A DNA stretch of 64,000 nt, taken from NCBI GenBank assembly GCA_024919215.1, contig CP103437.1:744001-808000 (forward strand), written 5' to 3'. Of the stretch, positions 1 to 64,000 are shown piece after piece. The notes under the pieces are model-generated. The model did not search any database, was not told where the DNA came from, and worked only from the letters and a program-made list of their open reading frames with translations. The DNA comes from Methylophilaceae bacterium LSUCC0665 (lineage in GTDB: Bacteria; Pseudomonadota; Gammaproteobacteria; Burkholderiales; Methylophilaceae). The translations under genes and the position numbers were made by a program. The stretch's first letter is position 1. Each line of letters begins with the position of its first letter.

Positions 1-1
1 C

Positions 2-973
2 ATTGTTGATAAGTTTAAAAATGATAATGGCTTAGATTACAAACCAGAAGAAATAGTTGTCGGTGTTGGCGGTAAGCAATGCATTTTTAATTTATGTTTA
101 TCCATTTTAGATCCTGGCGATGAGGTATTGATACCCTCTCCTTATTGGGTTTCTTATGAGGATATTACTGTACTTACTGGTGCTAAAGCAAAAATTATTT
201 CAACGACCATTGAAGATAATTTTAAAATTACACCGGAACAACTCGATAATGCCCTTACAGAGAAAACAAAATTAGTTTTCTTAAACTCACCCTCAAATCC
301 AACAGGATCTGTTTATACAAAAGCGGAATTACTTCAACTAGCAACAGTATTTCAAAAATATCCGAATGTGATCATCGCCTCCGATGATATTTATGAGCAT
401 ATCAATTTAAATAATCAAGCATTTAATAATATAGTTATGGTTGATCCGAGTTTAAAAAATAGGTCAGTAATTATCAATGGTGTATCTAAAGCATACTCCA
501 TGACTGGATGGCGAATTGGTTATGCTGCTGGTCCAGCAAAAATTATTAAAGCCATGACTAAATTACAATCACAGTCAACATCCAACCCTTCATCCATATC
601 CCAGGCTGCTGCCGAAACGGCTCTTAGGGGAAATAATGAATGTATTGCGGAAATGGTTAAGGAATTTAAACTCAGACATGCTTATGTTGTAGAAAATATT
701 AACAGTATTCACGGATTAAGTTGCATTCCTGCAGAGGGAGCTTTTTATGCATTTCCTTATGCCCAAGATGCCATTGATCGGTTGTTTGATGCAAATATTA
801 TTTCAAAAAATAACGATATCGGATTATGCGAATATTTATTAGAGAAAGCCAATGTTGCCGTAGTTCCTGGTTCGGCTTTTGGTGCCGAAGGTTACTTTAG
901 ATTATCCTTTGCTACCTCAATGGAGAATTTAGTTGAGGCTATTTCTCGAATCAAAAAAACAATCGAAATTTAA
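2..973 (+). CDS. aspC: Aspartate aminotransferase family protein, 5' end outside window
   Basis: A fold-type I PLP aminotransferase, probably aspartate:2-oxoglutarate aminotransferase of the Ib subgroup, cytoplasmic. The frame is open from base 2, so the N-terminal part lies outside the window. The visible part includes a cofactor-phosphate stretch (VGVGGKQCIFN), the substrate-side segment NSPSNPTGSVY, the DDIYEH region, and the Schiff-base lysine in SKAYSMTGWRIGYAAGP. The C-terminal arginine region (FRLSFATS) is intact. It is followed by a tRNA gene with its own promoter, and I see no terminator between them. Related aminotransferases with aromatic or prephenate specificity cannot be excluded. 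Confidence 0.9.
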   Translation: MVDKFKNDNGLDYKPEEIVVGVGGKQCIFNLCLSILDPGDEVLIPSPYWVSYEDITVLTGAKAKIISTTIEDNFKITPEQLDNALTEKTKLVFLNSPSNPTGSVYTKAELLQLATVFQKYPNVIIASDDIYEHINLNNQAFNNIVMVDPSLKNRSVIINGVSKAYSMTGWRIGYAAGPAKIIKAMTKLQSQSTSNPSSISQAAAETALRGNNECIAEMVKEFKLRHAYVVENINSIHGLSCIPAEGAFYAFPYAQDAIDRLFDANIISKNNDIGLCEYLLEKANVAVVPGSAFGAEGYFRLSFATSMENLVEAISRIKKTIEI

Positions 974-986
974 TTGTATTTCAATA

Positions 987-1015
987 TTGACCAAAAGCCA
1001 TTTTCTGTTTACCAT
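987..1015 (+). promoter_or_regulatory. Promoter of tRNA-Asn
   Basis: A sigma70-like promoter: -35 TTGACC at 987-992, a 17-base spacer, and -10 TACCAT at 1010-1015. It places the start of transcription about five bases before the mature tRNA 5' end. Seen directly in sequence; activity is inferred. Confidence 0.6.
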
Positions 1016-1026
1016 CTCACTTCTCT

Positions 1027-1102
1027 TCCCCAATAGCTCAGTCGGTAGAGCAACGGACTGTTAATCCGTGTGTCCCTGGTTCGAGCCCAGGTTGGGGAGC
1101 CA
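1027..1102 (+). tRNA. tRNA-Asn (anticodon GTT)
   Basis: A 76-base cloverleaf. The acceptor stem TCCCCAA (1027-1033) pairs with TTGGGGA (1092-1098), followed by discriminator G and an encoded CCA (1100-1102). The D arm carries AGCTCAGTCGGTAGAGC. The anticodon loop CTGTTAA holds GTT at 1060-1062. The T arm contains GGTTCGAGCC. It is closely similar to the standard bacterial tRNA-Asn. It forms a single-gene unit between its own promoter and a terminator. Confidence 0.97.
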
Positions 1103-1110
1103 AATTCAGA

Positions 1111-1137
1111 GCCACATCATTTGATGTGGCTTTTTTT
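1111..1137 (+). terminator. Rho-independent terminator of tRNA-Asn
   Basis: GCCACATC (1111-1118), a four-base loop, GATGTGGC (1123-1130), then seven T. The T tract runs into the stop codon of the antiporter gene converging from the other strand. The reverse orientation has no T tract, so it acts on the plus strand. Confidence 0.9.
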
Positions 1138-2347
1138 ATAAGATCTTCTGATAAAGTCGTTTAACAAAATTAAATCTAAACAGCATGACCAATAATGCGC
1201 AAATAATGATGCTGAATACTACTACCATTGAAACGATATCAATAATTTCTTCTGATCCGGGGACATTATGAGTTAAAGGAATGGAGGCTAACACTGCCGC
1301 TGCCAATCCTTTCGGCGCCATCATTGAAATATATGACTTATCAATAAAATTCGTCTCTTTAAATAAAACCTTTGTCATTGGGATTCTGAAAATAAATATG
1401 AAAAAAACTAGAGCAATAGCAAATACAAGAAGACTGTACTCCTTAATTTCAAACTGAATTCCCAAGAAAATAAAAAAGAAAATTTTAAGTAAAAAAACTA
1501 ATTCTCTATAAAAATCTAGCTCTGTTTTTGTTAGTGGCTTAATTTCATGTTTGGCTAAAATGAAATTATTAATGAATCCGAAAGATTGATAGTTAGTTAG
1601 AATTAAACCAAATGCCAATGCTGCAATTGGACCTGAATAAGAAAATAATTCGGTTATTCCATAGACAATAAATAGCCAAGCAATGGTAGTTGTTAAGGTG
1701 TTTGGGAAATTTTTTATTTTATCAATAATTATAAGCCACAAGGTACCTGCAAAGAGGCCAAACACTATTGCCATGATAAATGACGCGCCAATGCTTGAAA
1801 TAAACTTAATGACATTAAAAGCCTGATCCTGCTCATAAAATTCGACAAGAGAGAATAGAGTGAGAATACAAAGCACATCAGTTGCTGCTGATTCAAGCAA
1901 CAGGGTTGTTTTCGTTGTTGGCTCAATATCTAAAACATTAGTAATTGGGACAACTACGGCTGAGGATGTGCCGCCTAAAATAACGCCTAGCATTAAGCTA
2001 GAAAGAAAATTCAAATCTAAAAAACTTAATGAAAAAAAAGTAACAATGACTGTGGTTACAATAAAACTGGCAAGAGTTAAAAAACCAGAAGTTTTAAATG
2101 AGCTCATCAGAACCCTAAAGTTTAATGAACAGCCGCTTTCGAAAAGTATGACTACCAAAGCAATCGTCGTAATCACCTCTCCAATTTTTCCAAAATCAGA
2201 AGGCGAGACTATATTAAAAACTGGACCAATTACAATACCAAAGATAATAAGAATTAATACGTCAGGAATTAAGGTTTTTTTAAAAACAAAACTTAAGGCA
2301 TGAGCAGCAAAAATAAGAAGACCTACAGCAAGAATTATTTGGTACAT
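1136..2347 (-). CDS. Monovalent cation:proton antiporter (CPA family)
   Basis: A 403-residue polytopic inner-membrane protein with about a dozen hydrophobic helices spread over its full length, matching the Na+/H+ exchanger domain of the CPA superfamily. Family-typical stretches are LILIIFGIVIGP near the N-terminus, GGTSSAVVVP, and LESAATDVLC, where the acidic residue of the transport site is expected. It has no cytoplasmic TrkA/RCK domain, so it is shorter than KefB/KefC or NhaP2. It probably exchanges Na+ or K+ for H+ for pH or salt balance; the ion is not readable from sequence. It starts 38 bases from mqo and points away from it, so the two share an intergenic promoter region. Confidence 0.85.
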   Translation of the reverse strand: MYQIILAVGLLIFAAHALSFVFKKTLIPDVLILIIFGIVIGPVFNIVSPSDFGKIGEVITTIALVVILFESGCSLNFRVLMSSFKTSGFLTLASFIVTTVIVTFFSLSFLDLNFLSSLMLGVILGGTSSAVVVPITNVLDIEPTTKTTLLLESAATDVLCILTLFSLVEFYEQDQAFNVIKFISSIGASFIMAIVFGLFAGTLWLIIIDKIKNFPNTLTTTIAWLFIVYGITELFSYSGPIAALAFGLILTNYQSFGFINNFILAKHEIKPLTKTELDFYRELVFLLKIFFFIFLGIQFEIKEYSLLVFAIALVFFIFIFRIPMTKVLFKETNFIDKSYISMMAPKGLAAAVLASIPLTHNVPGSEEIIDIVSMVVVFSIIICALLVMLFRFNFVKRLYQKIL

Positions 2348-2373
2348 AATTTTAAGATTTTTAAATAATTACA

Positions 2374-2379
2374 TATAAT
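2374..2379 (+). promoter_or_regulatory. -10 element of mqo, predicting a leaderless mRNA
   Basis: An exact TATAAT ends six bases before the mqo ATG at 2386. A weak -35 (TTTAAG, 2351-2356) lies 17 bases upstream. Normal spacing puts the transcription start on or next to the ATG, and no Shine-Dalgarno sequence is visible. Confidence 0.45.
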
Positions 2380-2385
2380 AACCCG

Positions 2386-3843
2386 ATGCAAAAAATTGTA
2401 AATGAAATTGATATCGCCCTAGTTGGTGGCGGGATAATGAGTGCCACTTTGGCAACAATCCTGCATGAAATTGATCCAAAATTAAAAATTCATCTCTTTG
2501 AAAAATTACCCTCTTGCGGTGAAGAAAGTTCTGCTGCTCTTAATAATGCTGGCACAGGTCATGCAGGAAATTGTGAATTAAATTACACGCCTGAAAAAAA
2601 TAATAATATTAATATTAATAAAGCGCTTTCAGTATGCGAAATGTATGAACTATCCTTGCAATTGTGGGCATATGTTGTTAAAAATGATAAGAATATTCCT
2701 CCAGAATCCTTTATTACCAAATCATCGCATGCCAGTTTTGTATGGGATAAAGTCAATACAAAATTTTTAGAAAAAAGATTTAAGCTAATCAGTAAACAAC
2801 CACTTTTTAAGGGTATGACTTTTACTAAAGAAGCACAAAAAATTAAATCGATTTTTCCGCTCCTTATTAAAGGACGTATAAATGATGATAATATCGCTCT
2901 CACAAATTATGAATTCGGCACGGATGTTAATTTTGGTCAGCTAACATCTATCTTAATAAAAAGATTACAGAAGAATGCATATTTTAAGATACATACCAAT
3001 GAACACATATCCAAAATCAAAAAAATAAACAACTGTTACCATTTTCAAACTCAACTAGGTCAGATACATGCAAAATTTATTTTTTTAGGCGCGGGTGGAA
3101 ATTCTATTAAAATTCTTCAAGATCTCAGGCTTCCCCAAGCGAGAGGGTATGGTGGTTTTCCAATCAGTGGTAAGTGGTTAGTATGTGATAATAAAAATAT
3201 AATACAACAACATAAGGGTAAGGTTTACAGTCAAGCTGAAACGGGATCACCTCCTATGTCAGTTCCTCACCTAGATATTCGCAACATCAATGGAAAACAA
3301 TCATTACTATTTGGACCATTCGCTGGTTTCACGTTTAAGTTTTTAAAATCAGGATCTTTTTTAGATTTTCCCAGCTCAATTAAAATATCAAACTTAAAAG
3401 AAATCTTAACTGTTGGTATTAAAAATTTAAATCTCCTTACCTACTTAATAAAACAAGCCTTACAAAATCATAAAAATCGAATGAAACATTTAAGAAAATT
3501 TTATCCTGAGGCAAAGTCATCTGATTGGAAATTGATATCTGCTGGCCAAAGAGTACAGATCATAAAACCCTCAGACGGTTTGTTTGGTAAATTGGAATTT
3601 GGAACAGAGATTATTTACGATCACAAAAAAACACTAGCTGCCCTTTTGGGCGCATCACCAGGAGCATCAGTATCAGCAGCCTCAATGCTTGAAATTGTTG
3701 AAAAATGTTTTTTAAATCAAAATCAGGAATATACAAAAAAACTAAAGAAAATTTTTCCAAGTTATGGAATTAAATTAAATGACAATCCAGAGATGCTTCA
3801 AAAAGTGAGGAATTCCTACAGAAAAATTCTTAAACTATTGTAG
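2386..3843 (+). CDS. mqo: Malate:quinone oxidoreductase
   Basis: A 485-residue FAD-dependent, membrane-associated enzyme that oxidises malate to oxaloacetate and passes electrons to quinone, replacing or supplementing NAD malate dehydrogenase. The N-terminal dinucleotide fold VGGGIMSATLA starts at about residue 13. It is followed by the family signature SSAALNNAGTGHAG and later by QAETGSPPMSVPHLD, LLFGPFAGF and ALLGASPGASVSAASM. Length is normal for the family. The start is fixed by the FAD motif close to the N-terminus. It has no visible ribosome binding site. It converges on rlmB, and the two genes overlap by nine bases at their ends. Confidence 0.95.
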   Translation: MQKIVNEIDIALVGGGIMSATLATILHEIDPKLKIHLFEKLPSCGEESSAALNNAGTGHAGNCELNYTPEKNNNININKALSVCEMYELSLQLWAYVVKNDKNIPPESFITKSSHASFVWDKVNTKFLEKRFKLISKQPLFKGMTFTKEAQKIKSIFPLLIKGRINDDNIALTNYEFGTDVNFGQLTSILIKRLQKNAYFKIHTNEHISKIKKINNCYHFQTQLGQIHAKFIFLGAGGNSIKILQDLRLPQARGYGGFPISGKWLVCDNKNIIQQHKGKVYSQAETGSPPMSVPHLDIRNINGKQSLLFGPFAGFTFKFLKSGSFLDFPSSIKISNLKEILTVGIKNLNLLTYLIKQALQNHKNRMKHLRKFYPEAKSSDWKLISAGQRVQIIKPSDGLFGKLEFGTEIIYDHKKTLAALLGASPGASVSAASMLEIVEKCFLNQNQEYTKKLKKIFPSYGIKLNDNPEMLQKVRNSYRKILKLL

Positions 3844-4560
3844 CTTTCTTCTAATCTCAGCAACACAAATACCGGTTGCAACAGACACATTAAGGCTTTC
3901 AATAGAACCTGACATTGGGATTGAGAATGTTAAGTCACATTTATCTTTGGTCAGTCTTCTTATTCCCTTTCCTTCAGAACCCATAACTAAGGCAACATTT
4001 CCTGAGAAACTTTGATCGTAAATTGATAACTCAGAATAGCCATCAGCAGCATAAATAAAAAAGTCATGCTCTTTTAATAAATCAATGGTTCTTGATAAAT
4101 TTGTCACTGAAAAAAAGGGAATATGATTAACAGCTCCGCTTGCGACTTTTGAAACCACGGGGGTAATCCCAACAGAATTATTTTTTGGAACAATTATCCC
4201 ACTGAGATTAAAAGCGCTAGCAATTCTAAAACAAGCACCTAGATTATGTGGATCTTGAACTTCATCGAGGATCAAAAAGAAATGTTGCTTGATAGTATTA
4301 GCTAAAAAATCTTCAAGACTCAGTTTTGATAAAGAATCATTTTTACTCGATGCGGCAATAAATTGATGGTTATTGTCATTAAAGTTGTTCTTAAACCATT
4401 GAGCATCCATAAAACTAACTGGGATTTTATTTTTTTGGGCAGCTTCAATGACCCGCATCACTTTTTCTGAATTACGATCTTTACAAACATATAGTTGATC
4501 CACATGATTACCTCTAACGGCCCCATCAACTGAATGCATCCCATAAATTAAATTAGACAT
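3835..4560 (-). CDS. rlmB: 23S rRNA (guanosine-2'-O-)-methyltransferase RlmB
   Basis: A 241-residue SpoU-family (SPOUT knot) methyltransferase expected to methylate the ribose of G2251 in 23S rRNA using SAM. An N-terminal substrate-binding domain (YGMHSVDGAV and following) precedes the catalytic knot. The knot motifs are LDEVQDPHNLGACFR, VMGSEGKGIRRL and IPMSGSIESLNVSVA. It lies one base after rnr on the same strand, in the galU-hpt-rnr-rlmB set; the rnr-rlmB pairing is common in proteobacteria. The last codons overlap the end of mqo. Confidence 0.95.
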   Translation of the reverse strand: MSNLIYGMHSVDGAVRGNHVDQLYVCKDRNSEKVMRVIEAAQKNKIPVSFMDAQWFKNNFNDNNHQFIAASSKNDSLSKLSLEDFLANTIKQHFFLILDEVQDPHNLGACFRIASAFNLSGIIVPKNNSVGITPVVSKVASGAVNHIPFFSVTNLSRTIDLLKEHDFFIYAADGYSELSIYDQSFSGNVALVMGSEGKGIRRLTKDKCDLTFSIPMSGSIESLNVSVATGICVAEIRRKLQ

Positions 4561-4561
4561 T

Positions 4562-6733
4562 CTATTTATTCTTTAAATAAGTAAAATCAATTTTTCCAAG
4601 TTCTAAATCTACTCGAATAAGTTTAACTATTAACTCATCCCCCAGTCTAAATTTTTTCTTTGTTTTTTCCCCTTCAAGCATCTGTTTCTCTTTATTGAAA
4701 ACAAAATAATCATTTCCGAGCTCTGTTACATGAACTAAACCTTCAATATGCAATCGTGGAATTTCAACAAAAATTCCAAAATTTGTCACGCTAGAAATAA
4801 CAACATCAAATTTCTCACCAACCCTGTCTTTCATATAAAAACATTTCAACCAGTTTTCTACATCTCGGGTTGCTTCATCCGCCCTTCTCTCCGTGGATGA
4901 ACAATGATTTCCAATAGATTCTAGATTTTCCGCTTTAAGTTTCTTTTTATTTAAAAAAGATTTAATCAAACGATGCACAACTAGGTCTGGGTATCTTCTA
5001 ATTGGTGAAGTAAAGTGCGTATATTTCTCATACGCCAGACCAAAATGCCCCTTGTTTTCTGCGCCATAATTAGCCTGTTGCATAGACCTTAAAATCATAG
5101 TTTGCAGCATTTGGAAATTTTCTTTATTTTTAATTTTATTGATTAGTTCTTCATAATCCTTTACATCCGGACTTAAACCACCCTCCATATGTACTTTGAA
5201 ATCTGATAAAACAGATTTAAGAATTTCAAGTTTTTCTTCCTTTGGTTTTTCATGATTCCTAAACAGTCCAATTTTTTTTGATAATAAATAATCAGCTGCA
5301 CTAACATTAGCAGCAAGCATGCATTCTTCTATTAATCGATGTGCTTCATTTCTTGCCAAAGGGACAATATCCTTAATTTTTCCACCCTCATCAAATAGGA
5401 TTTGAGTCTCTATTCGGTCGAACTCAATTGCATGTCTTTTATTTCTGGCTTCACTTAGAGTCTGATAAACTGACTTTAAAATATCAAGGAAATCAATTAA
5501 TTCTTTTGGATGCTCTTTTTGATTCTTTCTTTGAAAAATTAATTGATCAACCAAGGTATAGGTCAAGCGATGTTTTGAATTAATAACCGCAGGGTAAAAT
5601 TTATAGGATTGAACCTCTCCTGTTTTTGAAATAACCATATCTGCAATCATGACCAATCGGTCAACATGTGGATTAAGCGAGCATAATCCATTAGAAAGCT
5701 TTTCTGGAAGCATAGGAATGACTCTTCGAGGAAAATAAACCGAATTTCCTCTATCAAATGCTTCCTTATCTAAAGCTGTTCCCTCTTTGACATAATGACT
5801 GACATCCGCAATACCAACTAACAACTTAAAGTATTCTTTATGATTTTCAGCATACACGGCATCATCGAAATCTTTGGCTGTTTCACCATCAATGGTTACA
5901 AAGAATTTACCTCTCAGATCAACTCGATCTTCCAAATCAGATTCATTGATTTCAGAAATTTTCTCTAACTCCTTTTCAATTTTTTTATCAAATCTAAAGG
6001 GAAGGTTATGCTTTCTTAAGGCAATTTCAATTTCGATACCACTATCATCCAACTTTCCAATAATCTCAATAATCTGACCCATAGGCTTAATATTCATGGC
6101 TGGTTGAGTAGTAATTTCTACTTCGACTATATCGCCTGGGACTGCATCCATGTCTTTGCCATATGGAATAATAATATCTTGATGAATTCTCTTATCCTCA
6201 GCAGCAACAATGGTGACGCCATAAGACTGAACTACGCGACCAACCAAAACCTTATTAAATCTTTCTAAGACTTCAACGATGGTTCCTTCCGCTTTACCCT
6301 TTCGATTTAAACCAGAAATTTGCACCATCACTCGGTCGTTATGAAAAACTTTACCCATTTCTTTTTGGTTTAAAAAAATATCATCATGATCTGGTTCGTC
6401 TGGTATCAAAAAACCATAGCCATCTTGATGGCCTTGAACTTTTCCAGAAATACAATTCAGTTTTTCGGCAATACAAAATACATCTTTTCGATTTTTTAAA
6501 ATTTGACCATCTCTTCTCATAGCTTTTAAACGATGAGTTAATGCTTCTTCTTCAGATTTTTTTATATGTAATAGCTTAATAAGCTCATTTTTTTTAATTG
6601 GTGTGCCATATTTATCCATAATATCAAGAATAAATTCTCGGCTAGGAATGGGATGTGAGTATTTTTGAGACTCTCTTTTAAAAAAAGGATCTTTTGCTAT
6701 TTTATTCGATTTTGTTTTAACTGGTTTGCGCAT
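4562..6733 (-). CDS. rnr: Ribonuclease R
   Basis: A 723-residue processive 3'-5' exoribonuclease of the RNB family. The N-terminal winged-helix region (about residues 30-90) is followed by cold-shock domains beginning near SGKVQGHQDGYGFLIP, the RNB catalytic core with DGETAKDFDD at residues 282-291, and a C-terminal S1 domain (VVISSVTNFGIFVEIP). It lacks the long lysine-rich tail of the E. coli enzyme, in line with a reduced genome. The ORF begins inside the end of hpt (17-base overlap), so the two are translationally coupled. Confidence 0.95.
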   Translation of the reverse strand: MRKPVKTKSNKIAKDPFFKRESQKYSHPIPSREFILDIMDKYGTPIKKNELIKLLHIKKSEEEALTHRLKAMRRDGQILKNRKDVFCIAEKLNCISGKVQGHQDGYGFLIPDEPDHDDIFLNQKEMGKVFHNDRVMVQISGLNRKGKAEGTIVEVLERFNKVLVGRVVQSYGVTIVAAEDKRIHQDIIIPYGKDMDAVPGDIVEVEITTQPAMNIKPMGQIIEIIGKLDDSGIEIEIALRKHNLPFRFDKKIEKELEKISEINESDLEDRVDLRGKFFVTIDGETAKDFDDAVYAENHKEYFKLLVGIADVSHYVKEGTALDKEAFDRGNSVYFPRRVIPMLPEKLSNGLCSLNPHVDRLVMIADMVISKTGEVQSYKFYPAVINSKHRLTYTLVDQLIFQRKNQKEHPKELIDFLDILKSVYQTLSEARNKRHAIEFDRIETQILFDEGGKIKDIVPLARNEAHRLIEECMLAANVSAADYLLSKKIGLFRNHEKPKEEKLEILKSVLSDFKVHMEGGLSPDVKDYEELINKIKNKENFQMLQTMILRSMQQANYGAENKGHFGLAYEKYTHFTSPIRRYPDLVVHRLIKSFLNKKKLKAENLESIGNHCSSTERRADEATRDVENWLKCFYMKDRVGEKFDVVISSVTNFGIFVEIPRLHIEGLVHVTELGNDYFVFNKEKQMLEGEKTKKKFRLGDELIVKLIRVDLELGKIDFTYLKNK

Positions 6734-7244
6734 ATAAATTTACGTGATTTCTTTCAATTCCTTTATTATCTAAGCCAAACCCATAGACATAGAGATTTGG
6801 TACCTCTAACCCTTTAAAATCTGCGTCAATTTTTGCTTTTGTATTTGGTTTATAGAACAAAACACAAGAAGTAACAGTTTTAGCTCCCAGTTTTTTTAAA
6901 GTTGAAACACATTCAAAAAGAGTTTTTCCTTCATCGAGTATATCGTCAATCAGCAATACATGCTTGTTCAATACTTCATCCCTAGAGGGTTTATAGATCC
7001 AATTGCCATTTTCTATACCATTGTTGTCTATATATCTTGAATAGTGTAAGTAATTAATATGTAGAGCTTTGTGATTTAACAGTGGCAATAAATGCCCTGC
7101 AAAAACAAGAGATCCAGTCATTACAGGAGTAAAAACTATCTCCTTGTTATGAAATTTAGAATTGATCTGATTAGCTAAATTGGAAATTGAAGCGATGATA
7201 TCTTTATAAGAGTAAAGACATCGGTCTGGTGTTGGAGAAATCAT
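6717..7244 (-). CDS. hpt: Hypoxanthine-guanine phosphoribosyltransferase
   Basis: A 175-residue type I phosphoribosyltransferase for purine salvage, converting hypoxanthine and/or guanine plus PRPP to nucleotides in the cytoplasm. The PRPP loop is VLLIDDILDEGKTL; the family-type N-terminal segment TPVMTGSLVFAGHLLPLL precedes it. The residues that set base preference are not clear enough to separate hypoxanthine from guanine specificity. It overlaps galU by four bases upstream and rnr by 17 bases downstream. Confidence 0.85.
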   Translation of the reverse strand: MISPTPDRCLYSYKDIIASISNLANQINSKFHNKEIVFTPVMTGSLVFAGHLLPLLNHKALHINYLHYSRYIDNNGIENGNWIYKPSRDEVLNKHVLLIDDILDEGKTLFECVSTLKKLGAKTVTSCVLFYKPNTKAKIDADFKGLEVPNLYVYGFGLDNKGIERNHVNLYAQTS

Positions 7245-8104
7245 TTAATTTCTCTTATATAGTCTTTTAATTCTTTACCAAATTCACTATTTTTAATTCC
7301 ATAATCAATATTTGCCATCAAATACCCTAACTTTGAACCACAGTCATATCGTTTACCCTTAAATGTATAAGCAAACACCTCTTCTTGTTTTAACATTAAT
7401 TTGATGCCATCAGTTAATTGAATTTCGTTACCAGCGCCAAAGGAGGTTTTTTCTAAAAATGACATCAGTGTATTCGAAAAAATGTAACGACCGACAACCC
7501 CAAGGTTCGAAGGTGCAAATTCTGGATCAGGTTTCTCAATGATGTTACTAAGCTTCACCAGATCTGAATCAAAATTATTTGAGTCAATCATGCCATATTT
7601 ATTGGATTCCGATTTGTCTACATTTTGAACTGCAATCACGGACTTTTGCTGCTCATTATACTGCTCAACTAATTGCATTAATACGCCAGGTTGCGCATCG
7701 ATCAGGTCGTCTGCTAGGGATACCGCAAATGGCTCTTCACCAACAACCGGCTTGGCTTGCAAAATTGCATGCCCCAATCCGAGCGGTTCACCTTGTCTAA
7801 TATAAATACAGGATACATCTTTCGGAACAATCTGGTTCATTTCATCCATTAATTTTGCTTTTTTTTCATCTACATTAGAAAATCTTTCAAGAGTAGAATC
7901 AAAATGATCTGTAATGGCTCTTTTAGATTTACCAGTAATAAAAATAAGATCTTTAAAGCCAGCCTCAATGGCTTCCTCAACCGCATATTGTATTAAAGGC
8001 TTATCTACAATTGGTAGCATTTCCTTTGGTGTTGCTTTTGTTGCTGGCAAAAAACGAGAACCGAGTCCCGCAACTGGAAAAATAATTTTTCTTAATTTTT
8101 TCAT
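7241..8104 (-). CDS. galU: UTP-glucose-1-phosphate uridylyltransferase
   Basis: A 287-residue nucleotidyltransferase making UDP-glucose for surface polysaccharide and glycan synthesis. The N-terminal nucleotide-binding signature is FPVAGLGSRFLPATKATPKE. Further family landmarks are VRQGEPLGLGHA-type (here IRQGEPLGLGHA), SLADDLID and GVVGRYIF, and a C-terminal AYTFKGKRYDCGSKLGY. Length is standard. It heads the galU-hpt-rnr-rlmB group and has a possible promoter in the 94-base gap after moaE. No close ribosome binding site precedes the ATG. Confidence 0.96.
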   Translation of the reverse strand: MKKLRKIIFPVAGLGSRFLPATKATPKEMLPIVDKPLIQYAVEEAIEAGFKDLIFITGKSKRAITDHFDSTLERFSNVDEKKAKLMDEMNQIVPKDVSCIYIRQGEPLGLGHAILQAKPVVGEEPFAVSLADDLIDAQPGVLMQLVEQYNEQQKSVIAVQNVDKSESNKYGMIDSNNFDSDLVKLSNIIEKPDPEFAPSNLGVVGRYIFSNTLMSFLEKTSFGAGNEIQLTDGIKLMLKQEEVFAYTFKGKRYDCGSKLGYLMANIDYGIKNSEFGKELKDYIREIK

Positions 8105-8132
8105 ATCTAAAACTTTATTAAATGAACCTTAT

Positions 8133-8161
8133 ATTATAAAAAGGATTCGTTATTATTATAA
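8133..8161 (-). promoter_or_regulatory. Possible galU promoter
   Basis: On the minus strand an exact TATAAT (8133-8138) lies 17 bases from a poor -35 (TTATAA, 8156-8161). The whole gap is extremely AT-rich, so chance matches are likely. Confidence 0.3.
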
Positions 8162-8198
8162 ATAATTTACATTAAAAATAATTAATAAATAATTGTAT

Positions 8199-8654
8199 TT
8201 AATACCATTTATTTACTTTTTCATAATCTTTTTTATTTACATCCACCCAAGATTCTGACTTTAACCCGATTTCTTTTTTCCAGAATGGTGCGTCAGTTTT
8301 TAAAAAATCTATTATAAATTCACATGCCCTAAATGCTTCTGTTCGATGTGCAGAAGTTACTGCAACCAATACAATTTCATCATTTAAGTTTAATTTCCCA
8401 AAACGGTGAATTATATTTACATCAAAAACATCCCATGCTCTTCTTGCCTTTTCTTCAATCTCTATCAAAGCTTTTTCAGTCATGCCAGGGTAAAACTCAA
8501 TTTCCATTGAACTCAGTGTATCAGATTTATTATCTTTAAAATCACGCACATAACCAACAAAGGTTACTAGTGCCCCAATATCACTTTCATCAGAGGGCTT
8601 AATTTTCTTAACTTCTGATTGGATATCAAAACCTTCTTCCTGAATCCTTACCAT
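8199..8654 (-). CDS. moaE: Molybdopterin synthase catalytic subunit MoaE
   Basis: A 151-residue large subunit of molybdopterin synthase, which uses MoaD thiocarboxylate to convert cyclic pyranopterin monophosphate to molybdopterin. Typical stretches are GALVTFVGYVRD, IIHRFGKLNLNDEIVLVAVTSAHR, and the lysine-containing KTDAPFWKKE near the C-terminus. It directly follows moaD with a three-base gap and ends the fhs-yigZ-rmuC-moaD-moaE run. Moco would serve enzymes such as formate dehydrogenase, not encoded here. Confidence 0.95.
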   Translation of the reverse strand: MVRIQEEGFDIQSEVKKIKPSDESDIGALVTFVGYVRDFKDNKSDTLSSMEIEFYPGMTEKALIEIEEKARRAWDVFDVNIIHRFGKLNLNDEIVLVAVTSAHRTEAFRACEFIIDFLKTDAPFWKKEIGLKSESWVDVNKKDYEKVNKWY

Positions 8655-8657
8655 GGT

Positions 8658-8903
8658 TCAACCTCCAGTAATCGGGGGGAAAAAAGCAACCTCATCACCA
8701 TCGTTAAGACTTAAATCCCAGTCTAGCACTAATTCTTGGTTAACAGCGGCCTTGATATTCTTGACATTGTCAATTTGCTGGTATTCTTGTCGAAGATAGC
8801 TTATTAGATCTCTAATTGAAGCAACTTCAGCTTTATATTCAATATCTAACTCATTGATTCTTAATTCCTCACGAAGTTTTGCAAAAAATAGCACCTTAAT
8901 CAT
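8658..8903 (-). CDS. moaD: Molybdopterin synthase sulfur carrier subunit MoaD
   Basis: An 81-residue ubiquitin-like protein ending in the required Gly-Gly (FFPPITGG). Its C-terminus is thiocarboxylated and donates sulfur to molybdopterin synthase. An upstream in-frame ATG at 8918 would add five residues. I chose 8903 because MIKVLFFAKLRE is the usual MoaD N-terminus and 81 residues is the usual length. The start overlaps the end of rmuC by eight bases, indicating translational coupling. moaE follows. Confidence 0.93.
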   Translation of the reverse strand: MIKVLFFAKLREELRINELDIEYKAEVASIRDLISYLRQEYQQIDNVKNIKAAVNQELVLDWDLSLNDGDEVAFFPPITGG

Positions 8904-10200
8904 CTTCTTTTTGCTCACTCTTTTCTATTAAAGAGTCCTCAAACTCTAATAACTCATTCGGATCATCCTGTAATTCAACTTTTTCAATTTGAGAAAAACG
9001 TCGCGATATTTTTTGAGATGTGATGTGAACATCTTGGGCATTTTCATGAGCCATTCTAATGTTATCAGCTAATTTTTTCATTCTCTGATCAAATCTTTCA
9101 AATTCTTTGCCAAGCTTCCCTAGTTCTGCCTTGATGATGTGAACCTGCTTTCTTGTTTCAACATCTTTTAATACCGCTCTAGCCGTATTTAAAACGGCCA
9201 TCAGGGTCGTAGGTGACACAACCCACACCTTATGATTCATAGAGGCTTGTATAAGCTCTGGGTGATAAGCATGAATTTCAGCGAATACCGCTTCTGCCGG
9301 AACAAACATAACCGCCCCATCTGAAGTTTCATCAGGAATAATATATTTAGCAGCAATATCAGTGATATGTTTACGGACATCTAGCTTAAATTGTTTTTCA
9401 GCTTTTATTTTTTCAGGCTCACTTAAAGAGCTATCAAACATTCTTTGATAATTTTCCATAGGAAATTTTGAGTCAACTGCAACTGTGCCTGTTGGTTCTG
9501 GGAGAAATAAGACACAATCTGCACGGCTCCCATTCTTAAAAGAATGTTGAAATGAAAAAGAATCGGGGGGCAATATGTTTTTAACTAAACTCTCAAGCTG
9601 CAATTCTCCATAAGCTCCTCGAGATCTTTTATCTCCCAACAACTCCTGCAAACTGACTACATTTGTGGTTAAACCATCAATTTTCTTTTGAGCCTCGTCG
9701 ATTGTAGCCAACCTTTCCATTACGCTTAAAAAAGTCTCATTCGTTTTTTTAAATCCTTCTTCAAGCCTTTCATGTACTTTGCCGGTTATTTCCTCAAGAC
9801 GAGTATCGACAGATTTAGTCAAAGACTCAATTGATGCCAGAAGCTGCAATGTTGTATTTTTAAGAGAGGATTGAATAGATTCTTGCTGAATCCTACCTTG
9901 GTTCTGTAAAGCTTGATTAAGTTTCTCAACCACTTCAGCTTTTAATTGATTAATAATCTCTTGCTGACTGACTTTTAAATTTTCTAAAACATCTCGATTA
10001 TATTTAAATTCTTCACTCACAAGTTTATTAAAACGATCTGTAGTTTTGTTTAAAGAATCATTAAAATCTTGGAGTATTTTGCGATGATGATCATTTAATT
10101 CTGAGCTAATATCATTGCTGTTTGGTCGCTGCTTAAATAGGACCAACACAACTCCAATAATAACTACAAGCAAGCCGCCTAGACTAAAATATTCAAACAT
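8896..10200 (-). CDS. rmuC: DNA recombination protein RmuC homologue
   Basis: A 434-residue protein with one N-terminal membrane helix (about residues 5-22), a long coiled coil (about 30-190), and the conserved RmuC domain starting near LLGDKRSRGAYGELQLE and running through VDSKFPMENYQRMF and VWVVSPTTLMAVLNTAR. RmuC proteins limit DNA inversion at short inverted repeats and may be structural or nuclease-related; the mechanism is not settled. The acidic C-terminus overlaps moaD. The start overlaps the yigZ-family gene by eight bases. Confidence 0.9.
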   Translation of the reverse strand: MFEYFSLGGLLVVIIGVVLVLFKQRPNSNDISSELNDHHRKILQDFNDSLNKTTDRFNKLVSEEFKYNRDVLENLKVSQQEIINQLKAEVVEKLNQALQNQGRIQQESIQSSLKNTTLQLLASIESLTKSVDTRLEEITGKVHERLEEGFKKTNETFLSVMERLATIDEAQKKIDGLTTNVVSLQELLGDKRSRGAYGELQLESLVKNILPPDSFSFQHSFKNGSRADCVLFLPEPTGTVAVDSKFPMENYQRMFDSSLSEPEKIKAEKQFKLDVRKHITDIAAKYIIPDETSDGAVMFVPAEAVFAEIHAYHPELIQASMNHKVWVVSPTTLMAVLNTARAVLKDVETRKQVHIIKAELGKLGKEFERFDQRMKKLADNIRMAHENAQDVHITSQKISRRFSQIEKVELQDDPNELLEFEDSLIEKSEQKEDD

Positions 10201-10789
10201 GAATCATATCCAATTGATTGGCTTTCAAAAAAGATTCAAGGTGCAATTCTTGTCCTTTAGGCAACTTAAGATGAAGAGTCACATTATCATCAAACTTCTT
10301 TTCAACTACCTCGCCTCTAATATTATAAACTAATTTAATAAATTGATCTAATATATTGTATTTTAATATAATTTTAAAAAAATTATATTCCATATATTTA
10401 ATAAATTTTGCCACCTCTAGTGACATTTGTGCTGCCTCACTATACGCCTTTACTAACCCTCCGGTGCCTAAATTTATCCCGCCATAATAACGAATAACCA
10501 GAACTGCTGTATTGATCATACTCCTCCCCTCTAATATATTTAATAAAGGCTTACCTGCAGTCCCCGATGGTTCTCCATCATCTGAAAAATAAGCGTCAAT
10601 ACCGTCATTGTCATTCTTTGTTCTCAGAGCATAAACAATGTGACTAGCGTTATTAAAGGGCTCTTTCCATAAATGAGTTAATTTTTGCTTAAGTAAAGAT
10701 AAACTATCACAAGGTATGGTTTGGCTAATAAATTTTGATTTATTAACCACTATTTCATTGAATTCTGTTTCCTTTTCAACAACAAGCAC
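10193..10789 (-). CDS. yigZ: YigZ/IMPACT family protein
   Basis: A 198-residue protein of the UPF0029 (IMPACT/YigZ) family. The N-terminal domain has KSKFISQTIPCDS, the conserved ASHIVYALRT, DDGEPSGTAGKPLL, and VLVIRYYGGINLGTGGLVKAY. A smaller C-terminal ferredoxin-like domain follows. In eukaryotes IMPACT tunes GCN2 signalling; the bacterial role is not established, so I assign only the family. It shares its first base with the last base of fhs and sits in the same transcript. Confidence 0.9.
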   Translation of the reverse strand: MLVVEKETEFNEIVVNKSKFISQTIPCDSLSLLKQKLTHLWKEPFNNASHIVYALRTKNDNDGIDAYFSDDGEPSGTAGKPLLNILEGRSMINTAVLVIRYYGGINLGTGGLVKAYSEAAQMSLEVAKFIKYMEYNFFKIILKYNILDQFIKLVYNIRGEVVEKKFDDNVTLHLKLPKGQELHLESFLKANQLDMIHV

Positions 10790-12438
10790 TAAAATAACCC
10801 TTTTAAAATACCTTTGGAATTTACATCAATTGTCTCTGCAGCAGGTTTAACTGGAAGTCCCGGCATTGTCATAATTGGACCACAAATAACTACAATAAAG
10901 CCAGCTCCATTTTTTAAATCAAAATCTTTAATTTCCAAAACATGGTTCACTGTTGCACCAAGTTGAGCTGGGTCGGATGAAAAAGAATAAGGTGTTTTAG
11001 CAATACAAACAGGCATTCTTTTTACTCCACCCAATCTCTCAAATTCCTTTAATTTTTTTCTTGCCAAAGCTGATAATTTAATTGCTTTTGCCTTATAGAT
11101 ATTTTTAGCAATTGTCTCAATCTTAGATAGTATAGGTTGATTCAGTCCATACAAGGCATGTGCTTTGTTTTGCTTCTGACATAACTTTACAATATCTTTG
11201 GCCAAATGAGTGGCTCCGATTGCACCCTTTTCCCAGTGCTCACACAAATGCATACTGACATTTTCTGATTCGATTAGCTGTCTCAGCAATGATATTTCCT
11301 GATCAGAATCAAATTTAAATCTATTGACAGCAACAACTACATTCATACCAAATTGATTCAAACAATTTTGAATATGGCGTTGCAAATTCTCAAACCCCCT
11401 TCTAAGGGCATCTAGATTTTCTTTATTTAATTTATCTTTTAAAACACCTCCGTGATATTTTAAAGCTCGTATTGTTGCCACAATAACCACCGCGTCAGGA
11501 GTAGCTCCCAATGTTCGGGACTTGATATCCATAAATTTTTCTGCGCCAAGATCAGCTCCGAAGCCTGCCTCAGTCACAACAAAATCAGCTAACTTCTGGC
11601 CTGTTCGTGTTGCCATCACGCTATTACAACCATGAGCAATGTTCGCAAAAGGTCCACCATGGATAATCACAGGAGTCTCATAAATTGTTTGTACTAAGTT
11701 AGGCTTAAAAGCATCTTTTAAAAGCGCAGTCATAGCTCCATGAGCTTTGATTTGTCTTGCGTAAATCGGTTTACCATCTTTACTAAAAGCTATCAAAATT
11801 TTACCTAGACGAAGTTTCAAGTCATCCATATCTTTAGCTAAACAAAATATTGCCATCACCTCGGATGCCACAGTAATATCAAACTTTGAGTCTCGCTCAT
11901 AGCGAAGACCATCTTGATGAATAGTTCTAAGAGAACGGTCATTCATATCCAAACATCGCCTGATTTGTATTTTGTTTATATCAATATTTAATTTATTGCC
12001 ATGAAAGATATGATTATCAATCATTGCCACAAGTAGATTATTTGCAGAAGTGATGGCATGAAAATCACCAGTAAAATGAAGGTTAATTTCCTCCATTGGT
12101 AAGGCTTGTGAATATCCGCCACCAGTTGCGCCACCCTTCATACCAAAAACAGGGCCAAGAGAAGGCTCCCTCAAACATGCAATTGATTTTTTTCCTATTT
12201 TTCGAAGAGCATCTGTTAATCCCACTGTTGTCGTAGTTTTACCTTCACCAGCCGGCGTTGGACTCATTGCAGTGACCAGAATAATTTTTCCATTTTTTTT
12301 ACGACTTGGAATGGAGTTAATCTTGGCAATATGTTTGCCAAAAGTGGTTAAATCTGTCGATTTTAAATTTATTTTCTTAGCTATAGTTATGATATCTCTT
12401 AACTTTTTAGCCTGAGATATTTGCAAATCTGATTTCAT
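10789..12438 (-). CDS. fhs: Formate-tetrahydrofolate ligase
   Basis: A 549-residue ATP-dependent enzyme that joins formate to tetrahydrofolate to give 10-formyl-THF, feeding one-carbon units into serine, purine and methionine synthesis. The P-loop PTPAGEGKTTT is at residues 60-70, followed by LREPSLGPVFGMKGGATGGG and TGDFHAITSANNLL, all family hallmarks. Length matches the family. In a methylotroph it balances formate assimilation against oxidation. The start overlaps the CysB-like regulator by four bases. Confidence 0.97.
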   Translation of the reverse strand: MKSDLQISQAKKLRDIITIAKKINLKSTDLTTFGKHIAKINSIPSRKKNGKIILVTAMSPTPAGEGKTTTTVGLTDALRKIGKKSIACLREPSLGPVFGMKGGATGGGYSQALPMEEINLHFTGDFHAITSANNLLVAMIDNHIFHGNKLNIDINKIQIRRCLDMNDRSLRTIHQDGLRYERDSKFDITVASEVMAIFCLAKDMDDLKLRLGKILIAFSKDGKPIYARQIKAHGAMTALLKDAFKPNLVQTIYETPVIIHGGPFANIAHGCNSVMATRTGQKLADFVVTEAGFGADLGAEKFMDIKSRTLGATPDAVVIVATIRALKYHGGVLKDKLNKENLDALRRGFENLQRHIQNCLNQFGMNVVVAVNRFKFDSDQEISLLRQLIESENVSMHLCEHWEKGAIGATHLAKDIVKLCQKQNKAHALYGLNQPILSKIETIAKNIYKAKAIKLSALARKKLKEFERLGGVKRMPVCIAKTPYSFSSDPAQLGATVNHVLEIKDFDLKNGAGFIVVICGPIMTMPGLPVKPAAETIDVNSKGILKGLF

Positions 12439-13361
12439 ACTCTATCCTCCAACTTTTGTTTGAGATCACCTGACTTTAATCCAGAAAATCGTTGAATAAA
12501 ATCAAAAACAAAGCTTCTTATAAAAAGATCTTTTCTTAATCCCAATAGTGTTGTGCTAGGTTCAAATAAATGACTCAAATCAATTGCTCTTAAGTCAATA
12601 TCCTTGTTCTTATCGTATGCCATTTCAGCAACTAATCCAATCCCTAAATTGAGATTAACATATGTTTTAATAACATCCGCATCAATTGCTGTGAGGACTA
12701 TATTTGGTGATAAGTGCGCCTGCTTAAATGCTTTTGATACACTAGTACTGCCAGTAAAAGCATAATCATAAGTAATAATGGGGTACTGAGACAAATCATT
12801 CAATGTAATAGCATTGCTTAACTGATTCAAAGGATGATTTACTGGGGCGACTAAGATCCGATTCCATTGATAACAGGGAATAGTAAAAATTTTGCCATTC
12901 AAACCAATTGATTCAGTGGCTATGCCGATATCTGCCTCTCCTTTTTCAACCTGCTCGGTTACTTGGTCTGGATTTCCTTGATGAATATTTAATTTAATGT
13001 TCGGATATTGTTTTATAAACCACTCTACGACCTTAGGCAATTTATATCTTGCCTGTGTGTGTGTCGTTGCAATAGTGAATACACCATTTTCCGATGAAGC
13101 ATAATTATCTGAAATATGCCTAATATTTTTTACCTTTTTTAAAATATCACTGATAGCCTCATAAACATAATGACCTGGTTCAGAAAGACCCACCAATCTT
13201 TTACCGTTTCTGACGAAAATCTTTACTTTAATCTCATCTTCAAGAAGTTGAATTTGTTTACTCACTCCTGGTTGCGAGGTGTGAAGATTTTCAGCCGCAT
13301 GGGAAACGTTAAAATTACAATTAACGATTTCATAAACACATCTAAGTTGTTGTAATTTCAT
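12435..13361 (-). CDS. cysB: CysB-like LysR-family transcriptional regulator
   Basis: A 308-residue LysR regulator. The N-terminal winged HTH includes FNVSHAAENLHTSQPGVSKQIQLLEDE, and the effector domain follows from about residue 93. In CysB proteins this domain binds O- or N-acetylserine and sulfate-type signals. CysB starts typically with MKLQQLRCVYEIV, as here. The gene is divergent from the TauE-cysI-cysH-cysDN operon across 89 bases, which supports control of that operon. It is also the first gene of the run containing fhs, so sulfur state may influence Fhs and Moco synthesis by read-through. Confidence 0.92.
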   Translation of the reverse strand: MKLQQLRCVYEIVNCNFNVSHAAENLHTSQPGVSKQIQLLEDEIKVKIFVRNGKRLVGLSEPGHYVYEAISDILKKVKNIRHISDNYASSENGVFTIATTHTQARYKLPKVVEWFIKQYPNIKLNIHQGNPDQVTEQVEKGEADIGIATESIGLNGKIFTIPCYQWNRILVAPVNHPLNQLSNAITLNDLSQYPIITYDYAFTGSTSVSKAFKQAHLSPNIVLTAIDADVIKTYVNLNLGIGLVAEMAYDKNKDIDLRAIDLSHLFEPSTTLLGLRKDLFIRSFVFDFIQRFSGLKSGDLKQKLEDRV

Positions 13362-13398
13362 ATAACTTTTTTTTATATAAGTAGTTTTTTATATTATT

Positions 13399-13414
13399 AT
13401 TTTATATATAAAAT
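13399..13414. promoter_or_regulatory. 16-base AT palindrome in the cysB/sulfur operon divergent region
   Basis: ATTTTATATATAAAAT is a perfect 16-base palindrome, just upstream of an extended -10 for the plus-strand operon. LysR proteins bind dyad sequences in such divergent gaps, so it is a candidate operator. The gap is very AT-rich, which weakens the case. Confidence 0.35.
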
Positions 13415-13415
13415 C

Positions 13416-13424
13416 TGTTATAGT
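13416..13424 (+). promoter_or_regulatory. Extended -10 of the sulfur assimilation operon
   Basis: TGTTATAGT combines a TG extension with TATAGT at 13419-13424, 27 bases upstream of the exporter ATG. No good -35 is present, as expected for an activator-dependent promoter. Confidence 0.4.
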
Positions 13425-13450
13425 TCAAGCTGTTTTTTAATAATTTTTTT

Positions 13451-14227
13451 ATGCTTTTCACTTTATCTGGCTTTTTAATCGGTTTACTCATTGGGCTGAC
13501 TGGGGTTGGTGGCGGCTCTTTAATGACACCACTTCTCATGCTCTTCTTCAAAGTACCTGCTGCAATTGCTGTTGGTACTGATCTACTGTATGCATCAATA
13601 ACAAAATCTGTAGGTATATTTAAACATCAAAAACTTGGCCATGTTGAATGGCCTATTGTGACAAATTTAATGTTAGGGAGTGTGCCGGCCGCAATATTAA
13701 CGAGTATTTTCTTAAGTTTTAATCTCGTTCAAGAAGGTAATATGACAAGCTTTATAGAAATCTTCTTAGGATTAGCATTAATCGTGACCTCTGTTGCAAT
13801 TTTTTTTCAACCTCTCATTATTAATAAGTCATTAAAAAGACCTTCGTTAAACGAAAAAAAACGAAAAATCATCACTATTATCTTGGGTATAATATTAGGT
13901 TTTATTGTCACACTGACTTCTGTTGGAGCCGGTGCTATTGGAGTGACCATGCTTCTCATTTTATATCCGAAGCTACCAATAAAAAAAATTATTGGCACTG
14001 ATATAGCTCATGCAGTTCCACTAACATTAATTAGTGGTATTGGTCATGCGTCCATTGGTACAGTAGACTTTGAACTGTTAGTAGTTCTTCTTATTGGGTC
14101 AATCCCAGGGGTTTGGTTGGGAGCCAAGCTGAATGCCAAAGCAAACGATGAATGGATCAGGTTATTGCTCATTATTATTTTATTTGGAATTGCATTAAAA
14201 CTATTAGGTAATCACGTCTATGTATAA
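13451..14227 (+). CDS. TauE/SafE family sulfite exporter-like membrane protein
   Basis: A 258-residue membrane protein with about eight hydrophobic segments in two similar halves. Each half has the family glycine motif: GLLIGLTGVGGGSLMTPLL at the N-terminus and GFIVTLTSVGAGAIGVTML in the second half. TauE/SafE proteins export sulfite, sulfoacetate or related anions, or import sulfur compounds. As the first gene of the sulfate assimilation operon it could relieve sulfite build-up or import a sulfur source; direction is not decided by sequence. It overlaps cysI by eight bases. Confidence 0.88.
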   Translation: MLFTLSGFLIGLLIGLTGVGGGSLMTPLLMLFFKVPAAIAVGTDLLYASITKSVGIFKHQKLGHVEWPIVTNLMLGSVPAAILTSIFLSFNLVQEGNMTSFIEIFLGLALIVTSVAIFFQPLIINKSLKRPSLNEKKRKIITIILGIILGFIVTLTSVGAGAIGVTMLLILYPKLPIKKIIGTDIAHAVPLTLISGIGHASIGTVDFELLVVLLIGSIPGVWLGAKLNAKANDEWIRLLLIIILFGIALKLLGNHVYV

Positions 14228-15869
14228 ATATGATCATTATGATAGAAAAATAGTCAATCAAAGAGTTGATCAGTATGAAGATCAACTCAACCGTTACTTT
14301 AATAAAGAATTAACTGATGAAGAATTTAGGCCTCTTCGACTTCAAAATGGTCTATATATTCAACGTCATGCGCCTATGTTGAGAGTGGCCATTCCTTATG
14401 GGCTTTTATCCTCAAATCAGTTAAGAGCATTGGCAGATATTGCTGATGAATTTGATCGAGGATATGGGCATTTTAGTACCAGGCAGAATATCCAATTTAA
14501 TTGGCCTAAGCTAGAAGAAACGCCAAAAATTTTACGCAAATTAGCTGATGTAGAAATGCATGCCATACAAACCTCAGGAAATTGTATTAGAAATATCACA
14601 ACAGATCCTTATGCTGGGGTCACACCAGATGAGATTGTAGATACTAGATATATAGCTGAAATTTTAAGGCAATGGAGTACCTTTCATCCTGAATTTGCCT
14701 TGTTGCCTCGAAAATTTAAAATCTCAATCAGTGGATCAAAACAAGATCGTGCTCTGGTCAAAACACACGATATTGGTTTGGAATTAGTCAAAGAAGATGA
14801 TAATTTATTCGTCAATGTTTTTGTTGGAGGTGGGCTTGGCAGAACTCCAGTTATTGGACAACTTTTAAAAGAAAAATTACCAATTGAACATTTACTATCT
14901 TACTGCGAGTCTATTATAAGAATTTACAACCTGTATGGCCGTCGCGATAACATGTATAAAGCAAGAATTAAAATTCTTGTCAAAGCTCTCGGAGTTGAAT
15001 CATTCAAAAAACAAGTCGAGGATGATTGGAATGATGGAAAAAATTCATCCAACCATTTAAACGATAAAGAAATTAGTCGCGTCAAACAGTTTTTTACAAG
15101 CCCTGATTATGAAGTGCTTGAATCAATTCATTTGGAAGGTCAATATAGCGAGGATCAGAATTTTTTAAAATGGATAAAAAGAAATACAAGAGATCACATA
15201 AAAATCGGGTATCGATCCGTTACTATTTCTCTTAAAGGGAAAAAACAAACAGCTCCAGGTGACATACAATCAACCGAAATGCGAGTTGTTGCTGATCTGG
15301 CAGACCAATATTCATTTGGAGAAATTCGATCCACTCATGAGCAAAATTTAGTTCTAGCTGATGTAAAAGAAAAAGATTTATTTGATGTCTACTCTGTGCT
15401 TCGTGAGAATAATCTTGGAGAAGCAAATATTGGATTAATCACTGATATTATATGCTGTCCTGGTGGTGATTTCTGTAGTCTCGCTAATGCCAAAAGTATT
15501 CCCATTGCAAAAAGTATTGATAACCTCTTTGATAATTATGACTTTTTATTTGATATTGGAACCATTTCGTTAAATATATCTGGTTGTATGAACGCATGTG
15601 GGCATCATCATGTTGGAAATATTGGTATTTTAGGAGTTGATAAAGACGGTTCGGAGTGGTATCAAATCACACTTGGTGGTCAGCAAGGTGTCAATGCCTC
15701 ATTGGGAAAAGTCATAGGCCCATCATTTTCTGCAGATGAAGTACCAGCTGTGATTAAAGAAATTTTAAATATCTATATTGCGCAGAGAGACACGGAAGAA
15801 GAAGAATTTATAGACTGTTATAACCGCATAGGCTTAGATCCTTTTAAAGAAGCAATTTATAAAAATTAA
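14220..15869 (+). CDS. cysI: Assimilatory sulfite reductase hemoprotein
   Basis: A 549-residue siroheme/[4Fe-4S] reductase that reduces sulfite to sulfide with six electrons. The cluster cysteines are Cys412-Cys413 with C413-x5-C418 (CPGGDFC) and C456-x3-C460 (GCMNACGHHH). The N-terminal region has FRPLRLQNGLYIQRHAPMLR and GHFSTRQNIQFNW, siroheme- and substrate-binding parts. No cysJ flavoprotein is encoded here, but a ferredoxin gene ends the operon. The family also includes nitrite reductases; the cysH/cysDN context argues for sulfite. Confidence 0.93.
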   Translation: MYKYDHYDRKIVNQRVDQYEDQLNRYFNKELTDEEFRPLRLQNGLYIQRHAPMLRVAIPYGLLSSNQLRALADIADEFDRGYGHFSTRQNIQFNWPKLEETPKILRKLADVEMHAIQTSGNCIRNITTDPYAGVTPDEIVDTRYIAEILRQWSTFHPEFALLPRKFKISISGSKQDRALVKTHDIGLELVKEDDNLFVNVFVGGGLGRTPVIGQLLKEKLPIEHLLSYCESIIRIYNLYGRRDNMYKARIKILVKALGVESFKKQVEDDWNDGKNSSNHLNDKEISRVKQFFTSPDYEVLESIHLEGQYSEDQNFLKWIKRNTRDHIKIGYRSVTISLKGKKQTAPGDIQSTEMRVVADLADQYSFGEIRSTHEQNLVLADVKEKDLFDVYSVLRENNLGEANIGLITDIICCPGGDFCSLANAKSIPIAKSIDNLFDNYDFLFDIGTISLNISGCMNACGHHHVGNIGILGVDKDGSEWYQITLGGQQGVNASLGKVIGPSFSADEVPAVIKEILNIYIAQRDTEEEEFIDCYNRIGLDPFKEAIYKN

Positions 15870-15870
15870 T

Positions 15871-16458
15871 ATGGATACACAATTAATAAAAAATAAAGAA
15901 TTAGTGCTAAATGATTGGTTTTGGATAGTTCCTGACACCAGTAATGAAGAGGTAAAAAAACAAGCTGGTAAGGTCGTTCAATTTAAGTTAACAGGAGAAT
16001 GTTTTCCGAGTGATGCCACATTAAATAATGTGATACTTCCAGAAGCTGAAAAAGTGATCGTTCCTTTGCGTCTTTTTTTATTACAAACCGATAAAATTAA
16101 AAAGAAATATAAGGAATATGGTATCTGGATATACTCGCACGACGAATTAGATCTATTCAGTCACCTGAAAGAGGATATTAATAGTTTTCCAGTAGTTGGG
16201 GTGTATGTTGAAAAATTTGCAGACGGCAGAATTTATTCTCTAGGTAATCTAATTCGCAGAAAATTATCCTACAAGAATGACCTCCGCGCCCTTGGCGACG
16301 TCTTCAAAGATCAATTATTTTATTTGGCTCGATCAGGGTTTGATAGTTTCCTGATAAAAGACGGCTACGATGCAAAAAAAGCTTTGCTTGGTCTGGAAGA
16401 TTTTTCATACAGCTACCAAGGCACACTTAGTCAAAAGCCATTATGGGGTGAAAGATAA
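15871..16458 (+). CDS. DUF934 family protein of the sulfite reductase locus
   Basis: A 195-residue cytoplasmic protein of the DUF934 family, usually found directly between cysI and cysH in beta- and gammaproteobacteria. A typical C-terminal stretch is LARSGFDSFLI, and GRIYSLGNLIRRKL lies upstream. The biochemical role is not known; genome context suggests an accessory to sulfite reduction or siroheme/cluster supply. The start lies just after the cysI stop and cysH follows after five bases. Confidence 0.85.
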   Translation: MDTQLIKNKELVLNDWFWIVPDTSNEEVKKQAGKVVQFKLTGECFPSDATLNNVILPEAEKVIVPLRLFLLQTDKIKKKYKEYGIWIYSHDELDLFSHLKEDINSFPVVGVYVEKFADGRIYSLGNLIRRKLSYKNDLRALGDVFKDQLFYLARSGFDSFLIKDGYDAKKALLGLEDFSYSYQGTLSQKPLWGER

Positions 16459-16463
16459 TCGAT

Positions 16464-17195
16464 ATGAATAAGGCTTCAATAAAGATTGAGACAATTAGTG
16501 TCACTGATTCTCTTCGTACTATCGTAACTGAAAAAGAAAAATCACTCTTGCAATTAATGAATGAGCTTCCAAATCAATATAAGGCAATTACATTTGCATC
16601 AAGCATGGGTGCAGAAGATATGGTAATTACCCATGCTCTTAATAAAATTAATAGCCCAATTGAGATATTCACTTTAGATACCGGCAGGCTTCATCAAGAA
16701 ACATATGACCTTATCGCTAAAATAAATCAAAATTATTCAACACAAATTAAGGTGTATAGCCCATCATCAAATGATGTTGAAAATTATGTTTCTGAATATG
16801 GCATCAATGATTTTTATAATTCTTTAGAATCAAGGAAGGAATGTTGCCGAGTGAGAAAAATTGAGCCTTTAAAGAGAGCGTTAAATGGCAAAGATGCATG
16901 GATCACTGGAATTCGATCCGAGCAATCTATAACTAGATCGGATATCAAGTTAATTGATAGAGATTCAACTTTTAATCTTGATAAAATCAGCCCCCTACTC
17001 GATTGGACTGAGGATGAAGTGTGGGCATGTATCAAAATGAATGATATTCCATACAACAAACTCCATGATCATTTTTTTCCAAGCATTGGATGTGAGCCTT
17101 GTACGCGAGCAATTTCTATGGGTGAGAATGTCCGTGCAGGTAGGTGGTGGTGGGAAAATCCAGAACACAAAGAATGTGGGCTACATAAAAAATAA
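16464..17195 (+). CDS. cysH: Adenylyl-sulfate (APS) reductase, thioredoxin-dependent
   Basis: A 243-residue adenine nucleotide alpha-hydrolase-fold reductase. It contains Cys127-Cys128 (ECCRVRKIEPL) and C210-x2-C213 (GCEPCTRA), the four cysteines that bind [4Fe-4S] in APS reductases and are missing from enterobacterial PAPS reductase. The catalytic cysteine is in the C-terminal ECGLH (Cys238). It should therefore reduce APS directly to sulfite and AMP, so no APS kinase is needed, matching a cysN without a kinase domain and the lack of cysC. cysD follows after nine bases. Confidence 0.95.
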   Translation: MNKASIKIETISVTDSLRTIVTEKEKSLLQLMNELPNQYKAITFASSMGAEDMVITHALNKINSPIEIFTLDTGRLHQETYDLIAKINQNYSTQIKVYSPSSNDVENYVSEYGINDFYNSLESRKECCRVRKIEPLKRALNGKDAWITGIRSEQSITRSDIKLIDRDSTFNLDKISPLLDWTEDEVWACIKMNDIPYNKLHDHFFPSIGCEPCTRAISMGENVRAGRWWWENPEHKECGLHKK

Positions 17196-17204
17196 GGAAA
17201 ATAA

Positions 17205-18107
17205 ATGCAAAATGAATTATCTCATTTAGACTGGCTTGAAGCAGAAGCCATCCATATTATGCGAGAGGTTGCTGGTCAATGCAGTAACCCTGTTCTCTTG
17301 TTTTCTGGAGGAAAAGATTCTTTATGTTTATTAAGAATCGCTGAGAAAGCTTTCAGGCCAGGAAAGTTTCCATTTCCATTAATGCATATTGATACCGGTC
17401 ACAATTATCAGGAAGTAATTGATTTTCGAGATAAAAAGGTCACAGAACTGAATGAACGCTTAATTGTAAGATCAGTTGAAGATTCAATGGCAAGAGGTAC
17501 GGTGAAGCTAAATTATGAATTAGAGCCTAGAAATAAGTATCAATCCATCACGTTACTAGAAGCTATTGATGAATTTAAATTTGACTGCTGTATTGGTGGC
17601 GCTAGAAGAGATGAAGAAAAGGCGCGAGCAAAAGAAAGGATCATGAGTTTTCGAGACAGTTTTGGACAATGGGATCCAAAAAACCAAAGACCTGAACTTT
17701 GGGATCTTTACAACGCCATGACTCATAAAGGAGAAAATATTAGAGCATTTCCAATCTCAAACTGGACAGAAATGGATGTATGGCAATATATTGAAAGAGA
17801 GCAATTAGAGCTTCCTTCTATCTATTTCGCTCACAAAAGAGATATTATTCGACGAGATGGTGCAATAGTTCCTGTAACAGATGTCACTCCACCTAAAGAT
17901 GGTGAGATTGTAGAAAATATAATGGTGAGGTTTAGGACAGTTGGTGATATTACTTGTACCGCTCCTGTAGAGAGTCATGCCGATGATGTACAAAAAATTA
18001 TTATTGAAACAGCTGAATCAAGAATTTCAGAAAGAGGTGCGACTCGTTTAGATGACCAAATGTCTGAAGCGTCAATGGAGCAAAGAAAAAAAGAAGGATA
18101 TTTTTAA
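17205..18107 (+). CDS. cysD: Sulfate adenylyltransferase subunit 2
   Basis: A 300-residue catalytic subunit of ATP sulfurylase, forming APS from sulfate and ATP. The PP-loop SGGKDSLCLLRIA lies near residue 30. Other landmarks are HIDTGHNYQEVIDFRD, GGARRDEEKARAKER, and the C-terminal RFRTVGDITCTAPVES. The ribosome binding site AAGGAAAAT precedes its ATG. Its stop codon shares one base with the start of cysN (TAATG), a sign of coupled synthesis of the heterodimer. Confidence 0.97.
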   Translation: MQNELSHLDWLEAEAIHIMREVAGQCSNPVLLFSGGKDSLCLLRIAEKAFRPGKFPFPLMHIDTGHNYQEVIDFRDKKVTELNERLIVRSVEDSMARGTVKLNYELEPRNKYQSITLLEAIDEFKFDCCIGGARRDEEKARAKERIMSFRDSFGQWDPKNQRPELWDLYNAMTHKGENIRAFPISNWTEMDVWQYIEREQLELPSIYFAHKRDIIRRDGAIVPVTDVTPPKDGEIVENIMVRFRTVGDITCTAPVESHADDVQKIIIETAESRISERGATRLDDQMSEASMEQRKKEGYF

Positions 18108-19390
18108 TGGATAAAACAGATTCTTTATTAAGGTTTATTACCTGTGGCAGTGTAGATGATGGAAAGAGTACGCTCATTGGTCGACTTCTGTATGACTCAA
18201 AAACTATCTTATCTGACACTTTAAATCAAATTGAAAAGACATCTCATAAACGAGGTTTGAGTGCGGTAGATCTATCCCTACTGACAGATGGTCTTCAAGC
18301 AGAGCGTGAGCAAGGGATTACCATCGATGTTGCGTATCGCTATTTTTCAACACCCACAAGAAAATATATTATTGCTGATTCACCAGGACATGAGCAATAC
18401 ACAAGAAATATGGTTACGGCAGCCTCAACAGCTCAGGCCGCAATTATTCTGATTGATGCAAGAAAAGGTATTCTTACTCAAACCAAGAGACATACATACC
18501 TATCAAAACTTTTAGGCATTAATCAATTTGTCGTTGCTGTAAACAAAATGGATCTCGTCAATTATGATCAAGAAATTTTCAATTCTATAGTGAAAGAGTA
18601 TAAAGCTTTATTTGATGGAATATCTGTTAATAAAAATAATCAGTTCAGTATAAACTTTATCCCCATGTCAGCACTCAACGGAGACATGGTTGTTGAAAGG
18701 CTAGAAAATATGAGTTGGTATCAAGGAGATACACTCCTGGAGATATTAGAAAATGTAGATTCACAATCAACTAATAGCAATCTTGCGTTTAGGTACCCTG
18801 TTCAATATGTTTGTAGGCCAAGAGATTCAGAAAACAAGGAATTGCATGATTTCAGAAGTTTCATGGGGCGCGTTGAATCAGGAAGAATTCAGGTGGGTGA
18901 CAAAATCAAATCTCTCCCTAGCAACCAAGAATCAACCATTAAAGCAATTTATATTGGAGATCAGTTGATAAATGAAGCTATCTCACCTCAATCTGTTTCA
19001 ATTTTGCTGAATGATGAAATCGATATATCAAGAGGTGATATGTTAACCGAATTAACAAATACCCCTTCGATAACTAAAGATTTTAATGCAACCATCTGCT
19101 GGCTATCTGAAGAACCATTAAACCAAGGCAGAGTTTATAAAATAATGCATACGAGCAAAATCGCAAAGGCGAAAATATCATCAATATTTGATAAAATAGA
19201 CGTTAATACTTTATCCTCAATTGAGTCTGAAAAAATTGAGACAAATGATATTGCCAACATAAGGGTTAATTTAGCTCAACCTATTATGTCCGATAATTAT
19301 TTTGATAACAGAAAAACAGGTTCATTTATAATCGTCGATGACAGCACTAATCATACAGTTGCAGCTGGAATGATTAACAATATTAATTAA
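18107..19390 (+). CDS. cysN: Sulfate adenylyltransferase subunit 1 (GTPase)
   Basis: A 427-residue elongation-factor-like GTPase that drives APS formation by CysD. G1 is GSVDDGKST (residues 14-22), G3 is DSPGHEQY, and G4 is NKMD, followed by two beta-barrel domains. It ends without the APS kinase (CysC) domain found in NodQ/CysNC fusions, consistent with the APS-reductase-type CysH next door. Length is standard for CysN alone. Confidence 0.97.
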   Translation: MDKTDSLLRFITCGSVDDGKSTLIGRLLYDSKTILSDTLNQIEKTSHKRGLSAVDLSLLTDGLQAEREQGITIDVAYRYFSTPTRKYIIADSPGHEQYTRNMVTAASTAQAAIILIDARKGILTQTKRHTYLSKLLGINQFVVAVNKMDLVNYDQEIFNSIVKEYKALFDGISVNKNNQFSINFIPMSALNGDMVVERLENMSWYQGDTLLEILENVDSQSTNSNLAFRYPVQYVCRPRDSENKELHDFRSFMGRVESGRIQVGDKIKSLPSNQESTIKAIYIGDQLINEAISPQSVSILLNDEIDISRGDMLTELTNTPSITKDFNATICWLSEEPLNQGRVYKIMHTSKIAKAKISSIFDKIDVNTLSSIESEKIETNDIANIRVNLAQPIMSDNYFDNRKTGSFIIVDDSTNHTVAAGMINNIN

Positions 19391-19399
19391 AGGAAAATT

Positions 19400-19726
19400 A
19401 TGACTTACGTAGTAACAGAAAATTGTATTCAGTGTAAATATACAGATTGTGTAGATGTTTGCCCTGTTGATTGTTTTGTAGAAGGTCCAAACTTTCTAGC
19501 AATTGATCCGGAAGAGTGTATAGATTGCACTTTATGTGTTGCAGAATGCCCAGCAGAAGCAATTTTTGCTGAGGACGACGTACCTGAAGATCAACTTGAT
19601 TTTATTGAAATAAATGCAAAATTAGCAAAGGTTTGGCCAATTATCTCTGAAAGAAAAGATCCACTTCCTGACGCTGATTCTTTTAATGGAAAAGAAGGTA
19701 AAAGGGAATTACTCATCGAGGAGTAA
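19400..19726 (+). CDS. fdxA: Seven-iron ferredoxin
   Basis: A 108-residue FdxA-type ferredoxin with two cluster motifs: [18 protein letters not shown] near the N-terminus (3Fe-4S plus one ligand of the second cluster) and [15 protein letters not shown] for the 4Fe-4S cluster. The C-terminal half matches the Azotobacter FdI-like extension. AAGGAAAAT lies seven bases before the ATG, and it follows cysN by nine bases, so it is probably co-transcribed. It could donate electrons to CysI, since no CysJ is present; that is inference. The final codons lie in a hairpin and overlap the end of the transporter gene by 18 bases. Confidence 0.92.
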
Positions 19727-19730
19727 TTCC
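19705..19730. terminator. Hairpin spanning the converging ends of fdxA and the Bcr/CflA gene
   Basis: GGAATTACTC (19705-19714), loop ATCGAG, GAGTAATTCC (19721-19730): a perfect ten-base-pair stem holding the last codons and stops of both genes. Reading the minus strand, the tail CTTTTACC is moderately T-rich, so termination is more likely for the transporter transcript. The plus side has no T tract. Confidence 0.55.
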
Positions 19731-20905
19731 TCATCCTTCCACGCCTGAGTTTTGGTAATTGCTAGCAATCCTAAAAAGAATATTACCAACATACCAATAG
19801 CCAAGGTAGCTAAAGATCCCCATATTATTGGTATTACTAGTCCTGCAACAAATGATGAGACCAACATCTGACTAAAAGCCTGACCGGATGCGGCAGTCCC
19901 CCTCGCCTTTGGGAAACAATCTAATGCTTTTATTGAAATTAGAGGCATTGCAGCCGCCATACCAATATTGTAAAAAGCAATCAATCCAATATTAATAAAT
20001 AAAATACTTGGGAAAAATAAACAGAAGATCAAATTAAAAGTAGTAATTAATAACATCCACAAATAAGCTACTTTTAACATTCTCGCTGGACTAATGATAC
20101 CTGCTGTTTTTTTTGAAATAAAAGATCCTAGTATCATCCCAGTCACCGTCGGAATAAATAAGTATCCAAATTGCGATGAGCTAAGATTTAAATGCTGCAT
20201 CAAAAAAATTGGACTTGATAATACATAAAGGAAAAATGCAGAAAAATTGAATGAAACAGCAAGGATTAAAAAAATATAATTTTTATCATTCAATAAATCT
20301 TTGTACCTATTTAAAACGGATTCAAAATTAAAAGGGAGTCGATTCTGCTTACTAATTGTTTCTGGCAGAAAGTTGACTGAAAAAAAAGTTATTAAAACTG
20401 AGTAGATTATCAAAAAAATAAAAATAGCTTGCCAACTTATTCCTAACAATAAGCCACCAACCATTGGTGCAATAGCAGGGGCAATACCAAAAATAATTTG
20501 AATTGTTGCCATTACTTTTTGTGCAGTTGCACCACTGTAAAGATCTCTTACCATCGCCCGAGCAACCACATTACCAGCCCCAGCGCCTACTCCCTGAATT
20601 AATCTGCTGATCCAGAGCATCTCAATACTATTTGCAAACGCACATCCAATTGAACCAAGAATAAATAGTGACATACCATATTTAATTGTCTTAATTCTTC
20701 CAATCGAGTCAGATATAGCTCCATGAAAAATCGTCATGATGGTATAAGGCACTAAATAAAAAGTTAGTGTTTGTTGGATAAAGTTAGAATTTGTTGCAAG
20801 GTCATATTCCATAACCTCGAAGGCCGGAAGATAAGTATCAATTGCAAACGGAGCTAACGCAGTTAGGGAAGCTAGAATAAGAATTCTTGGATTAAGGAAA
20901 AACAT
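19709..20905 (-). CDS. Bcr/CflA family multidrug efflux transporter (MFS)
   Basis: A 398-residue major facilitator with twelve predicted membrane helices. The N-terminal stretch [13 protein letters not shown] is the Bcr/CflA signature. Other landmarks are [16 protein letters not shown] in the first cytoplasmic loop and [21 protein letters not shown] in helix 4-5. It would export drugs or metabolites by proton antiport; the substrate is not readable. It follows pqqE by 15 bases on the same strand, so it may share the pqq transcript. Its C-terminus is encoded in the hairpin shared with fdxA. Confidence 0.9.
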
Positions 20906-20920
20906 AATTCATTATAAAGC

Positions 20921-22105
20921 TTATGGCATAGCTTTAAAATCTTTAAGTCTTTCTTTATGCTCTCCTTGAATTAATTCTTTTGAATTTTTATCGGTTCTAA
21001 AAATAATTGGTTGCGCCTGAAGTATTTCATTTTTTGAATCCTCAAGGGCTTGATCAATTAAATGTCTATGAGGTGATTTTGTACATATCGGATCTGCTCC
21101 TTCCGCATCGCCAGAAAGTAAGTATGCTTGGCATCGACAGCCGCCTAAATCATTTTCTTTTTCAGAGCATGATCGGCAAGGTTCTTTCATCCAATCATCC
21201 CCGCGATACTTGTTAAATGCTGAGGAATCATACCAAATCTCGTTGAGCTGATCATTTTTTACATTCGGAAACTCAATATTAGGAAGAACTCTAGCTGAGT
21301 GACATGGAAGCACATCGCCGTTGGCTGTCACAATCATAAATACTTCACCCCAACCATTCATACATTTTTTTGGTCTTTCAGCATAGTAATCAGGAACAAC
21401 AAAAAAGATTTTCATCTTGTTGCCAATATATTCTCTAAACTCATTGGTAATTTTTTCAGCCTCATCGATCTGTTCTTTCGTAGGCATTAACTGATTTCTG
21501 TTGATAAGCGACCAGCCGTAATACTGTGTATTGGCTAATTCAACATAGTCTGCACCAAGCTTCTCAGCCATTTCTAAAATTTCCTTGATATGGCCGATGT
21601 TATAGCGATGAATAACAACATTAAGGACCATCGGATAGCCACGGTCTTTAATCATCGCTGCAACTTTTTGTTTTAATTTAAAGGTTTTCGTGTCAGTAAC
21701 AAAATTAGAAATCTCTTCGGTAATGTCGTGCATCGATAACTGAATATGGTCTAAGCCGCCTGCCTTAAAGGCATCAATTCTCTTTTCTGTTAAGCCAACA
21801 CCAGAAGTGATTAGGTTGGAGTAGTATCCCAGCTGATTAGCCTCAGTCACGATATCCTCAATATCGTCTCTTAAAAGAGGTTCGCCACCCGAAATTCCAA
21901 GCTGTAAAGCACCCATTTTTCTAGCGTCTCTAAGTACTTTAATCCACTCATCTGTATTCAACTCATTTGTTGTATGATCTGCATAATCTGTTGGGTTGTA
22001 GCAAAATGCACAGTGGAGTGGGCATCGATATGTAATTTCAGCTAATAACCATAATGGTTGTGTTTGAGTGATGTTTGATTCAACGCCATTATTGAGAGTT
22101 GTCAT
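20921..22105 (-). CDS. pqqE: PqqA peptide cyclase (radical SAM) PqqE
   Basis: A 394-residue radical SAM enzyme that forms the carbon-carbon bond between Glu and Tyr of PqqA, the first committed step in PQQ synthesis. The radical SAM motif CPLHCAFC is near residue 28. The SPASM region contains CNG-type cysteines (KCMNGWGEVF, LPCHSARV, CRSCSEKENDLGGCRC). It works with PqqD as peptide chaperone, encoded two bases upstream. No PqqA substrate gene is found at this locus. Confidence 0.97.
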   Translation of the reverse strand: MTTLNNGVESNITQTQPLWLLAEITYRCPLHCAFCYNPTDYADHTTNELNTDEWIKVLRDARKMGALQLGISGGEPLLRDDIEDIVTEANQLGYYSNLITSGVGLTEKRIDAFKAGGLDHIQLSMHDITEEISNFVTDTKTFKLKQKVAAMIKDRGYPMVLNVVIHRYNIGHIKEILEMAEKLGADYVELANTQYYGWSLINRNQLMPTKEQIDEAEKITNEFREYIGNKMKIFFVVPDYYAERPKKCMNGWGEVFMIVTANGDVLPCHSARVLPNIEFPNVKNDQLNEIWYDSSAFNKYRGDDWMKEPCRSCSEKENDLGGCRCQAYLLSGDAEGADPICTKSPHRHLIDQALEDSKNEILQAQPIIFRTDKNSKELIQGEHKERLKDFKAMP

Positions 22106-22107
22106 TA

Positions 22108-22389
22108 TTATTCCTTAGAAATCCAAGCTTTGTTAAGAGCAAATTCAAACATTGAAATAATATCTTTTTCAATGTCTCCAGCATCATTAAACTTTTCTTT
22201 TAATAAAGTTACTACATTTTCTACACTATTTATACCGTCAACAAGATTTAAAATTTCTCCAGCACTAGGATTTAGTTTAACCATGCCTTCTGGAAATAAG
22301 ATGACATAACAATTTTGTGCTTCTTCCCATTGAAATCTGTGGTGTGGTGCTATTTTATATATATCTGATAAATCAATTTTTTGTGTCAT
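22108..22389 (-). CDS. pqqD: PQQ biosynthesis protein PqqD (PqqA chaperone)
   Basis: A 93-residue RiPP recognition protein that binds PqqA and presents it to PqqE. Conserved elements include YKIAPHHRFQWEEAQ, VILFPEGMVKLN, and SAGEILNLVDG. A longer frame from 22425 would overlap pqqC by 35 bases and add twelve residues unlike the family. I chose 22389, which gives the usual length and starts one base after the pqqC stop. Confidence 0.93.
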   Translation of the reverse strand: MTQKIDLSDIYKIAPHHRFQWEEAQNCYVILFPEGMVKLNPSAGEILNLVDGINSVENVVTLLKEKFNDAGDIEKDIISMFEFALNKAWISKE

Positions 22390-22390
22390 A

Positions 22391-23128
22391 TCAATATACC
22401 GGTTGTTTGAGATATTCTCTACCATCCATGGTGATTTTAGATGACTGGAGCATGATTGAGTCTGCGATTACCCATAAAATATTTAATTTAAACTGAAGAA
22501 TATCTAAAGCCTTCTCCTGCATTTCTCGTGAATGACTGAAATAATCCAAAGTTATATTTAAGCCTTGCTCAACATCTCGTCTTGCTTCTGTTAATCTTTT
22601 TTTGAAATACTTTAAACCCGACTCATCAATCCATGGATACATTTCTGGCCATGAACTAATCCTTTGTTGATGGATATGAGGTGCAAATAACTCAGTCAAT
22701 GAAGAACACATCGATTCTTGCCAAGATCGTTGTTTACAAAAGTTAACATAGGCATCAACAGCAAATTTCACACCTGGGGAAACATGCTTGAGTGATACCA
22801 CGTCTTCTCTTGACAAACCTACAGCACCGCCTAGTTCGACCCAGGCTTCTATACCGCCATAAGCATTTTCCATTGTTCCATCATGATCAGTAATTCGAAC
22901 TATCCATTGTTTACGAGCCTCCACATCAGGGCAGTTTGACAATATTGCGGCATCTTTAAGAGGAATGCTGATTTGATAATAAAAACGGTTTAATACCCAT
23001 GCTTGTAACTGCTCTTTGCTAAGTTTACCCTCATACATAGCAACGTGAAATGGATGATAAATATGATAACCCTGGCCCTTAGTCCTAAGTTTTTGTTCGA
23101 ACTCTTCCCTGCTCCATGGTGCTTCCAT
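22391..23128 (-). CDS. pqqC: Pyrroloquinoline-quinone synthase PqqC
   Basis: A 245-residue cofactorless oxidase that performs the final ring closure and eight-electron oxidation to PQQ. The start [12 protein letters not shown] and the stretch [20 protein letters not shown] are typical. Active-site histidines are spread through segments such as RITDHDG and [12 protein letters not shown]. Length is normal. It lies 20 bases after pqqB and directly before pqqD. Confidence 0.97.
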
Positions 23129-23148
23129 TCAAAACCTTTCTTTTATAT

Positions 23149-24063
23149 CTAGATTATTATATCCATACCGTCATAGGACACTTCTATCCCATGAGAATTC
23201 AAAACTTGTCTCTCAGGAGAGTCCTCGCGAAGGATTGGGTTGGTGTTATTAATATGAATCAATATCTTTCTTGGCTTTTCAAGCGAAGTAAGGGTATCAA
23301 TGATTCCGCCTTTACTTGATTGATCTAAATGACCCATTTCACTGGCTAATTTATCATTTATTCCAAAACGGGACATCTCATCATTTGTCCAAACAGTTCC
23401 ATCAACAAGAATAACATCAGCATTTTTCATAAAATCATATACATGGTCTTCAATCACCCCAAGGCCTGGAGCATAGAATAAATTTTTACCTGTTTTTTTG
23501 TCTAAAACACGATAACCGACATTATCTCCCGGGACTGTATTGTGTCTGTGAGGTGAGTATGGTGGTGCTTCACTTTTTAGAGGGACTGCAGTAAATTCTA
23601 GATCATCGGCTTTAGGAATTTCAAAAGGCTTCAAATCAGTCTTGACTTCATGCCAATTAACTCCCCTAAAGTGACCTAAAATATTAAAGATTGGAAAACC
23701 AGTGGTCATATCCTCGTGAACAGACTTTGTACAATATATATCCCAAGGTTTATCATGTTCTCTTAGAATTAATAAACCCGTTGTGTGATCAATTTGACCA
23801 TCACAAATAATAATTGAAGCAATTCCGGTATCTCTAACTTTTCTTGCTGGCTGTAGCGGAGGGAATGACTCAATTTGAGCCCGGATATCTGGAGATGCAT
23901 TAAAAAGAATCCAATCTTCTCCGTTGCTACTCACAGTAATCGATGACTGCGTTCGAGCGGAGGATTTTATGTTGTGCTGTCTTAAACCTTTACAATTTTC
24001 GCAATTACAATTCCACTGAGGAAAACCTCCTCCAGCACCAGAACCTAAAACTCTTATATGCAT
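23149..24063 (-). CDS. pqqB: PQQ biosynthesis protein PqqB
   Basis: A 304-residue metallo-beta-lactamase-fold protein, an oxygenase/hydroxylase acting on the cyclised PQQ precursor. The N-terminus RVLGSGAGGGFPQWNCNC carries the family cysteine cluster. ILVDGTVWTNDEM and MGHLDQSSKGGI are also typical. It is the first visible gene of the pqq set, preceded by AAGGG eight bases before the ATG. The region between it and the aroG terminator holds no pqqA. Confidence 0.97.
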   Translation of the reverse strand: MHIRVLGSGAGGGFPQWNCNCENCKGLRQHNIKSSARTQSSITVSSNGEDWILFNASPDIRAQIESFPPLQPARKVRDTGIASIIICDGQIDHTTGLLILREHDKPWDIYCTKSVHEDMTTGFPIFNILGHFRGVNWHEVKTDLKPFEIPKADDLEFTAVPLKSEAPPYSPHRHNTVPGDNVGYRVLDKKTGKNLFYAPGLGVIEDHVYDFMKNADVILVDGTVWTNDEMSRFGINDKLASEMGHLDQSSKGGIIDTLTSLEKPRKILIHINNTNPILREDSPERQVLNSHGIEVSYDGMDIII

Positions 24064-24097
24064 AAAATACCCTTAAAAAATTAAGTGATGAGTATGA

Positions 24098-24103
24098 AGT
24101 ATA
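24098..24103 (-). promoter_or_regulatory. Possible pqqB -10 element
   Basis: TATACT on the minus strand, 34 bases before the pqqB ATG, with a weak TTTATG 18 bases upstream. Located between the aroG terminator and pqqB, where a promoter is required if the terminator is efficient. Confidence 0.35.
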
Positions 24104-24132
24104 TTTGATTTAAAACTTAGGCATAAATATGC

Positions 24133-24157
24133 AAAAAAAACTCATGGAATTCATGAG
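24133..24157 (-). terminator. Rho-independent terminator of the gyrA-to-aroG operon
   Basis: On the minus strand CTCATG, a five-base loop, CATGAG, then eight T. It starts seven bases after the aroG stop codon. It separates the gyrA-serC-pheA-hisC-aroG transcript from pqqB. Confidence 0.82.
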
Positions 24158-24163
24158 ATCAAA

Positions 24164-25180
24164 TTAGATTTTTTTATTTAATATGGATGCAATTTGAGTT
24201 AATTCAGACATCAATGTTTTTAACTCACTTGGGTCAATTGCTTGATCAGCATCACACCATGCTTCACAGGGAGTAGGATGCATTTCAACCAACAACCCAT
24301 CCGCTCCAGCAGCTATTGCTGCTCTAGCAAGCGATGGAACCATCCATGCTTTTCCTCCAGCATGGGATGGATCAATAATGACTGGTAAATGTGTTTCACG
24401 TTTCAAAACAGGAACTGCAGTTACATCCATTACATTTCTATAGGCTGTCTCAAAAGTTCTGATACCTCGCTCACAGAAAATAATATTATGATTACCTCCT
24501 GAGGCAATGTATTCAGCCGCCATGAGCCACTCAGATATAGTTGCGGACAATCCACGTTTTAAAATAACAGGTACATGTACTTTCCCAACCTCTTTTAAAA
24601 GCTCAAAATTTTGCATATTGCGTGTACCAATTTGTATGACATCAACCCCTTTTTCAAGGAAGGTGTCCAAATGTCTTACATCTAGAAGTTCAGTCACTAT
24701 AGGAAGATCTTCAGCACTGGCTGCTTCTTTAAACATATCCAAACCTTCAAACCCTATTCCTTGAAAAGAGTAAGGACTTGTTCTAGGCTTAAATGCTCCT
24801 CCCCTCATCAAACGCACACCTGCAGCTTTCACTGCTTTTGCAGCAGCTGCCATTTGAGACGGTGTTTCGACAGAACAAGGGCCAGATATAATTTGTATGT
24901 TTTCACCACCAAGAAGATGGCCATTGATATTTACAATTGTGTCTTCATTGTGCCATTCTCTGGCGACAATTTTATATGGCTTTACGATGTGTAAAGCTTG
25001 CTGAACTCCAGGAAGTGACTCAAGTAATTCTGGATCAAGAATACGTTCATCGCCGATAGCGCCGATAACAGTCTTCTCAATGCCTTTTGATACAGATGCG
25101 TCCAGACCTTTGTCTTTAATCTTATCGATAACATTATCAATCTGCTCTTGGGTGGCAGATTTATCCATCACAATTATCAT
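24164..25180 (-). CDS. aroF: 3-deoxy-7-phosphoheptulonate synthase (type I-beta with N-terminal regulatory domain)
   Basis: A 338-residue DAHP synthase joining phosphoenolpyruvate and erythrose 4-phosphate, the entry to the shikimate pathway. Residues 1-70 form a ferredoxin-like regulatory domain (MIIVMDKSATQEQID onward), as in the Thermotoga-type enzyme. The barrel follows with ISGPCSVET, RGGAFKPRTSPYSFQG and IIDPSHAGGK. The regulatory domain suggests aromatic amino acid feedback. It overlaps hisC by four bases and closes the operon before a terminator. Confidence 0.93.
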   Translation of the reverse strand: MIIVMDKSATQEQIDNVIDKIKDKGLDASVSKGIEKTVIGAIGDERILDPELLESLPGVQQALHIVKPYKIVAREWHNEDTIVNINGHLLGGENIQIISGPCSVETPSQMAAAAKAVKAAGVRLMRGGAFKPRTSPYSFQGIGFEGLDMFKEAASAEDLPIVTELLDVRHLDTFLEKGVDVIQIGTRNMQNFELLKEVGKVHVPVILKRGLSATISEWLMAAEYIASGGNHNIIFCERGIRTFETAYRNVMDVTAVPVLKRETHLPVIIDPSHAGGKAWMVPSLARAAIAAGADGLLVEMHPTPCEAWCDADQAIDPSELKTLMSELTQIASILNKKI

Positions 25181-26283
25181 TTAATATTTCCCATAAATTC
25201 AGTTAAACAATTAATAAACATTTTATTCTCATCTTCTGTGCCTATGCTGACTCTTAAAAATTCTGGCATGCCGTAATTGGCAATAGGCCGTAATATGATA
25301 CCTTTATTTAATAAATAATCATAACAACCACGCGCATTTAAATCACTCTTGAGTGAAAAGCTTATAAAATTTCCATAGCTTTTAATGTAATCGATACCAA
25401 GGTTATCAAAACTATTTTCTAAATATTTTTTTTGTTCTCTATTTTTTCTTGCACCTTCTTTAACAAATTCAATATCGGATAGAGATAATAAAGCAGCCAA
25501 TTGAGCAACTGAATTAACATTAAATGGTTGCCTAATCTGATTAATCTTGGCAATGATTTCTTTTGAGGCAGCACCAAAACCAACCCTAAGAGAGGCTAAC
25601 CCGTAAGCTTTAGAAAAACTTCTACTTATTAATAAATTATTAAATTGATTTAACCATTTAAATGAATCTGATCTTTGATTTTCATCTAAATACTCTTCAT
25701 AAGCTTCATCCAATACAACTAGAATATGATCTGGTACTTTTTCCAAGAAGTTAAACAGCAATGGCTTATCAATCAAGGTCCCGGTCGGGTTATTAGGGTT
25801 TGCCACAAATATCAATTTTGTTTTAGATGAAATTTTTTTCAGAAAACCATCAAGATTATGAGCGTAATCAATAGCAGGTACAGTCACCTCACTTGCTCCA
25901 ATTGCTTTTGTAACCAGCCCATAGACCGCAAAGGCATGTTCAGAAAAAATTACTTCTGAATCTTGATCTAGAACTATACGAGCAGCAAGCTCTAAAATAT
26001 CATTTGATCCATTGCCAATTACAATCTGATTTGTTTCAAGCTCGAAATGCTCTGAAATTTTATGAATTAAGCTATAACCAGATCCATCAGGATATAGCTC
26101 ATACTCATTAAATTTAGCTAGAGCTTTTTTTACAATAGGAGAGATGCCGTAAGGATTTTCATTTGAAGCTAATTTAATAATTTTATCTTCTGGAATACCT
26201 ATTTTTCTGGACAGCTCCTCAATTGGCATACCACCTACGTACGGTTCAATATTATCTAAATTTTTTAAAAACTGTATTGTCAT
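25177..26283 (-). CDS. hisC: Histidinol-phosphate aminotransferase
   Basis: A 368-residue PLP aminotransferase for histidine synthesis, possibly also active on aromatic keto acids. Landmarks are KLASNENPYGISP near the N-terminus, FVANPNNPTGTLI, VVLDEAYEEYL, and the PLP lysine in SRSFSKAYGLASLRVGFG. It sits between pheA and aroF in an aromatic amino acid operon, so a second role in phenylalanine or tyrosine transamination is reasonable. That placement is common in betaproteobacteria. Confidence 0.92.
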   Translation of the reverse strand: MTIQFLKNLDNIEPYVGGMPIEELSRKIGIPEDKIIKLASNENPYGISPIVKKALAKFNEYELYPDGSGYSLIHKISEHFELETNQIVIGNGSNDILELAARIVLDQDSEVIFSEHAFAVYGLVTKAIGASEVTVPAIDYAHNLDGFLKKISSKTKLIFVANPNNPTGTLIDKPLLFNFLEKVPDHILVVLDEAYEEYLDENQRSDSFKWLNQFNNLLISRSFSKAYGLASLRVGFGAASKEIIAKINQIRQPFNVNSVAQLAALLSLSDIEFVKEGARKNREQKKYLENSFDNLGIDYIKSYGNFISFSLKSDLNARGCYDYLLNKGIILRPIANYGMPEFLRVSIGTEDENKMFINCLTEFMGNIK

Positions 26284-26295
26284 TAGATGAAGATT

Positions 26296-27354
26296 TTAAT
26301 ATTTTGGGTAGGAACCGAGATACTTTAAAAAACTTGCTTTCGATTCTACTTCAGCCAAGGATTTCTTTATTTTAGGATCATCATAATGACCATCCAAATC
26401 AATAAAGAAAACATATTCCCACATGCCAATCTTTGCAGGTCTTGATTCTAGTTTAGTCATGCTGACTTTATTTTTTGCGAAAGGTTGAACTAGGTCAGCT
26501 ATTGCTCCTGGTTTATTTTTTGTTGCAACAACTATAGAGGTTTTATCGATACCACTTCTCTTCGTATCCTGAGAAGATAAAATAAGAAACCTAGTTGTAT
26601 TTGTTTTCTCATCTTCAATATTTTCTCGAATAATCTTTAATTTATATAAATTTGCTGCTCTTTCACTAGCAATTGCAGCGCTACCCTTTTCTTTTTTGGC
26701 TAACCTAACACCTTCAGAATTACTTAACACTGCTTGAGTTTCCACATTTGGTAAGTGATTCATTAACCAGTTATGACATTGAGCAAGAGATTGACCGTGA
26801 GAGTATACTTTTTTAATCGACTTTAAATTACTCACTGAGGCTATCAGGTTATGGTGAATAGGCAAAATTACCTCACCACAAATTTTAAGGTCAGAGCTAA
26901 GAAGTAAATCAAGGGTTCGACTAACAGCACCTTCAGTAGAATTTTCCACCGGAACAACTCCATACTGACTCTCATTAGATTGCACATTACTAAAGACTTC
27001 ATCGATACTTGCTGCTGGAACAAAATGAATGTTATTACCAAATTTTTTTATTACCGCCTCTTCACTGAATGTTCCTTGGGGACCCAAAAAACTCACTGCC
27101 AATTTTTTTTCTAAAGCTCTACAACTTGAAATAATTGATGAAAAAATTGAACGAATTGATTCGGTGGATAGTGGTCCTGTATTTTCTTCAATCAGCTTCC
27201 TATAAATTTGTGCTTCACGCTCAGGCTTGTATATAACACCATCTTTCTTTAGGGTACCAATTTTTTTTGCGCAGTCAGCTCGCTTAGAAACAAGCTCTAA
27301 TATTTTTTTATCTATATTATCAATCGAGATTCTTAATTTATCCAGATTGCTCAT
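26296..27354 (-). CDS. pheA: Bifunctional chorismate mutase/prephenate dehydratase
   Basis: A 352-residue enzyme making phenylpyruvate from chorismate. An AroQ-type chorismate mutase domain covers residues 1-85 (LDKLRISIDNIDKKILELVSKRA). The dehydratase domain starts at about 90 (VSFLGPQGTFSEEAV) and includes VVPVENSTEGAVSRTLDLL and TRFLIL. A C-terminal ACT domain (from TSIVVATKNKPGAIADL) should bind phenylalanine for feedback inhibition. It overlaps serC by four bases. Confidence 0.96.
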   Translation of the reverse strand: MSNLDKLRISIDNIDKKILELVSKRADCAKKIGTLKKDGVIYKPEREAQIYRKLIEENTGPLSTESIRSIFSSIISSCRALEKKLAVSFLGPQGTFSEEAVIKKFGNNIHFVPAASIDEVFSNVQSNESQYGVVPVENSTEGAVSRTLDLLLSSDLKICGEVILPIHHNLIASVSNLKSIKKVYSHGQSLAQCHNWLMNHLPNVETQAVLSNSEGVRLAKKEKGSAAIASERAANLYKLKIIRENIEDEKTNTTRFLILSSQDTKRSGIDKTSIVVATKNKPGAIADLVQPFAKNKVSMTKLESRPAKIGMWEYVFFIDLDGHYDDPKIKKSLAEVESKASFLKYLGSYPKY

Positions 27355-28451
27355 TTATTATTTTTCTCAAAATCATTCATAAAGTTTAATAATTCTTCAA
27401 TACCTTCAATTGGCATAGCATTATAAATAGAAGCTCTAAGTCCGCCCACCAATCGATGGCCTTTTAACTGATATAGGCCAGCAGATTCTGCCTCCTCTAC
27501 AAACTTCATGGTTAATTCATCTTCCCTGATTCTGAAAGGAACATTCATTCTTGATCTATAATTATTATCAATTTCATTATAATAAAAATCAGAATTATCT
27601 ATATAATCATAAAGTAATTTTGATTTTTTAATGTTTAATTTTTCAATTTCATTTAGGCCACCACACCCAATCAGCCATTCAAAAACCAAACCTGCCATAT
27701 AAATACTATAAGTAGTCGGAGTATTAATCATTGAGTCATTTTCTGATTGGATCTTCCAATTATAAGTCGTAGGTGTATCTATTCTTGAACGATCAAGCAA
27801 TTCATCTCGAACGATTAAAATCGTTAAACCAGAAGGTCCTACGTTTTTTTGCGCCCCCGCATAAATGACTCCATATTTTGATATATCAACCTGTCTAGAT
27901 AAAATTGTTGAGGACATATCAACTACTAGGGGAACATCAATGCTTGGAGTATTAAAATACTCAACCCCATGAATTGTCTCGTTCTGACAAAAATGCACGT
28001 AACTGTCATTTTGTGAGAAATTCCAATCATTAAATTCTGGTGCTGACACATATTCTACAGATTCTGAGGATGCGGCTAAATTAATATTTTGAAAGGCAAG
28101 TGCATCATTGTAAGTTCTTTTGGACCAATATCCAGACACTACATAAGATGCAGTCCCGTTATTTAACAAATTCATTGGAACCATAAAATTTTGTGTGATT
28201 GCTCCACCTTGTAAAAATAAGATATGGTAATTTTTTGGTACTTGAAAAACTTTTCTTAAATCCTGTTCAGTTTTTCGAAAAATAGACATGTACTCTTTAC
28301 CACGATGAGACATTTCCATAACAGACATGCCTGTCTTGTTCCAATTAAGGAATTCAGCAGAAGCTTTTTTCATTACTTCTGATGGCAACATTGAAGGTCC
28401 AGCCGAAAAATTAAATTTACATGGATTCTTTGCTAAACTTTGATGACTCAC
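27351..28451 (-). CDS. serC: Phosphoserine aminotransferase
   Basis: A 366-residue class V PLP aminotransferase for serine synthesis and, in many bacteria, pyridoxine synthesis. The start [14 protein letters not shown] is the family signature, followed by [19 protein letters not shown], and the PLP lysine in [13 protein letters not shown]. Serine supply matters in a methylotroph because it connects to glycine and one-carbon folate pools. It overlaps both gyrA and pheA by four bases. Confidence 0.97.
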
Positions 28452-31015
28452 TGATCTATATCTCCCTCGTCTTCATCATGATGTTCGCTTTCAGCAACCT
28501 TCTCTAAACCTCTCAACTTCTCATCATCACCAAGATTAATAAGGGTAACTCCTTGGGTGGCGCGACCAAGCTCTCGAATTTCACTCACCCTGGTTCTGAT
28601 TAATACACCGCCTGTTGTAATTAACATTAATTCATCATGATCACCAACAAGCTTGGCTCCAACCACCTGGCCATTTCTGTCACTCACTTGGATTGCTTTA
28701 ACACCTTGAGTCCCTCTTCCAGATCTTCTAAATTCTGACAGCTGTGTTCTTTTTCCATAGCCATTTTCTGTTGCCACCATAACAGACTGTGCATCATTTT
28801 CGGCTATTAGCAATGATAGTACTTCACCACCATCAGTCAACTTCATACCTCTTACACCCCTAGCATTTCTTCCCATGCTTCTAACATCAGATTCACCAAA
28901 CCATACTGCTTTGCCGTGATTAGAAACTAAAACAACATCGTTTTCACCCTTGGTTATTCCAGCACCAATCAAATAATCCCCATTATCTAGCTTAATGGCA
29001 ATAATTCCAGATTTTCTTGGATTAGAGAAATCTGATAGAGGTGTTTTTTTAACAGTACCTTTTGCTGTCGCCATAAAGATATATTCATTATCAACAAACT
29101 CCTTGACTGTTAATATTGCATTAATTTTTTCTCCTGGCATTAATGGGAATAAGTTCACTATTGGTTTGCCACGACTAACTCTGCTTCCCTGAGGAACTTC
29201 ATAAACCTTCAACCAATAGACTTGTCCGCGACTTGAAAAACATAAAATATTATCGTGGGAATTCGCAACAAACATCTGATCAATAAAATCATCATCTTTT
29301 GTTGCAGTAGCCTGCTTACCTCGACCACCTCGTTTTTGAGCACGATAATCATCAAGTGCTTGAGCTTTAATATAACCAGTATGCGATAAAGTTACGACCA
29401 TATCTTGAGGTGCAATCAAATCCTCAATTGACAAATCCTCTGCATTTTCAACAATCTCACTGCGCCTATCATCACCGTATGCATCTTTAATTTCTGCAAG
29501 CTCAGTTTTTATAATAGTAGTTACTCGATCTGGTTTGTTAAGAATATCTATTAAATCGGCAATAACGTCCATTATTTCTTTATATTCATTAACAATCTTA
29601 TCTTGTTCAAGACCAGTCAATCTTTGTAGTCTCATTTGTAGAATTTCTTGTGCTTGAATGTCAGATAACTTATAACCATTTTCTTTTAAGCCATAAACTG
29701 ACAACAAACCCTCTGGTCTGTATTGTGTGGTATCACCCTTCTTCAGCATTGTTGACACAACGTTTGATTTCCACTCTCTTTGCATTAATTCAGTCTTTGC
29801 TTCTATTGGAGAAGGGGAAGATTTAATTATCTTAATCATCTCATCGACGTTCTCTAATGCTACCGCTAAACCCTCAAGAATATGTCCTCTGTCTCTAGCC
29901 TTTCTTAATTCAAAAACAGTTCTTCTTGTGATGACTTCTCGTCTATGATTTATAAAAGCATCAAGGACTTGTTTAAGATTTAACAGCTTTGGTTGACCGT
30001 CAATCAAAGCCACCATGTTAATTCCAAACGAATCTTGTAATTGAGTTTGTTTATAAAGATTATTTAAAACAACATCAGGTATTTCACCTCTTTTTAATTC
30101 AATAACAACTCTCATTCCTGATTTGTCTGACTCATCTCTTAAATCAGAAATTCCTTCAAGTTTTTTATCATTGACTAGTTCCGCAATTTTCTCGAGTAAG
30201 TTTTTCTTATTCACTTGATAAGGAAGTTCATCAATAATAATTGCCTCTCTCTTGCCCTTATCAGTTTCCTCAAAATGAGTTCTGGCACGCATTACCACTC
30301 TGCCACGTCCTGTTCTATATCCCTCCTTAATTCCAGAATTTCCATGAATAATTCCTGCCGTTGGAAAGTCTGGACCAGGAATAAAGTTCAGAAGCTCATC
30401 AATTGATATGTTTGGGTTATCAAGAATTTCAACGCAAGCGTTGATCACTTCAGTCAAATTATGAGGGGGAATATTCGTTGCCATCCCAACAGCAATACCA
30501 GAACTTCCATTAATCAGTAGATTTGGAATTCTGGTGGGCATAATTAATGGTTCATTTTCTGATCCATCATAGTTTGGCCCAAAATCTACAGTATCTTTGT
30601 CAATATCAGCGAGAAGTTCGTGTGATATCTTAGACATCCTAATTTCTGTATATCGCATGGCCGCTGCATTGTCTCCATCAATGGAACCAAAGTTACCTTG
30701 ACCGTCGACGAGCATATATCTCAAACTAAAATCTTGAGCCATCCTAACGATAGTGTCGTATGCGGCTGTATCACCATGTGGATGGTATTTACCAATTACA
30801 TCACCGACAATTCTTGCAGACTTTTTGTATGGTCGGTTATAACTATTGCTGAGTTCATGCATTGCGAACAAGACACGACGATGAACAGGTTTCAATCCAT
30901 CTCGAACATCAGGAAGTGCTCTACCTACGATAACGCTCATGGCGTAATCGAGATAGGATTTTTTCATTTCATCTTCAAGGCTTACAGGGAGTGTTTCTTT
31001 GGCAAATTGGTTCAT
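28448..31015 (-). CDS. gyrA: DNA gyrase subunit A
   Basis: An 855-residue type IIA topoisomerase subunit. The catalytic tyrosine is Tyr122 in AAMRYTEIR, with the breakage-reunion domain from [20 protein letters not shown]. The GyrA box RGGRGKQ lies near residue 560, followed by six beta-pinwheel repeats and an acidic tail. The quinolone region carries Thr83 and Asp87 (E. coli numbering coincides). It leads an operon with serC, pheA, hisC and aroF, an order typical of betaproteobacteria. Confidence 0.98.
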
Positions 31016-31052
31016 AATATTGACTATAAAATTAGTTATTTTACTTCATCAT

Positions 31053-31061
31053 ATTTTAGCA
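31053..31061 (-). promoter_or_regulatory. Possible gyrA promoter (extended -10)
   Basis: TGCTAAAAT on the minus strand joins a TG extension to a five-of-six -10, 37 bases upstream of the gyrA ATG. No good -35 is present. The 94-base gap between metZ and gyrA otherwise shows no gene or terminator hairpin. Confidence 0.35.
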
Positions 31062-31109
31062 TGGCTGTGCTTATTTATAGGGTGTTATTAGCTTTTAGAC
31101 TAAAGGTTT

Positions 31110-32273
31110 TTAAATGTTTAAATCTGAAATAATATCTTCAATATGTTCCAGACCAACAGCGATTCGAACTAAACCATCATCTATTCCAGCATCATTTCTT
31201 TGTTCCTGAGTTAGGCGAGAATGAGTGGTTGTTGCTGGATGAGTTATAGTTGTTTTTGTGTCACCTAAATTCGCTGTAATTGACATTAACTTTGTTTTAT
31301 TGATGACTTGCCATGCAGCTTTTTGTCCACCTTTGAGAACAAAAGATAAGACAGCGCCCCCGGAAGATTGTTGTGATAAGGCAATTTTATGCTGTGGATG
31401 GCTTTTTAAGCCAGGGTAGTAAACTTGTGTAATTTTTTTATTTTTTTCCAGATAAGTCGCTAACTTCATTGCGTTATCTGATTGTTGGTCCATTCTAATT
31501 TTTAATGTTTCCAAGCCTTTTAAAAATACCCAAGCATTAAAAGGACTAAGAGAAACACCTGTATTTCTTAAAAAAGTATAGATCTCATTCATTTGTCTTT
31601 TTTTGCCAAGGACAGCACCACCCAAACACCTTCCCTGCCCATCTAGATATTTTGTTGCTGAATGAATAATGATATCTGCACCGTGCTCGATAGGTTTTTG
31701 CAAAGCCGGTGTACAAAAACAATTATCAACAATTAATTTAACTTTTTTTGATTTAGCCAATTGCGATAATTTTTTTAAGTCTACAATTTCTGTTAATGGG
31801 TTTGATGGAGTTTCAATAAAATAAAATTTAGTATTTTTCGTTGTTGCTTCTTCCCAGCAATTTAAATCAGGTAGATCAACAAAGCTAATACTTAGTCCCC
31901 ACTTAGCTAAAAAATTATTGAACAATTGAACAGAAGTGCCAAAAATACTTTTGGATACAACCACATGATCTCCAGGTTTACAAAGGGCCATAAATGTAGC
32001 CAGAATTGCAGACATTCCAGAGGAAGTAGCAATACATTGCTCTGCACCTTCAAGTGATGCTAACCTTTCTTCAAAAGTTTTTACTGTTGGATTGGTAAAT
32101 CGACTGTAGACATTCCCTGGCTCCTCACCAGAAAAACGTTTTGCTGCCTCTTGTGCATTCTTAAAAACAAAACTTGATGTGAGAAATAGGCCTTCTGAAT
32201 GTTCTCCAAATTGAGATCGTTCAATTCCTGCTCGTACCGCATCAGTTTCAAAATTTTTATTTTTATTTTTCAT
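31110..32273 (-). CDS. metZ: O-succinylhomoserine sulfhydrylase
   Basis: A 387-residue Cys/Met-metabolism PLP enzyme that makes homocysteine from O-succinyl- (or O-acetyl-) homoserine and sulfide. The PLP lysine is in SATKYLDGQGRCLGGAVLG. Other landmarks are SRFTNPTVKTFEERLA and ETPSNPLTEIVD. It uses sulfide made by the cysDNHI pathway encoded 12 kb away. It has its own promoter and a SAM-II-like riboswitch in the leader, so it should be repressed when SAM is abundant. The best Shine-Dalgarno (GAGG) lies 19 bases before the ATG, within the 3' end of the riboswitch. Confidence 0.93.
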   Translation of the reverse strand: MKNKNKNFETDAVRAGIERSQFGEHSEGLFLTSSFVFKNAQEAAKRFSGEEPGNVYSRFTNPTVKTFEERLASLEGAEQCIATSSGMSAILATFMALCKPGDHVVVSKSIFGTSVQLFNNFLAKWGLSISFVDLPDLNCWEEATTKNTKFYFIETPSNPLTEIVDLKKLSQLAKSKKVKLIVDNCFCTPALQKPIEHGADIIIHSATKYLDGQGRCLGGAVLGKKRQMNEIYTFLRNTGVSLSPFNAWVFLKGLETLKIRMDQQSDNAMKLATYLEKNKKITQVYYPGLKSHPQHKIALSQQSSGGAVLSFVLKGGQKAAWQVINKTKLMSITANLGDTKTTITHPATTTHSRLTQEQRNDAGIDDGLVRIAVGLEHIEDIISDLNI

Positions 32274-32290
32274 AACTCTGTTTAACAGAA

Positions 32291-32346
32291 TTCCTCAGTT
32301 TAGCTAAATTATGTTTGCGCTAGCAAGCTGGTGCAAATCAACGCGA
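32291..32346 (-). ncRNA. SAM-II-class riboswitch upstream of metZ
   Basis: This 56-base leader follows the SAM-II layout. P1 is GCGUU (32344-32340) with AGCGC. The conserved UGAUUU comes next, then CCAGCUUGC in the position of the P2 strand, then an A-rich linker, and finally UAGCUAAA. Loop CAG (32330-32328) can pair with CUG (32298-32296), immediately before GAGGA, giving the pseudoknot that hides the ribosome binding site. I compare it from memory with the known environmental metX SAM-II RNA, which has the same order and nearly the same spacing. The SAM-V class shares the fold, but its usual GUAC pairing is not seen. Expected action: SAM binding lowers metZ translation. Confidence 0.82.
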
Positions 32347-32350
32347 AGAC

Positions 32351-32379
32351 ATTATCTAAAAAAAAATTATGCAGGTCAA
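32351..32379 (-). promoter_or_regulatory. metZ promoter
   Basis: TTGACC (-35, 32374-32379), a 17-base spacer, GATAAT (-10, 32351-32356). Each box matches five of six consensus bases. It lies directly after the purF stop codon, and predicted initiation is at about 32344, exactly the first paired base of riboswitch P1. Confidence 0.75.
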
Positions 32380-33933
32380 CTAAAGCTCAAGGACTTCATC
32401 AACGTTGTCGTTATCTTCGTTCGTGATTAAATTTAAATCAAGTTGTGTAATTGAGTTTTTTGGTTTGAAATTTGCTGATGAATCTGCTCTTACTGACTCA
32501 ATCAAGTTAAGATAATTTTCATCAATGTCATCGGTAACGTAACGACCATCAAAACATGATGCGTCAAACTCAGTCAATTCTTTATTTTCTTTGGTCACAT
32601 TCTTTTTTAGAGCGTCTAACTCTTGATATATCACACCATCAGCACCTATTTCTTCACAGATTTCAGCCTCGGACCTATCGAAAGCAATTAGTTCATTACG
32701 AGAAGGCATATCAATCCCATATACATTTGGATATTTTACAGGTGGCGCAGCAGAGGCTAGAAAAACTTTTTTAGCGCCAGCATCACGCGCCATTTCAACA
32801 ATTTCTTTTGATGTAGTTCCTCTAACAATTGAATCATCAATCAATAAAACACTTTTTCCTTTAAATTCAATTGCTATTGGATTTAACTTTTGCCTGACTG
32901 ATTTTTTTCTTATCGCTTGACCAGGCATGATGAATGTTCGACCTATATATCTATTTTTAACAAATCCTTCTTTAAAATCTGTTTTTAACTTTTGGGCAAC
33001 TTGCAAAGCTGTTGGTCGGCTTGTGTCAGGAATTGGGATTACTACGTCGATCCTTTCATCTTTTAAAGATGATTTGATTTTTTCAGCTAATGTTTCACCC
33101 ATATTTAGACGTGTTTGATAAACTGAAACCCCATCGATGACCGAATCAGGTCTTGCCAGGTATACGTACTCAAATATACAAGGGCTAATTTTTTTATCAC
33201 TAACACATTTTTTAGAATAAAAATTTCCATCAAGATCAATAAATATTGCTTCACCCGGCTCCACATCTCTCAATAATTCAAAACCTAATACATCTAAAGC
33301 TACACTTTCTGAGGCGACAATATATTCCGGACCCTCACCCATTTCTCTTTTACCGATAACCAGCGGTCTAATGCCATGAGGATCTCTAAAAGCAAGCAAG
33401 CCAAAGTTTGCAATCATCGATACAACCGCAAAAGCGCCACTACATCTTCTATACAAAGAGGTTACAGCATCAAAAATCAAATCCGTTGTTAGCACACTTT
33501 TTTTTGATGAGTCGACAAGCTCATGAGCTAGCACGTTTATGAGAACCTCAGAATCAGAATTGGTATTGATATGTCTTAAATCTTGTTTAAACATATCTTG
33601 TTTTAGTTTATTAGAGTTAGTTAAATTACCATTATGTCCAAGAACAATTCCATAGGGTGAGTTGACATAAAATGGCTGAGCTTCAGCTGCAGATGAAGAT
33701 CCAGCTGTCGGATATCTAACATGTGCTATTCCAGCATTTCCAATCAAATTTCTCATGTGACGGGTCTGAAACACATCTTTTACAAGCCCATTATTTTTAT
33801 GCATGTAAAATCTATTACCATCTGTCGTAACAATTCCAGCCGCATCTTGACCCCTATGCTGCAATACTAAAAGTCCATCATATAACATCTGATTGACAGA
33901 ATTATTAGATACAATTCCAATCACTCCACACAT
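32380..33933 (-). CDS. purF: Amidophosphoribosyltransferase
   Basis: A 517-residue enzyme for the first step of purine synthesis, transferring glutamine amide nitrogen to PRPP. After Met removal, Cys2 (MCGVIGIV) is the N-terminal nucleophile of the glutaminase domain. The C-terminal transferase has the PRPP loop VLLIDDSIVRGTTSKE. The last 40 or so residues are acidic and variable. It shares one base with cvpA upstream (TAATG) and ends the nineteen-gene cluster; the metZ promoter begins at its stop codon. Confidence 0.97.
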   Translation of the reverse strand: MCGVIGIVSNNSVNQMLYDGLLVLQHRGQDAAGIVTTDGNRFYMHKNNGLVKDVFQTRHMRNLIGNAGIAHVRYPTAGSSSAAEAQPFYVNSPYGIVLGHNGNLTNSNKLKQDMFKQDLRHINTNSDSEVLINVLAHELVDSSKKSVLTTDLIFDAVTSLYRRCSGAFAVVSMIANFGLLAFRDPHGIRPLVIGKREMGEGPEYIVASESVALDVLGFELLRDVEPGEAIFIDLDGNFYSKKCVSDKKISPCIFEYVYLARPDSVIDGVSVYQTRLNMGETLAEKIKSSLKDERIDVVIPIPDTSRPTALQVAQKLKTDFKEGFVKNRYIGRTFIMPGQAIRKKSVRQKLNPIAIEFKGKSVLLIDDSIVRGTTSKEIVEMARDAGAKKVFLASAAPPVKYPNVYGIDMPSRNELIAFDRSEAEICEEIGADGVIYQELDALKKNVTKENKELTEFDASCFDGRYVTDDIDENYLNLIESVRADSSANFKPKNSITQLDLNLITNEDNDNVDEVLEL

Positions 33934-34448
33934 TAGATGAGCTCCTCACTTATAACTGCATAATCATATTCTACATTGGTAGACTGATAATTTGGTAAAT
34001 ACTCTAAAACAAATGAAAATATAGGCTCTAAAATAGGTATGAGTGAGGATTCATTACTATCTATTAAATTTATAAAAGGAATAAGTTGATTGAGGTATAG
34101 AATCACTAAAACTATCATTAAACCTCTTGCCATACCAAACACAAACCCAAAAAATCTATTCAAAATTGAAAGTCCTACAAGCTTTAAAACTTTACTAACC
34201 AATTTTATTAATAATGAAGTCAATATTAGAGTAGAAACAAATATTAAAATAAAAGCAGAAATAATTAAGAAATCAGACTTATTTTCAATTGGTACAATAT
34301 TTGCCAAAGAGTTATCAAAGTTAGATGCAAGGTAAAAAGATAAAACTAAACCGGTAAGCGATAAGACTTCTTTAATAAATCCTCGATAAAGACCATAAAT
34401 TGAGGAAACGATTAATAACGTTAAGATAAAATAATCGAATGGGCTCAT
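33933..34448 (-). CDS. cvpA: CvpA family membrane protein
   Basis: A 171-residue inner-membrane protein with four predicted helices and the family N-terminus DYFILTLLIVSSIYGLYRGF. The conserved segment LNRFFGFVFGMARGLMIVLV is present. In E. coli CvpA is needed for colicin V production and purF expression, and it is involved in envelope stress resistance; its exact activity is unknown. The cvpA-purF pair is conserved. It overlaps the SPOR-domain gene by four bases. Confidence 0.9.
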   Translation of the reverse strand: MSPFDYFILTLLIVSSIYGLYRGFIKEVLSLTGLVLSFYLASNFDNSLANIVPIENKSDFLIISAFILIFVSTLILTSLLIKLVSKVLKLVGLSILNRFFGFVFGMARGLMIVLVILYLNQLIPFINLIDSNESSLIPILEPIFSFVLEYLPNYQSTNVEYDYAVISEELI

Positions 34449-34903
34449 GAATTATTTTTTTTTATAATCCCGCTAAATTTATTAGATTTTAAAATCTCGA
34501 GAGCGTTTTCTGCCTCACTGTAAGACGCAAAACCTCCTGTTTTAACTCGAAACATTTTTTTTCCATCTAATTCAACAGTCTCCAGTGTGCAATCAATTCC
34601 AAAAGATTGAATGGATGATAAAAGATCTGAGGTTTTTTCTTTATCTGAAAATATACCTATTTGGATAAAAAAACTATCCATTTCAAAAATTTCAGATGAA
34701 AGGGCAACATCATTATTATTGTTACTGTCACCTTCATCGACAAATGATATCTTGATATTTTGATTGTTTATTATTGAGCGATCTTCAAGAAAAAAATAAG
34801 ATAAAATTAGTAAACTTATTAATATTATTAAGGCACCTAATAATCTTTTTTTTGCTTTTTTTAGCTGAATGGCTTCTGAGAAAGGATCTTCATTACTCGG
34901 CAT
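34445..34903 (-). CDS. dedD: SPOR-domain protein, DedD-like
   Basis: A 152-residue bitopic inner-membrane protein. A short cytoplasmic lysine-rich N-terminus is followed by one helix (about residues 21-40), a low-complexity periplasmic linker, and a C-terminal SPOR domain (from about 75, FFIQIGIFSDKEKTSDLL). SPOR domains bind denuded glycan at the division septum. I chose the ATG at 34903 because GAGGG lies five bases before it and the upstream ATG at 34924 would read deep into folC. Position between folC and cvpA is the usual dedD site. Confidence 0.85.
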   Translation of the reverse strand: MPSNEDPFSEAIQLKKAKKRLLGALIILISLLILSYFFLEDRSIINNQNIKISFVDEGDSNNNNDVALSSEIFEMDSFFIQIGIFSDKEKTSDLLSSIQSFGIDCTLETVELDGKKMFRVKTGGFASYSEAENALEILKSNKFSGIIKKNNS

Positions 34904-36101
34904 AATTACCCTCAAAAATCTCACTGATTACATAAAAACTTCCGAACACAATAATTCTATCATCATTTGTAGCCTTCTTTAATGCTAATTCATAAGCTTT
35001 CTTAATAGAATCTGTAGTTTCAAAAATAAAATTATTTTTTTCTAGGTTATTTTCAATAAAAGTTATTTTTTGTGCTCTTGGGTTATTAAGCTCTGCAACC
35101 AACCATTCGAACTTACAAGTTAAATCTGAAAATAATTTGAGAATTGACGACAAATCTTTATCTTTCAATATAGAAAACACAAAGTAAGTTTTTTTATTGC
35201 TTAACTCTAATAATGACTGAACTAGATTTTTTACGCTATCAAAGTTATGTGCTACATCGATAAAAATTTCTGGTTTTTTAGAAATTCTATTAAATCTTCC
35301 AAAAAAATTTTGATGCAACAAATCTTCTCTTAATTTGGAAATTAAGCTACACATCCCTAGTTGTTGTAAGGTGAAAATTGCACAAGAAAGATTCTTTTGT
35401 TGCACATAAGTTAAATGATTCTTATCAAATGGAATAATGTTACTGTCAAAATCTTTATTAAAAAAATAGGGTTGTGCATTAATTTCTAAAGCTTGTTTTT
35501 TTAAAATATCAACACAATGCTCCTCCCCTATAACACAGGGTTTATTTGTCCTCATTACCCCTGATTTTTCAACTGCGATATCCTCTAATGTTTCGCCTAA
35601 AAATTCTGTATGATCTAGTCCAATTGAAGTTATTACAGAAATATCAGGTTCAAAAGCATTGACTGCATCAAGACGTCCACCTAAGCCGACTTCCAAAATA
35701 GCTATGTCAATATTATGCTTCTCAAATATAAATATAGTAGCTAAAGTCGTGATCTCAAAGAAAGTAAGTTTGTCGCTATTTTCAAAGCCTAAAATATATT
35801 GCAATGCTTCTAAAATTTCAGACTCAAAACATTTTTTATTATTTATTACAATTCTTTCATTGAAATCAAAAAAATGAGGTGATGTATATAGGCCAATCTT
35901 GGAATTACTATGCAATAAAATTTGGTTAATATAAAAACATACACTGCCTTTTCCATTAGTTCCTGCAACAGTAATGATTTTAAATTTAGGATCCAAGCAT
36001 AATTTTTGTTTGAATTCCTGAATTCTTTTTAATGACAAATCAATTGGATTGCTGTGCCGAGTCTCCAAACTTTGGAGGAGGAGATTTAACTTTTCTTTCA
36101 A
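34893..36101 (-). CDS. folC: Folylpolyglutamate synthase/dihydrofolate synthase
   Basis: A 402-residue Mur-ligase-fold enzyme that adds glutamate to dihydropteroate and to folates, needed to retain folate coenzymes. The P-loop is VAGTNGKGSVCFY near residue 45. Also present are GLYTSPHFFDFNERI, EVGLGGRLDAVNAFEPD and ITSIGLDHTEFLG, all typical. Slightly short for the family. In a methylotroph, polyglutamylated THF is the carrier used by Fhs. It lies between accD and dedD with overlap on the dedD side. Confidence 0.95.
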   Translation of the reverse strand: MKEKLNLLLQSLETRHSNPIDLSLKRIQEFKQKLCLDPKFKIITVAGTNGKGSVCFYINQILLHSNSKIGLYTSPHFFDFNERIVINNKKCFESEILEALQYILGFENSDKLTFFEITTLATIFIFEKHNIDIAILEVGLGGRLDAVNAFEPDISVITSIGLDHTEFLGETLEDIAVEKSGVMRTNKPCVIGEEHCVDILKKQALEINAQPYFFNKDFDSNIIPFDKNHLTYVQQKNLSCAIFTLQQLGMCSLISKLREDLLHQNFFGRFNRISKKPEIFIDVAHNFDSVKNLVQSLLELSNKKTYFVFSILKDKDLSSILKLFSDLTCKFEWLVAELNNPRAQKITFIENNLEKNNFIFETTDSIKKAYELALKKATNDDRIIVFGSFYVISEIFEGNYAE

Positions 36102-36104
36102 AGA

Positions 36105-36956
36105 TTATTTATGCAGTTTGGTGATTATATTTACAAGCGATTTTCGCATTTCTCTTCGATCCACAATAAAATCAATTGCGCCATGTTCTAATAAAAATTC
36201 TGCTCTTTGAAATCCAGCTGGTAATTTTTCTCTAACAGTCTGTTCAATCACTCGTGGTCCAGCAAAACCAATTAAGGCATTTGGTTCGGCAATAATAATA
36301 TCTCCCAACATGGCAAAACTTGCTGAGACACCGCCCATAGTTGGATCAGTTAAAATTGAAATAAATGGAATTTTCTCTTTACTTAACTTAGTTAATGCTG
36401 CGCTTGTTTTCGCCATTTGCATTAAAGAAAAAAGGCCTTCTTGCATCCTTGCTCCACCACTCGATGAAAAACAAAGGAATGGGGTTTTATTTTCGATAGC
36501 AAAATCAATGGCTCGAACAAATTTTTCACCAACCACCGAACCCATTGAGCCACCCATAAAGGAAAATTCAAATGCAGCAGCTGTAATATTTAACGACTCA
36601 ATTTTCCCATTAATAACTATCAGTGCATCTGCGGTTTTATATTTATCTTGTGCCTCTTTTAGTTTTTCATTATAGGGTTTTGAGTCAACAAACCTAAGAG
36701 GGTCTTTGGGTAAAATGTCTGTAAAAATTTCACGTTGCCCAATTGAGTCAAATAATAGTTTTAATCTTTCTCTGGCAGGTAGTCTATGATGATGGTCACA
36801 CTTTGGACACACATAAAGATTTTTTTCTAGATCGCTATTGTAAAGAGCTGTTTGACATGAATTACACTTGTGCCAAACGCCATCTGGAACTCTTTTTTTT
36901 ACAGTACCGACAATTTTTTTTATTTTTGGAGGAATAACATTTTTTAACCAACTCAT
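36105..36956 (-). CDS. accD: Acetyl-CoA carboxylase carboxyltransferase subunit beta
   Basis: A 283-residue subunit that, with AccA, moves carboxyl from biotin to acetyl-CoA to make malonyl-CoA. The N-terminal zinc ribbon has paired cysteines: [12 protein letters not shown] and [12 protein letters not shown]. The crotonase-fold region includes [21 protein letters not shown] and [15 protein letters not shown], forming the oxyanion site. Its start directly follows the trpA stop. Confidence 0.97.
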
Positions 36957-37748
36957 TTAAATGGCCTCACGGATAGATTTAATAATCTTTGCAATATTCT
37001 CTAACATATTATTTTCATCTGATTTTTCAATCTCTTGGATAATTCTACTACCAATAACAATAGCATCTGAAAAACTAGCCACAGCTTTTGCTGTTTCTGG
37101 ATCTCTCACCCCAAAACCAACACCCACAGGTAAATCTGATAGCGATTTAATTTCAGCTACACGATGTTTTACTTGATCAATATCTATATTTTGAGCTCCA
37201 GTAACACCTTTTAAAGACACATAGTATAAAAAACCTGTAGCTTGTTTAATGATTTGTTGAATTCTTTCCTTCTCTGTTGTGGGTGCTAACAAAAAAATAG
37301 CATCAATATCATTCTCCTTAAGTTTAGCAACATACTCTTTTGACTCCTCTGGAGGGTAGTCAACAGTAATGATTCCATCCACATCAGCCTCTTTGCACAA
37401 TCTTAAAAACTCGTCAAATCCAATGGCCTCAATAGGGTTCGCATAACCCATGAGTATTAAGGGTGTATTTTGATCCTTACCTCTAAACTCTTTTGCAATT
37501 TCAAATGTTTTTCTTATTCCAACATGATTTGCCAGCGCTCTTTCACTTGCTCTTTGAATCACAGGACCATCCGCCATTGGATCAGAAAATGGAATTCCTA
37601 GCTCAATCATATCTGCACCTGACTCTACAAGCTGATGAAGAATTTTTTTTGTCATTTCAACAGATGGATCACCTGCAGTAATGAAAGGAATTAATGCTTT
37701 TTTATTTTTAGACTTTAATAATGAAAATGTTTTTGTGATTCTACTCAT
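36957..37748 (-). CDS. trpA: Tryptophan synthase alpha subunit
   Basis: A 263-residue TIM barrel that cleaves indole-3-glycerol phosphate to indole and glyceraldehyde 3-phosphate. Catalytic residues fall in DMIELGIPFSDPMADGPVIQ (Glu) and DGIITVDYPPEE (Asp). The phosphate site is in VGVGFGVRDPETAKAVA. It forms a complex with TrpB, whose gene is four bases upstream. Confidence 0.97.
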   Translation of the reverse strand: MSRITKTFSLLKSKNKKALIPFITAGDPSVEMTKKILHQLVESGADMIELGIPFSDPMADGPVIQRASERALANHVGIRKTFEIAKEFRGKDQNTPLILMGYANPIEAIGFDEFLRLCKEADVDGIITVDYPPEESKEYVAKLKENDIDAIFLLAPTTEKERIQQIIKQATGFLYYVSLKGVTGAQNIDIDQVKHRVAEIKSLSDLPVGVGFGVRDPETAKAVASFSDAIVIGSRIIQEIEKSDENNMLENIAKIIKSIREAI

Positions 37749-37752
37749 AACT

Positions 37753-38955
37753 CTAGATTTTTATACCAGCAATATCAGCAACTGTATTAATATCTTTGTC
37801 GCCTCTGCCAGAAAGGTTTACCAAAATTGTTTTATCTTTAGGAAGTTCTTTAGCCAATTTTTCTGCATAAGCAATAGCATGGCTTGTTTCGAGAGCAGGA
37901 ATAATGCCCTCAGTTTTGCAAAGATTATGGAAAGCTGCTAGAGCTTCATCATCATTTACAGCCACATACTCCGCTCTGCCTGTATCTTTTAGCCAAGAAT
38001 GTTCTGGACCAACGCCTGGATAATCCAAACCAGCTGACACAGAATGAGTCTCTATAATTTGTCCCTCTTCATTTTGCATCATGTAAGTTCTATTTCCATG
38101 CAGGACTCCTACCGGACTATTCGCAGTTAGTGGAGCAGCATGTTTACCTGTCTCAATACCATGTCCTGCTGCCTCAACACCAATTAATCTGGTCTCTTTA
38201 TATGGAATATATGGATAAAAAATACCCATCGCATTTGAACCACCACCTACACATGCAATAACTGCGTCAGGCTGCTTACCTACTAATTCATCCATTTGCC
38301 CAATAGCTTCTTTGCCAACAACAGAATTAAAGTCCCTGACCATCATTGGATATGGATGAGGGCCAGCTACTGTACCAATGATATAAAAAGTATTGCTGAC
38401 ATTTGTTACCCAGTCTCTTAGTGCTTCATTAAGCGCATCTTTTAGAGTTTTCGATCCACTTTCGACAGGTACAACTGTAGCTCCTAATAATTTCATTCTA
38501 TAAACATTCGGGCTTTGTCTTTTAACGTCCTCAGAGCCCATATAAACAACACACTCAAGCCCTAAGCGAGCAGCAATAGTAGCTGTTGCGACGCCATGTT
38601 GGCCTGCCCCAGTTTCAGCGATAACTCTGGGTTTTCCCATTTTTTTTGCTAACAAAGCCTGTCCGACTGTGTTATTAACTTTGTGGGCACCTGTGTGATT
38701 AAGATCTTCTCTTTTGAAATAAATTTTCGCACCGCCAATTTTATGAGTTAATCTCTCAGCAAAATAAATTGGGCTCGGTCTGCCTACAAAATGTTTTAAG
38801 TCGTGATGAAATTCATCCAAGAATTCTTTATCATCCTTAAACTGGTTATACATTTCTTTCAGCTCATCAAGTGCCTCAATTAATGTCTCAGCTACAAACG
38901 TACCGCCATAGGGACCAAAGTGACCATTTTGATCAGGGAAATTATAATTATCCAT
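37753..38955 (-). CDS. trpB: Tryptophan synthase beta subunit
   Basis: A 400-residue PLP enzyme that condenses indole and serine to tryptophan. The PLP lysine is in [14 protein letters not shown], and the phosphate-binding glycines are in [10 protein letters not shown]. The start [20 protein letters not shown] is typical of the main TrpB1 group. Overlaps trpF by eight bases. Serine supply links it to serC. Confidence 0.98.
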
Positions 38956-39571
38956 TTTTCACAGCCTTAATAAATTGTTTCATAAGCTCTTCGCTTTTTT
39001 TGCCTTTCGTTTCACTTTCCACCCCGCCACTTACATCAACCGCGTAAGGTTGGTAATCTTTTAGGAGAGTTGTTACATTGACAGGCGTCAAACCTCCTGC
39101 AATTATAATTGGCTTTTTTAAATTTCTTGGAATTAGGGACCAATCAAAAGACTTACCTGTACCGCCAAAATAATCTGTATCAAAAGTATCAAGCAGAATT
39201 GCTGATGCGTCAACAAAATCATCACATATTTTTTCAATATTTGTATCTTTTTTGACAGAAATAACTTTAATAAAAGGAAACTTAAATGACGAACAAAACT
39301 CAGGGGTTTCAGATCCGTGAAATTGAATGATATCAATAACATTTTCACAAATTACAGAACGAACAAATTCGGCTTCAGAGTTCACAAATAATCCAACTTT
39401 TGTAATAAAAGGCGGAAGTGTTTGATTAATTTGAATTGCTTGTTCAATTGAGCAAAATCTTGGGCTGTCTTTATAAAAAACATAACCAATAGCATCAGCG
39501 CCTGCATTGCTGGCATTTATTGCGTCATTACAATTGGTAATTCCACATATTTTTACTTTTGTATAATTCAT
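38948..39571 (-). CDS. trpF: Phosphoribosylanthranilate isomerase
   Basis: A 207-residue single-domain TIM barrel for the Amadori rearrangement in tryptophan synthesis. The N-terminal [12 protein letters not shown] holds the catalytic cysteine. [19 protein letters not shown] holds the catalytic aspartate, and [11 protein letters not shown] with [10 protein letters not shown] forms the phosphate site. It is separate from trpC, which is not in the window. Overlaps truA by four bases. Confidence 0.96.
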
Positions 39572-40344
39572 ATTATGACTGTATTTTTTAAATCAACTAT
39601 CTTAAATGACTTTTCATACCTTATATTGGCAAGGTAGAGGCCATTTGGTGAAAATGTATTCGATGCCTCCGTTCTGTCCTTAACCTCGAATAGGTATTGT
39701 ACATAATCCAATGGTTTTTTTCCTGAAACGATATCTAGAATGACACTCATCATATTTCTAATTTGGTGATGAAGGAATCCATCAGCAGTGAATTTAAAAA
39801 GAATAAAATTTTCTTTTTTTTGATAGCTTGCACAATGTATGATTCTTTCTGGCTTTTTTGATTGACACTCACTAGAACGAAAACTACTAAAGTCATGTTT
39901 ACCAATAAATTCCTTCAAAACTTCATCAAGAAGTTTAAAGTTAATTTCATAGCCATAATGCCCAGCTTTTTGATACCAAATGGCTGAGGGTGTTTTAGTA
40001 TGATGAAGCAAGTACTGATATTCTCTTTCCATAGCGTTAAACCGTGCATGAAAAGTCTGATCCACTTCAGATACCCATTTGATAGAAATATCGTGAGGTA
40101 AATAAGAATTAGCACCTTTTTGCCAAGAACTTAAAGGTCTTTGTGATTCCGTATCAAAATGAAATACTTGACCAAGTGCATGAACACCAGCATCTGTCCT
40201 CCCGGATGCTTCAATCTTGATATCATGGTTAGCAATCTTTGATAAAGCATTTTGTAAAAATAATTGTATAGTATTTTGATTAGGCTGAATTTGAAAACCA
40301 GCATAGTTTGTTCCTAGGTACTCGACTATAGCAGCTATTCTCAT
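39568..40344 (-). CDS. truA: tRNA pseudouridine(38-40) synthase TruA
   Basis: A 258-residue pseudouridine synthase that modifies U38-U40 in the anticodon arm of many tRNAs. The catalytic aspartate is in ASGRTDAGVHALGQVFHF, and ADGFLHHQIRNMMSVILD is the other signature. An upstream ATG at 40371 exists, but MRIAAIVEYLGTNYAGFQ is the standard N-terminus. The start at 40344 overlaps the preceding gene by an ATGA. Confidence 0.96.
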   Translation of the reverse strand: MRIAAIVEYLGTNYAGFQIQPNQNTIQLFLQNALSKIANHDIKIEASGRTDAGVHALGQVFHFDTESQRPLSSWQKGANSYLPHDISIKWVSEVDQTFHARFNAMEREYQYLLHHTKTPSAIWYQKAGHYGYEINFKLLDEVLKEFIGKHDFSSFRSSECQSKKPERIIHCASYQKKENFILFKFTADGFLHHQIRNMMSVILDIVSGKKPLDYVQYLFEVKDRTEASNTFSPNGLYLANIRYEKSFKIVDLKNTVII

Positions 40345-40937
40345 AAAATAAATACAACTAAAAAGTAACAAAAAATGAATAAATAACCATAATGATTCAG
40401 CTCAAATGCATTTATCTTAATTTTCAAATTTTCTTGAGAAAATAAAAAACTATTAAAAGAATTTACAGGACTTCTATAATTAAATTTTTTACGAGAAAAC
40501 AGTCTGAAATAGCTAAATGTCAAAATTATTATCTTATACAATTTATTAACGTTCAAACCCAAAAACTTAAATGGATAAATAAAATACATGATTGAATTTA
40601 CCACATCTATTTCTTGAGTTTTTAGTAAGTAAATTTTGGCAACTAAAAATATGTTTAGCAAAAGTAATGATTGTTTAAGGCCCGCATAAAACCCATCGTA
40701 TGTGACCGAAAAATTAAAAAACTGAACCGCTATTTCCCCTGGAACAGATAGTGGAAAAATAATAAAGATGCTGATGAGGAAATATTTTACCTTTAAGAAA
40801 AAAATAAATGGATTGTGCTTTATATAAAAACAAACCAATATTAAAAAAAGAAGTAGGTAGCAATTCAGGGTTAATGATAAGTAATATATGAACTTGAGTG
40901 ATATAAGGGTAGCTAATAATTTAAGAAGCTCAATCAC
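40341..40937 (-). CDS. EcfT/CbiQ-like integral membrane protein, orphan
   Basis: A 198-residue, highly hydrophobic protein with about five membrane segments and a basic C-terminal half. The stretch from VTYDGFYAGLKQSLLLL to YPFKFLGLNVNKLYKIIIL has the pattern of EcfT/CbiQ transmembrane proteins: a G-rich segment, a TTxxE-like segment (here KTQEIDVVN), and a PLkxLGL-like segment. EcfT couples substrate-binding proteins to ATPases in vitamin and metal uptake. No EcfA ATPase or S component lies nearby, so function is uncertain. It sits between fimV and truA with a three-base gap and a four-base overlap. Confidence 0.6.
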   Translation of the reverse strand: MIELLKLLATLISLKFIYYLSLTLNCYLLLFLILVCFYIKHNPFIFFLKVKYFLISIFIIFPLSVPGEIAVQFFNFSVTYDGFYAGLKQSLLLLNIFLVAKIYLLKTQEIDVVNSIMYFIYPFKFLGLNVNKLYKIIILTFSYFRLFSRKKFNYRSPVNSFNSFLFSQENLKIKINAFELNHYGYLFIFCYFLVVFIL

Positions 40938-40940
40938 TTA

Positions 40941-42389
40941 TTAAAATGAGTTTTTATCCTCACGAGATAAGTTATCAATTACATCTGGTTCAGTATTTTG
41001 TTGGTTGGTATTAATTTCAGATGAGAATATTGGTTTTTCATCTTTTTTCTTTCTGGAGATGAAGAAAATAATCCCAGCCACTAAAGTAATTAAAAATAAA
41101 AGGACTAAAACAATCATTAAGTTATTATTTTTATTTTTATCATCATCCTTTAATAAAATTTCATTAATTTCTGAGTCAGCAGAGATAGAGGATGTGAACA
41201 CATCACCATTAATTTCTTGTACATCATCATCTAAGACAATCTCCTCAATTTCAAAATCATCTCCTTTAATATCTGTCATTTCTTTTTGATCTGAGAAAGT
41301 CTCTGAAGGCTCATTCTTATTTTGAGCATCAGCTGTTAAATCGTTTTTCTTACTTTTAGCTAGCTCTTTTAATTTTTGTTCCGCCTCAGCAAGCTTAAGC
41401 TCTAACTTCTCAATCTTTTCTTTTTCTTTACTATTTTCTGGCTTCTTAATAGATTTATTTTCATTGGCTTTTGGTTGCGTTAGTTTTTTCCATTCATCAT
41501 TTTGAGATTTCAAAATCTTTCTTGCTTCTAAATGACTTAATTCTGCAAAATATGATTTATTAGGTACTGTTAGAATCTGATTTTTATTCAATCCATTTAT
41601 ATTTCCTTCAGCAAATGCTTTTTTGTTATATTGATAAATACCAACCACCATTTGCTCTAAAGTAATTCCTGATAGGCTATTTTCACGAGCAATTTGGTAC
41701 AAAGTTTTACCTGGTGCAGATTTGACTGTTTTTTGCTCATCGATGTCTTGATCATCAATGACTTCTTCTTTGGTGTTTTTAACTACCTCCTTGGCTTGCT
41801 CTTTTTTAGCAGTTTGTTGCTTTTCTTCTTCTACCTCTTCTTTTTGTGTCTCAATTAAGTCTTGATTTTCTTTGGATTTTTCTTTTGAATCAATTTCACG
41901 TTTTTTTCCTTCAGCCAAATCTTTTGCAGGAAGTTTATTGTTATCTTTCTTTGCAGTATCTTTTTCAAGGGTTTCATTTATCATCTTATCCATCGGGTCT
42001 GGTGGATCAAGAAGCACTGTGTATTCACGATAATTTCTACCCTTTGGCGAATCAATCTGGATTAACAAATCTAGGAAAGGGTCTTTAACCGGCTTGTCGC
42101 TTTTTAATTTTAAGTAAATCTTCCCCTCAGAGTTTTTTACAAAATTAGCATCAATGTTTGCATGGATAGGAAGTCTTTCAATACCCTGGGATTCAAAGTC
42201 TTCTTTTGAGGCAATGCTCGGCACTAATTCAGTCACATCATCAGCTTTTGTTAGAATGACCTCAATATCAGCATTCAGAGGTTGTTCTTGTTTCGAATTG
42301 ATCGAGATTTTTCCTAGCTGCAGCGCTTGAGCAGAAAAAATAACTGAGAATGCAGTAGCAAAAAGAAATAATTTAATTAATCTAATCAT
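40941..42389 (-). CDS. fimV: FimV-like LysM membrane protein, shortened
   Basis: A 482-residue FimV family protein. A signal peptide (about residues 1-22) is followed by the FimV N-terminal domain (LQLGKISINSKQEQPLNADIE to about 130), a charged low-complexity stretch, a LysM-like peptidoglycan-binding region (about 225-275, TLYQIARENS and LNKNQILTVP), a coiled coil (about 305-345), and a single membrane helix near residue 430 before a short cytoplasmic tail. Homologues in piliated bacteria are often much longer with TPR motifs and support type IV pili and polar localisation. Here the tail is cut down. It lies between asd and the EcfT-like gene, a conserved location. Confidence 0.85.
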   Translation of the reverse strand: MIRLIKLFLFATAFSVIFSAQALQLGKISINSKQEQPLNADIEVILTKADDVTELVPSIASKEDFESQGIERLPIHANIDANFVKNSEGKIYLKLKSDKPVKDPFLDLLIQIDSPKGRNYREYTVLLDPPDPMDKMINETLEKDTAKKDNNKLPAKDLAEGKKREIDSKEKSKENQDLIETQKEEVEEEKQQTAKKEQAKEVVKNTKEEVIDDQDIDEQKTVKSAPGKTLYQIARENSLSGITLEQMVVGIYQYNKKAFAEGNINGLNKNQILTVPNKSYFAELSHLEARKILKSQNDEWKKLTQPKANENKSIKKPENSKEKEKIEKLELKLAEAEQKLKELAKSKKNDLTADAQNKNEPSETFSDQKEMTDIKGDDFEIEEIVLDDDVQEINGDVFTSSISADSEINEILLKDDDKNKNNNLMIVLVLLFLITLVAGIIFFISRKKKDEKPIFSSEINTNQQNTEPDVIDNLSREDKNSF

Positions 42390-43504
42390 TTGTTGGATAT
42401 TATACTCAAGATTCGTCTTAATGGTTCAGCCGCCCCCCATAATAATTGATCCCCAATGGTAAATAGAGAGATCATATTGCTATCAAGATTAAGTTTTTTT
42501 ATTCGACCCACTAGAATATCTAACTTACCAGATGCATTGGTTGGAGATAAATGATTTATGGTCGCATCACGTTCATTAGTAATCAATCTTACCCACTGAT
42601 TTCCTGCTGAAATTTTTTCATTAACATCCTCTATTGATAAACTTTCTTTCATTTTGATCGTTAACGCTTGGCTATGACATCTCATGGTACCAATTCGAAC
42701 ACATAATCCATCAACCATGACGGGTGCGTATTGTGATTCTAGAATTTTTAAGGTCTCATTTTGTCCTTTCCACTCTTCCTTGCTGCTGCCATTTTTAAGA
42801 TCTGAGTCAATCCATGGAATTACACTACCAGCAAGAGGAACCCCAAAATTATTTATTGGCATATTTTTATCTAACATTGCATTAGATATCTTATGATCTA
42901 TATCAAGTATTGATCCTTGTCGATTCTCCAACATATCAGACACTGAATTAAATAAATAACCCATTTGAGACAAGAGCTCTCTCATGTTATTTGCCCCAGC
43001 ACCACTGGCTGCTTGATAAGTCATTGATGAAACCCACTCAACCAAGTTTTCTTTAATTAATCCATGTATTGCAAGCAGCATAAGCGAAACGGTACAATTT
43101 CCACCAACCCATGTCTTGACGCCCTCCGAGTATGATTTGTCGATCAAATCTGAGTTAATTGGATCAAGCACAATAACTGCATTTTTTTCCATTCTGAGAT
43201 GGGATGCTGCATCGATCCAGTGCCCATCCCAGTTTTGATTTATTAGCTTGTCATAAACATCTATCGTAAATTGGCTTCCTTGACATGTGAGGATGACATC
43301 CATATTAGACAGCTCCTCGAGATTATTAGCATCAATAAGATATTCTGATTCTGCAAAATCAAAAGGACATTTATCGCCAGCTTGTGAAGTTGAAAAGAAA
43401 AAAGAGGCATAATTTTTAAAATCATTTTCCTCGAGCATTCGCTGCATTAGAACTGATCCGACCATGCCTCTCCAGCCAACAAAACCAACTTTTAACTTAT
43501 TCAT
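42386..43504 (-). CDS. asd: Aspartate-semialdehyde dehydrogenase
   Basis: A 372-residue NADPH enzyme reducing aspartyl phosphate to the semialdehyde, the branch leading to lysine/diaminopimelate, threonine and methionine. The N-terminal VGFVGWRGMVGSVLMQRM is the proteobacterial form. The catalytic cysteine is in GGNCTVSLML, and the active-site histidine in RIGTMRCHSQAL. The next gene, fimV, overlaps by four bases, and leuB ends directly before the asd start. Confidence 0.97.
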   Translation of the reverse strand: MNKLKVGFVGWRGMVGSVLMQRMLEENDFKNYASFFFSTSQAGDKCPFDFAESEYLIDANNLEELSNMDVILTCQGSQFTIDVYDKLINQNWDGHWIDAASHLRMEKNAVIVLDPINSDLIDKSYSEGVKTWVGGNCTVSLMLLAIHGLIKENLVEWVSSMTYQAASGAGANNMRELLSQMGYLFNSVSDMLENRQGSILDIDHKISNAMLDKNMPINNFGVPLAGSVIPWIDSDLKNGSSKEEWKGQNETLKILESQYAPVMVDGLCVRIGTMRCHSQALTIKMKESLSIEDVNEKISAGNQWVRLITNERDATINHLSPTNASGKLDILVGRIKKLNLDSNMISLFTIGDQLLWGAAEPLRRILSIISNK

Positions 43505-44560
43505 TTATAAATTTCCTAAAATACGGTCACCCATCTCTTCGCATCCAATTTTCGTAGAGTTGTCATCCATTATGTCAGCAGTTCGATAGCCTTGTTGAAG
43601 TGTTTTTTCAACTGCTTCTTCGATCCTAATAGCTTCATTAGGCTGTTTAAAAGTGTATTTGTACATCATAGCTGCTGATAAAATCGTGGCAATTGGGTTA
43701 GCAATGTCTTGACCAGCTATATCTGGGGCCGAACCATGACTTGGCTCATATAAGCCTTTGTTATTAATATCTAAGGATGCAGAAGGCAGCATGCCAATAG
43801 AACCTGTCAGCATGGATGCCTCATCAGATAAAATATCTCCAAAAATATTTCCTGTAACCATCACGTCAAATTGTTTTGGTGCCCTGACTAATTGCATTGC
43901 CGCGTTATCTACATACATATGCGACAGAGATACATCTGGATAATTTGCTGATAAATCTACCATCACTTCTCGCCAAAGTTCAGTTGCCTCAAGAACATTG
44001 GCTTTATCTACAGAACATAATTTTTTATTTCTTAATTGAGCAAGTTGAAAGGCAACATTTCCTATCCTGCGGATCTCACTCTCTGAATAACGCATGGTAT
44101 TAAAACCCTCACGTTCTCCGTTTTTAAGGTTATGAATTCCCCTTGGCTGGCCAAAATAAATGTCCCCAGTTAATTCACGAACTATTAAGATATCTAAACC
44201 AGAAACAATATTAGGTTTAAGTGAAGACGCATCCACCAATTGATCAAACAACATGGCAGGTCTTAAATTGGCGAATAAATTAAGCTCCGACCTTATTCGC
44301 AATAATCCCCTCTCTGGTCTCAACTCTCTTGGTAATTGATCGTACTTCCAATCTCCCACTGAACCCATCACTATCGCATCTGCATCTTTAGCTTTTTGGA
44401 GAGTAGTATGTGGTAATGGATCTCCATCTGCATCATAACCAGCACCTCCTATGGGGGCCTCATCAATATTAAAATTAGGAGACAATGCCTTAATTATCTT
44501 TACAGCTTGTTTTGTTATTTCTGGGCCGATACCATCACCGGGTAGGGTTAATATGTTCAT
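43505..44560 (-). CDS. leuB: 3-isopropylmalate dehydrogenase
   Basis: A 351-residue NAD-dependent oxidative decarboxylase of leucine synthesis. Landmarks are [32 protein letters not shown], the metal-binding [14 protein letters not shown], and [18 protein letters not shown]. Normal length. It follows leuD by two bases, and asd starts at the next base after its stop. Confidence 0.98.
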
Positions 44561-44562
44561 TT

Positions 44563-45207
44563 TTATTCCTGTTTAAGCCACGGATAATTTGAAAAATAAC
44601 TTTTCTCAAAATTTGCTATTACACTTTTATTCTCAAGAGTTAATCCAATCTCATCTAAGCCATTCAACAAGGAGCTCTTTTTAAATTCATCGATTTCAAA
44701 GGAATATGATTTTGAAGACTTAACAGATTGTTTTTCTAAATTAACTTCAATTTCAAGAGTTTTGGTCTCAGTTTCAGAAAATAACTCTTCAATTTCAACC
44801 TTTTGCAAAGTGATTGGCAAAATACCATTTTTAAAACAGTTGTTGTAAAAAATGTCAGCAAAACTTTCTGCGATAATGACCTTAATACCAAAATCTAATA
44901 ATGCCCAAGGTGCATGTTCTCGGCTAGACCCGCACCCAAAATTTTCTCTAACCAATAGAATCTTACTGTCTTTAAATTGTGGTTTATTTAAAACAAAATC
45001 AGGGTTGATCGATCTTTTAGAATTATCCATACCAGGCTCACCATGATCTAGGTATCGCCATTCATCAAACAAATTTGGCCCGAAACCGGTTCTTTTGATT
45101 GACTTTAAAAATTGCTTGGGAATGATTGCGTCAGTATCAACATTAGATCGATCAAGAGGGATAACTTTACTAACGAGATGTTTAAACTTATCCACTGATT
45201 TCCTCAT
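44563..45207 (-). CDS. leuD: 3-isopropylmalate dehydratase small subunit
   Basis: A 214-residue small subunit that completes the aconitase-type isomerase with LeuC. Conserved segments are [20 protein letters not shown] and [16 protein letters not shown], the latter being the substrate-recognition loop. The start overlaps the end of leuC by 20 bases, suggesting coupled translation of the heterodimer. Confidence 0.97.
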
Positions 45208-46594
45208 TTCTTATATCGACAAAATGGCCATGAACTGCTGCTGCTGCAGCCATCGCAGGACTGACTAAATGGGTTCTTCCACCCTGCCCTTGCCTTCCTT
45301 CAAAGTTACGATTTGACGTTGACGCGCATCTCTCACCACTTTCAAGTCGATCTGCATTCATTGCAAGACACATTGAGCAACCTGGATCTCTCCATTGAAA
45401 ACCTGATTCCATAAAAATTTTATCTAACCCTTCGGACTCCGCTTGTTTTTTTACAATACCTGACCCAGGAACAGCCATTGCTAACTTAATACTCGGATTA
45501 ATTTTTTTACCTTTCAAATACCTCGCTGCCTCTCTCAAATCCTCTATTCTTGAGTTTGTGCATGAACCAATAAACACTTTATCTACAAATATCTCATTGA
45601 TTGGAGTATTTTCATTGAGGCCCATGTATGCAAGAGCCCTTTGAAAATCAAGGTGCTTGTCCGATGATAAATTGCTTTTTTTAGGAATAGATTCGGAAAT
45701 TCCCTTCACCATTTCAGGAGATGTTCCCCAGCTCACTTGAGGCTCTATAATAGTCGCATCAATTTCAACTACTTTGTCAAAAACAGCATCTGAATCAGAG
45801 TGAAGTGTTCTCCATTCTTTTTCTGCCAGATCCCACATTTCATTTGTTGGAGCAAAGGGTTTATTTTTTAAATAGTTAATTGTAGTATCATCAACAGCAA
45901 CCATCCCCGAGCGAGCCCCAGCTTCAATTGCCATATTGCACAGAGTCATTCTTCCTTCCATCGATAACTGCTGAATAGCATCTCCACAAAATTCAATAGC
46001 ATAACCGGTGCCGCCAGCAGTGCCAATTTGCCCGATAACAAACAAAGCAATATCTTTTGCTGAAACAAGAGGATGAGTTTTACCCTGAACGTCAATTTTC
46101 ATTGTTTTAAGCTTTTTTTGAATTAAGCATTGTGTGGCCATGACATGCTCAACCTCAGAGGTTCCAATCCCCATTGCTAAGGCTCCAAAAGCTCCATGAG
46201 TGCTTGTATGAGAATCGCCGCAAACGATCGTCATACCTGGAAGAGTCAAACCTTGCTCAGGTCCAATGACATGAACAATCCCTTGTCTCACATCAGACAT
46301 ATCAAACTGAAGCAAGTTATGTTCTTTACAGTTCTGGTCGAGAGTCTCCACTTGGATTTTTGAAATAGGGTCCTGGATTCCCTTGTCCCGATCTGATGTT
46401 GGCACATTGTGATCAGGAACAGCCACGATAGATTCCTTGCGCCACAATGGGCGATCATGAATTTTTAAACCCTCGAATGCTTGCGGGCTAGTCACCTCAT
46501 GAATTAAATGACGATCTATGTATATGAGATAGGTTTCTTCCTGAGCTAGAACAACATGTTTATCAAAAATTTTCTCATATAGAGTCTTTGCCAT
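45188..46594 (-). CDS. leuC: 3-isopropylmalate dehydratase large subunit
   Basis: A 468-residue [4Fe-4S] aconitase-family subunit converting 2-isopropylmalate to 3-isopropylmalate. Cluster cysteines lie in [13 protein letters not shown] and in [11 protein letters not shown] (C-x2-C). [21 protein letters not shown] is the other signature. leuA, which makes the substrate, is not in the window. It follows a YajQ-family gene by three bases, joining the arg and leu genes. Confidence 0.98.
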
Positions 46595-46597
46595 AAA

Positions 46598-47092
46598 CTA
46601 ATCCCTAAAATTACCAAAATTTAGAGGGTAGTCAGACACATTTGCTTTTACCAATGCAATTGACTCCTGCAAAATATCTCTCTTCGCACCAGTAACTCTA
46701 ACCGTATCGCCTTGGATTGAGGCCTGGACCTTTAATTTACTGTCCTTTAATAATTTGATAATTTTTTTTCCAAGTTCTTGATCAATTCCATCCGACACTT
46801 CGATATCAAGTTTCACATTGTTTCCTGAAATACTCTCAAGATTTTTATCCATCAATCTTTTAGTTGAGTCAGGTTCTTTTTTTTCGAGTGATGGAAGTAA
46901 AATATCTTTAATTTGATTAATCTGAAAATCATTATCTCCAAATAAGGTGATAATTAAATCCTTCTCGTTAAATTCAATACTTGCAGATGTGCCTTTAAAG
47001 TCATAGCGATTTTGTATTTGCCTTCTTACAACATCGACCGCATTTGATAAATTGACCTTATCTGCAGACGAGCTTATATCGAAACTGGGCAT
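46598..47092 (-). CDS. yajQ: YajQ family nucleotide-binding protein
   Basis: A 164-residue protein with the YajQ N-terminus MPSFDISSSADKVNLSNAVD and the segment NRYDFKGTSASIEF, typical of the family of two ferredoxin-like domains. Homologues in Xanthomonas and Pseudomonas bind cyclic di-GMP and act with a transcription factor; in others the role is unknown. No cyclic di-GMP enzyme is seen in this window. It is squeezed between argG and leuC with three-base gaps. Confidence 0.93.
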   Translation of the reverse strand: MPSFDISSSADKVNLSNAVDVVRRQIQNRYDFKGTSASIEFNEKDLIITLFGDNDFQINQIKDILLPSLEKKEPDSTKRLMDKNLESISGNNVKLDIEVSDGIDQELGKKIIKLLKDSKLKVQASIQGDTVRVTGAKRDILQESIALVKANVSDYPLNFGNFRD

Positions 47093-47095
47093 AAT

Positions 47096-48310
47096 TTAAT
47101 CCTTCTTATTTCTACCTAAAATTTTAAGTCTTAATGCGTTCAGCTTAATAAAACCTTCCGCATCATATTGATTATAGGATCCTCCATCATCTTCAAATGT
47201 GGCGATATTTTCGTCAAATAGACTGTGAGGACTACTTCGACCAACAACCTGAACAGATCCCTTGTAGCAAACTAAATTAACCTCACCGGTAACATTTTTT
47301 TGCGTATGATCAATCAGGGTCTGTAATGCTTCTCTTTCCGGAGCAAACCAAAATCCGTTATATATTAATTTCGCATACCTCGGCATTAATTCGTCTTTTA
47401 AGTGAGCCACTTCACGATCAAGCGTAATAGATTCAATGGCTCGATGAGCTTTTAATAGAATGGTTCCACCAGGAGTTTCATAACATCCCCTGGACTTCAT
47501 GCCAACAAATCTGTTTTCAACTAAATCTAGTCGACCAATTCCATTTCTTGAACCCACCTGATTTAGATAATGAAACACTTCATGAGGTTTCATGGTTTCA
47601 TTATTGATAGCTACAGGGTCTCCATTCTCAAAAGAAATTGATAATGATTCTGGTTCATCATTTGCCGCTTCAGGCGACTTAGTCCATCTCCACATCGAGT
47701 CTTCTGGTGGATTGCTAGGATTTTCTAGATGTCTACCTTCATAAGAAATGTGAAGAAGATTAGCATCCATGCTATATGGGCTTCCTCCATTTTTATGCTT
47801 CATTTCTACAGGAATGTTATGTTTTTCAGCAAAACTTAATAATTTTTCACGACTTAAAAGATCCCACTCTCTCCATGGTGCGATCACTTTAATATCAGGA
47901 TTTAATGCATAGGCATTCAATTCAAATCTAACCTGATCATTACCCTTGCCGGTAGCTCCATGAGCTATTGCATCAGCTCCTGTTTCAGCAGCTATTTCAA
48001 TTAGTCTTTTTGCAATCAGTGGCCGAGCTATTGATGTTCCAAGTAAATATTCACCCTCATAAATAGCATTGGCTCTAAACATTGGGAAAATATAGTTTTT
48101 TGCAAAATCTTCCTCAAGATTTTCAATATAAATTTCTTTAATTCCCGCTTGTTTTGCTTTTTCTCTGGCTGGCTCAATTTCTTCACCCTGACCAATATCA
48201 GCCGTAAAAGTAACCACTTCACAATCATATTTTTCTTGAAGCCATTTCAAAATTACAGAGGTATCTAATCCACCTGAGTATGCCAAAACAACTTTTTTAA
48301 TTGAATTCAT
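47096..48310 (-). CDS. argG: Argininosuccinate synthase
   Basis: A 404-residue ATP-dependent ligase joining citrulline and aspartate. The PP-loop [17 protein letters not shown] is at the N-terminus. [14 protein letters not shown] and [19 protein letters not shown] are typical of the main bacterial ArgG type. An upstream in-frame ATG at 48328 would add six residues and overlap argF; I chose [14 protein letters not shown] at 48310 because it is the usual N-terminus. It follows argF by four bases. Confidence 0.97.
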
Positions 48311-48314
48311 AAAA

Positions 48315-49229
48315 TTAAACTTTCCCAATAAGAAGATATTCTAGTAAAGCTTTTTGAACATGCAAACGATTTTCTGCCTCATCCCAAACCACAGACTTAG
48401 GTCCATCAATAACATCAGATGTAACTTCCTCTCCTCTGTGTGCCGGCAAACAATGCATGAATAAAGAATCTTTTGCTGAGACATCCATCATTTCTTGATC
48501 AACTTGCCAATCTGCAAAAACTGATTTTCTTTCTGACTGCTCTGCCTCGTACCCCATACTTGTCCATACATCAGTAGTTACAATGTGAGCATCTTTAGCT
48601 GCATCCATAGGATTTTCAAATTGTTCAAAATGAGAATCATCGTATAAGCCTGCTCTCTCAACCTCAACCTCATATCCTTTTGGGGTTGACACATGCATAT
48701 TAAAATCTAATAACTCTGCAGCTTGTAACCAGGTATTGCAAACATTATTAGAATCCCCAATCCAGGCGACTGTTTTTCCCTCAATTGAGCCTCTATGCTC
48801 GATAAAAGTAAATATATCCGCCAAAATTTGACAAGGGTGATACTCATTCGTCAGCCCATTAATCACAGGAACTCTGGAATTCTGCGCAAATCGCTCAATG
48901 ATTTCCTGTTCAAATGTCCTTATCATCACAACATCACTCATTCGAGAAATAACTTGAGCTGCGTCCTCTACAGGCTCTCCCCTGCCTAGCTGAGAATCTT
49001 TTGTATTTAGATAAATAGCTGCTCCACCTAATTGATGCATACCTGACTCAAAAGACAATCGTGTTCTAGTGCTTGCCTTTTCAAAAATCATAACCAAAGT
49101 TCTATCTTCAAGTGGCCAGTATTTTTGATACTCTTTAAACTGTTTTTTTAGCCATTTTGCTCGATCAAATAAATAATATATTTCATCTTTTGTAAGATCA
49201 TTGAATTGTAAAAAGTGCTTAATCGTCAT
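48315..49229 (-). CDS. argF: Ornithine carbamoyltransferase
   Basis: A 304-residue transcarbamylase forming citrulline from ornithine and carbamoyl phosphate. The carbamoyl phosphate loop [13 protein letters not shown] is near residue 50. The ornithine-binding HPCQILAD and the catalytic cysteine in [13 protein letters not shown] are present. Overlaps argD by four bases and precedes argG, the usual argD-argF-argG order in this group. Confidence 0.98.
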
Positions 49230-50422
49230 GTTTGATTTTCTTTCAAATAATTTTTTAACATCATTATTAAATTAGAAACCAAAAATTCTGACTCATCATC
49301 ATTAATAATTAGTGGAGGAACAATTCTTATAACATTTCCAGATGTCACGCTGATCAGTAAATTGTATTTTAAAGCATAAGTCATCAGCTCTGGGCAATCA
49401 TGGCCAAGCTCAATACCTATCATTAAACCTTGCTGTCTAACGTCAATAACAAAATCCAAAGATTTTGTTTGTTCTCTCAAAGCATGAGCAATTTTTGAAC
49501 CTTGAATTGTTACATTTAAATAAAGCTTTTCTTGATCCAAGACATCAAGAGTTAAATTACCTGCTCGACATGCTAACGGGTTTCCTCCAAATGTTGAACC
49601 ATGTTGTCCTGGTTTAATAATATTTGTTATTTTTTCGTTCACTAAAGTAGCCCCAATAGGAACTCCTGAGCCAAGACCTTTTGCGCTGGTAAGAACATCC
49701 GGTTTAATATCTGAATATTGATAAGCATATAATCGACCAGTTCGACCCACGCCGGTCTGGACTTCATCTAGCATAAGAAGCCATTCATTGAGATCACATA
49801 TCTTTCTCAAATCATTTAAATATGATGAAAGATTTTTTGGAAGTCTTACCCCACCTTCACCTTGAATAGGCTCAACTAAAATAGCAACAACATTTTTATT
49901 CTGATCAGCAATTTTTTTTAAAGAATTTAAATCATCAAAAGGAACTCGGATAAAGCCTTTCAAAAGAGGCTCAAAGCCAGCTTGAACTTTTCTACTTCCA
50001 GTGGCAGATAAAGTTGCCATAGTCCTTCCATGAAAAGAATTCTCCATCACAATAATTTGCGGGTCTGTAACTTTTTTTGAATTAGCAAACAATCTCGCAA
50101 ACTTTATAGCTGCCTCATTTGCCTCACAACCAGAGTTTGAAAAAAATACTGCTTTCATACCCGTCAATTTTGTTAGTCTTGCAGCAAGTTTTTCTTGTTC
50201 ACTGATATTCACATAATTAGATACATGAATAAATTGATCAAGCTGGTCTTTTAATCCCGAAGTAAAATAAGGGTGAACATGGCCCAAAGTATTTACTGCA
50301 ACCCCAGCTAAAGCATCAAGGTATTTATTTCCATTTTTATCAAATAACCAAACGCCCTCACCTTTTTCAAAAGAAATAGGAAGTCTTCCGTACGTTTTTA
50401 AAATTGAATTGTTTGATTCCAT
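49226..50422 (-). CDS. argD: Acetylornithine aminotransferase
   Basis: A 398-residue class III PLP aminotransferase. The N-terminus TYGRLPISFEKGEGVWLFD is typical. FSNSGCEANEAAIKFAR binds the cofactor phosphate, LMLDEVQTGVGRTG holds the PLP aspartate, and the lysine is in LTSAKGLGSGVPIG. It may also act in lysine synthesis (DapC). Its ATG lies only eight bases after the T tract of a strong terminator and has no Shine-Dalgarno sequence, an odd arrangement for the first gene of a nineteen-gene cluster. Confidence 0.96.
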   Translation of the reverse strand: MESNNSILKTYGRLPISFEKGEGVWLFDKNGNKYLDALAGVAVNTLGHVHPYFTSGLKDQLDQFIHVSNYVNISEQEKLAARLTKLTGMKAVFFSNSGCEANEAAIKFARLFANSKKVTDPQIIVMENSFHGRTMATLSATGSRKVQAGFEPLLKGFIRVPFDDLNSLKKIADQNKNVVAILVEPIQGEGGVRLPKNLSSYLNDLRKICDLNEWLLMLDEVQTGVGRTGRLYAYQYSDIKPDVLTSAKGLGSGVPIGATLVNEKITNIIKPGQHGSTFGGNPLACRAGNLTLDVLDQEKLYLNVTIQGSKIAHALREQTKSLDFVIDVRQQGLMIGIELGHDCPELMTYALKYNLLISVTSGNVIRIVPPLIINDDESEFLVSNLIMMLKNYLKENQT

Positions 50423-50429
50423 CTAGAAT

Positions 50430-50452
50430 AAAAAAAGGCGGCTATAGCCGCC
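50430..50452 (-). terminator. Rho-independent terminator between the PuuD-like gene and argD
   Basis: GGCGGCTATAGCCGCC (50437-50452) is a perfect palindrome with a six-base-pair GC stem, followed on the minus strand by seven T. On the plus strand the tail is GATTTTTAC, so weak bidirectional action is possible. It is the most GC-rich hairpin I noticed between genes in the window. Confidence 0.85.
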
Positions 50453-50479
50453 GATTTTTACAAAATTATTAAAGCTAAA

Positions 50480-50977
50480 TTATAAACCAATTAAGCCTTT
50501 ATGTGATAGTCCGTTTGTCATTAAAAATAACATTGGAATTGATAACAAAGTGTTAGTTCGAGATGCTAAAAAAGCAATTCTTCTAGCAGCAGTTTTTTCT
50601 GCATCGCTGGCTGGCTTTAAACCAAGAATTTTTTGTTGGTTTGGCCAAATAAGAACCCACACATTGAATAACATGATAGTACCCAACCATGAGCCTAATC
50701 CAATCGCTTCATAACCGCCACTCAATGTAAAAGCAGGAACAAAATTGGCTCCTAAAAGTGCAGCACCTGCAATCCATGTAGCCAATGCTGCCCAACGAAA
50801 CCAAAGAAGGGCTAATGGAGCAACATGTTTGGTAATACCAGCTGCTGTTCCATCAGCATTAGCGTTTTTCAAAGCTGGAACTTGAACAAAATTGAAATAA
50901 TAAAGCAGGCCTATCCAGGCCACTCCTACAATAACATGCAGAAATCTAACAATCGCGGTGAAATAATCGTACTCCAT
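50480..50977 (-). CDS. PuuD-like (DUF989) four-helix membrane protein
   Basis: A 165-residue inner-membrane protein with about four helices, similar to the N-terminal membrane part of urate hydroxylase PuuD. It begins FTAIVRFLHVIVGVAWIGLLYYFNF, then TKHVAPLALLWFRWAA. These histidines could ligate heme. The cytochrome c domain of full PuuD is missing, and no other purine catabolism gene is near, so urate oxidation is not supported. A good TAGGAGA lies nine bases before the ATG. It is preceded by a 30-residue membrane peptide gene and followed by a strong terminator, forming a two-gene unit. Confidence 0.75.
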   Translation of the reverse strand: MEYDYFTAIVRFLHVIVGVAWIGLLYYFNFVQVPALKNANADGTAAGITKHVAPLALLWFRWAALATWIAGAALLGANFVPAFTLSGGYEAIGLGSWLGTIMLFNVWVLIWPNQQKILGLKPASDAEKTAARRIAFLASRTNTLLSIPMLFLMTNGLSHKGLIGL

Positions 50978-51006
50978 AATAATCTCCTAGTATCTGGTAA
51001 TGTAAA

Positions 51007-51099
51007 TTAAAAAAAGTTTTTCAAGAGATATACAAAAACAAAAGTAAGTATAACGCCTGCGACAATAGTTCCGAGAATTGAATCTAATGGGTTTTTCAT
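51007..51099 (-). CDS. 30-residue single-helix membrane peptide
   Basis: ATG at 51099 to TAA at 51007-51009 encodes 30 residues beginning MKNPLDSILGTIVAGVILTF and ending YLLKNFF. One hydrophobic helix spans about residues 8-25, flanked by lysines. A strong Shine-Dalgarno GGAGG sits eight bases before the ATG, one of the clearest in the window, and a TTGACA -35 lies further upstream. It is 29 bases from the PuuD-like membrane protein, so it may be a small accessory subunit of that protein. I do not recognise a named family. Confidence 0.7.
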   Translation of the reverse strand: MKNPLDSILGTIVAGVILTFVFVYLLKNFF

Positions 51100-51126
51100 A
51101 AAAATTTTCCTCCAAATTTTAAGAAT

Positions 51127-51154
51127 AGACTATATTATTTAACAACATTGTCAA
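51127..51154 (-). promoter_or_regulatory. Promoter of the small peptide/PuuD-like unit
   Basis: An exact TTGACA (51149-51154) with TAGTCT (51127-51132) after a 16-base spacer. The -10 is weak (three of six). The downstream leader carries the GGAGG ribosome binding site of the peptide. Confidence 0.45.
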
Positions 51155-51179
51155 GATTGAAAAGGTTTCATTATTAACT

Positions 51180-52046
51180 ATGGGAAATGTATCATCAAAA
51201 TATAAAAGTTTCCGATGGATGTTGTTGGCGACATTTTCATTTAGCATTATGGGTTTATGCGTAAAATTAAACTCCACTTCATTTAATGAATATGAATTAG
51301 TTTTTTATCGTTCGTTTGTGAGTTTAATTATCCTTGTTGTGTTGATGAAAAAAAACGACATTACTATTAAAACAAAATATATGTGGTTTCATTTTTTAAG
51401 GTCATTTATTGGTTTCCTGAGTCTTTTATTATTCTTTTACGCTATTACAAAACTTCCTCTGAGTACATCCATGACACTCAATTACACATCCCCTATTTTT
51501 TTGGGGCTTATGATTCCCTTATTAATGAAACAAAAATTTAACAGTTCCAGCTTATTTCTTCTTTTAATAGGATTTTTAGGAATTGTATTCATTTTAAAAC
51601 CAGTTTTTAATCACAACTGGTTCGCAGGCTTAATGGGAGTCCTATCAGGATTTGGAGCCGCAATCGCTTATATTATGGTTGCAAAATTAGGTCAATTAAA
51701 AGAGCCTGATTTAAGAACGGTTTATTTTTTCACCTTAATATCATCAGTACTTTCTTTTTGTTTGATGTTAAAAGAGGATATCAATCCAATTTCTTTTGAC
51801 ATCAGTTTAATTTATCTGTTGCTGTTAGGGGTAAGTGCAACCATCGCTCAAATTGCTATCACAAGAGCCTACCGTGAAGGTAAAACATTAAATAATGCTG
51901 CTTATTCTTATATGACCGTAATCTTTTCAGTAGGTTGGGGAATATGGATATTCCAGGAAAGTCTGGATTGGTTGACGATGGTTGGAATCTTGCTGATTTT
52001 TTTAGCTGGTGTATTTATCAATAAAACTAAGTTAAGGCTCAAGTAA
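51180..52046 (+). CDS. DMT superfamily (EamA) transporter
   Basis: A 288-residue protein with ten predicted membrane helices in two EamA repeats. Family segments include FSFSIMGLCVKL, ELVFYRSFVSLIILV, YTSPIFLGLMIPLLM, and in the second half AIAYIMVAKLGQL. RhaT/YdcZ-like drug/metabolite transporters export or import small metabolites; the substrate is unknown. It points away from the small peptide gene and converges on the response regulator gene, overlapping it by 15 bases. Confidence 0.88.
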   Translation: MGNVSSKYKSFRWMLLATFSFSIMGLCVKLNSTSFNEYELVFYRSFVSLIILVVLMKKNDITIKTKYMWFHFLRSFIGFLSLLLFFYAITKLPLSTSMTLNYTSPIFLGLMIPLLMKQKFNSSSLFLLLIGFLGIVFILKPVFNHNWFAGLMGVLSGFGAAIAYIMVAKLGQLKEPDLRTVYFFTLISSVLSFCLMLKEDINPISFDISLIYLLLLGVSATIAQIAITRAYREGKTLNNAAYSYMTVIFSVGWGIWIFQESLDWLTMVGILLIFLAGVFINKTKLRLK

Positions 52047-52670
52047 TCCACATCGAATTGCGATAAGAGCTATTTCTGCAGAGTTATTCGCATTTAATTT
52101 TTGTTTAATATTGTATAAATGGGTTCCCACAGTGCGCGGACTTAAGCACATAGTATCCGCAATCTCGTTGGTACTTTTCCCCTTGGCTAAAGATATGAAT
52201 ACTTCAAACTCTCTGTCCGATAACACTTCAGTAGGGTCATTTTCTCCAGATAATTGGGTAATTGCTAATTGCTGAGCAACAGTAGATTCAATGTATTTTT
52301 TTCCACTTCCAACAGTTCTGATTGCATTAATCAGCTCTTCTGCAGCGCTTCTTTTTGTTAAATAACCAATTGCACCTGCGCTAAGAACTCTTTTTGGATG
52401 TACGGAGTCTTCATGCGCAGATAATACCAGTATTTTTGCATTTTTATCTTTTGCTATTATTCTCTCAATTGCTTCTAGACCTCCAATGCCAGGCATGGTG
52501 ATATCCATCACTACCACATCAGGTTTTATTTCTTGAAATTTGATGATGCCTTCTTCACCTGTTTCAGCTTCAGCAATTACTTGCATATCTTTTTCGCTAT
52601 CGATAAGCATTTTAAAACCCATTCTAACTACAGAATGATCATCAACTAACAATACATTTAAATTTGACAT
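52032..52670 (-). CDS. LuxR/NarL-family response regulator
   Basis: A 212-residue two-component regulator. The receiver has the acidic pair in VDDHSVVRMGF, phospho-acceptor Asp56 in VVVMDITMPG, and the conserved Lys in LTKRSAAEEL. The C-terminal LuxR-type HTH is LSDREFEVFISLAKGKSTNEIADTMCLSPRTVGTHL in outline, with KGKSTNEIA and SPRTVGTH as its core. It lies six bases after the kinase gene, so it is its partner. It resembles UvrY/GacA and MoxX/MxaB-type regulators. Confidence 0.9.
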   Translation of the reverse strand: MSNLNVLLVDDHSVVRMGFKMLIDSEKDMQVIAEAETGEEGIIKFQEIKPDVVVMDITMPGIGGLEAIERIIAKDKNAKILVLSAHEDSVHPKRVLSAGAIGYLTKRSAAEELINAIRTVGSGKKYIESTVAQQLAITQLSGENDPTEVLSDREFEVFISLAKGKSTNEIADTMCLSPRTVGTHLYNIKQKLNANNSAEIALIAIRCGLLEP

Positions 52671-52676
52671 AGATTC

Positions 52677-54380
52677 CTATCTTTTCTTAACTGGAATTAA
52701 TCCAGTGATTATTGTTCCGTTCCGGTCTGATTGTAACTCAAATTTTCCTCCAAGACCTTGAATTCTTTCTCTCATACCAACAATTCCAAATTGCTTAGAG
52801 GCTTTCAAAATATTTGCATCAAACCCCTTGCCATTATCGCTAAAAGTAAGCTTTAAAAACCTTTTATTAGCCATTAAATCAATTTTTACTTCAGAAGCAT
52901 CTGCATGTTTTAAGCAATTATTCATTCCCTCTTGTATGATTCTGTAAATATTGATACTTATCTCCTCAGATAAATTTTCAACTTTATTATGCTTAAAAAT
53001 TACTTTTATCGCAGGATATTGTTTTTGCCATACACCAACTAAATCATTAATTGTTTCCACTAATCCAAGATTATCTAGTGACCCAGGTCTTAATTTACGA
53101 ATGATGTTATGCATACCATCATATATTTGATTGGCAGCGGATGTTACAGACTCAGCACTCGTTGCAATCAACTCATTTCCCTTGGCTTGATTTTTAATAT
53201 TTTGCGTGAAAATTTTTATAGCAGAAACATACTGACCAAGTTCATCATGCAGCTCTCGTGCCAAACTTCTTCTTTCATCCTCAATTCTTTCTCGAATAAT
53301 TCCAGTCAATTTTCTATTTTGGTCTAGAGCTTTTTTTGACTTTTCTGCTGTTAATTTTTCAGATATGTCTCTCATACTCACAATATCACCGATCACCTCT
53401 TTTTTATCTGGATCAAATAGTGGAGATATTGAAATAGAGACATCTATCATTTTTTTAGATTTAGTAAGACGTTTTGTTTCAAGATTTTGAATTTTTTTAT
53501 TCTTGTGTGTATAAGATAAATTTGATTTAAGTTCACCCAATTTATTTTTTGGAACAATCAATTCAACAGATTTACCCAGCACTTCCTTTTTTCGAAAACC
53601 AAACATGTTTTCAGCAGAATGATTCCAAAAATTAATTTTTCGATCTGAATCTAAAATCATTATGGCATCAGCTGTTTGTTGAGATATCAGAGCTAATTTT
53701 TTATTTTCATTTAAAAACTTTTCCAAAGATTGTCCCATTTTATTAAAGTTTGTTGCGATTCTTTGAAAATCTGGAACATCAAATTTTGGTAACCTTGTTT
53801 TTAAATTACCTCGTCCAAAATCCTCTATTCCTTTTAACAATGAATTGATTGAAGATAGCCACCTTCCCAATAGCATATAAATAAAAATGTTAATTAACAG
53901 AAAAACAATTAATGAAATATATATAAAACTTCTTGTATGGTACCAAGCTTCTCTGATTGCACCATCAGGAGCTGACTGAACAATTAACCTTCCATATTTA
54001 ATAATTTTTGCATTTATTTCTTGCGGCGGTGTCATGTATTTTTTAAACCATGCCGGGGGGGTTATCTCTTGACGATAAGTTGATGATGGTGATTGATACA
54101 ATAAGTGGTTATTTAAATCATAAAGCGAAATGATATTACTCCGAACATGTCCTAGTTCAACTAGAAATGGTTGTATCACTTGATGTGTATAACCCCACTC
54201 TGGATTTTGTACAGAGCTAGTTATAAATGTATCCAATAATTGCAGACTAACTCTGTGTGATGATTCAACACCCTCCTCAATCGCTTTTTTTGAGGATTTC
54301 ATGAGCGTAATTGAGAGCCCGATCAGAAAAAGGATCATGATTAGTGCAATTAATAAATTTAATCTTAATCTTAAGCTCAT
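52677..54380 (-). CDS. Sensor histidine kinase with LapD/MoxY-like periplasmic domain
   Basis: A 567-residue membrane kinase. Helix 1 (about 8-27) is followed by a periplasmic domain (28-150) that includes ISLYDLNNHLLYQSP and PDGAIREAWYH, resembling the LapD/MoxY N-terminal fold. Then come helix 2 (151-172), HAMP (173-225), PAS (228-340), HisKA_3 with His378 in ARELHDELGQYVSAIK, and HATPase_c with FSDNGKGFD and GIVGMRERI. MoxY is the methanol-oxidation sensor in Paracoccus. With PQQ genes in the window, control of methanol dehydrogenase genes is plausible but not shown. Divergent from acs across 125 bases. Confidence 0.9.
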   Translation of the reverse strand: MSLRLRLNLLIALIMILFLIGLSITLMKSSKKAIEEGVESSHRVSLQLLDTFITSSVQNPEWGYTHQVIQPFLVELGHVRSNIISLYDLNNHLLYQSPSSTYRQEITPPAWFKKYMTPPQEINAKIIKYGRLIVQSAPDGAIREAWYHTRSFIYISLIVFLLINIFIYMLLGRWLSSINSLLKGIEDFGRGNLKTRLPKFDVPDFQRIATNFNKMGQSLEKFLNENKKLALISQQTADAIMILDSDRKINFWNHSAENMFGFRKKEVLGKSVELIVPKNKLGELKSNLSYTHKNKKIQNLETKRLTKSKKMIDVSISISPLFDPDKKEVIGDIVSMRDISEKLTAEKSKKALDQNRKLTGIIRERIEDERRSLARELHDELGQYVSAIKIFTQNIKNQAKGNELIATSAESVTSAANQIYDGMHNIIRKLRPGSLDNLGLVETINDLVGVWQKQYPAIKVIFKHNKVENLSEEISINIYRIIQEGMNNCLKHADASEVKIDLMANKRFLKLTFSDNGKGFDANILKASKQFGIVGMRERIQGLGGKFELQSDRNGTIITGLIPVKKR

Positions 54381-54418
54381 AGAAAAAATAAAATTTGGGA
54401 AATCAAAAAAACACTTGT

Positions 54419-54424
54419 ATTATA
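54419..54424 (-). promoter_or_regulatory. -10 element of the sensor kinase operon
   Basis: An exact TATAAT on the minus strand, 38 bases before the kinase ATG. No convincing -35 at the right distance. Confidence 0.4.
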
Positions 54425-54452
54425 GTTTATAACAATGACAGCAATATGATTT

Positions 54453-54458
54453 TATAAT
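54453..54458 (+). promoter_or_regulatory. -10 element of acs
   Basis: An exact TATAAT, 47 bases before the acs ATG, with no strong -35. The acs ribosome binding site AGGGAGG (54494-54500) is near-perfect and fixes the start at 54506. Confidence 0.45.
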
Positions 54459-54505
54459 TCACATCAACACACTTAATCTAACGAAATTCAAAAAGGGAGG
54501 TTTGA

Positions 54506-56479
54506 ATGGCGATTGAATCAGTGATGCATGAAAATAGGGTCTTTAACCCGCCAAAAACATTAAGTGAAAATGCATATATAAAAAACCTAAAAGAATATCA
54601 ACAACTATGTGATTCGGCTGAGGCAGACTATGAGGGTTATTGGGCTGGCCTGGCAAGAGATTTAATAGATTGGAAAAAGCCTTTTACCAAAATTCTTAAT
54701 GAAGATAATGCACCATTTTATAAGTGGTTTGATGATGGGGAATTAAATGTTTCCTATAATTGTATTGATCGACATCTTCCGAACAAGAAAGATAAAGTGG
54801 CTATTATTTTTGAATCAGATAATGGTCAAGTAACTAAAATCACTTACCAAGAGCTGTATGAAAAAGTTTGTCAGTTTGCAAACGGCTTAAAAACTCTTAA
54901 CTTAAATTTAGGTGATCGTGTCATTATATACCTCCCTATGGGTATAGATGCTGTTGTGGCTATGCAAGCATGTGCTCGAATTGGTTTAACTCACTCCGTT
55001 GTATTTGGTGGATTCTCTGCAAAAAGTATTCAAGAACGAGTAATTGATGCAGGAGCAAAATTAATCATTACAGCAGACTATCAAAACAGAGGGGGAAAAG
55101 AATTACCTCTTAAAACTGCTGTTGATGATGCCATTCTTCTTGGTGGTTGTGGTTCGGTTGAAAAAATTATTGTTTTGAATCGAACTGGAAAAGAAGCAAT
55201 ACTTAAAGAAAATGAAATTGATTGGCATGCATTATGTAAAGATCAAAAAATGGAATGCGAGCCAGTATGGGTGAATTCGGAGCATCCATTATTTCTTTTG
55301 TACACCTCTGGATCAACAGGCAAGCCAAAAGGGGTTCAACATTCATCTGGAGGCTATCTACTTCATGCAATCAATACAACCAAATGGACTTTTGATTTAA
55401 AAGATGATGATATCTTTTGGTGTACAGCAGATGTGGGTTGGATTACCGGTCATACTTATGTGGCTTATGGTCCATTAGCGCTGGGTGGAACACAAATTAT
55501 TTTTGAAGGAGTACCTACCTATCCTAATGCAGGTCGTTTTTGGGAGGTCGTACAAAAACATAAAGCGACTATCTTTTATACTGCACCTACTGCTATAAGG
55601 GCATTAATAAAAGCATCTGAAAGTGACGAAGCAGTGCATCCAAAATCATTTGATCTAAGCTCATTAAGAATTTTAGGAACGGTTGGTGAACCCATTAATC
55701 CCGAAGCTTGGATGTGGTATTACGAAAATGTTGGCAATTCAAAATGCCCAATTGCTGATACCTTTTGGCAAACTGAAACTGGTGGTCATGTCATTACACC
55801 ACTTCCGGGCAGTACCCCCTTGGTTCCTGGTTCTTGCACTCTCCCCTTTCCAGGGATTGCAATTGATGTAGTGGATGAGACTGGTCAAAACCTAGAATGG
55901 GGCCAGGGCGGGCTGTTAGTTATTAAAAAACCATGGCCATCTATGATCCGAACTATATGGGGCGATCCTGAGAGATTTAAAAATAGTTACTTTCCAAATG
56001 AATTAGGTGGAAACTTATATCTTGCGGGCGACGGTGCGGTAAGAGATGCTAAATCCGGTTATTTTACTATCATGGGTAGAATTGATGATGTACTTAATGT
56101 CTCAGGGCATAGATTAGGGACAATGGAGATTGAATCTGCACTTGTTGCTAACGAGCTGGTAGCCGAGGCAGCTGTTGTTGGAAGACCTCATGACGTTAAA
56201 GGGGAATCCATCATAGCCTTTGTTGTTTTGAAATCAGAACGTCCAAATTCCGAAAAAGTGACAGAAATAGTCAATGAATTACGTGCCTGGGTAGGAAATG
56301 AAATTGGGCCCATTGCTAAACCTGATGAAATCAGATTTGGAGATAATTTACCTAAAACCAGATCAGGAAAAATTATGAGACGTTTGCTTCGATCAATTGC
56401 TAAAGATGAGGAAATCACAGCAGATATATCTACTCTAGAAAACCCTGCTATCCTGGATCAACTGAAGCAAAAAGTTTAA
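54506..56479 (+). CDS. acs: Acetyl-CoA synthetase
   Basis: A 657-residue ANL-family enzyme that activates acetate to acetyl-CoA through acetyl-AMP. The phosphate loop is [15 protein letters not shown]. Also present are [24 protein letters not shown] for AMP binding, and [20 protein letters not shown] at the hinge. The C-terminal catalytic lysine is in [14 protein letters not shown], the site acetylated by Pat-type enzymes and removed by CobB elsewhere. Propionate activity is possible. It is divergent from a two-component system and is followed by the YhdP gene after nine bases. Confidence 0.97.
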
Positions 56480-56488
56480 AATGTTTTA

Positions 56489-59400
56489 ATGCTAAAAACA
56501 ATTAATGCCGTTTTAAAATCTAAGAAAATAAATTATTTTTATTACGGCATTTGTTCATTAGTATCGATTATCATTTTATCGGTAACTATTGCATATCACT
56601 TTTTTCTATTACCCAATGTAGAGAACTACAAACAAAATATTGAAAGCTTTATCGCCAAGGAAACAGGCGGAGAGGTTTCAATTGATAAACTAAATATAGT
56701 ATGGAATATCACGAACCCATGGTTTCAGTTGCGAAATTTCACTATTACAGATAAAGATAATAATAAAACCATTCAATTGAATGCTATTGATTTTGAAATA
56801 TCGTGGCTCAGCATACTCAAATTTGAGCCAATCTTAAATCAAATTATTATTGGTGATCTTGATATTTTGGTTGAGAGAACTGTTAACAATAAATTAAAAA
56901 TTGCAGGAATTGAAATCATTGAATCATCTGAATCATCTCTTTCTGATTGGCTTCTTAATCAACATGAAGTTAGAATAATCAATGGAAAAATAACTTGGAG
57001 AGATAAATACAGAGCAGCAAGAGATTTAATTATTAGCGGTATAAACTTTACCTACTCAAGTCCCACATACCTTACCTACCTTGATCGTCATAAATTTAAT
57101 TTGAACGCACTAGTATCAGAGGGAACAAAAGATAGAATTTATGTAAACGGATTCTTTGATTTAGATTCAATTGATCGCATAGATCAAATTAAAACAAAGA
57201 TGAAAGTAAATATATCTCAAGCTTTTTTACCATCATTTAAACCTTGGATCGATTACCCCTTTGATGTTAAGCAAGGTTATGGTGACCTAAAACTTAACCT
57301 TGCATTTGTTAAGAATGAAATTCAAGAAATAAAAACATCTTTCAATATAGAGAATTACATCGGTAACTTTAATGATAATCAAGATAAGTACATCAATATT
57401 TCTGAGTTATCAGGTAATGCAATATTTGACAACAGTAATAATGAAAAAAAGATAGCGTCAACAAATTTAAATTTTAAAACAAACAATATTGATATCAAAA
57501 ACAGTGCATTTGAAATCAAATTCAAAGATAATTTAGCACAATCATTTAAATTAAAATTAAATCAACTGAATATTGATGCAGCTGAAATAATTATCAATCA
57601 AACTCCATTTTTTGAGGATTTAAAATCTTATCTTGATGACTTTAGCCCCACTGGTGATATTCAGAATCTGCAGTTATCATGGGGAAAAAATAAAGAATTA
57701 ATAGCCGCTGGATCTTTGATTAATTTTGGTATTAGCTCACACAATGAATTTCCAGGTTTTAACAATCTCTCGGCTAGCTTTGATATAAAAAATAATAGAG
57801 GTTTTATCGACATTGCAAGTAAAAATGTTACCATCAACCAACAGGATAAACTCAGAACAAATTTAATCTTTGATTCCCTTAATGGTTTAATTAAGCTTGA
57901 TGGGGATAATTATAAATTTACAAATTTGTTACTTAACAATAATGACTTAAATTTATTAACATCTGGAACAGTAAATCTAAAAAATTTAAACAAACCAAAT
58001 CTAGATCTAACTATCAATGTATCCATACCAGATATTTCTAAAATAAAAAAATATTATCCAAAAAATACAGATCCAGATTTACTTAATTGGCTTGATACAT
58101 CTCTGCTTGCAGGAAGTATTGAAAATTCAAAGATAACTATCAAGGGTCAGCTTGATAAGTTGTTTGACAAAAATACAAAATCAATTCTTCAAATCTCTGG
58201 CAGTTACAATAATGCAAACATTGAGTATGCTACAGGTTATCCTGAGATTGAGAAGGCAAATATATTATTTAACCTTGATTCTAATATTCTTAGATTATTG
58301 GCAAAAGATGGAACTGTGGCTGATCAAAATATTTCAACATTAGAAGTCATATCAGACTTATCTGAAACAGATTTAATGATCAATGCACATTGGATTACCA
58401 GCGGTGGAACCAATAATTTAATTCAGGCTATTAATAACTCGCCTTTATACGAAGATACAAAAGAATTTACGAATCAGCTGATTACGACAGGAGATGCTTC
58501 ACTTGATCTTAAAATTAATCTCCCAATTATGAATCCAGATGAAATTGACTTTGATGCAAAATATAAACTGAATGATATAAATATTCAAAATCCAAGAATA
58601 GGTCTTCCACAAATAAAAAAATTAAATGGCATCCTTTTCATTAAACCTAATTTTTATGAACTTAAAAATGCATCTGGATCAGTTTTTGAAATGCCGATAA
58701 ATGTCAGTGTTCTTGGTGAAAGCAATTTAACTAAAATTAATGCCACCGGAACAATTAATGAAAAATTTTTTATTGATAACCTAGGATCAGGTTGGATGAA
58801 TAAGGTCCAAGGGTCTGCAGAGTGGATTTTAAAATCAAATATTACTGAAGAATCTAATTCTTTGTCTTTAGAGACTGATTTAAAAGGAATAGAGATTAAT
58901 GGACCTCAGCCATTAAATAAAAAAAAGGACGAGGTAAAAGTATTATCTATTGTTAAAAAGCCAACCAAGAACAAATCAACAAATTATATTATTAGGCTGG
59001 ACAACGATGTCAACGGAAAAGTTTACATGAGCAATAATGGTTGGTCTGGTCAGATTAATATCCTATCCAATGAAGAGTTCCAAGACAGGAATGGGTTATC
59101 ATTTTTTGCAAACTTCAAAGATGTTGATCTTGATGATTTTTCATCACTAATCAACTTAAAATCAGACAATAAGCAAGAAAAATTTAGGTTTGGCAAATCA
59201 AAAATAAATTTTGAAAAATTAGCTGTAAACGGTTTCAATCTTCATCGATTAGAAACAGTTGTCTTTCCATCCAATAACAGTCTGAAAGTATCCTTATATT
59301 CAAACGAAATTAAAGGAAATGCATTATGGGATAACAACGAAAGAAAGCTTACAGGAAGATTTAATAAATTTATCATTTCAAAAGATAAACAAATAGGTAA

Positions 59401-60331
59401 ATTAAATGATGAAGATAATTTACCAACTACAACACAACCACTATCCATTGATTTGATGATTGATGAAGTGATCCTCAATGAAAAAAGTATGGGCAAATTC
59501 GATATCCAGGCATCAAATATAAATAATCAAATTTGGAAAATAGAAAATTTCACTGTCACCAACCCTCATCATGAATTTAAAGCAGACGGAGAATGGCAAG
59601 CAAAAGAAATTGGTACACAGACCAAAATGGACTTCAAATGGAAGGTGGGTGACTTAGAAAAAACTTTAGAACAACTTGGGTATCCCAATCTGGTCAAAAA
59701 AGGAAATGCGAGATTTAATGGGATTGCTAATTGGGAAGGAAGCCCCTTTGATTTTTCTTCAGATCTAATCAATGGCAATTTTTCTATGGATATCCAAAAA
59801 GGAGAAATACTCGAGGCTGAACCTGGTATTGGCAGATTATTCGGATTGCTGACATTACAAAATTTACCCAAAAGATTAAGCTTAGACTTTAGTGACTTAT
59901 TTTCTAAGGGCTTTATATTTGACTCAATAAATGCTGGGGTCCGAATTAATTCTGGTGTACTGAGCTCAAATAATTTTAAAATGATCGGTCCGGCTGCGGA
60001 AGTATTAATGGATGGTGAAGTTGATATTATCGAAGAAACACAAAATCTTCATGTTACTGTTAAGCCATTTGTGAGTGATTCGCTGTCTCTTGCCGCACTA
60101 GCTGGAGGGCCTCTTGTAGGTGCTGCTGCATTTATTGCGCAAAAGATACTTAAAGATCCATTAAATAAAGTAATGACCGATGAATATCAAATCATAGGAA
60201 CATGGGATGATCCAATTGAGATAGATAAGCCAAAATCAGAAGAATTATCTGAACTGGTGGATGAAGAGGTTATCCGACCTTCTGAAAGTATTTTACAAAA
60301 ACTAAATATATTTAAAAATAAAAATGAATAA
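56489..60331 (+). CDS. yhdP: YhdP-family AsmA-like protein
   Basis: A 1280-residue protein with one N-terminal membrane helix (about 16-40) and a very long periplasmic region rich in beta-strand repeats, ending in an AsmA-like C-terminal domain (from about 1075, GIANWEGSPFDFSSDLINGNF; then LEAEPGIGRLFGLLTLQNLPKR in segments such as EAEPGIGRLFGLLTLQ). YhdP, TamB and YdbH carry phospholipids to the outer membrane in E. coli. It is normal in length. The start follows acs by nine bases, and it overlaps tldD by eight bases. The yhdP-tldD pairing is common in proteobacteria. Confidence 0.92.
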   Translation: MLKTINAVLKSKKINYFYYGICSLVSIIILSVTIAYHFFLLPNVENYKQNIESFIAKETGGEVSIDKLNIVWNITNPWFQLRNFTITDKDNNKTIQLNAIDFEISWLSILKFEPILNQIIIGDLDILVERTVNNKLKIAGIEIIESSESSLSDWLLNQHEVRIINGKITWRDKYRAARDLIISGINFTYSSPTYLTYLDRHKFNLNALVSEGTKDRIYVNGFFDLDSIDRIDQIKTKMKVNISQAFLPSFKPWIDYPFDVKQGYGDLKLNLAFVKNEIQEIKTSFNIENYIGNFNDNQDKYINISELSGNAIFDNSNNEKKIASTNLNFKTNNIDIKNSAFEIKFKDNLAQSFKLKLNQLNIDAAEIIINQTPFFEDLKSYLDDFSPTGDIQNLQLSWGKNKELIAAGSLINFGISSHNEFPGFNNLSASFDIKNNRGFIDIASKNVTINQQDKLRTNLIFDSLNGLIKLDGDNYKFTNLLLNNNDLNLLTSGTVNLKNLNKPNLDLTINVSIPDISKIKKYYPKNTDPDLLNWLDTSLLAGSIENSKITIKGQLDKLFDKNTKSILQISGSYNNANIEYATGYPEIEKANILFNLDSNILRLLAKDGTVADQNISTLEVISDLSETDLMINAHWITSGGTNNLIQAINNSPLYEDTKEFTNQLITTGDASLDLKINLPIMNPDEIDFDAKYKLNDINIQNPRIGLPQIKKLNGILFIKPNFYELKNASGSVFEMPINVSVLGESNLTKINATGTINEKFFIDNLGSGWMNKVQGSAEWILKSNITEESNSLSLETDLKGIEINGPQPLNKKKDEVKVLSIVKKPTKNKSTNYIIRLDNDVNGKVYMSNNGWSGQINILSNEEFQDRNGLSFFANFKDVDLDDFSSLINLKSDNKQEKFRFGKSKINFEKLAVNGFNLHRLETVVFPSNNSLKVSLYSNEIKGNALWDNNERKLTGRFNKFIISKDKQIGKLNDEDNLPTTTQPLSIDLMIDEVILNEKSMGKFDIQASNINNQIWKIENFTVTNPHHEFKADGEWQAKEIGTQTKMDFKWKVGDLEKTLEQLGYPNLVKKGNARFNGIANWEGSPFDFSSDLINGNFSMDIQKGEILEAEPGIGRLFGLLTLQNLPKRLSLDFSDLFSKGFIFDSINAGVRINSGVLSSNNFKMIGPAAEVLMDGEVDIIEETQNLHVTVKPFVSDSLSLAALAGGPLVGAAAFIAQKILKDPLNKVMTDEYQIIGTWDDPIEIDKPKSEELSELVDEEVIRPSESILQKLNIFKNKNE

Positions 60332-61757
60332 CGAAATAGATAATCTGATATTAAACCCAGCAGAACTTGATAACCAAAAAATACAAAAAGTGATTAATAA
60401 TTTAAATCATAAAAATATCGATTACAGCGACTTGTATTTTCAATACTCTAAAAATGAGTTCTTTGCTATTGAGGATGGTGCAGTAAAAAATGCTTCATTT
60501 AATATTGATAATGGTTGTGGCGTTAGGGCTGTCTCCGGTGATAAAACTGCCTATGCATATACTGACGAAGTTAATTTTCAAACGCTAACCCAATCCTGTG
60601 AAATCATAAATGCACTTAGATCTCAGGGTCAGAATAAGACAGTTCCACAAGTTAGCTCAAATAAACCGCGACAACTTTACCAAAGTATTGATCCAATAAT
60701 CAATACAGGCGAGAAAAAAATTGAAATTTTAAAAAAACTGGAAAGCTTAGCTTTTTCTCGAGATAAAAGAATTATCAAAGTTAGTGCTTCACTTGCGGCT
60801 GAATATGATGCAATTTTAATTGTAAATAAATTCTCCGATATGAAAACTGATATTCGCCCTCTTGTTCGATTATCACTAAGTATCATTATTGAAGACAAAA
60901 ACAGAAGGGAGGTTGGAACAGCTGGAGGTGGCGGAAGATTTAGTATTGATTATTTTACTGATGAAGTTCTTAACCTATATATTGATGAAGCATATCATCA
61001 AGCCGCAACCAACCTTGAAGCAATCCCGTCTCCTGCGGGAATGATGCCTGTAGTTCTAGGTCCAGGTTGGCCAGGTATTTTACTTCATGAGGCTATTGGA
61101 CATGGCTTAGAGGGAGACTTCAATCGGAAAGGGACCTCAGCTTTTTCTAAACTGATGGGAAAACAGGTGGCTCATAGTGACATCACTATTGTTGATGATG
61201 GAACAATTCAAGACAGACGTGGCTCATTAAATATTGATGATGAAGGCAACCCTACACAGCGGACTGTTTTAATTGAAAATGGTATTCTAAAAAATTACCT
61301 GCAAGATACTTTAAATGCAAAACTTATGAATATGCAAATTACTGGAAATGGTCGAAGAGAGTCTTATGCTCATATTCCAATGCCCAGAATGACTAATACC
61401 ATTATGACGAATGGAAAACATAACCCGGATGAAATAATTAAATCAGTAAAAAAAGGAATCTATGCTCCTAATTTTGGCGGTGGTCAGGTTGATATCACCA
61501 GTGGTAAATTTGTCTTCTCCTCCTCTCTTGCATGGTTAATTGAAGATGGAAAAATTACCCGACCAATTAAGGGCGCTTCCATTGTTGGGAATGGACCAGA
61601 TATCCTTAAAAAAGTCTCAATGGTTGGAAATGATTCTTCATTAGATACGGGTGTTGGAACATGCGGAAAAGATGGTCAAAGTGTTCCTGTTGGGGTTGGG
61701 CAACCAACTTTAAAGATTGATGAGATACTTGTTGGTGGCTCTGATACTCAGGGTTAA
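60324..61757 (+). CDS. tldD: Metalloprotease TldD
   Basis: A 477-residue zinc metalloprotease subunit that works with TldE/PmbA to degrade or trim peptides, such as microcin B17 precursor in E. coli. The HExxxH motif is H255-EAIG-H260 (LLHEAIGHGLEGD). GRRESYAHIPMPRMTNT is the second signature. The partner is not in this window. TldD/TldE-type proteases have been considered for peptide trimming in RiPP pathways such as PQQ; any link here is speculation. A strong terminator starts within its last codons. Confidence 0.95.
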   Translation: MNNEIDNLILNPAELDNQKIQKVINNLNHKNIDYSDLYFQYSKNEFFAIEDGAVKNASFNIDNGCGVRAVSGDKTAYAYTDEVNFQTLTQSCEIINALRSQGQNKTVPQVSSNKPRQLYQSIDPIINTGEKKIEILKKLESLAFSRDKRIIKVSASLAAEYDAILIVNKFSDMKTDIRPLVRLSLSIIIEDKNRREVGTAGGGGRFSIDYFTDEVLNLYIDEAYHQAATNLEAIPSPAGMMPVVLGPGWPGILLHEAIGHGLEGDFNRKGTSAFSKLMGKQVAHSDITIVDDGTIQDRRGSLNIDDEGNPTQRTVLIENGILKNYLQDTLNAKLMNMQITGNGRRESYAHIPMPRMTNTIMTNGKHNPDEIIKSVKKGIYAPNFGGGQVDITSGKFVFSSSLAWLIEDGKITRPIKGASIVGNGPDILKKVSMVGNDSSLDTGVGTCGKDGQSVPVGVGQPTLKIDEILVGGSDTQG

Positions 61758-61780
61758 TTTATTTATTAACCCTGTTTTTA
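61749..61780 (+). terminator. Terminator at the converging ends of tldD and efp
   Basis: CAGGGTTAA (61749-61757), loop TTTATTTA, TTAACCCTG (61766-61774), then five T. The tldD stop is the end of the left arm and the efp stop lies in the loop. The T tract is on the plus strand, so it terminates tldD; the reverse side has none. Confidence 0.85.
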
Positions 61781-62322
61781 TATTCAAGTGTTCTAGTATC
61801 AATCTCTATCATATCACCAGTATTGCAAAATAAAGGTACCATCAGTTCAAAGCCAGTATTGATAGTAGCTGTTTTCATGACCTTACCGGAAGATGTGTCT
61901 CCCTTGACAGCAGGTTCAGTATAAGTGATTTCTCGAGTAACTGCATTTGGTAACTCAACTGAAATTGCTTTTCCTTCATAGAAAACAACCTCACATGACA
62001 TACCATCCTCTAAAAATTTTAAAGCATCTTCCATGCTGTCTGGACCTACTTCATACTGATTGTATTCTTCATCCATAAATACATAAGCTGGATCAGCAAA
62101 GTAAGAATAGGTAACTTCCTTTTTCTCTAAAATAACTACATCAAATTTATCAGATGCATTAAAAACTGATTCGTTAGCAGATTCGTTGAGTAAGTTCTTT
62201 AATTTCATTTTTACTACCGCTGCATTTCGTCCAGATTTGTTGTATTCACATTTCAATGCAACCATTGGATTTCCATCCACCATAATAACGTTCCCTGGTC
62301 TAACTTCCTGTGCTGTTTTCAT
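61759..62322 (-). CDS. efp: Elongation factor P (Arg32 type)
   Basis: A 187-residue EF-P that relieves ribosome stalling at polyproline. Three beta-barrel domains; the tip of domain I reads [10 protein letters not shown] with arginine at position 32. Arg32 is the residue rhamnosylated by EarP, in contrast to Lys34 used by EpmA. EarP is encoded just upstream, so modification and substrate match. It has AAGGA ahead of its ATG and an own -10 in the short gap. Confidence 0.97.
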
Positions 62323-62348
62323 ACCTATCCTTGAAAAAAATTTTGTTG

Positions 62349-62354
62349 ATTATA
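62349..62354 (-). promoter_or_regulatory. -10 element of efp
   Basis: An exact TATAAT on the minus strand inside the 37-base gap between earP and efp, 26 bases before the efp ATG. It could allow efp to be made in excess of earP. The -35 is poor. Confidence 0.45.
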
Positions 62355-62359
62355 CTAAA

Positions 62360-63328
62360 TTATTTAATAAATAATGAATAAATTTGACCAATCCCAGTTC
62401 CTCTTTTTATAAATTTATCCCTTGCTTCTAAATAAAAATATTTCAGATTTTCAATATTTCCTAATAAATATTGCCAGTGTTCTAAATTTAGACCTTGATT
62501 ACTCCACAATAGAAAAATTTCTCTTAACTGTGGTGGCAAGGAAGTAAAGTAATGATCAAGAAAAGCATTTAATTTTTCTATATGAAGATTATTATCTTGA
62601 ATGTAAGGTTGCCAAATAAAAGGCGAGCCAGCCAAAATAGTACGGATCAAGCTGTCCTCGCCACGTACAAAGTTTATTAAACTAGCAGATAAAGCTATAT
62701 CAAAATCATTAAAGCTCAATAAGTTATTAGCTCTGTTCTTGTTTTTATCAAATCGATCATGCAGTAAACAATCAATTTGCGGAAAATTAGTATTTAAAAC
62801 TTTAATTGAAGCATCAATGTTCTCATTAAAATAGCAAAAAAAGTTGATTTGAATTCTATCTTTTCTCTTTTTATTACAAATCAAGCCCATATCATTTAAT
62901 GAAAATACTGGAACACCTGAATTTTCGCTAACACCTGGAATATAAAATATTTTTTTATATTTTTTATTAATTGACTCTTTGAGGTGATAGTTATCAACCC
63001 ATTGTTCAGCTGAAAAATACTCATAATTGATTAATAAATTTTTATGCGAGAGTTCAGCTTCATAACATGCCGGTAACTGTGTATCGAAAATAGTAACAAC
63101 ATTTGTATTTGGTATAAAGTTGTTATCCATCTTATCAATATCAAAGATATTAATATTCTCATTAAATAAATTTTTCTCTAATATTTGTTGTGAAAGCTTA
63201 TTAATGGTAAGAAATACATTACTAGAAACGCCATGTTCAATATAAAGACCTTTAGCAAGCCTTAATGGAATTGAAATATCTCCATAGTTATCAATAAACC
63301 TTGAAAATATATCTACTGAGAATGTCAT
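62360..63328 (-). CDS. earP: EF-P arginine-32 rhamnosyltransferase EarP
   Basis: A 322-residue inverting GT-B glycosyltransferase that moves rhamnose from dTDP-beta-L-rhamnose to Arg32 of EF-P. Family features are the N-terminal DIFSRFIDNYGDISIPLRLAK stretch (conserved core DNYGD), NYEYFSAEQWV, and the C-terminal nucleotide-sugar region FVRGEDSLIRTILAGSPFIWQPY in outline, with RGEDS and FIWQ as key parts. Slightly short compared with Pseudomonas or Neisseria enzymes. It overlaps greB by four bases. Confidence 0.92.
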   Translation of the reverse strand: MTFSVDIFSRFIDNYGDISIPLRLAKGLYIEHGVSSNVFLTINKLSQQILEKNLFNENINIFDIDKMDNNFIPNTNVVTIFDTQLPACYEAELSHKNLLINYEYFSAEQWVDNYHLKESINKKYKKIFYIPGVSENSGVPVFSLNDMGLICNKKRKDRIQINFFCYFNENIDASIKVLNTNFPQIDCLLHDRFDKNKNRANNLLSFNDFDIALSASLINFVRGEDSLIRTILAGSPFIWQPYIQDNNLHIEKLNAFLDHYFTSLPPQLREIFLLWSNQGLNLEHWQYLLGNIENLKYFYLEARDKFIKRGTGIGQIYSLFIK

Positions 63329-63807
63329 CGATAAACAATAGTGATAATTTCTATCTCTATTTGTCCGGATGGGCTTTCAAAAGAAATAATGTCTCCAACT
63401 TGCTTGCCCAGAATAGCTTTAGAAAGTGGAGATAACCAACTTATCTTATTTTCTTTAGGGTCCACTTCAGGAACACCAACAATCTGAATCATGTTAATCT
63501 GACTCGTGTGTAAATTTTCATACTCAACTGATGCTCCAAAAAAAATCTTGTCCTTATTTTCTTGCTCAAGCGGATCAATAATCTTTGAGTCTTCTATAGC
63601 GGTAAGTAAATATTTTACTCGGGAATCAATTTGTCTTAACCTCTTCTTACCATAGATGTAATCGCCATTTTCAGATCGATCTCCATTGCTGGCTGCCCAT
63701 GACACATCTTTCACAACCCTGGGTCGATCGACTTTTAAGAGATAATTTAACTCTTCCCTCAAATGCAAAAAACCATTTTTTGTCAGATAAGATGATTGCT
63801 CGCTCAT
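63325..63807 (-). CDS. greB: Transcription elongation factor GreB
   Basis: A 160-residue Gre factor that enters the RNA polymerase secondary channel and stimulates cleavage of backtracked RNA. The N-terminal coiled coil carries the acidic tip (SWAASNGDRSENGDYIYGK), and the C-terminal domain includes ISWLSPLSKAILGKQVGD. The GDRSENGDY loop and KKRLRQIDSRVKYL favour GreB over GreA. It is first in greB-earP-efp. A TATAGT (63819-63824) sits only 12 bases before the ATG, so the leader would be very short. Confidence 0.93.
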   Translation of the reverse strand: MSEQSSYLTKNGFLHLREELNYLLKVDRPRVVKDVSWAASNGDRSENGDYIYGKKRLRQIDSRVKYLLTAIEDSKIIDPLEQENKDKIFFGASVEYENLHTSQINMIQIVGVPEVDPKENKISWLSPLSKAILGKQVGDIISFESPSGQIEIEIITIVYR

Positions 63808-63834
63808 AATATTGTTTTACTATAAAATTCAAAT

Positions 63835-64000
63835 GTGAAAGATAACATAATTACAATTTGTAAAAATGACATTTACTTTAAAAGATTCATCCATTTAAAT
63901 AAATCCATCCACTTTAACACCTTCACCCTTTTTGAATTTATTTCAAATGAATTAAGTAATTATTATCTTTCTTCCAATAAAGTTAGTAAAAAAATAATTA
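63835..64000 (+). CDS. Possible 5' end of an unidentified gene running off the window
   Basis: A frame opens at GTG (63835) and stays open for 55 codons to the window edge, divergent from greB. The partial product is basic and rich in Asn, Ile and Phe. There is no clear ribosome binding site, and an AT-rich sequence can produce such a frame by chance. I do not recognise a family. Confidence 0.25.
   Translation, partial: MKDNIITICKNDIYFKRFIHLNKSIHFNTFTLFEFISNELSNYYLSSNKVSKKII

Follow-up and report, generated by a model that had tools for sequence, protein, structure and literature searches.

The leader of metZ in a window of 64,000 nucleotides from Methylophilaceae bacterium LSUCC0665, a methylotroph with a small genome, is best explained, with a probability of roughly 85%, as a divergent member of the SAM-II riboswitch lineage that would act as a translational OFF switch for the gene. 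We base this assignment on the rank of the site in searches with two covariance models built from other genera (R3 and R2, described below), the invariant ligand pocket, the covariation of helix P1, and the met gene context. SAM is most likely the ligand and would turn metZ off by masking the ribosome site. The score of the RNA lies below the Rfam threshold for SAM-II; structure, pocket and continuity with recognised members all place it in the class.

On the minus strand, purF (32380..33933; TIGR01134, 525.5 bits; cut-off, 350) is the gene upstream of metZ (31110..32273), which encodes an O-succinylhomoserine sulfhydrylase of 387 residues (NF006003, 656.8 bits; cut-off, 522; TIGR01325, 569.7 bits; cut-off, 510.05) and is the gene expected to be under riboswitch control. 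As the sequence-only reading had proposed, TTGACC-17-GATAAT is present straight after the purF stop codon, with the –35 hexamer (32374..32379) abutting the stop and the –10 hexamer at 32351..32356, and in the promoter scan it shares 10 of 12 bases with the consensus of a sigma-70-like promoter. The scan gave three promoter-like sites in 701 bases versus 2.0 in shuffled sequences, so that the match alone is not beyond chance. By eye, TTGACC occurs in all eight leaders of the same form as that of the window (type A, see below) and TTGAC in five of the seven type B leaders, and GATAAT or CATAAT is found in 8/8 type A leaders; it is this conservation among relatives, rather than the scan score, that appears to support the putative metZ promoter. 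Transcription is predicted to start at about 32344, the first base of P1, giving a leader of ~71 bases to the ATG at 32273 in place of the 56 bases given earlier. The promoter had further been thought to isolate metZ from read-through of the upstream operon; metZ does have a matched promoter of its own, whereas a block of read-through has no visible counterpart in the DNA, as no terminator-like site was called in 32000–32700 around the leader. Any transcript reading through from upstream would contain this aptamer as well, and its ribosome site could be masked all the same.

The leader presents, in minus-strand order, P1, GAUUU, CACCAGCUUGC, an A/U-rich linker, UUUAGCUAAA, and CUGAGGA, which is the SAM-II order and agrees with the aptamer originally suggested ahead of metZ. 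The 5′ strand of P1, GCGUU (32340..32344), pairs with AGCGC (32317..32321), the A of which also lies within the proximal pseudoknot strand. The bases UUU (32335..32337), aligned with U8–U10 of SAM-V, would be the third strand of the ligand-binding triplex. UUGCUA (32321..32326) comprises the pocket bases UUG and the proximal pseudoknot strand GCUA, and UAGCUAAA (32299..32306) provides the partner strand together with the pocket bases UAAA. The distal pseudoknot helix consists of three contiguous pairs between the loop strand CAG (32328..32330), identical in the eight type A leaders, and CUG (32296..32298). This pairing had been predicted correctly, except that CUG does not stand just before GAGGA (32292..32296) but shares its G with the first base of that motif; the predicted overlap of the pseudoknot with the ribosome-binding-site-like GAGGA is borne out. 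GAGGA, a candidate Shine-Dalgarno sequence retained in 8/8 type A leaders, is located 18 bases before the AUG, and a hairpin, AAUUCUGU-UAA-ACAGAGUU (32274..32292), lies between the two without a U tract. By eye, the linker AAACAUAAUU forms no stem, and the P3 hairpin that SAM-V has between P1 and P2 is absent from it. At the position corresponding to SAM-V A18, whose partner in that class is A50, one of the bases holding SAM, the window RNA has a C.

At the gathering level, Rfam reports a single tRNA and no riboswitch in the 64-kb window. On the local stretch, the SAM-II model RF00521 aligns with the SAM-II core in register at 15.4 bits (E, 0.16), short of its gathering score of 36 bits; genome-wide, it yields seven weak matches, the best at 13 bits, and the metZ leader site is not among them. 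The SAM-V model RF01826 has no match at the site up to E 10, and neither model reaches its cut-off in any of the 31 genomes of the genus. Matches at loose E-values are common in 14 control genomes (RF00521 in 10, RF01826 in 9) and therefore prove nothing on their own. The same holds for the 56 bits given to the site by model R1, because R1 was trained on aptamers of the genus, that of the window included. Model R2 was built from 28 sequences of other genera, of which 20 were obtained via R1 and eight via RF00521 (8/28 over the Rfam cut-off), and scores the site at 31.5 bits (genome-wide E, 1.5e-5; next match, 14.9 bits, E 0.5). Model R3 contains 20 sequences of the order, none from the family and all retrieved via RF00521 (13/20 over its cut-off), and is for this reason a clean test, unlike R1 and R2. 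With R3, the metZ leader is the top-scoring site of its genome (33.0 bits; E, 2.5e-6), well ahead of the next match (16.3 bits; E, 0.12). Across the 31 genomes of the genus, its top 20 matches are all metZ leaders (seven of type B, that of genome G005, the first aptamer of four of type C, and eight of type A, the last with E-values from 7.2e-7 to 7.0e-4), and no match elsewhere has an E below 0.014; the E-values of the R models derive from a short calibration and are rough. The searches with the Rfam families suggested at the outset gave a sub-threshold score for SAM-II and none for SAM-V, and support came from R3, with which R2 agrees; through R3, the site is continuous with sequences over the Rfam cut-off.

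Alignment A1 was assembled from 32 aptamers of the genus (25 from metZ leaders and seven from island-like loci), omitting the near copies L010, L011, L012, and L031 and counting both members of each tandem. UUU, UUG, and UAAA are invariant in all 32, and the equivalents of SAM-V U8–U10, U19, U20, U47, and A48–A50 are identical in 32/32, the SAM contacts being those of the SAM-V structure, which resembles SAM-II closely (PMC6061858). UUGC and GCUAAA are likewise found in 32/32, as components of the pattern with which the A1 aptamers were cut out after 25 leaders had been read. P1 is paired in 93.0% of the cells, with three rows offset by one base scored as unpaired, and covaries across the genus aptamers: its covariation score is 0.618 versus 0.284 in shuffled alignments (0/500 as high), and versions of the helix slid out of register score 0.025 to 0.227. 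Three of five measures for P1 exceed every shuffle, and the other two lie within the shuffles (pairs changed on both sides, 149/500; further pair types, 500/500). In the proximal helix, where covariation is modest, the two pairs past GC/GC form in 11 of 14 cells with seven distinct types (permutation fraction, 0.017). Covariation, proposed at the outset as a check on the metZ leaders of relatives, was observed in P1 of these genus aptamers, along with the constancy of the pocket.

A plausible course of regulation begins with transcription starting at P1. When SAM is scarce, the third strand would be loose and GAGGA reachable, so that metZ is translated. Abundant SAM would insert into the triplex of UUU, UU, and UAAA and fix the pseudoknot, with the CAG/CUG helix covering the beginning of GAGGA. 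As for the hairpin that precedes the AUG, it probably brings the ribosome site nearer to the start codon, or else may be a remnant of the terminator located at this place in relatives. The spacer alone folds at –4.5 kcal/mol, a value matched by a fraction of 0.003 of 300 letter shuffles, and full folding of its eight pairs would almost join GAGG to AUG. Hairpins at the same place in other leaders differ in sequence (L013 and L014, –6.5, shuffle fractions 0.010 and 0.000; L015, weak, –2.8, 0.057). The distance of 18 bases from GAGGA to AUG in the window, and of 25 in L013–L015, is long for a normal site. A precedent for action at a distance is the metA leader of Sinorhizobium meliloti, where 74 nt and a terminator hairpin separate a working, SAM-II-controlled Shine-Dalgarno sequence from the start codon, according to the parts of PMC9373788 that deal with it.

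Several observations count against this explanation. In the nested minimum-energy fold of the free leader, the five bases of GAGGA have pairing values of 0.85, 0.68, 0.44, 0.12, and 0.79, so that the motif is not clearly open, which speaks against a translational OFF switch. The C at the position of SAM-V A18, the low RF00521 score, the long gap to the AUG, the modest covariation of the proximal helix, and the two P1 measures within the shuffles also weigh against it, as does a tie in the R2 search, where the leader of the type A genome G007 has an E of 0.006, equal to that of an unplaced match in G024 (E, 0.006).

The strongest competing explanation keeps the SAM-II aptamer and lets it act mainly at transcription, for example through Rho after blocked translation, the small hairpin being what remains of a terminator and a weak one. 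Of 54 other leaders tried with a loose script run without a chance control, 49 have a terminator-like hairpin past the aptamer (the five exceptions being L100 and the tandem leaders L021, L022, L023, and L025, where a stem can be made out by eye), and the window has a hairpin at the matching place. However, this hairpin is devoid of a U tract, the scan calls no terminator, and GAGGA beside the aptamer is kept in every type A leader, and we regard a mainly transcriptional switch as unlikely. An assignment of the RNA to SAM-V would account for the translational layout, the proximal helix GCUA/UAGC resembling that of a SAM-V-like group, and the SAM-V-like RNAs before metZ in sister clades, but was rejected as very improbable, because RF01826 has no match at the site, the linker is devoid of P3, and R2 and R3 match the window RNA but leave the SAM-V-like leaders of type D unmatched, the best matches in those genomes lying elsewhere (R2, E 0.03 to 0.51; R3, E 0.03 to 0.29, with none in G021). 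That a conserved RNA of the same fold senses something other than SAM, as might be argued from the publication of a beta-proteobacterial metX/metZ element with no ligand named in the relevant passages (PMC4239095), hardly fits pocket equivalents that are identical in 32/32 and downstream genes that are largely met genes.

The preferred divergent SAM-II switch can be compared with several known RNAs. With SAM-II (SAM_alpha, RF00521) it shares the H-type pseudoknot order with GAUUUG ... GCUUGC ... GCUAAA, the pocket bases, and the met gene; it differs from that family in the low score (15.4 versus 36 bits), the short distal helix, and the translational layout. Most SAM-II RNAs are described as transcriptional, and a distal helix of 5 bp is given for 60% of them in the sections of PMC6061858 devoted to the class; the long helix, absent from the window RNA with its three pairs, is thus not universal among SAM-II RNAs either. 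With SAM-V (RF01826) the window RNA has in common translational masking, as predicted here, and the equivalent pocket bases, and it is set apart by the missing P3 hairpin and RF01826 match. There is also a translational metX SAM-II with a crystal structure, which we take to be the Sargasso Sea RNA in PMC9373788. That crystallised RNA, termed a rare translational SAM-II, likewise has its distal helix near the Shine-Dalgarno region, in this case with 2 bp, whereas the window has the three pairs of CAG/CUG and a hairpin before the AUG (PMC6061858, passages on the structure). The metA leader of S. meliloti resembles the window in the succession of a Shine-Dalgarno sequence within the aptamer, a hairpin, and a distant AUG, and differs in its 74 nt and working terminator as against 18 nt and no U tract (PMC9373788, as far as its metA sections go).

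The closest published counterpart is probably the metXZ element, reported from 35 beta-proteobacterial genomes, where it precedes metX or metZ, and placed ahead of metZ in three Methylophilales species (Leyn et al. 2014; PMC4239095). The passages describing it treat metXZ as a novel RNA element that is followed by a terminator, and do not call it SAM-II, SAM_alpha being found in Rhizobiales and Rhodobacterales only. Compared with the text of that paper, the window shares metZ and the pseudoknot of metXZ regions 1/4 and 2/6, and is without the terminator and U tract published downstream of metXZ. As judged from that text, metXZ is very probably the same element as the SAM-II RNAs described here. 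Our literature search found no paper on metXZ as a riboswitch besides this one. For OM43 strain H5P1, the riboswitch account in PMC9004378 gives one riboswitch only, for cobalamin, and hence no SAM switch.

Similar RNAs are widespread in the family. At E 0.05, R1 matches 169 of the 187 genomes of the family, spread over 22 of its 24 genera, with gene context checked for a minority of the matches, compared with two of the 187 in which RF00521 exceeds its cut-off, so that the Rfam model passes 2 genomes where the fitted model finds 169. Among 300 genomes drawn from the order, RF00521 is over its cut-off in 51 and has matches at E 0.001 in 136, as against 0/14 controls. A MetZ-like ORF lies downstream of 19 of 24 hand-picked family loci (L075 and L086 being one place) and of 27 of 44 hand-picked loci, the similarity amounting to 34% identity in two of these ORFs and covering just 49 residues in one. 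Other loci precede metX (L106, over the NCBIfam cut-off) or metH (L113, a fragment under the cut-off, E 7.1e-136), or genes with a resemblance only, to metX (L097, L100, and L116) or metH (L110). SAM-II-like aptamers with a terminator were also seen before short ORFs other than metZ (L086, which is one place with L075; L091; and L095; genomes G080 and G159), and both such aptamers of G159 exceed the Rfam cut-off. The sequence-only reading had offered transfer or a wider distribution; transfer from alpha-proteobacteria was rejected as the lead explanation in view of this breadth in family and order, and vertical inheritance accounts better for the window RNA. Beta-proteobacterial SAM-II is, besides, already documented: the class is given in print as commonest in Alpha-, Beta-, and Gammaproteobacteria (PMC2704228, in its account of distribution) and the metX/metZ element dates from 2014 (PMC4239095, in the passages cited above).

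Within the genus, MetZ was detected in 26 of 31 genomes; the leaders of 25 were read (L008–L032), all with the core present by eye, and in the 26th, G005, metZ is cut by contig ends and the aptamer was found by R2 and R3. We assigned the leaders by eye to four types. Type A (eight leaders) is the form of the window. Type B (seven) has SAM-II and a terminator; in type C (four), these two are succeeded by a SAM-V-like aptamer bearing a P3-like hairpin. Type D (six) has a single aptamer, which is SAM-V-like, and an AGGA that stands five bases ahead of the AUG; as this type has no P3 and the four leaders scanned match neither Rfam model at E 1, "SAM-V-like" is a label given here. Type B leaders allow a pairing of CAGCUUGCGGG, a strand of the aptamer, with the arm and loop of the terminator, which is a possible antiterminator (at most 2/100 shuffles as stable in five of the seven; 14 in L020 and 19 in L028). 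Type A forms one group at 100 in a quick metZ tree rooted by eight outgroup rows and in unrooted trees of rpoB (seven of the eight genomes), gyrA, and purF. In the simplest reading, the terminator would be ancestral and lost once in the type A clade of eight genomes. In the metZ tree, type D is one group (100), type C is one (97), and type B falls into two pieces at the base. The union of C and D in one clade, recovered with metZ (97) and purF (87), is not found with gyrA and is rejected by rpoB (p-AU, 0.005); because the trees disagree, the order from tandem to SAM-V-like alone is not settled.

The metZ leader thus appears to be a divergent version of a riboswitch that many members of the family have, with close relatives seemingly using different versions on the same gene, and what is unusual seems to be local: a type A clade without a terminator, with a pseudoknot overlapping GAGGA and a hairpin before the AUG. 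Tandems as such are already known, 149 SAM-II/SAM-V tandems and 44 SAM-II doublets having been counted in the survey part of PMC9481103. By eye, tandem-looking leaders also occur outside the genus, with SAM-II and a terminator followed by a SAM-V-like aptamer (L094 and L098) or a second SAM-II-like aptamer (L101), in all three cases before an ORF.

SAM-V-like aptamers also lie on island-like stretches in the genus, and their sequences closely resemble that of the second tandem aptamer. One SAM-V-like aptamer, in the type A genome G007 (L171, 7956–8342), precedes a short ORF, listed at 127 residues with a start overlapping the aptamer and no Pfam match, and nearby are an integrase of phage type, a C-5 cytosine methylase, and a restriction endonuclease of the NgoPII type; this aptamer is likely a SAM sensor beside a SAM-using enzyme. 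As to a viral source, two patterns gave 0 matches in viral_contigs, one SAM-V-like aptamer had no match among phages, and our literature search for SAM-II and SAM-V with phage found none. Going by record titles, the CCAACUUGC form of a SAM-V-like aptamer (L117–L141) is present in Advenella, Pelistega, Comamonadaceae, and others, in a Spirochaetales MAG (L138) before a protein with a SAM synthetase N-terminal domain, and in gamma-proteobacterial MAGs (L135, before a metY-type gene, and L137 alike); among eight scanned, Rfam lists L135 alone, as SAM_alpha below the cut-off. A Rhodospirillaceae MAG (L132, 3433–3490 and 3874–3977, minus strand) has a SAM-I/IV riboswitch over the Rfam cut-off and, ~380 bases further along that strand, a SAM-V-like aptamer.

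Altogether, these results link the unassigned published beta-proteobacterial element metXZ to SAM-II. We tentatively consider, as a scenario with the odds rather against it, that one gene in the genus has changed its riboswitch class, from an ancestral SAM-II with terminator to a masking SAM-II, a tandem with a SAM-V-like aptamer, and a SAM-V-like aptamer alone, the source of which could be the island-like aptamers. If this is true, SAM-II and SAM-V would be the ends of one lineage and the tandem a replacement stage. As metZ has four natural layouts within this genus, both the passage from control of transcription to control of translation and that from SAM-II to SAM-V would be directly testable.
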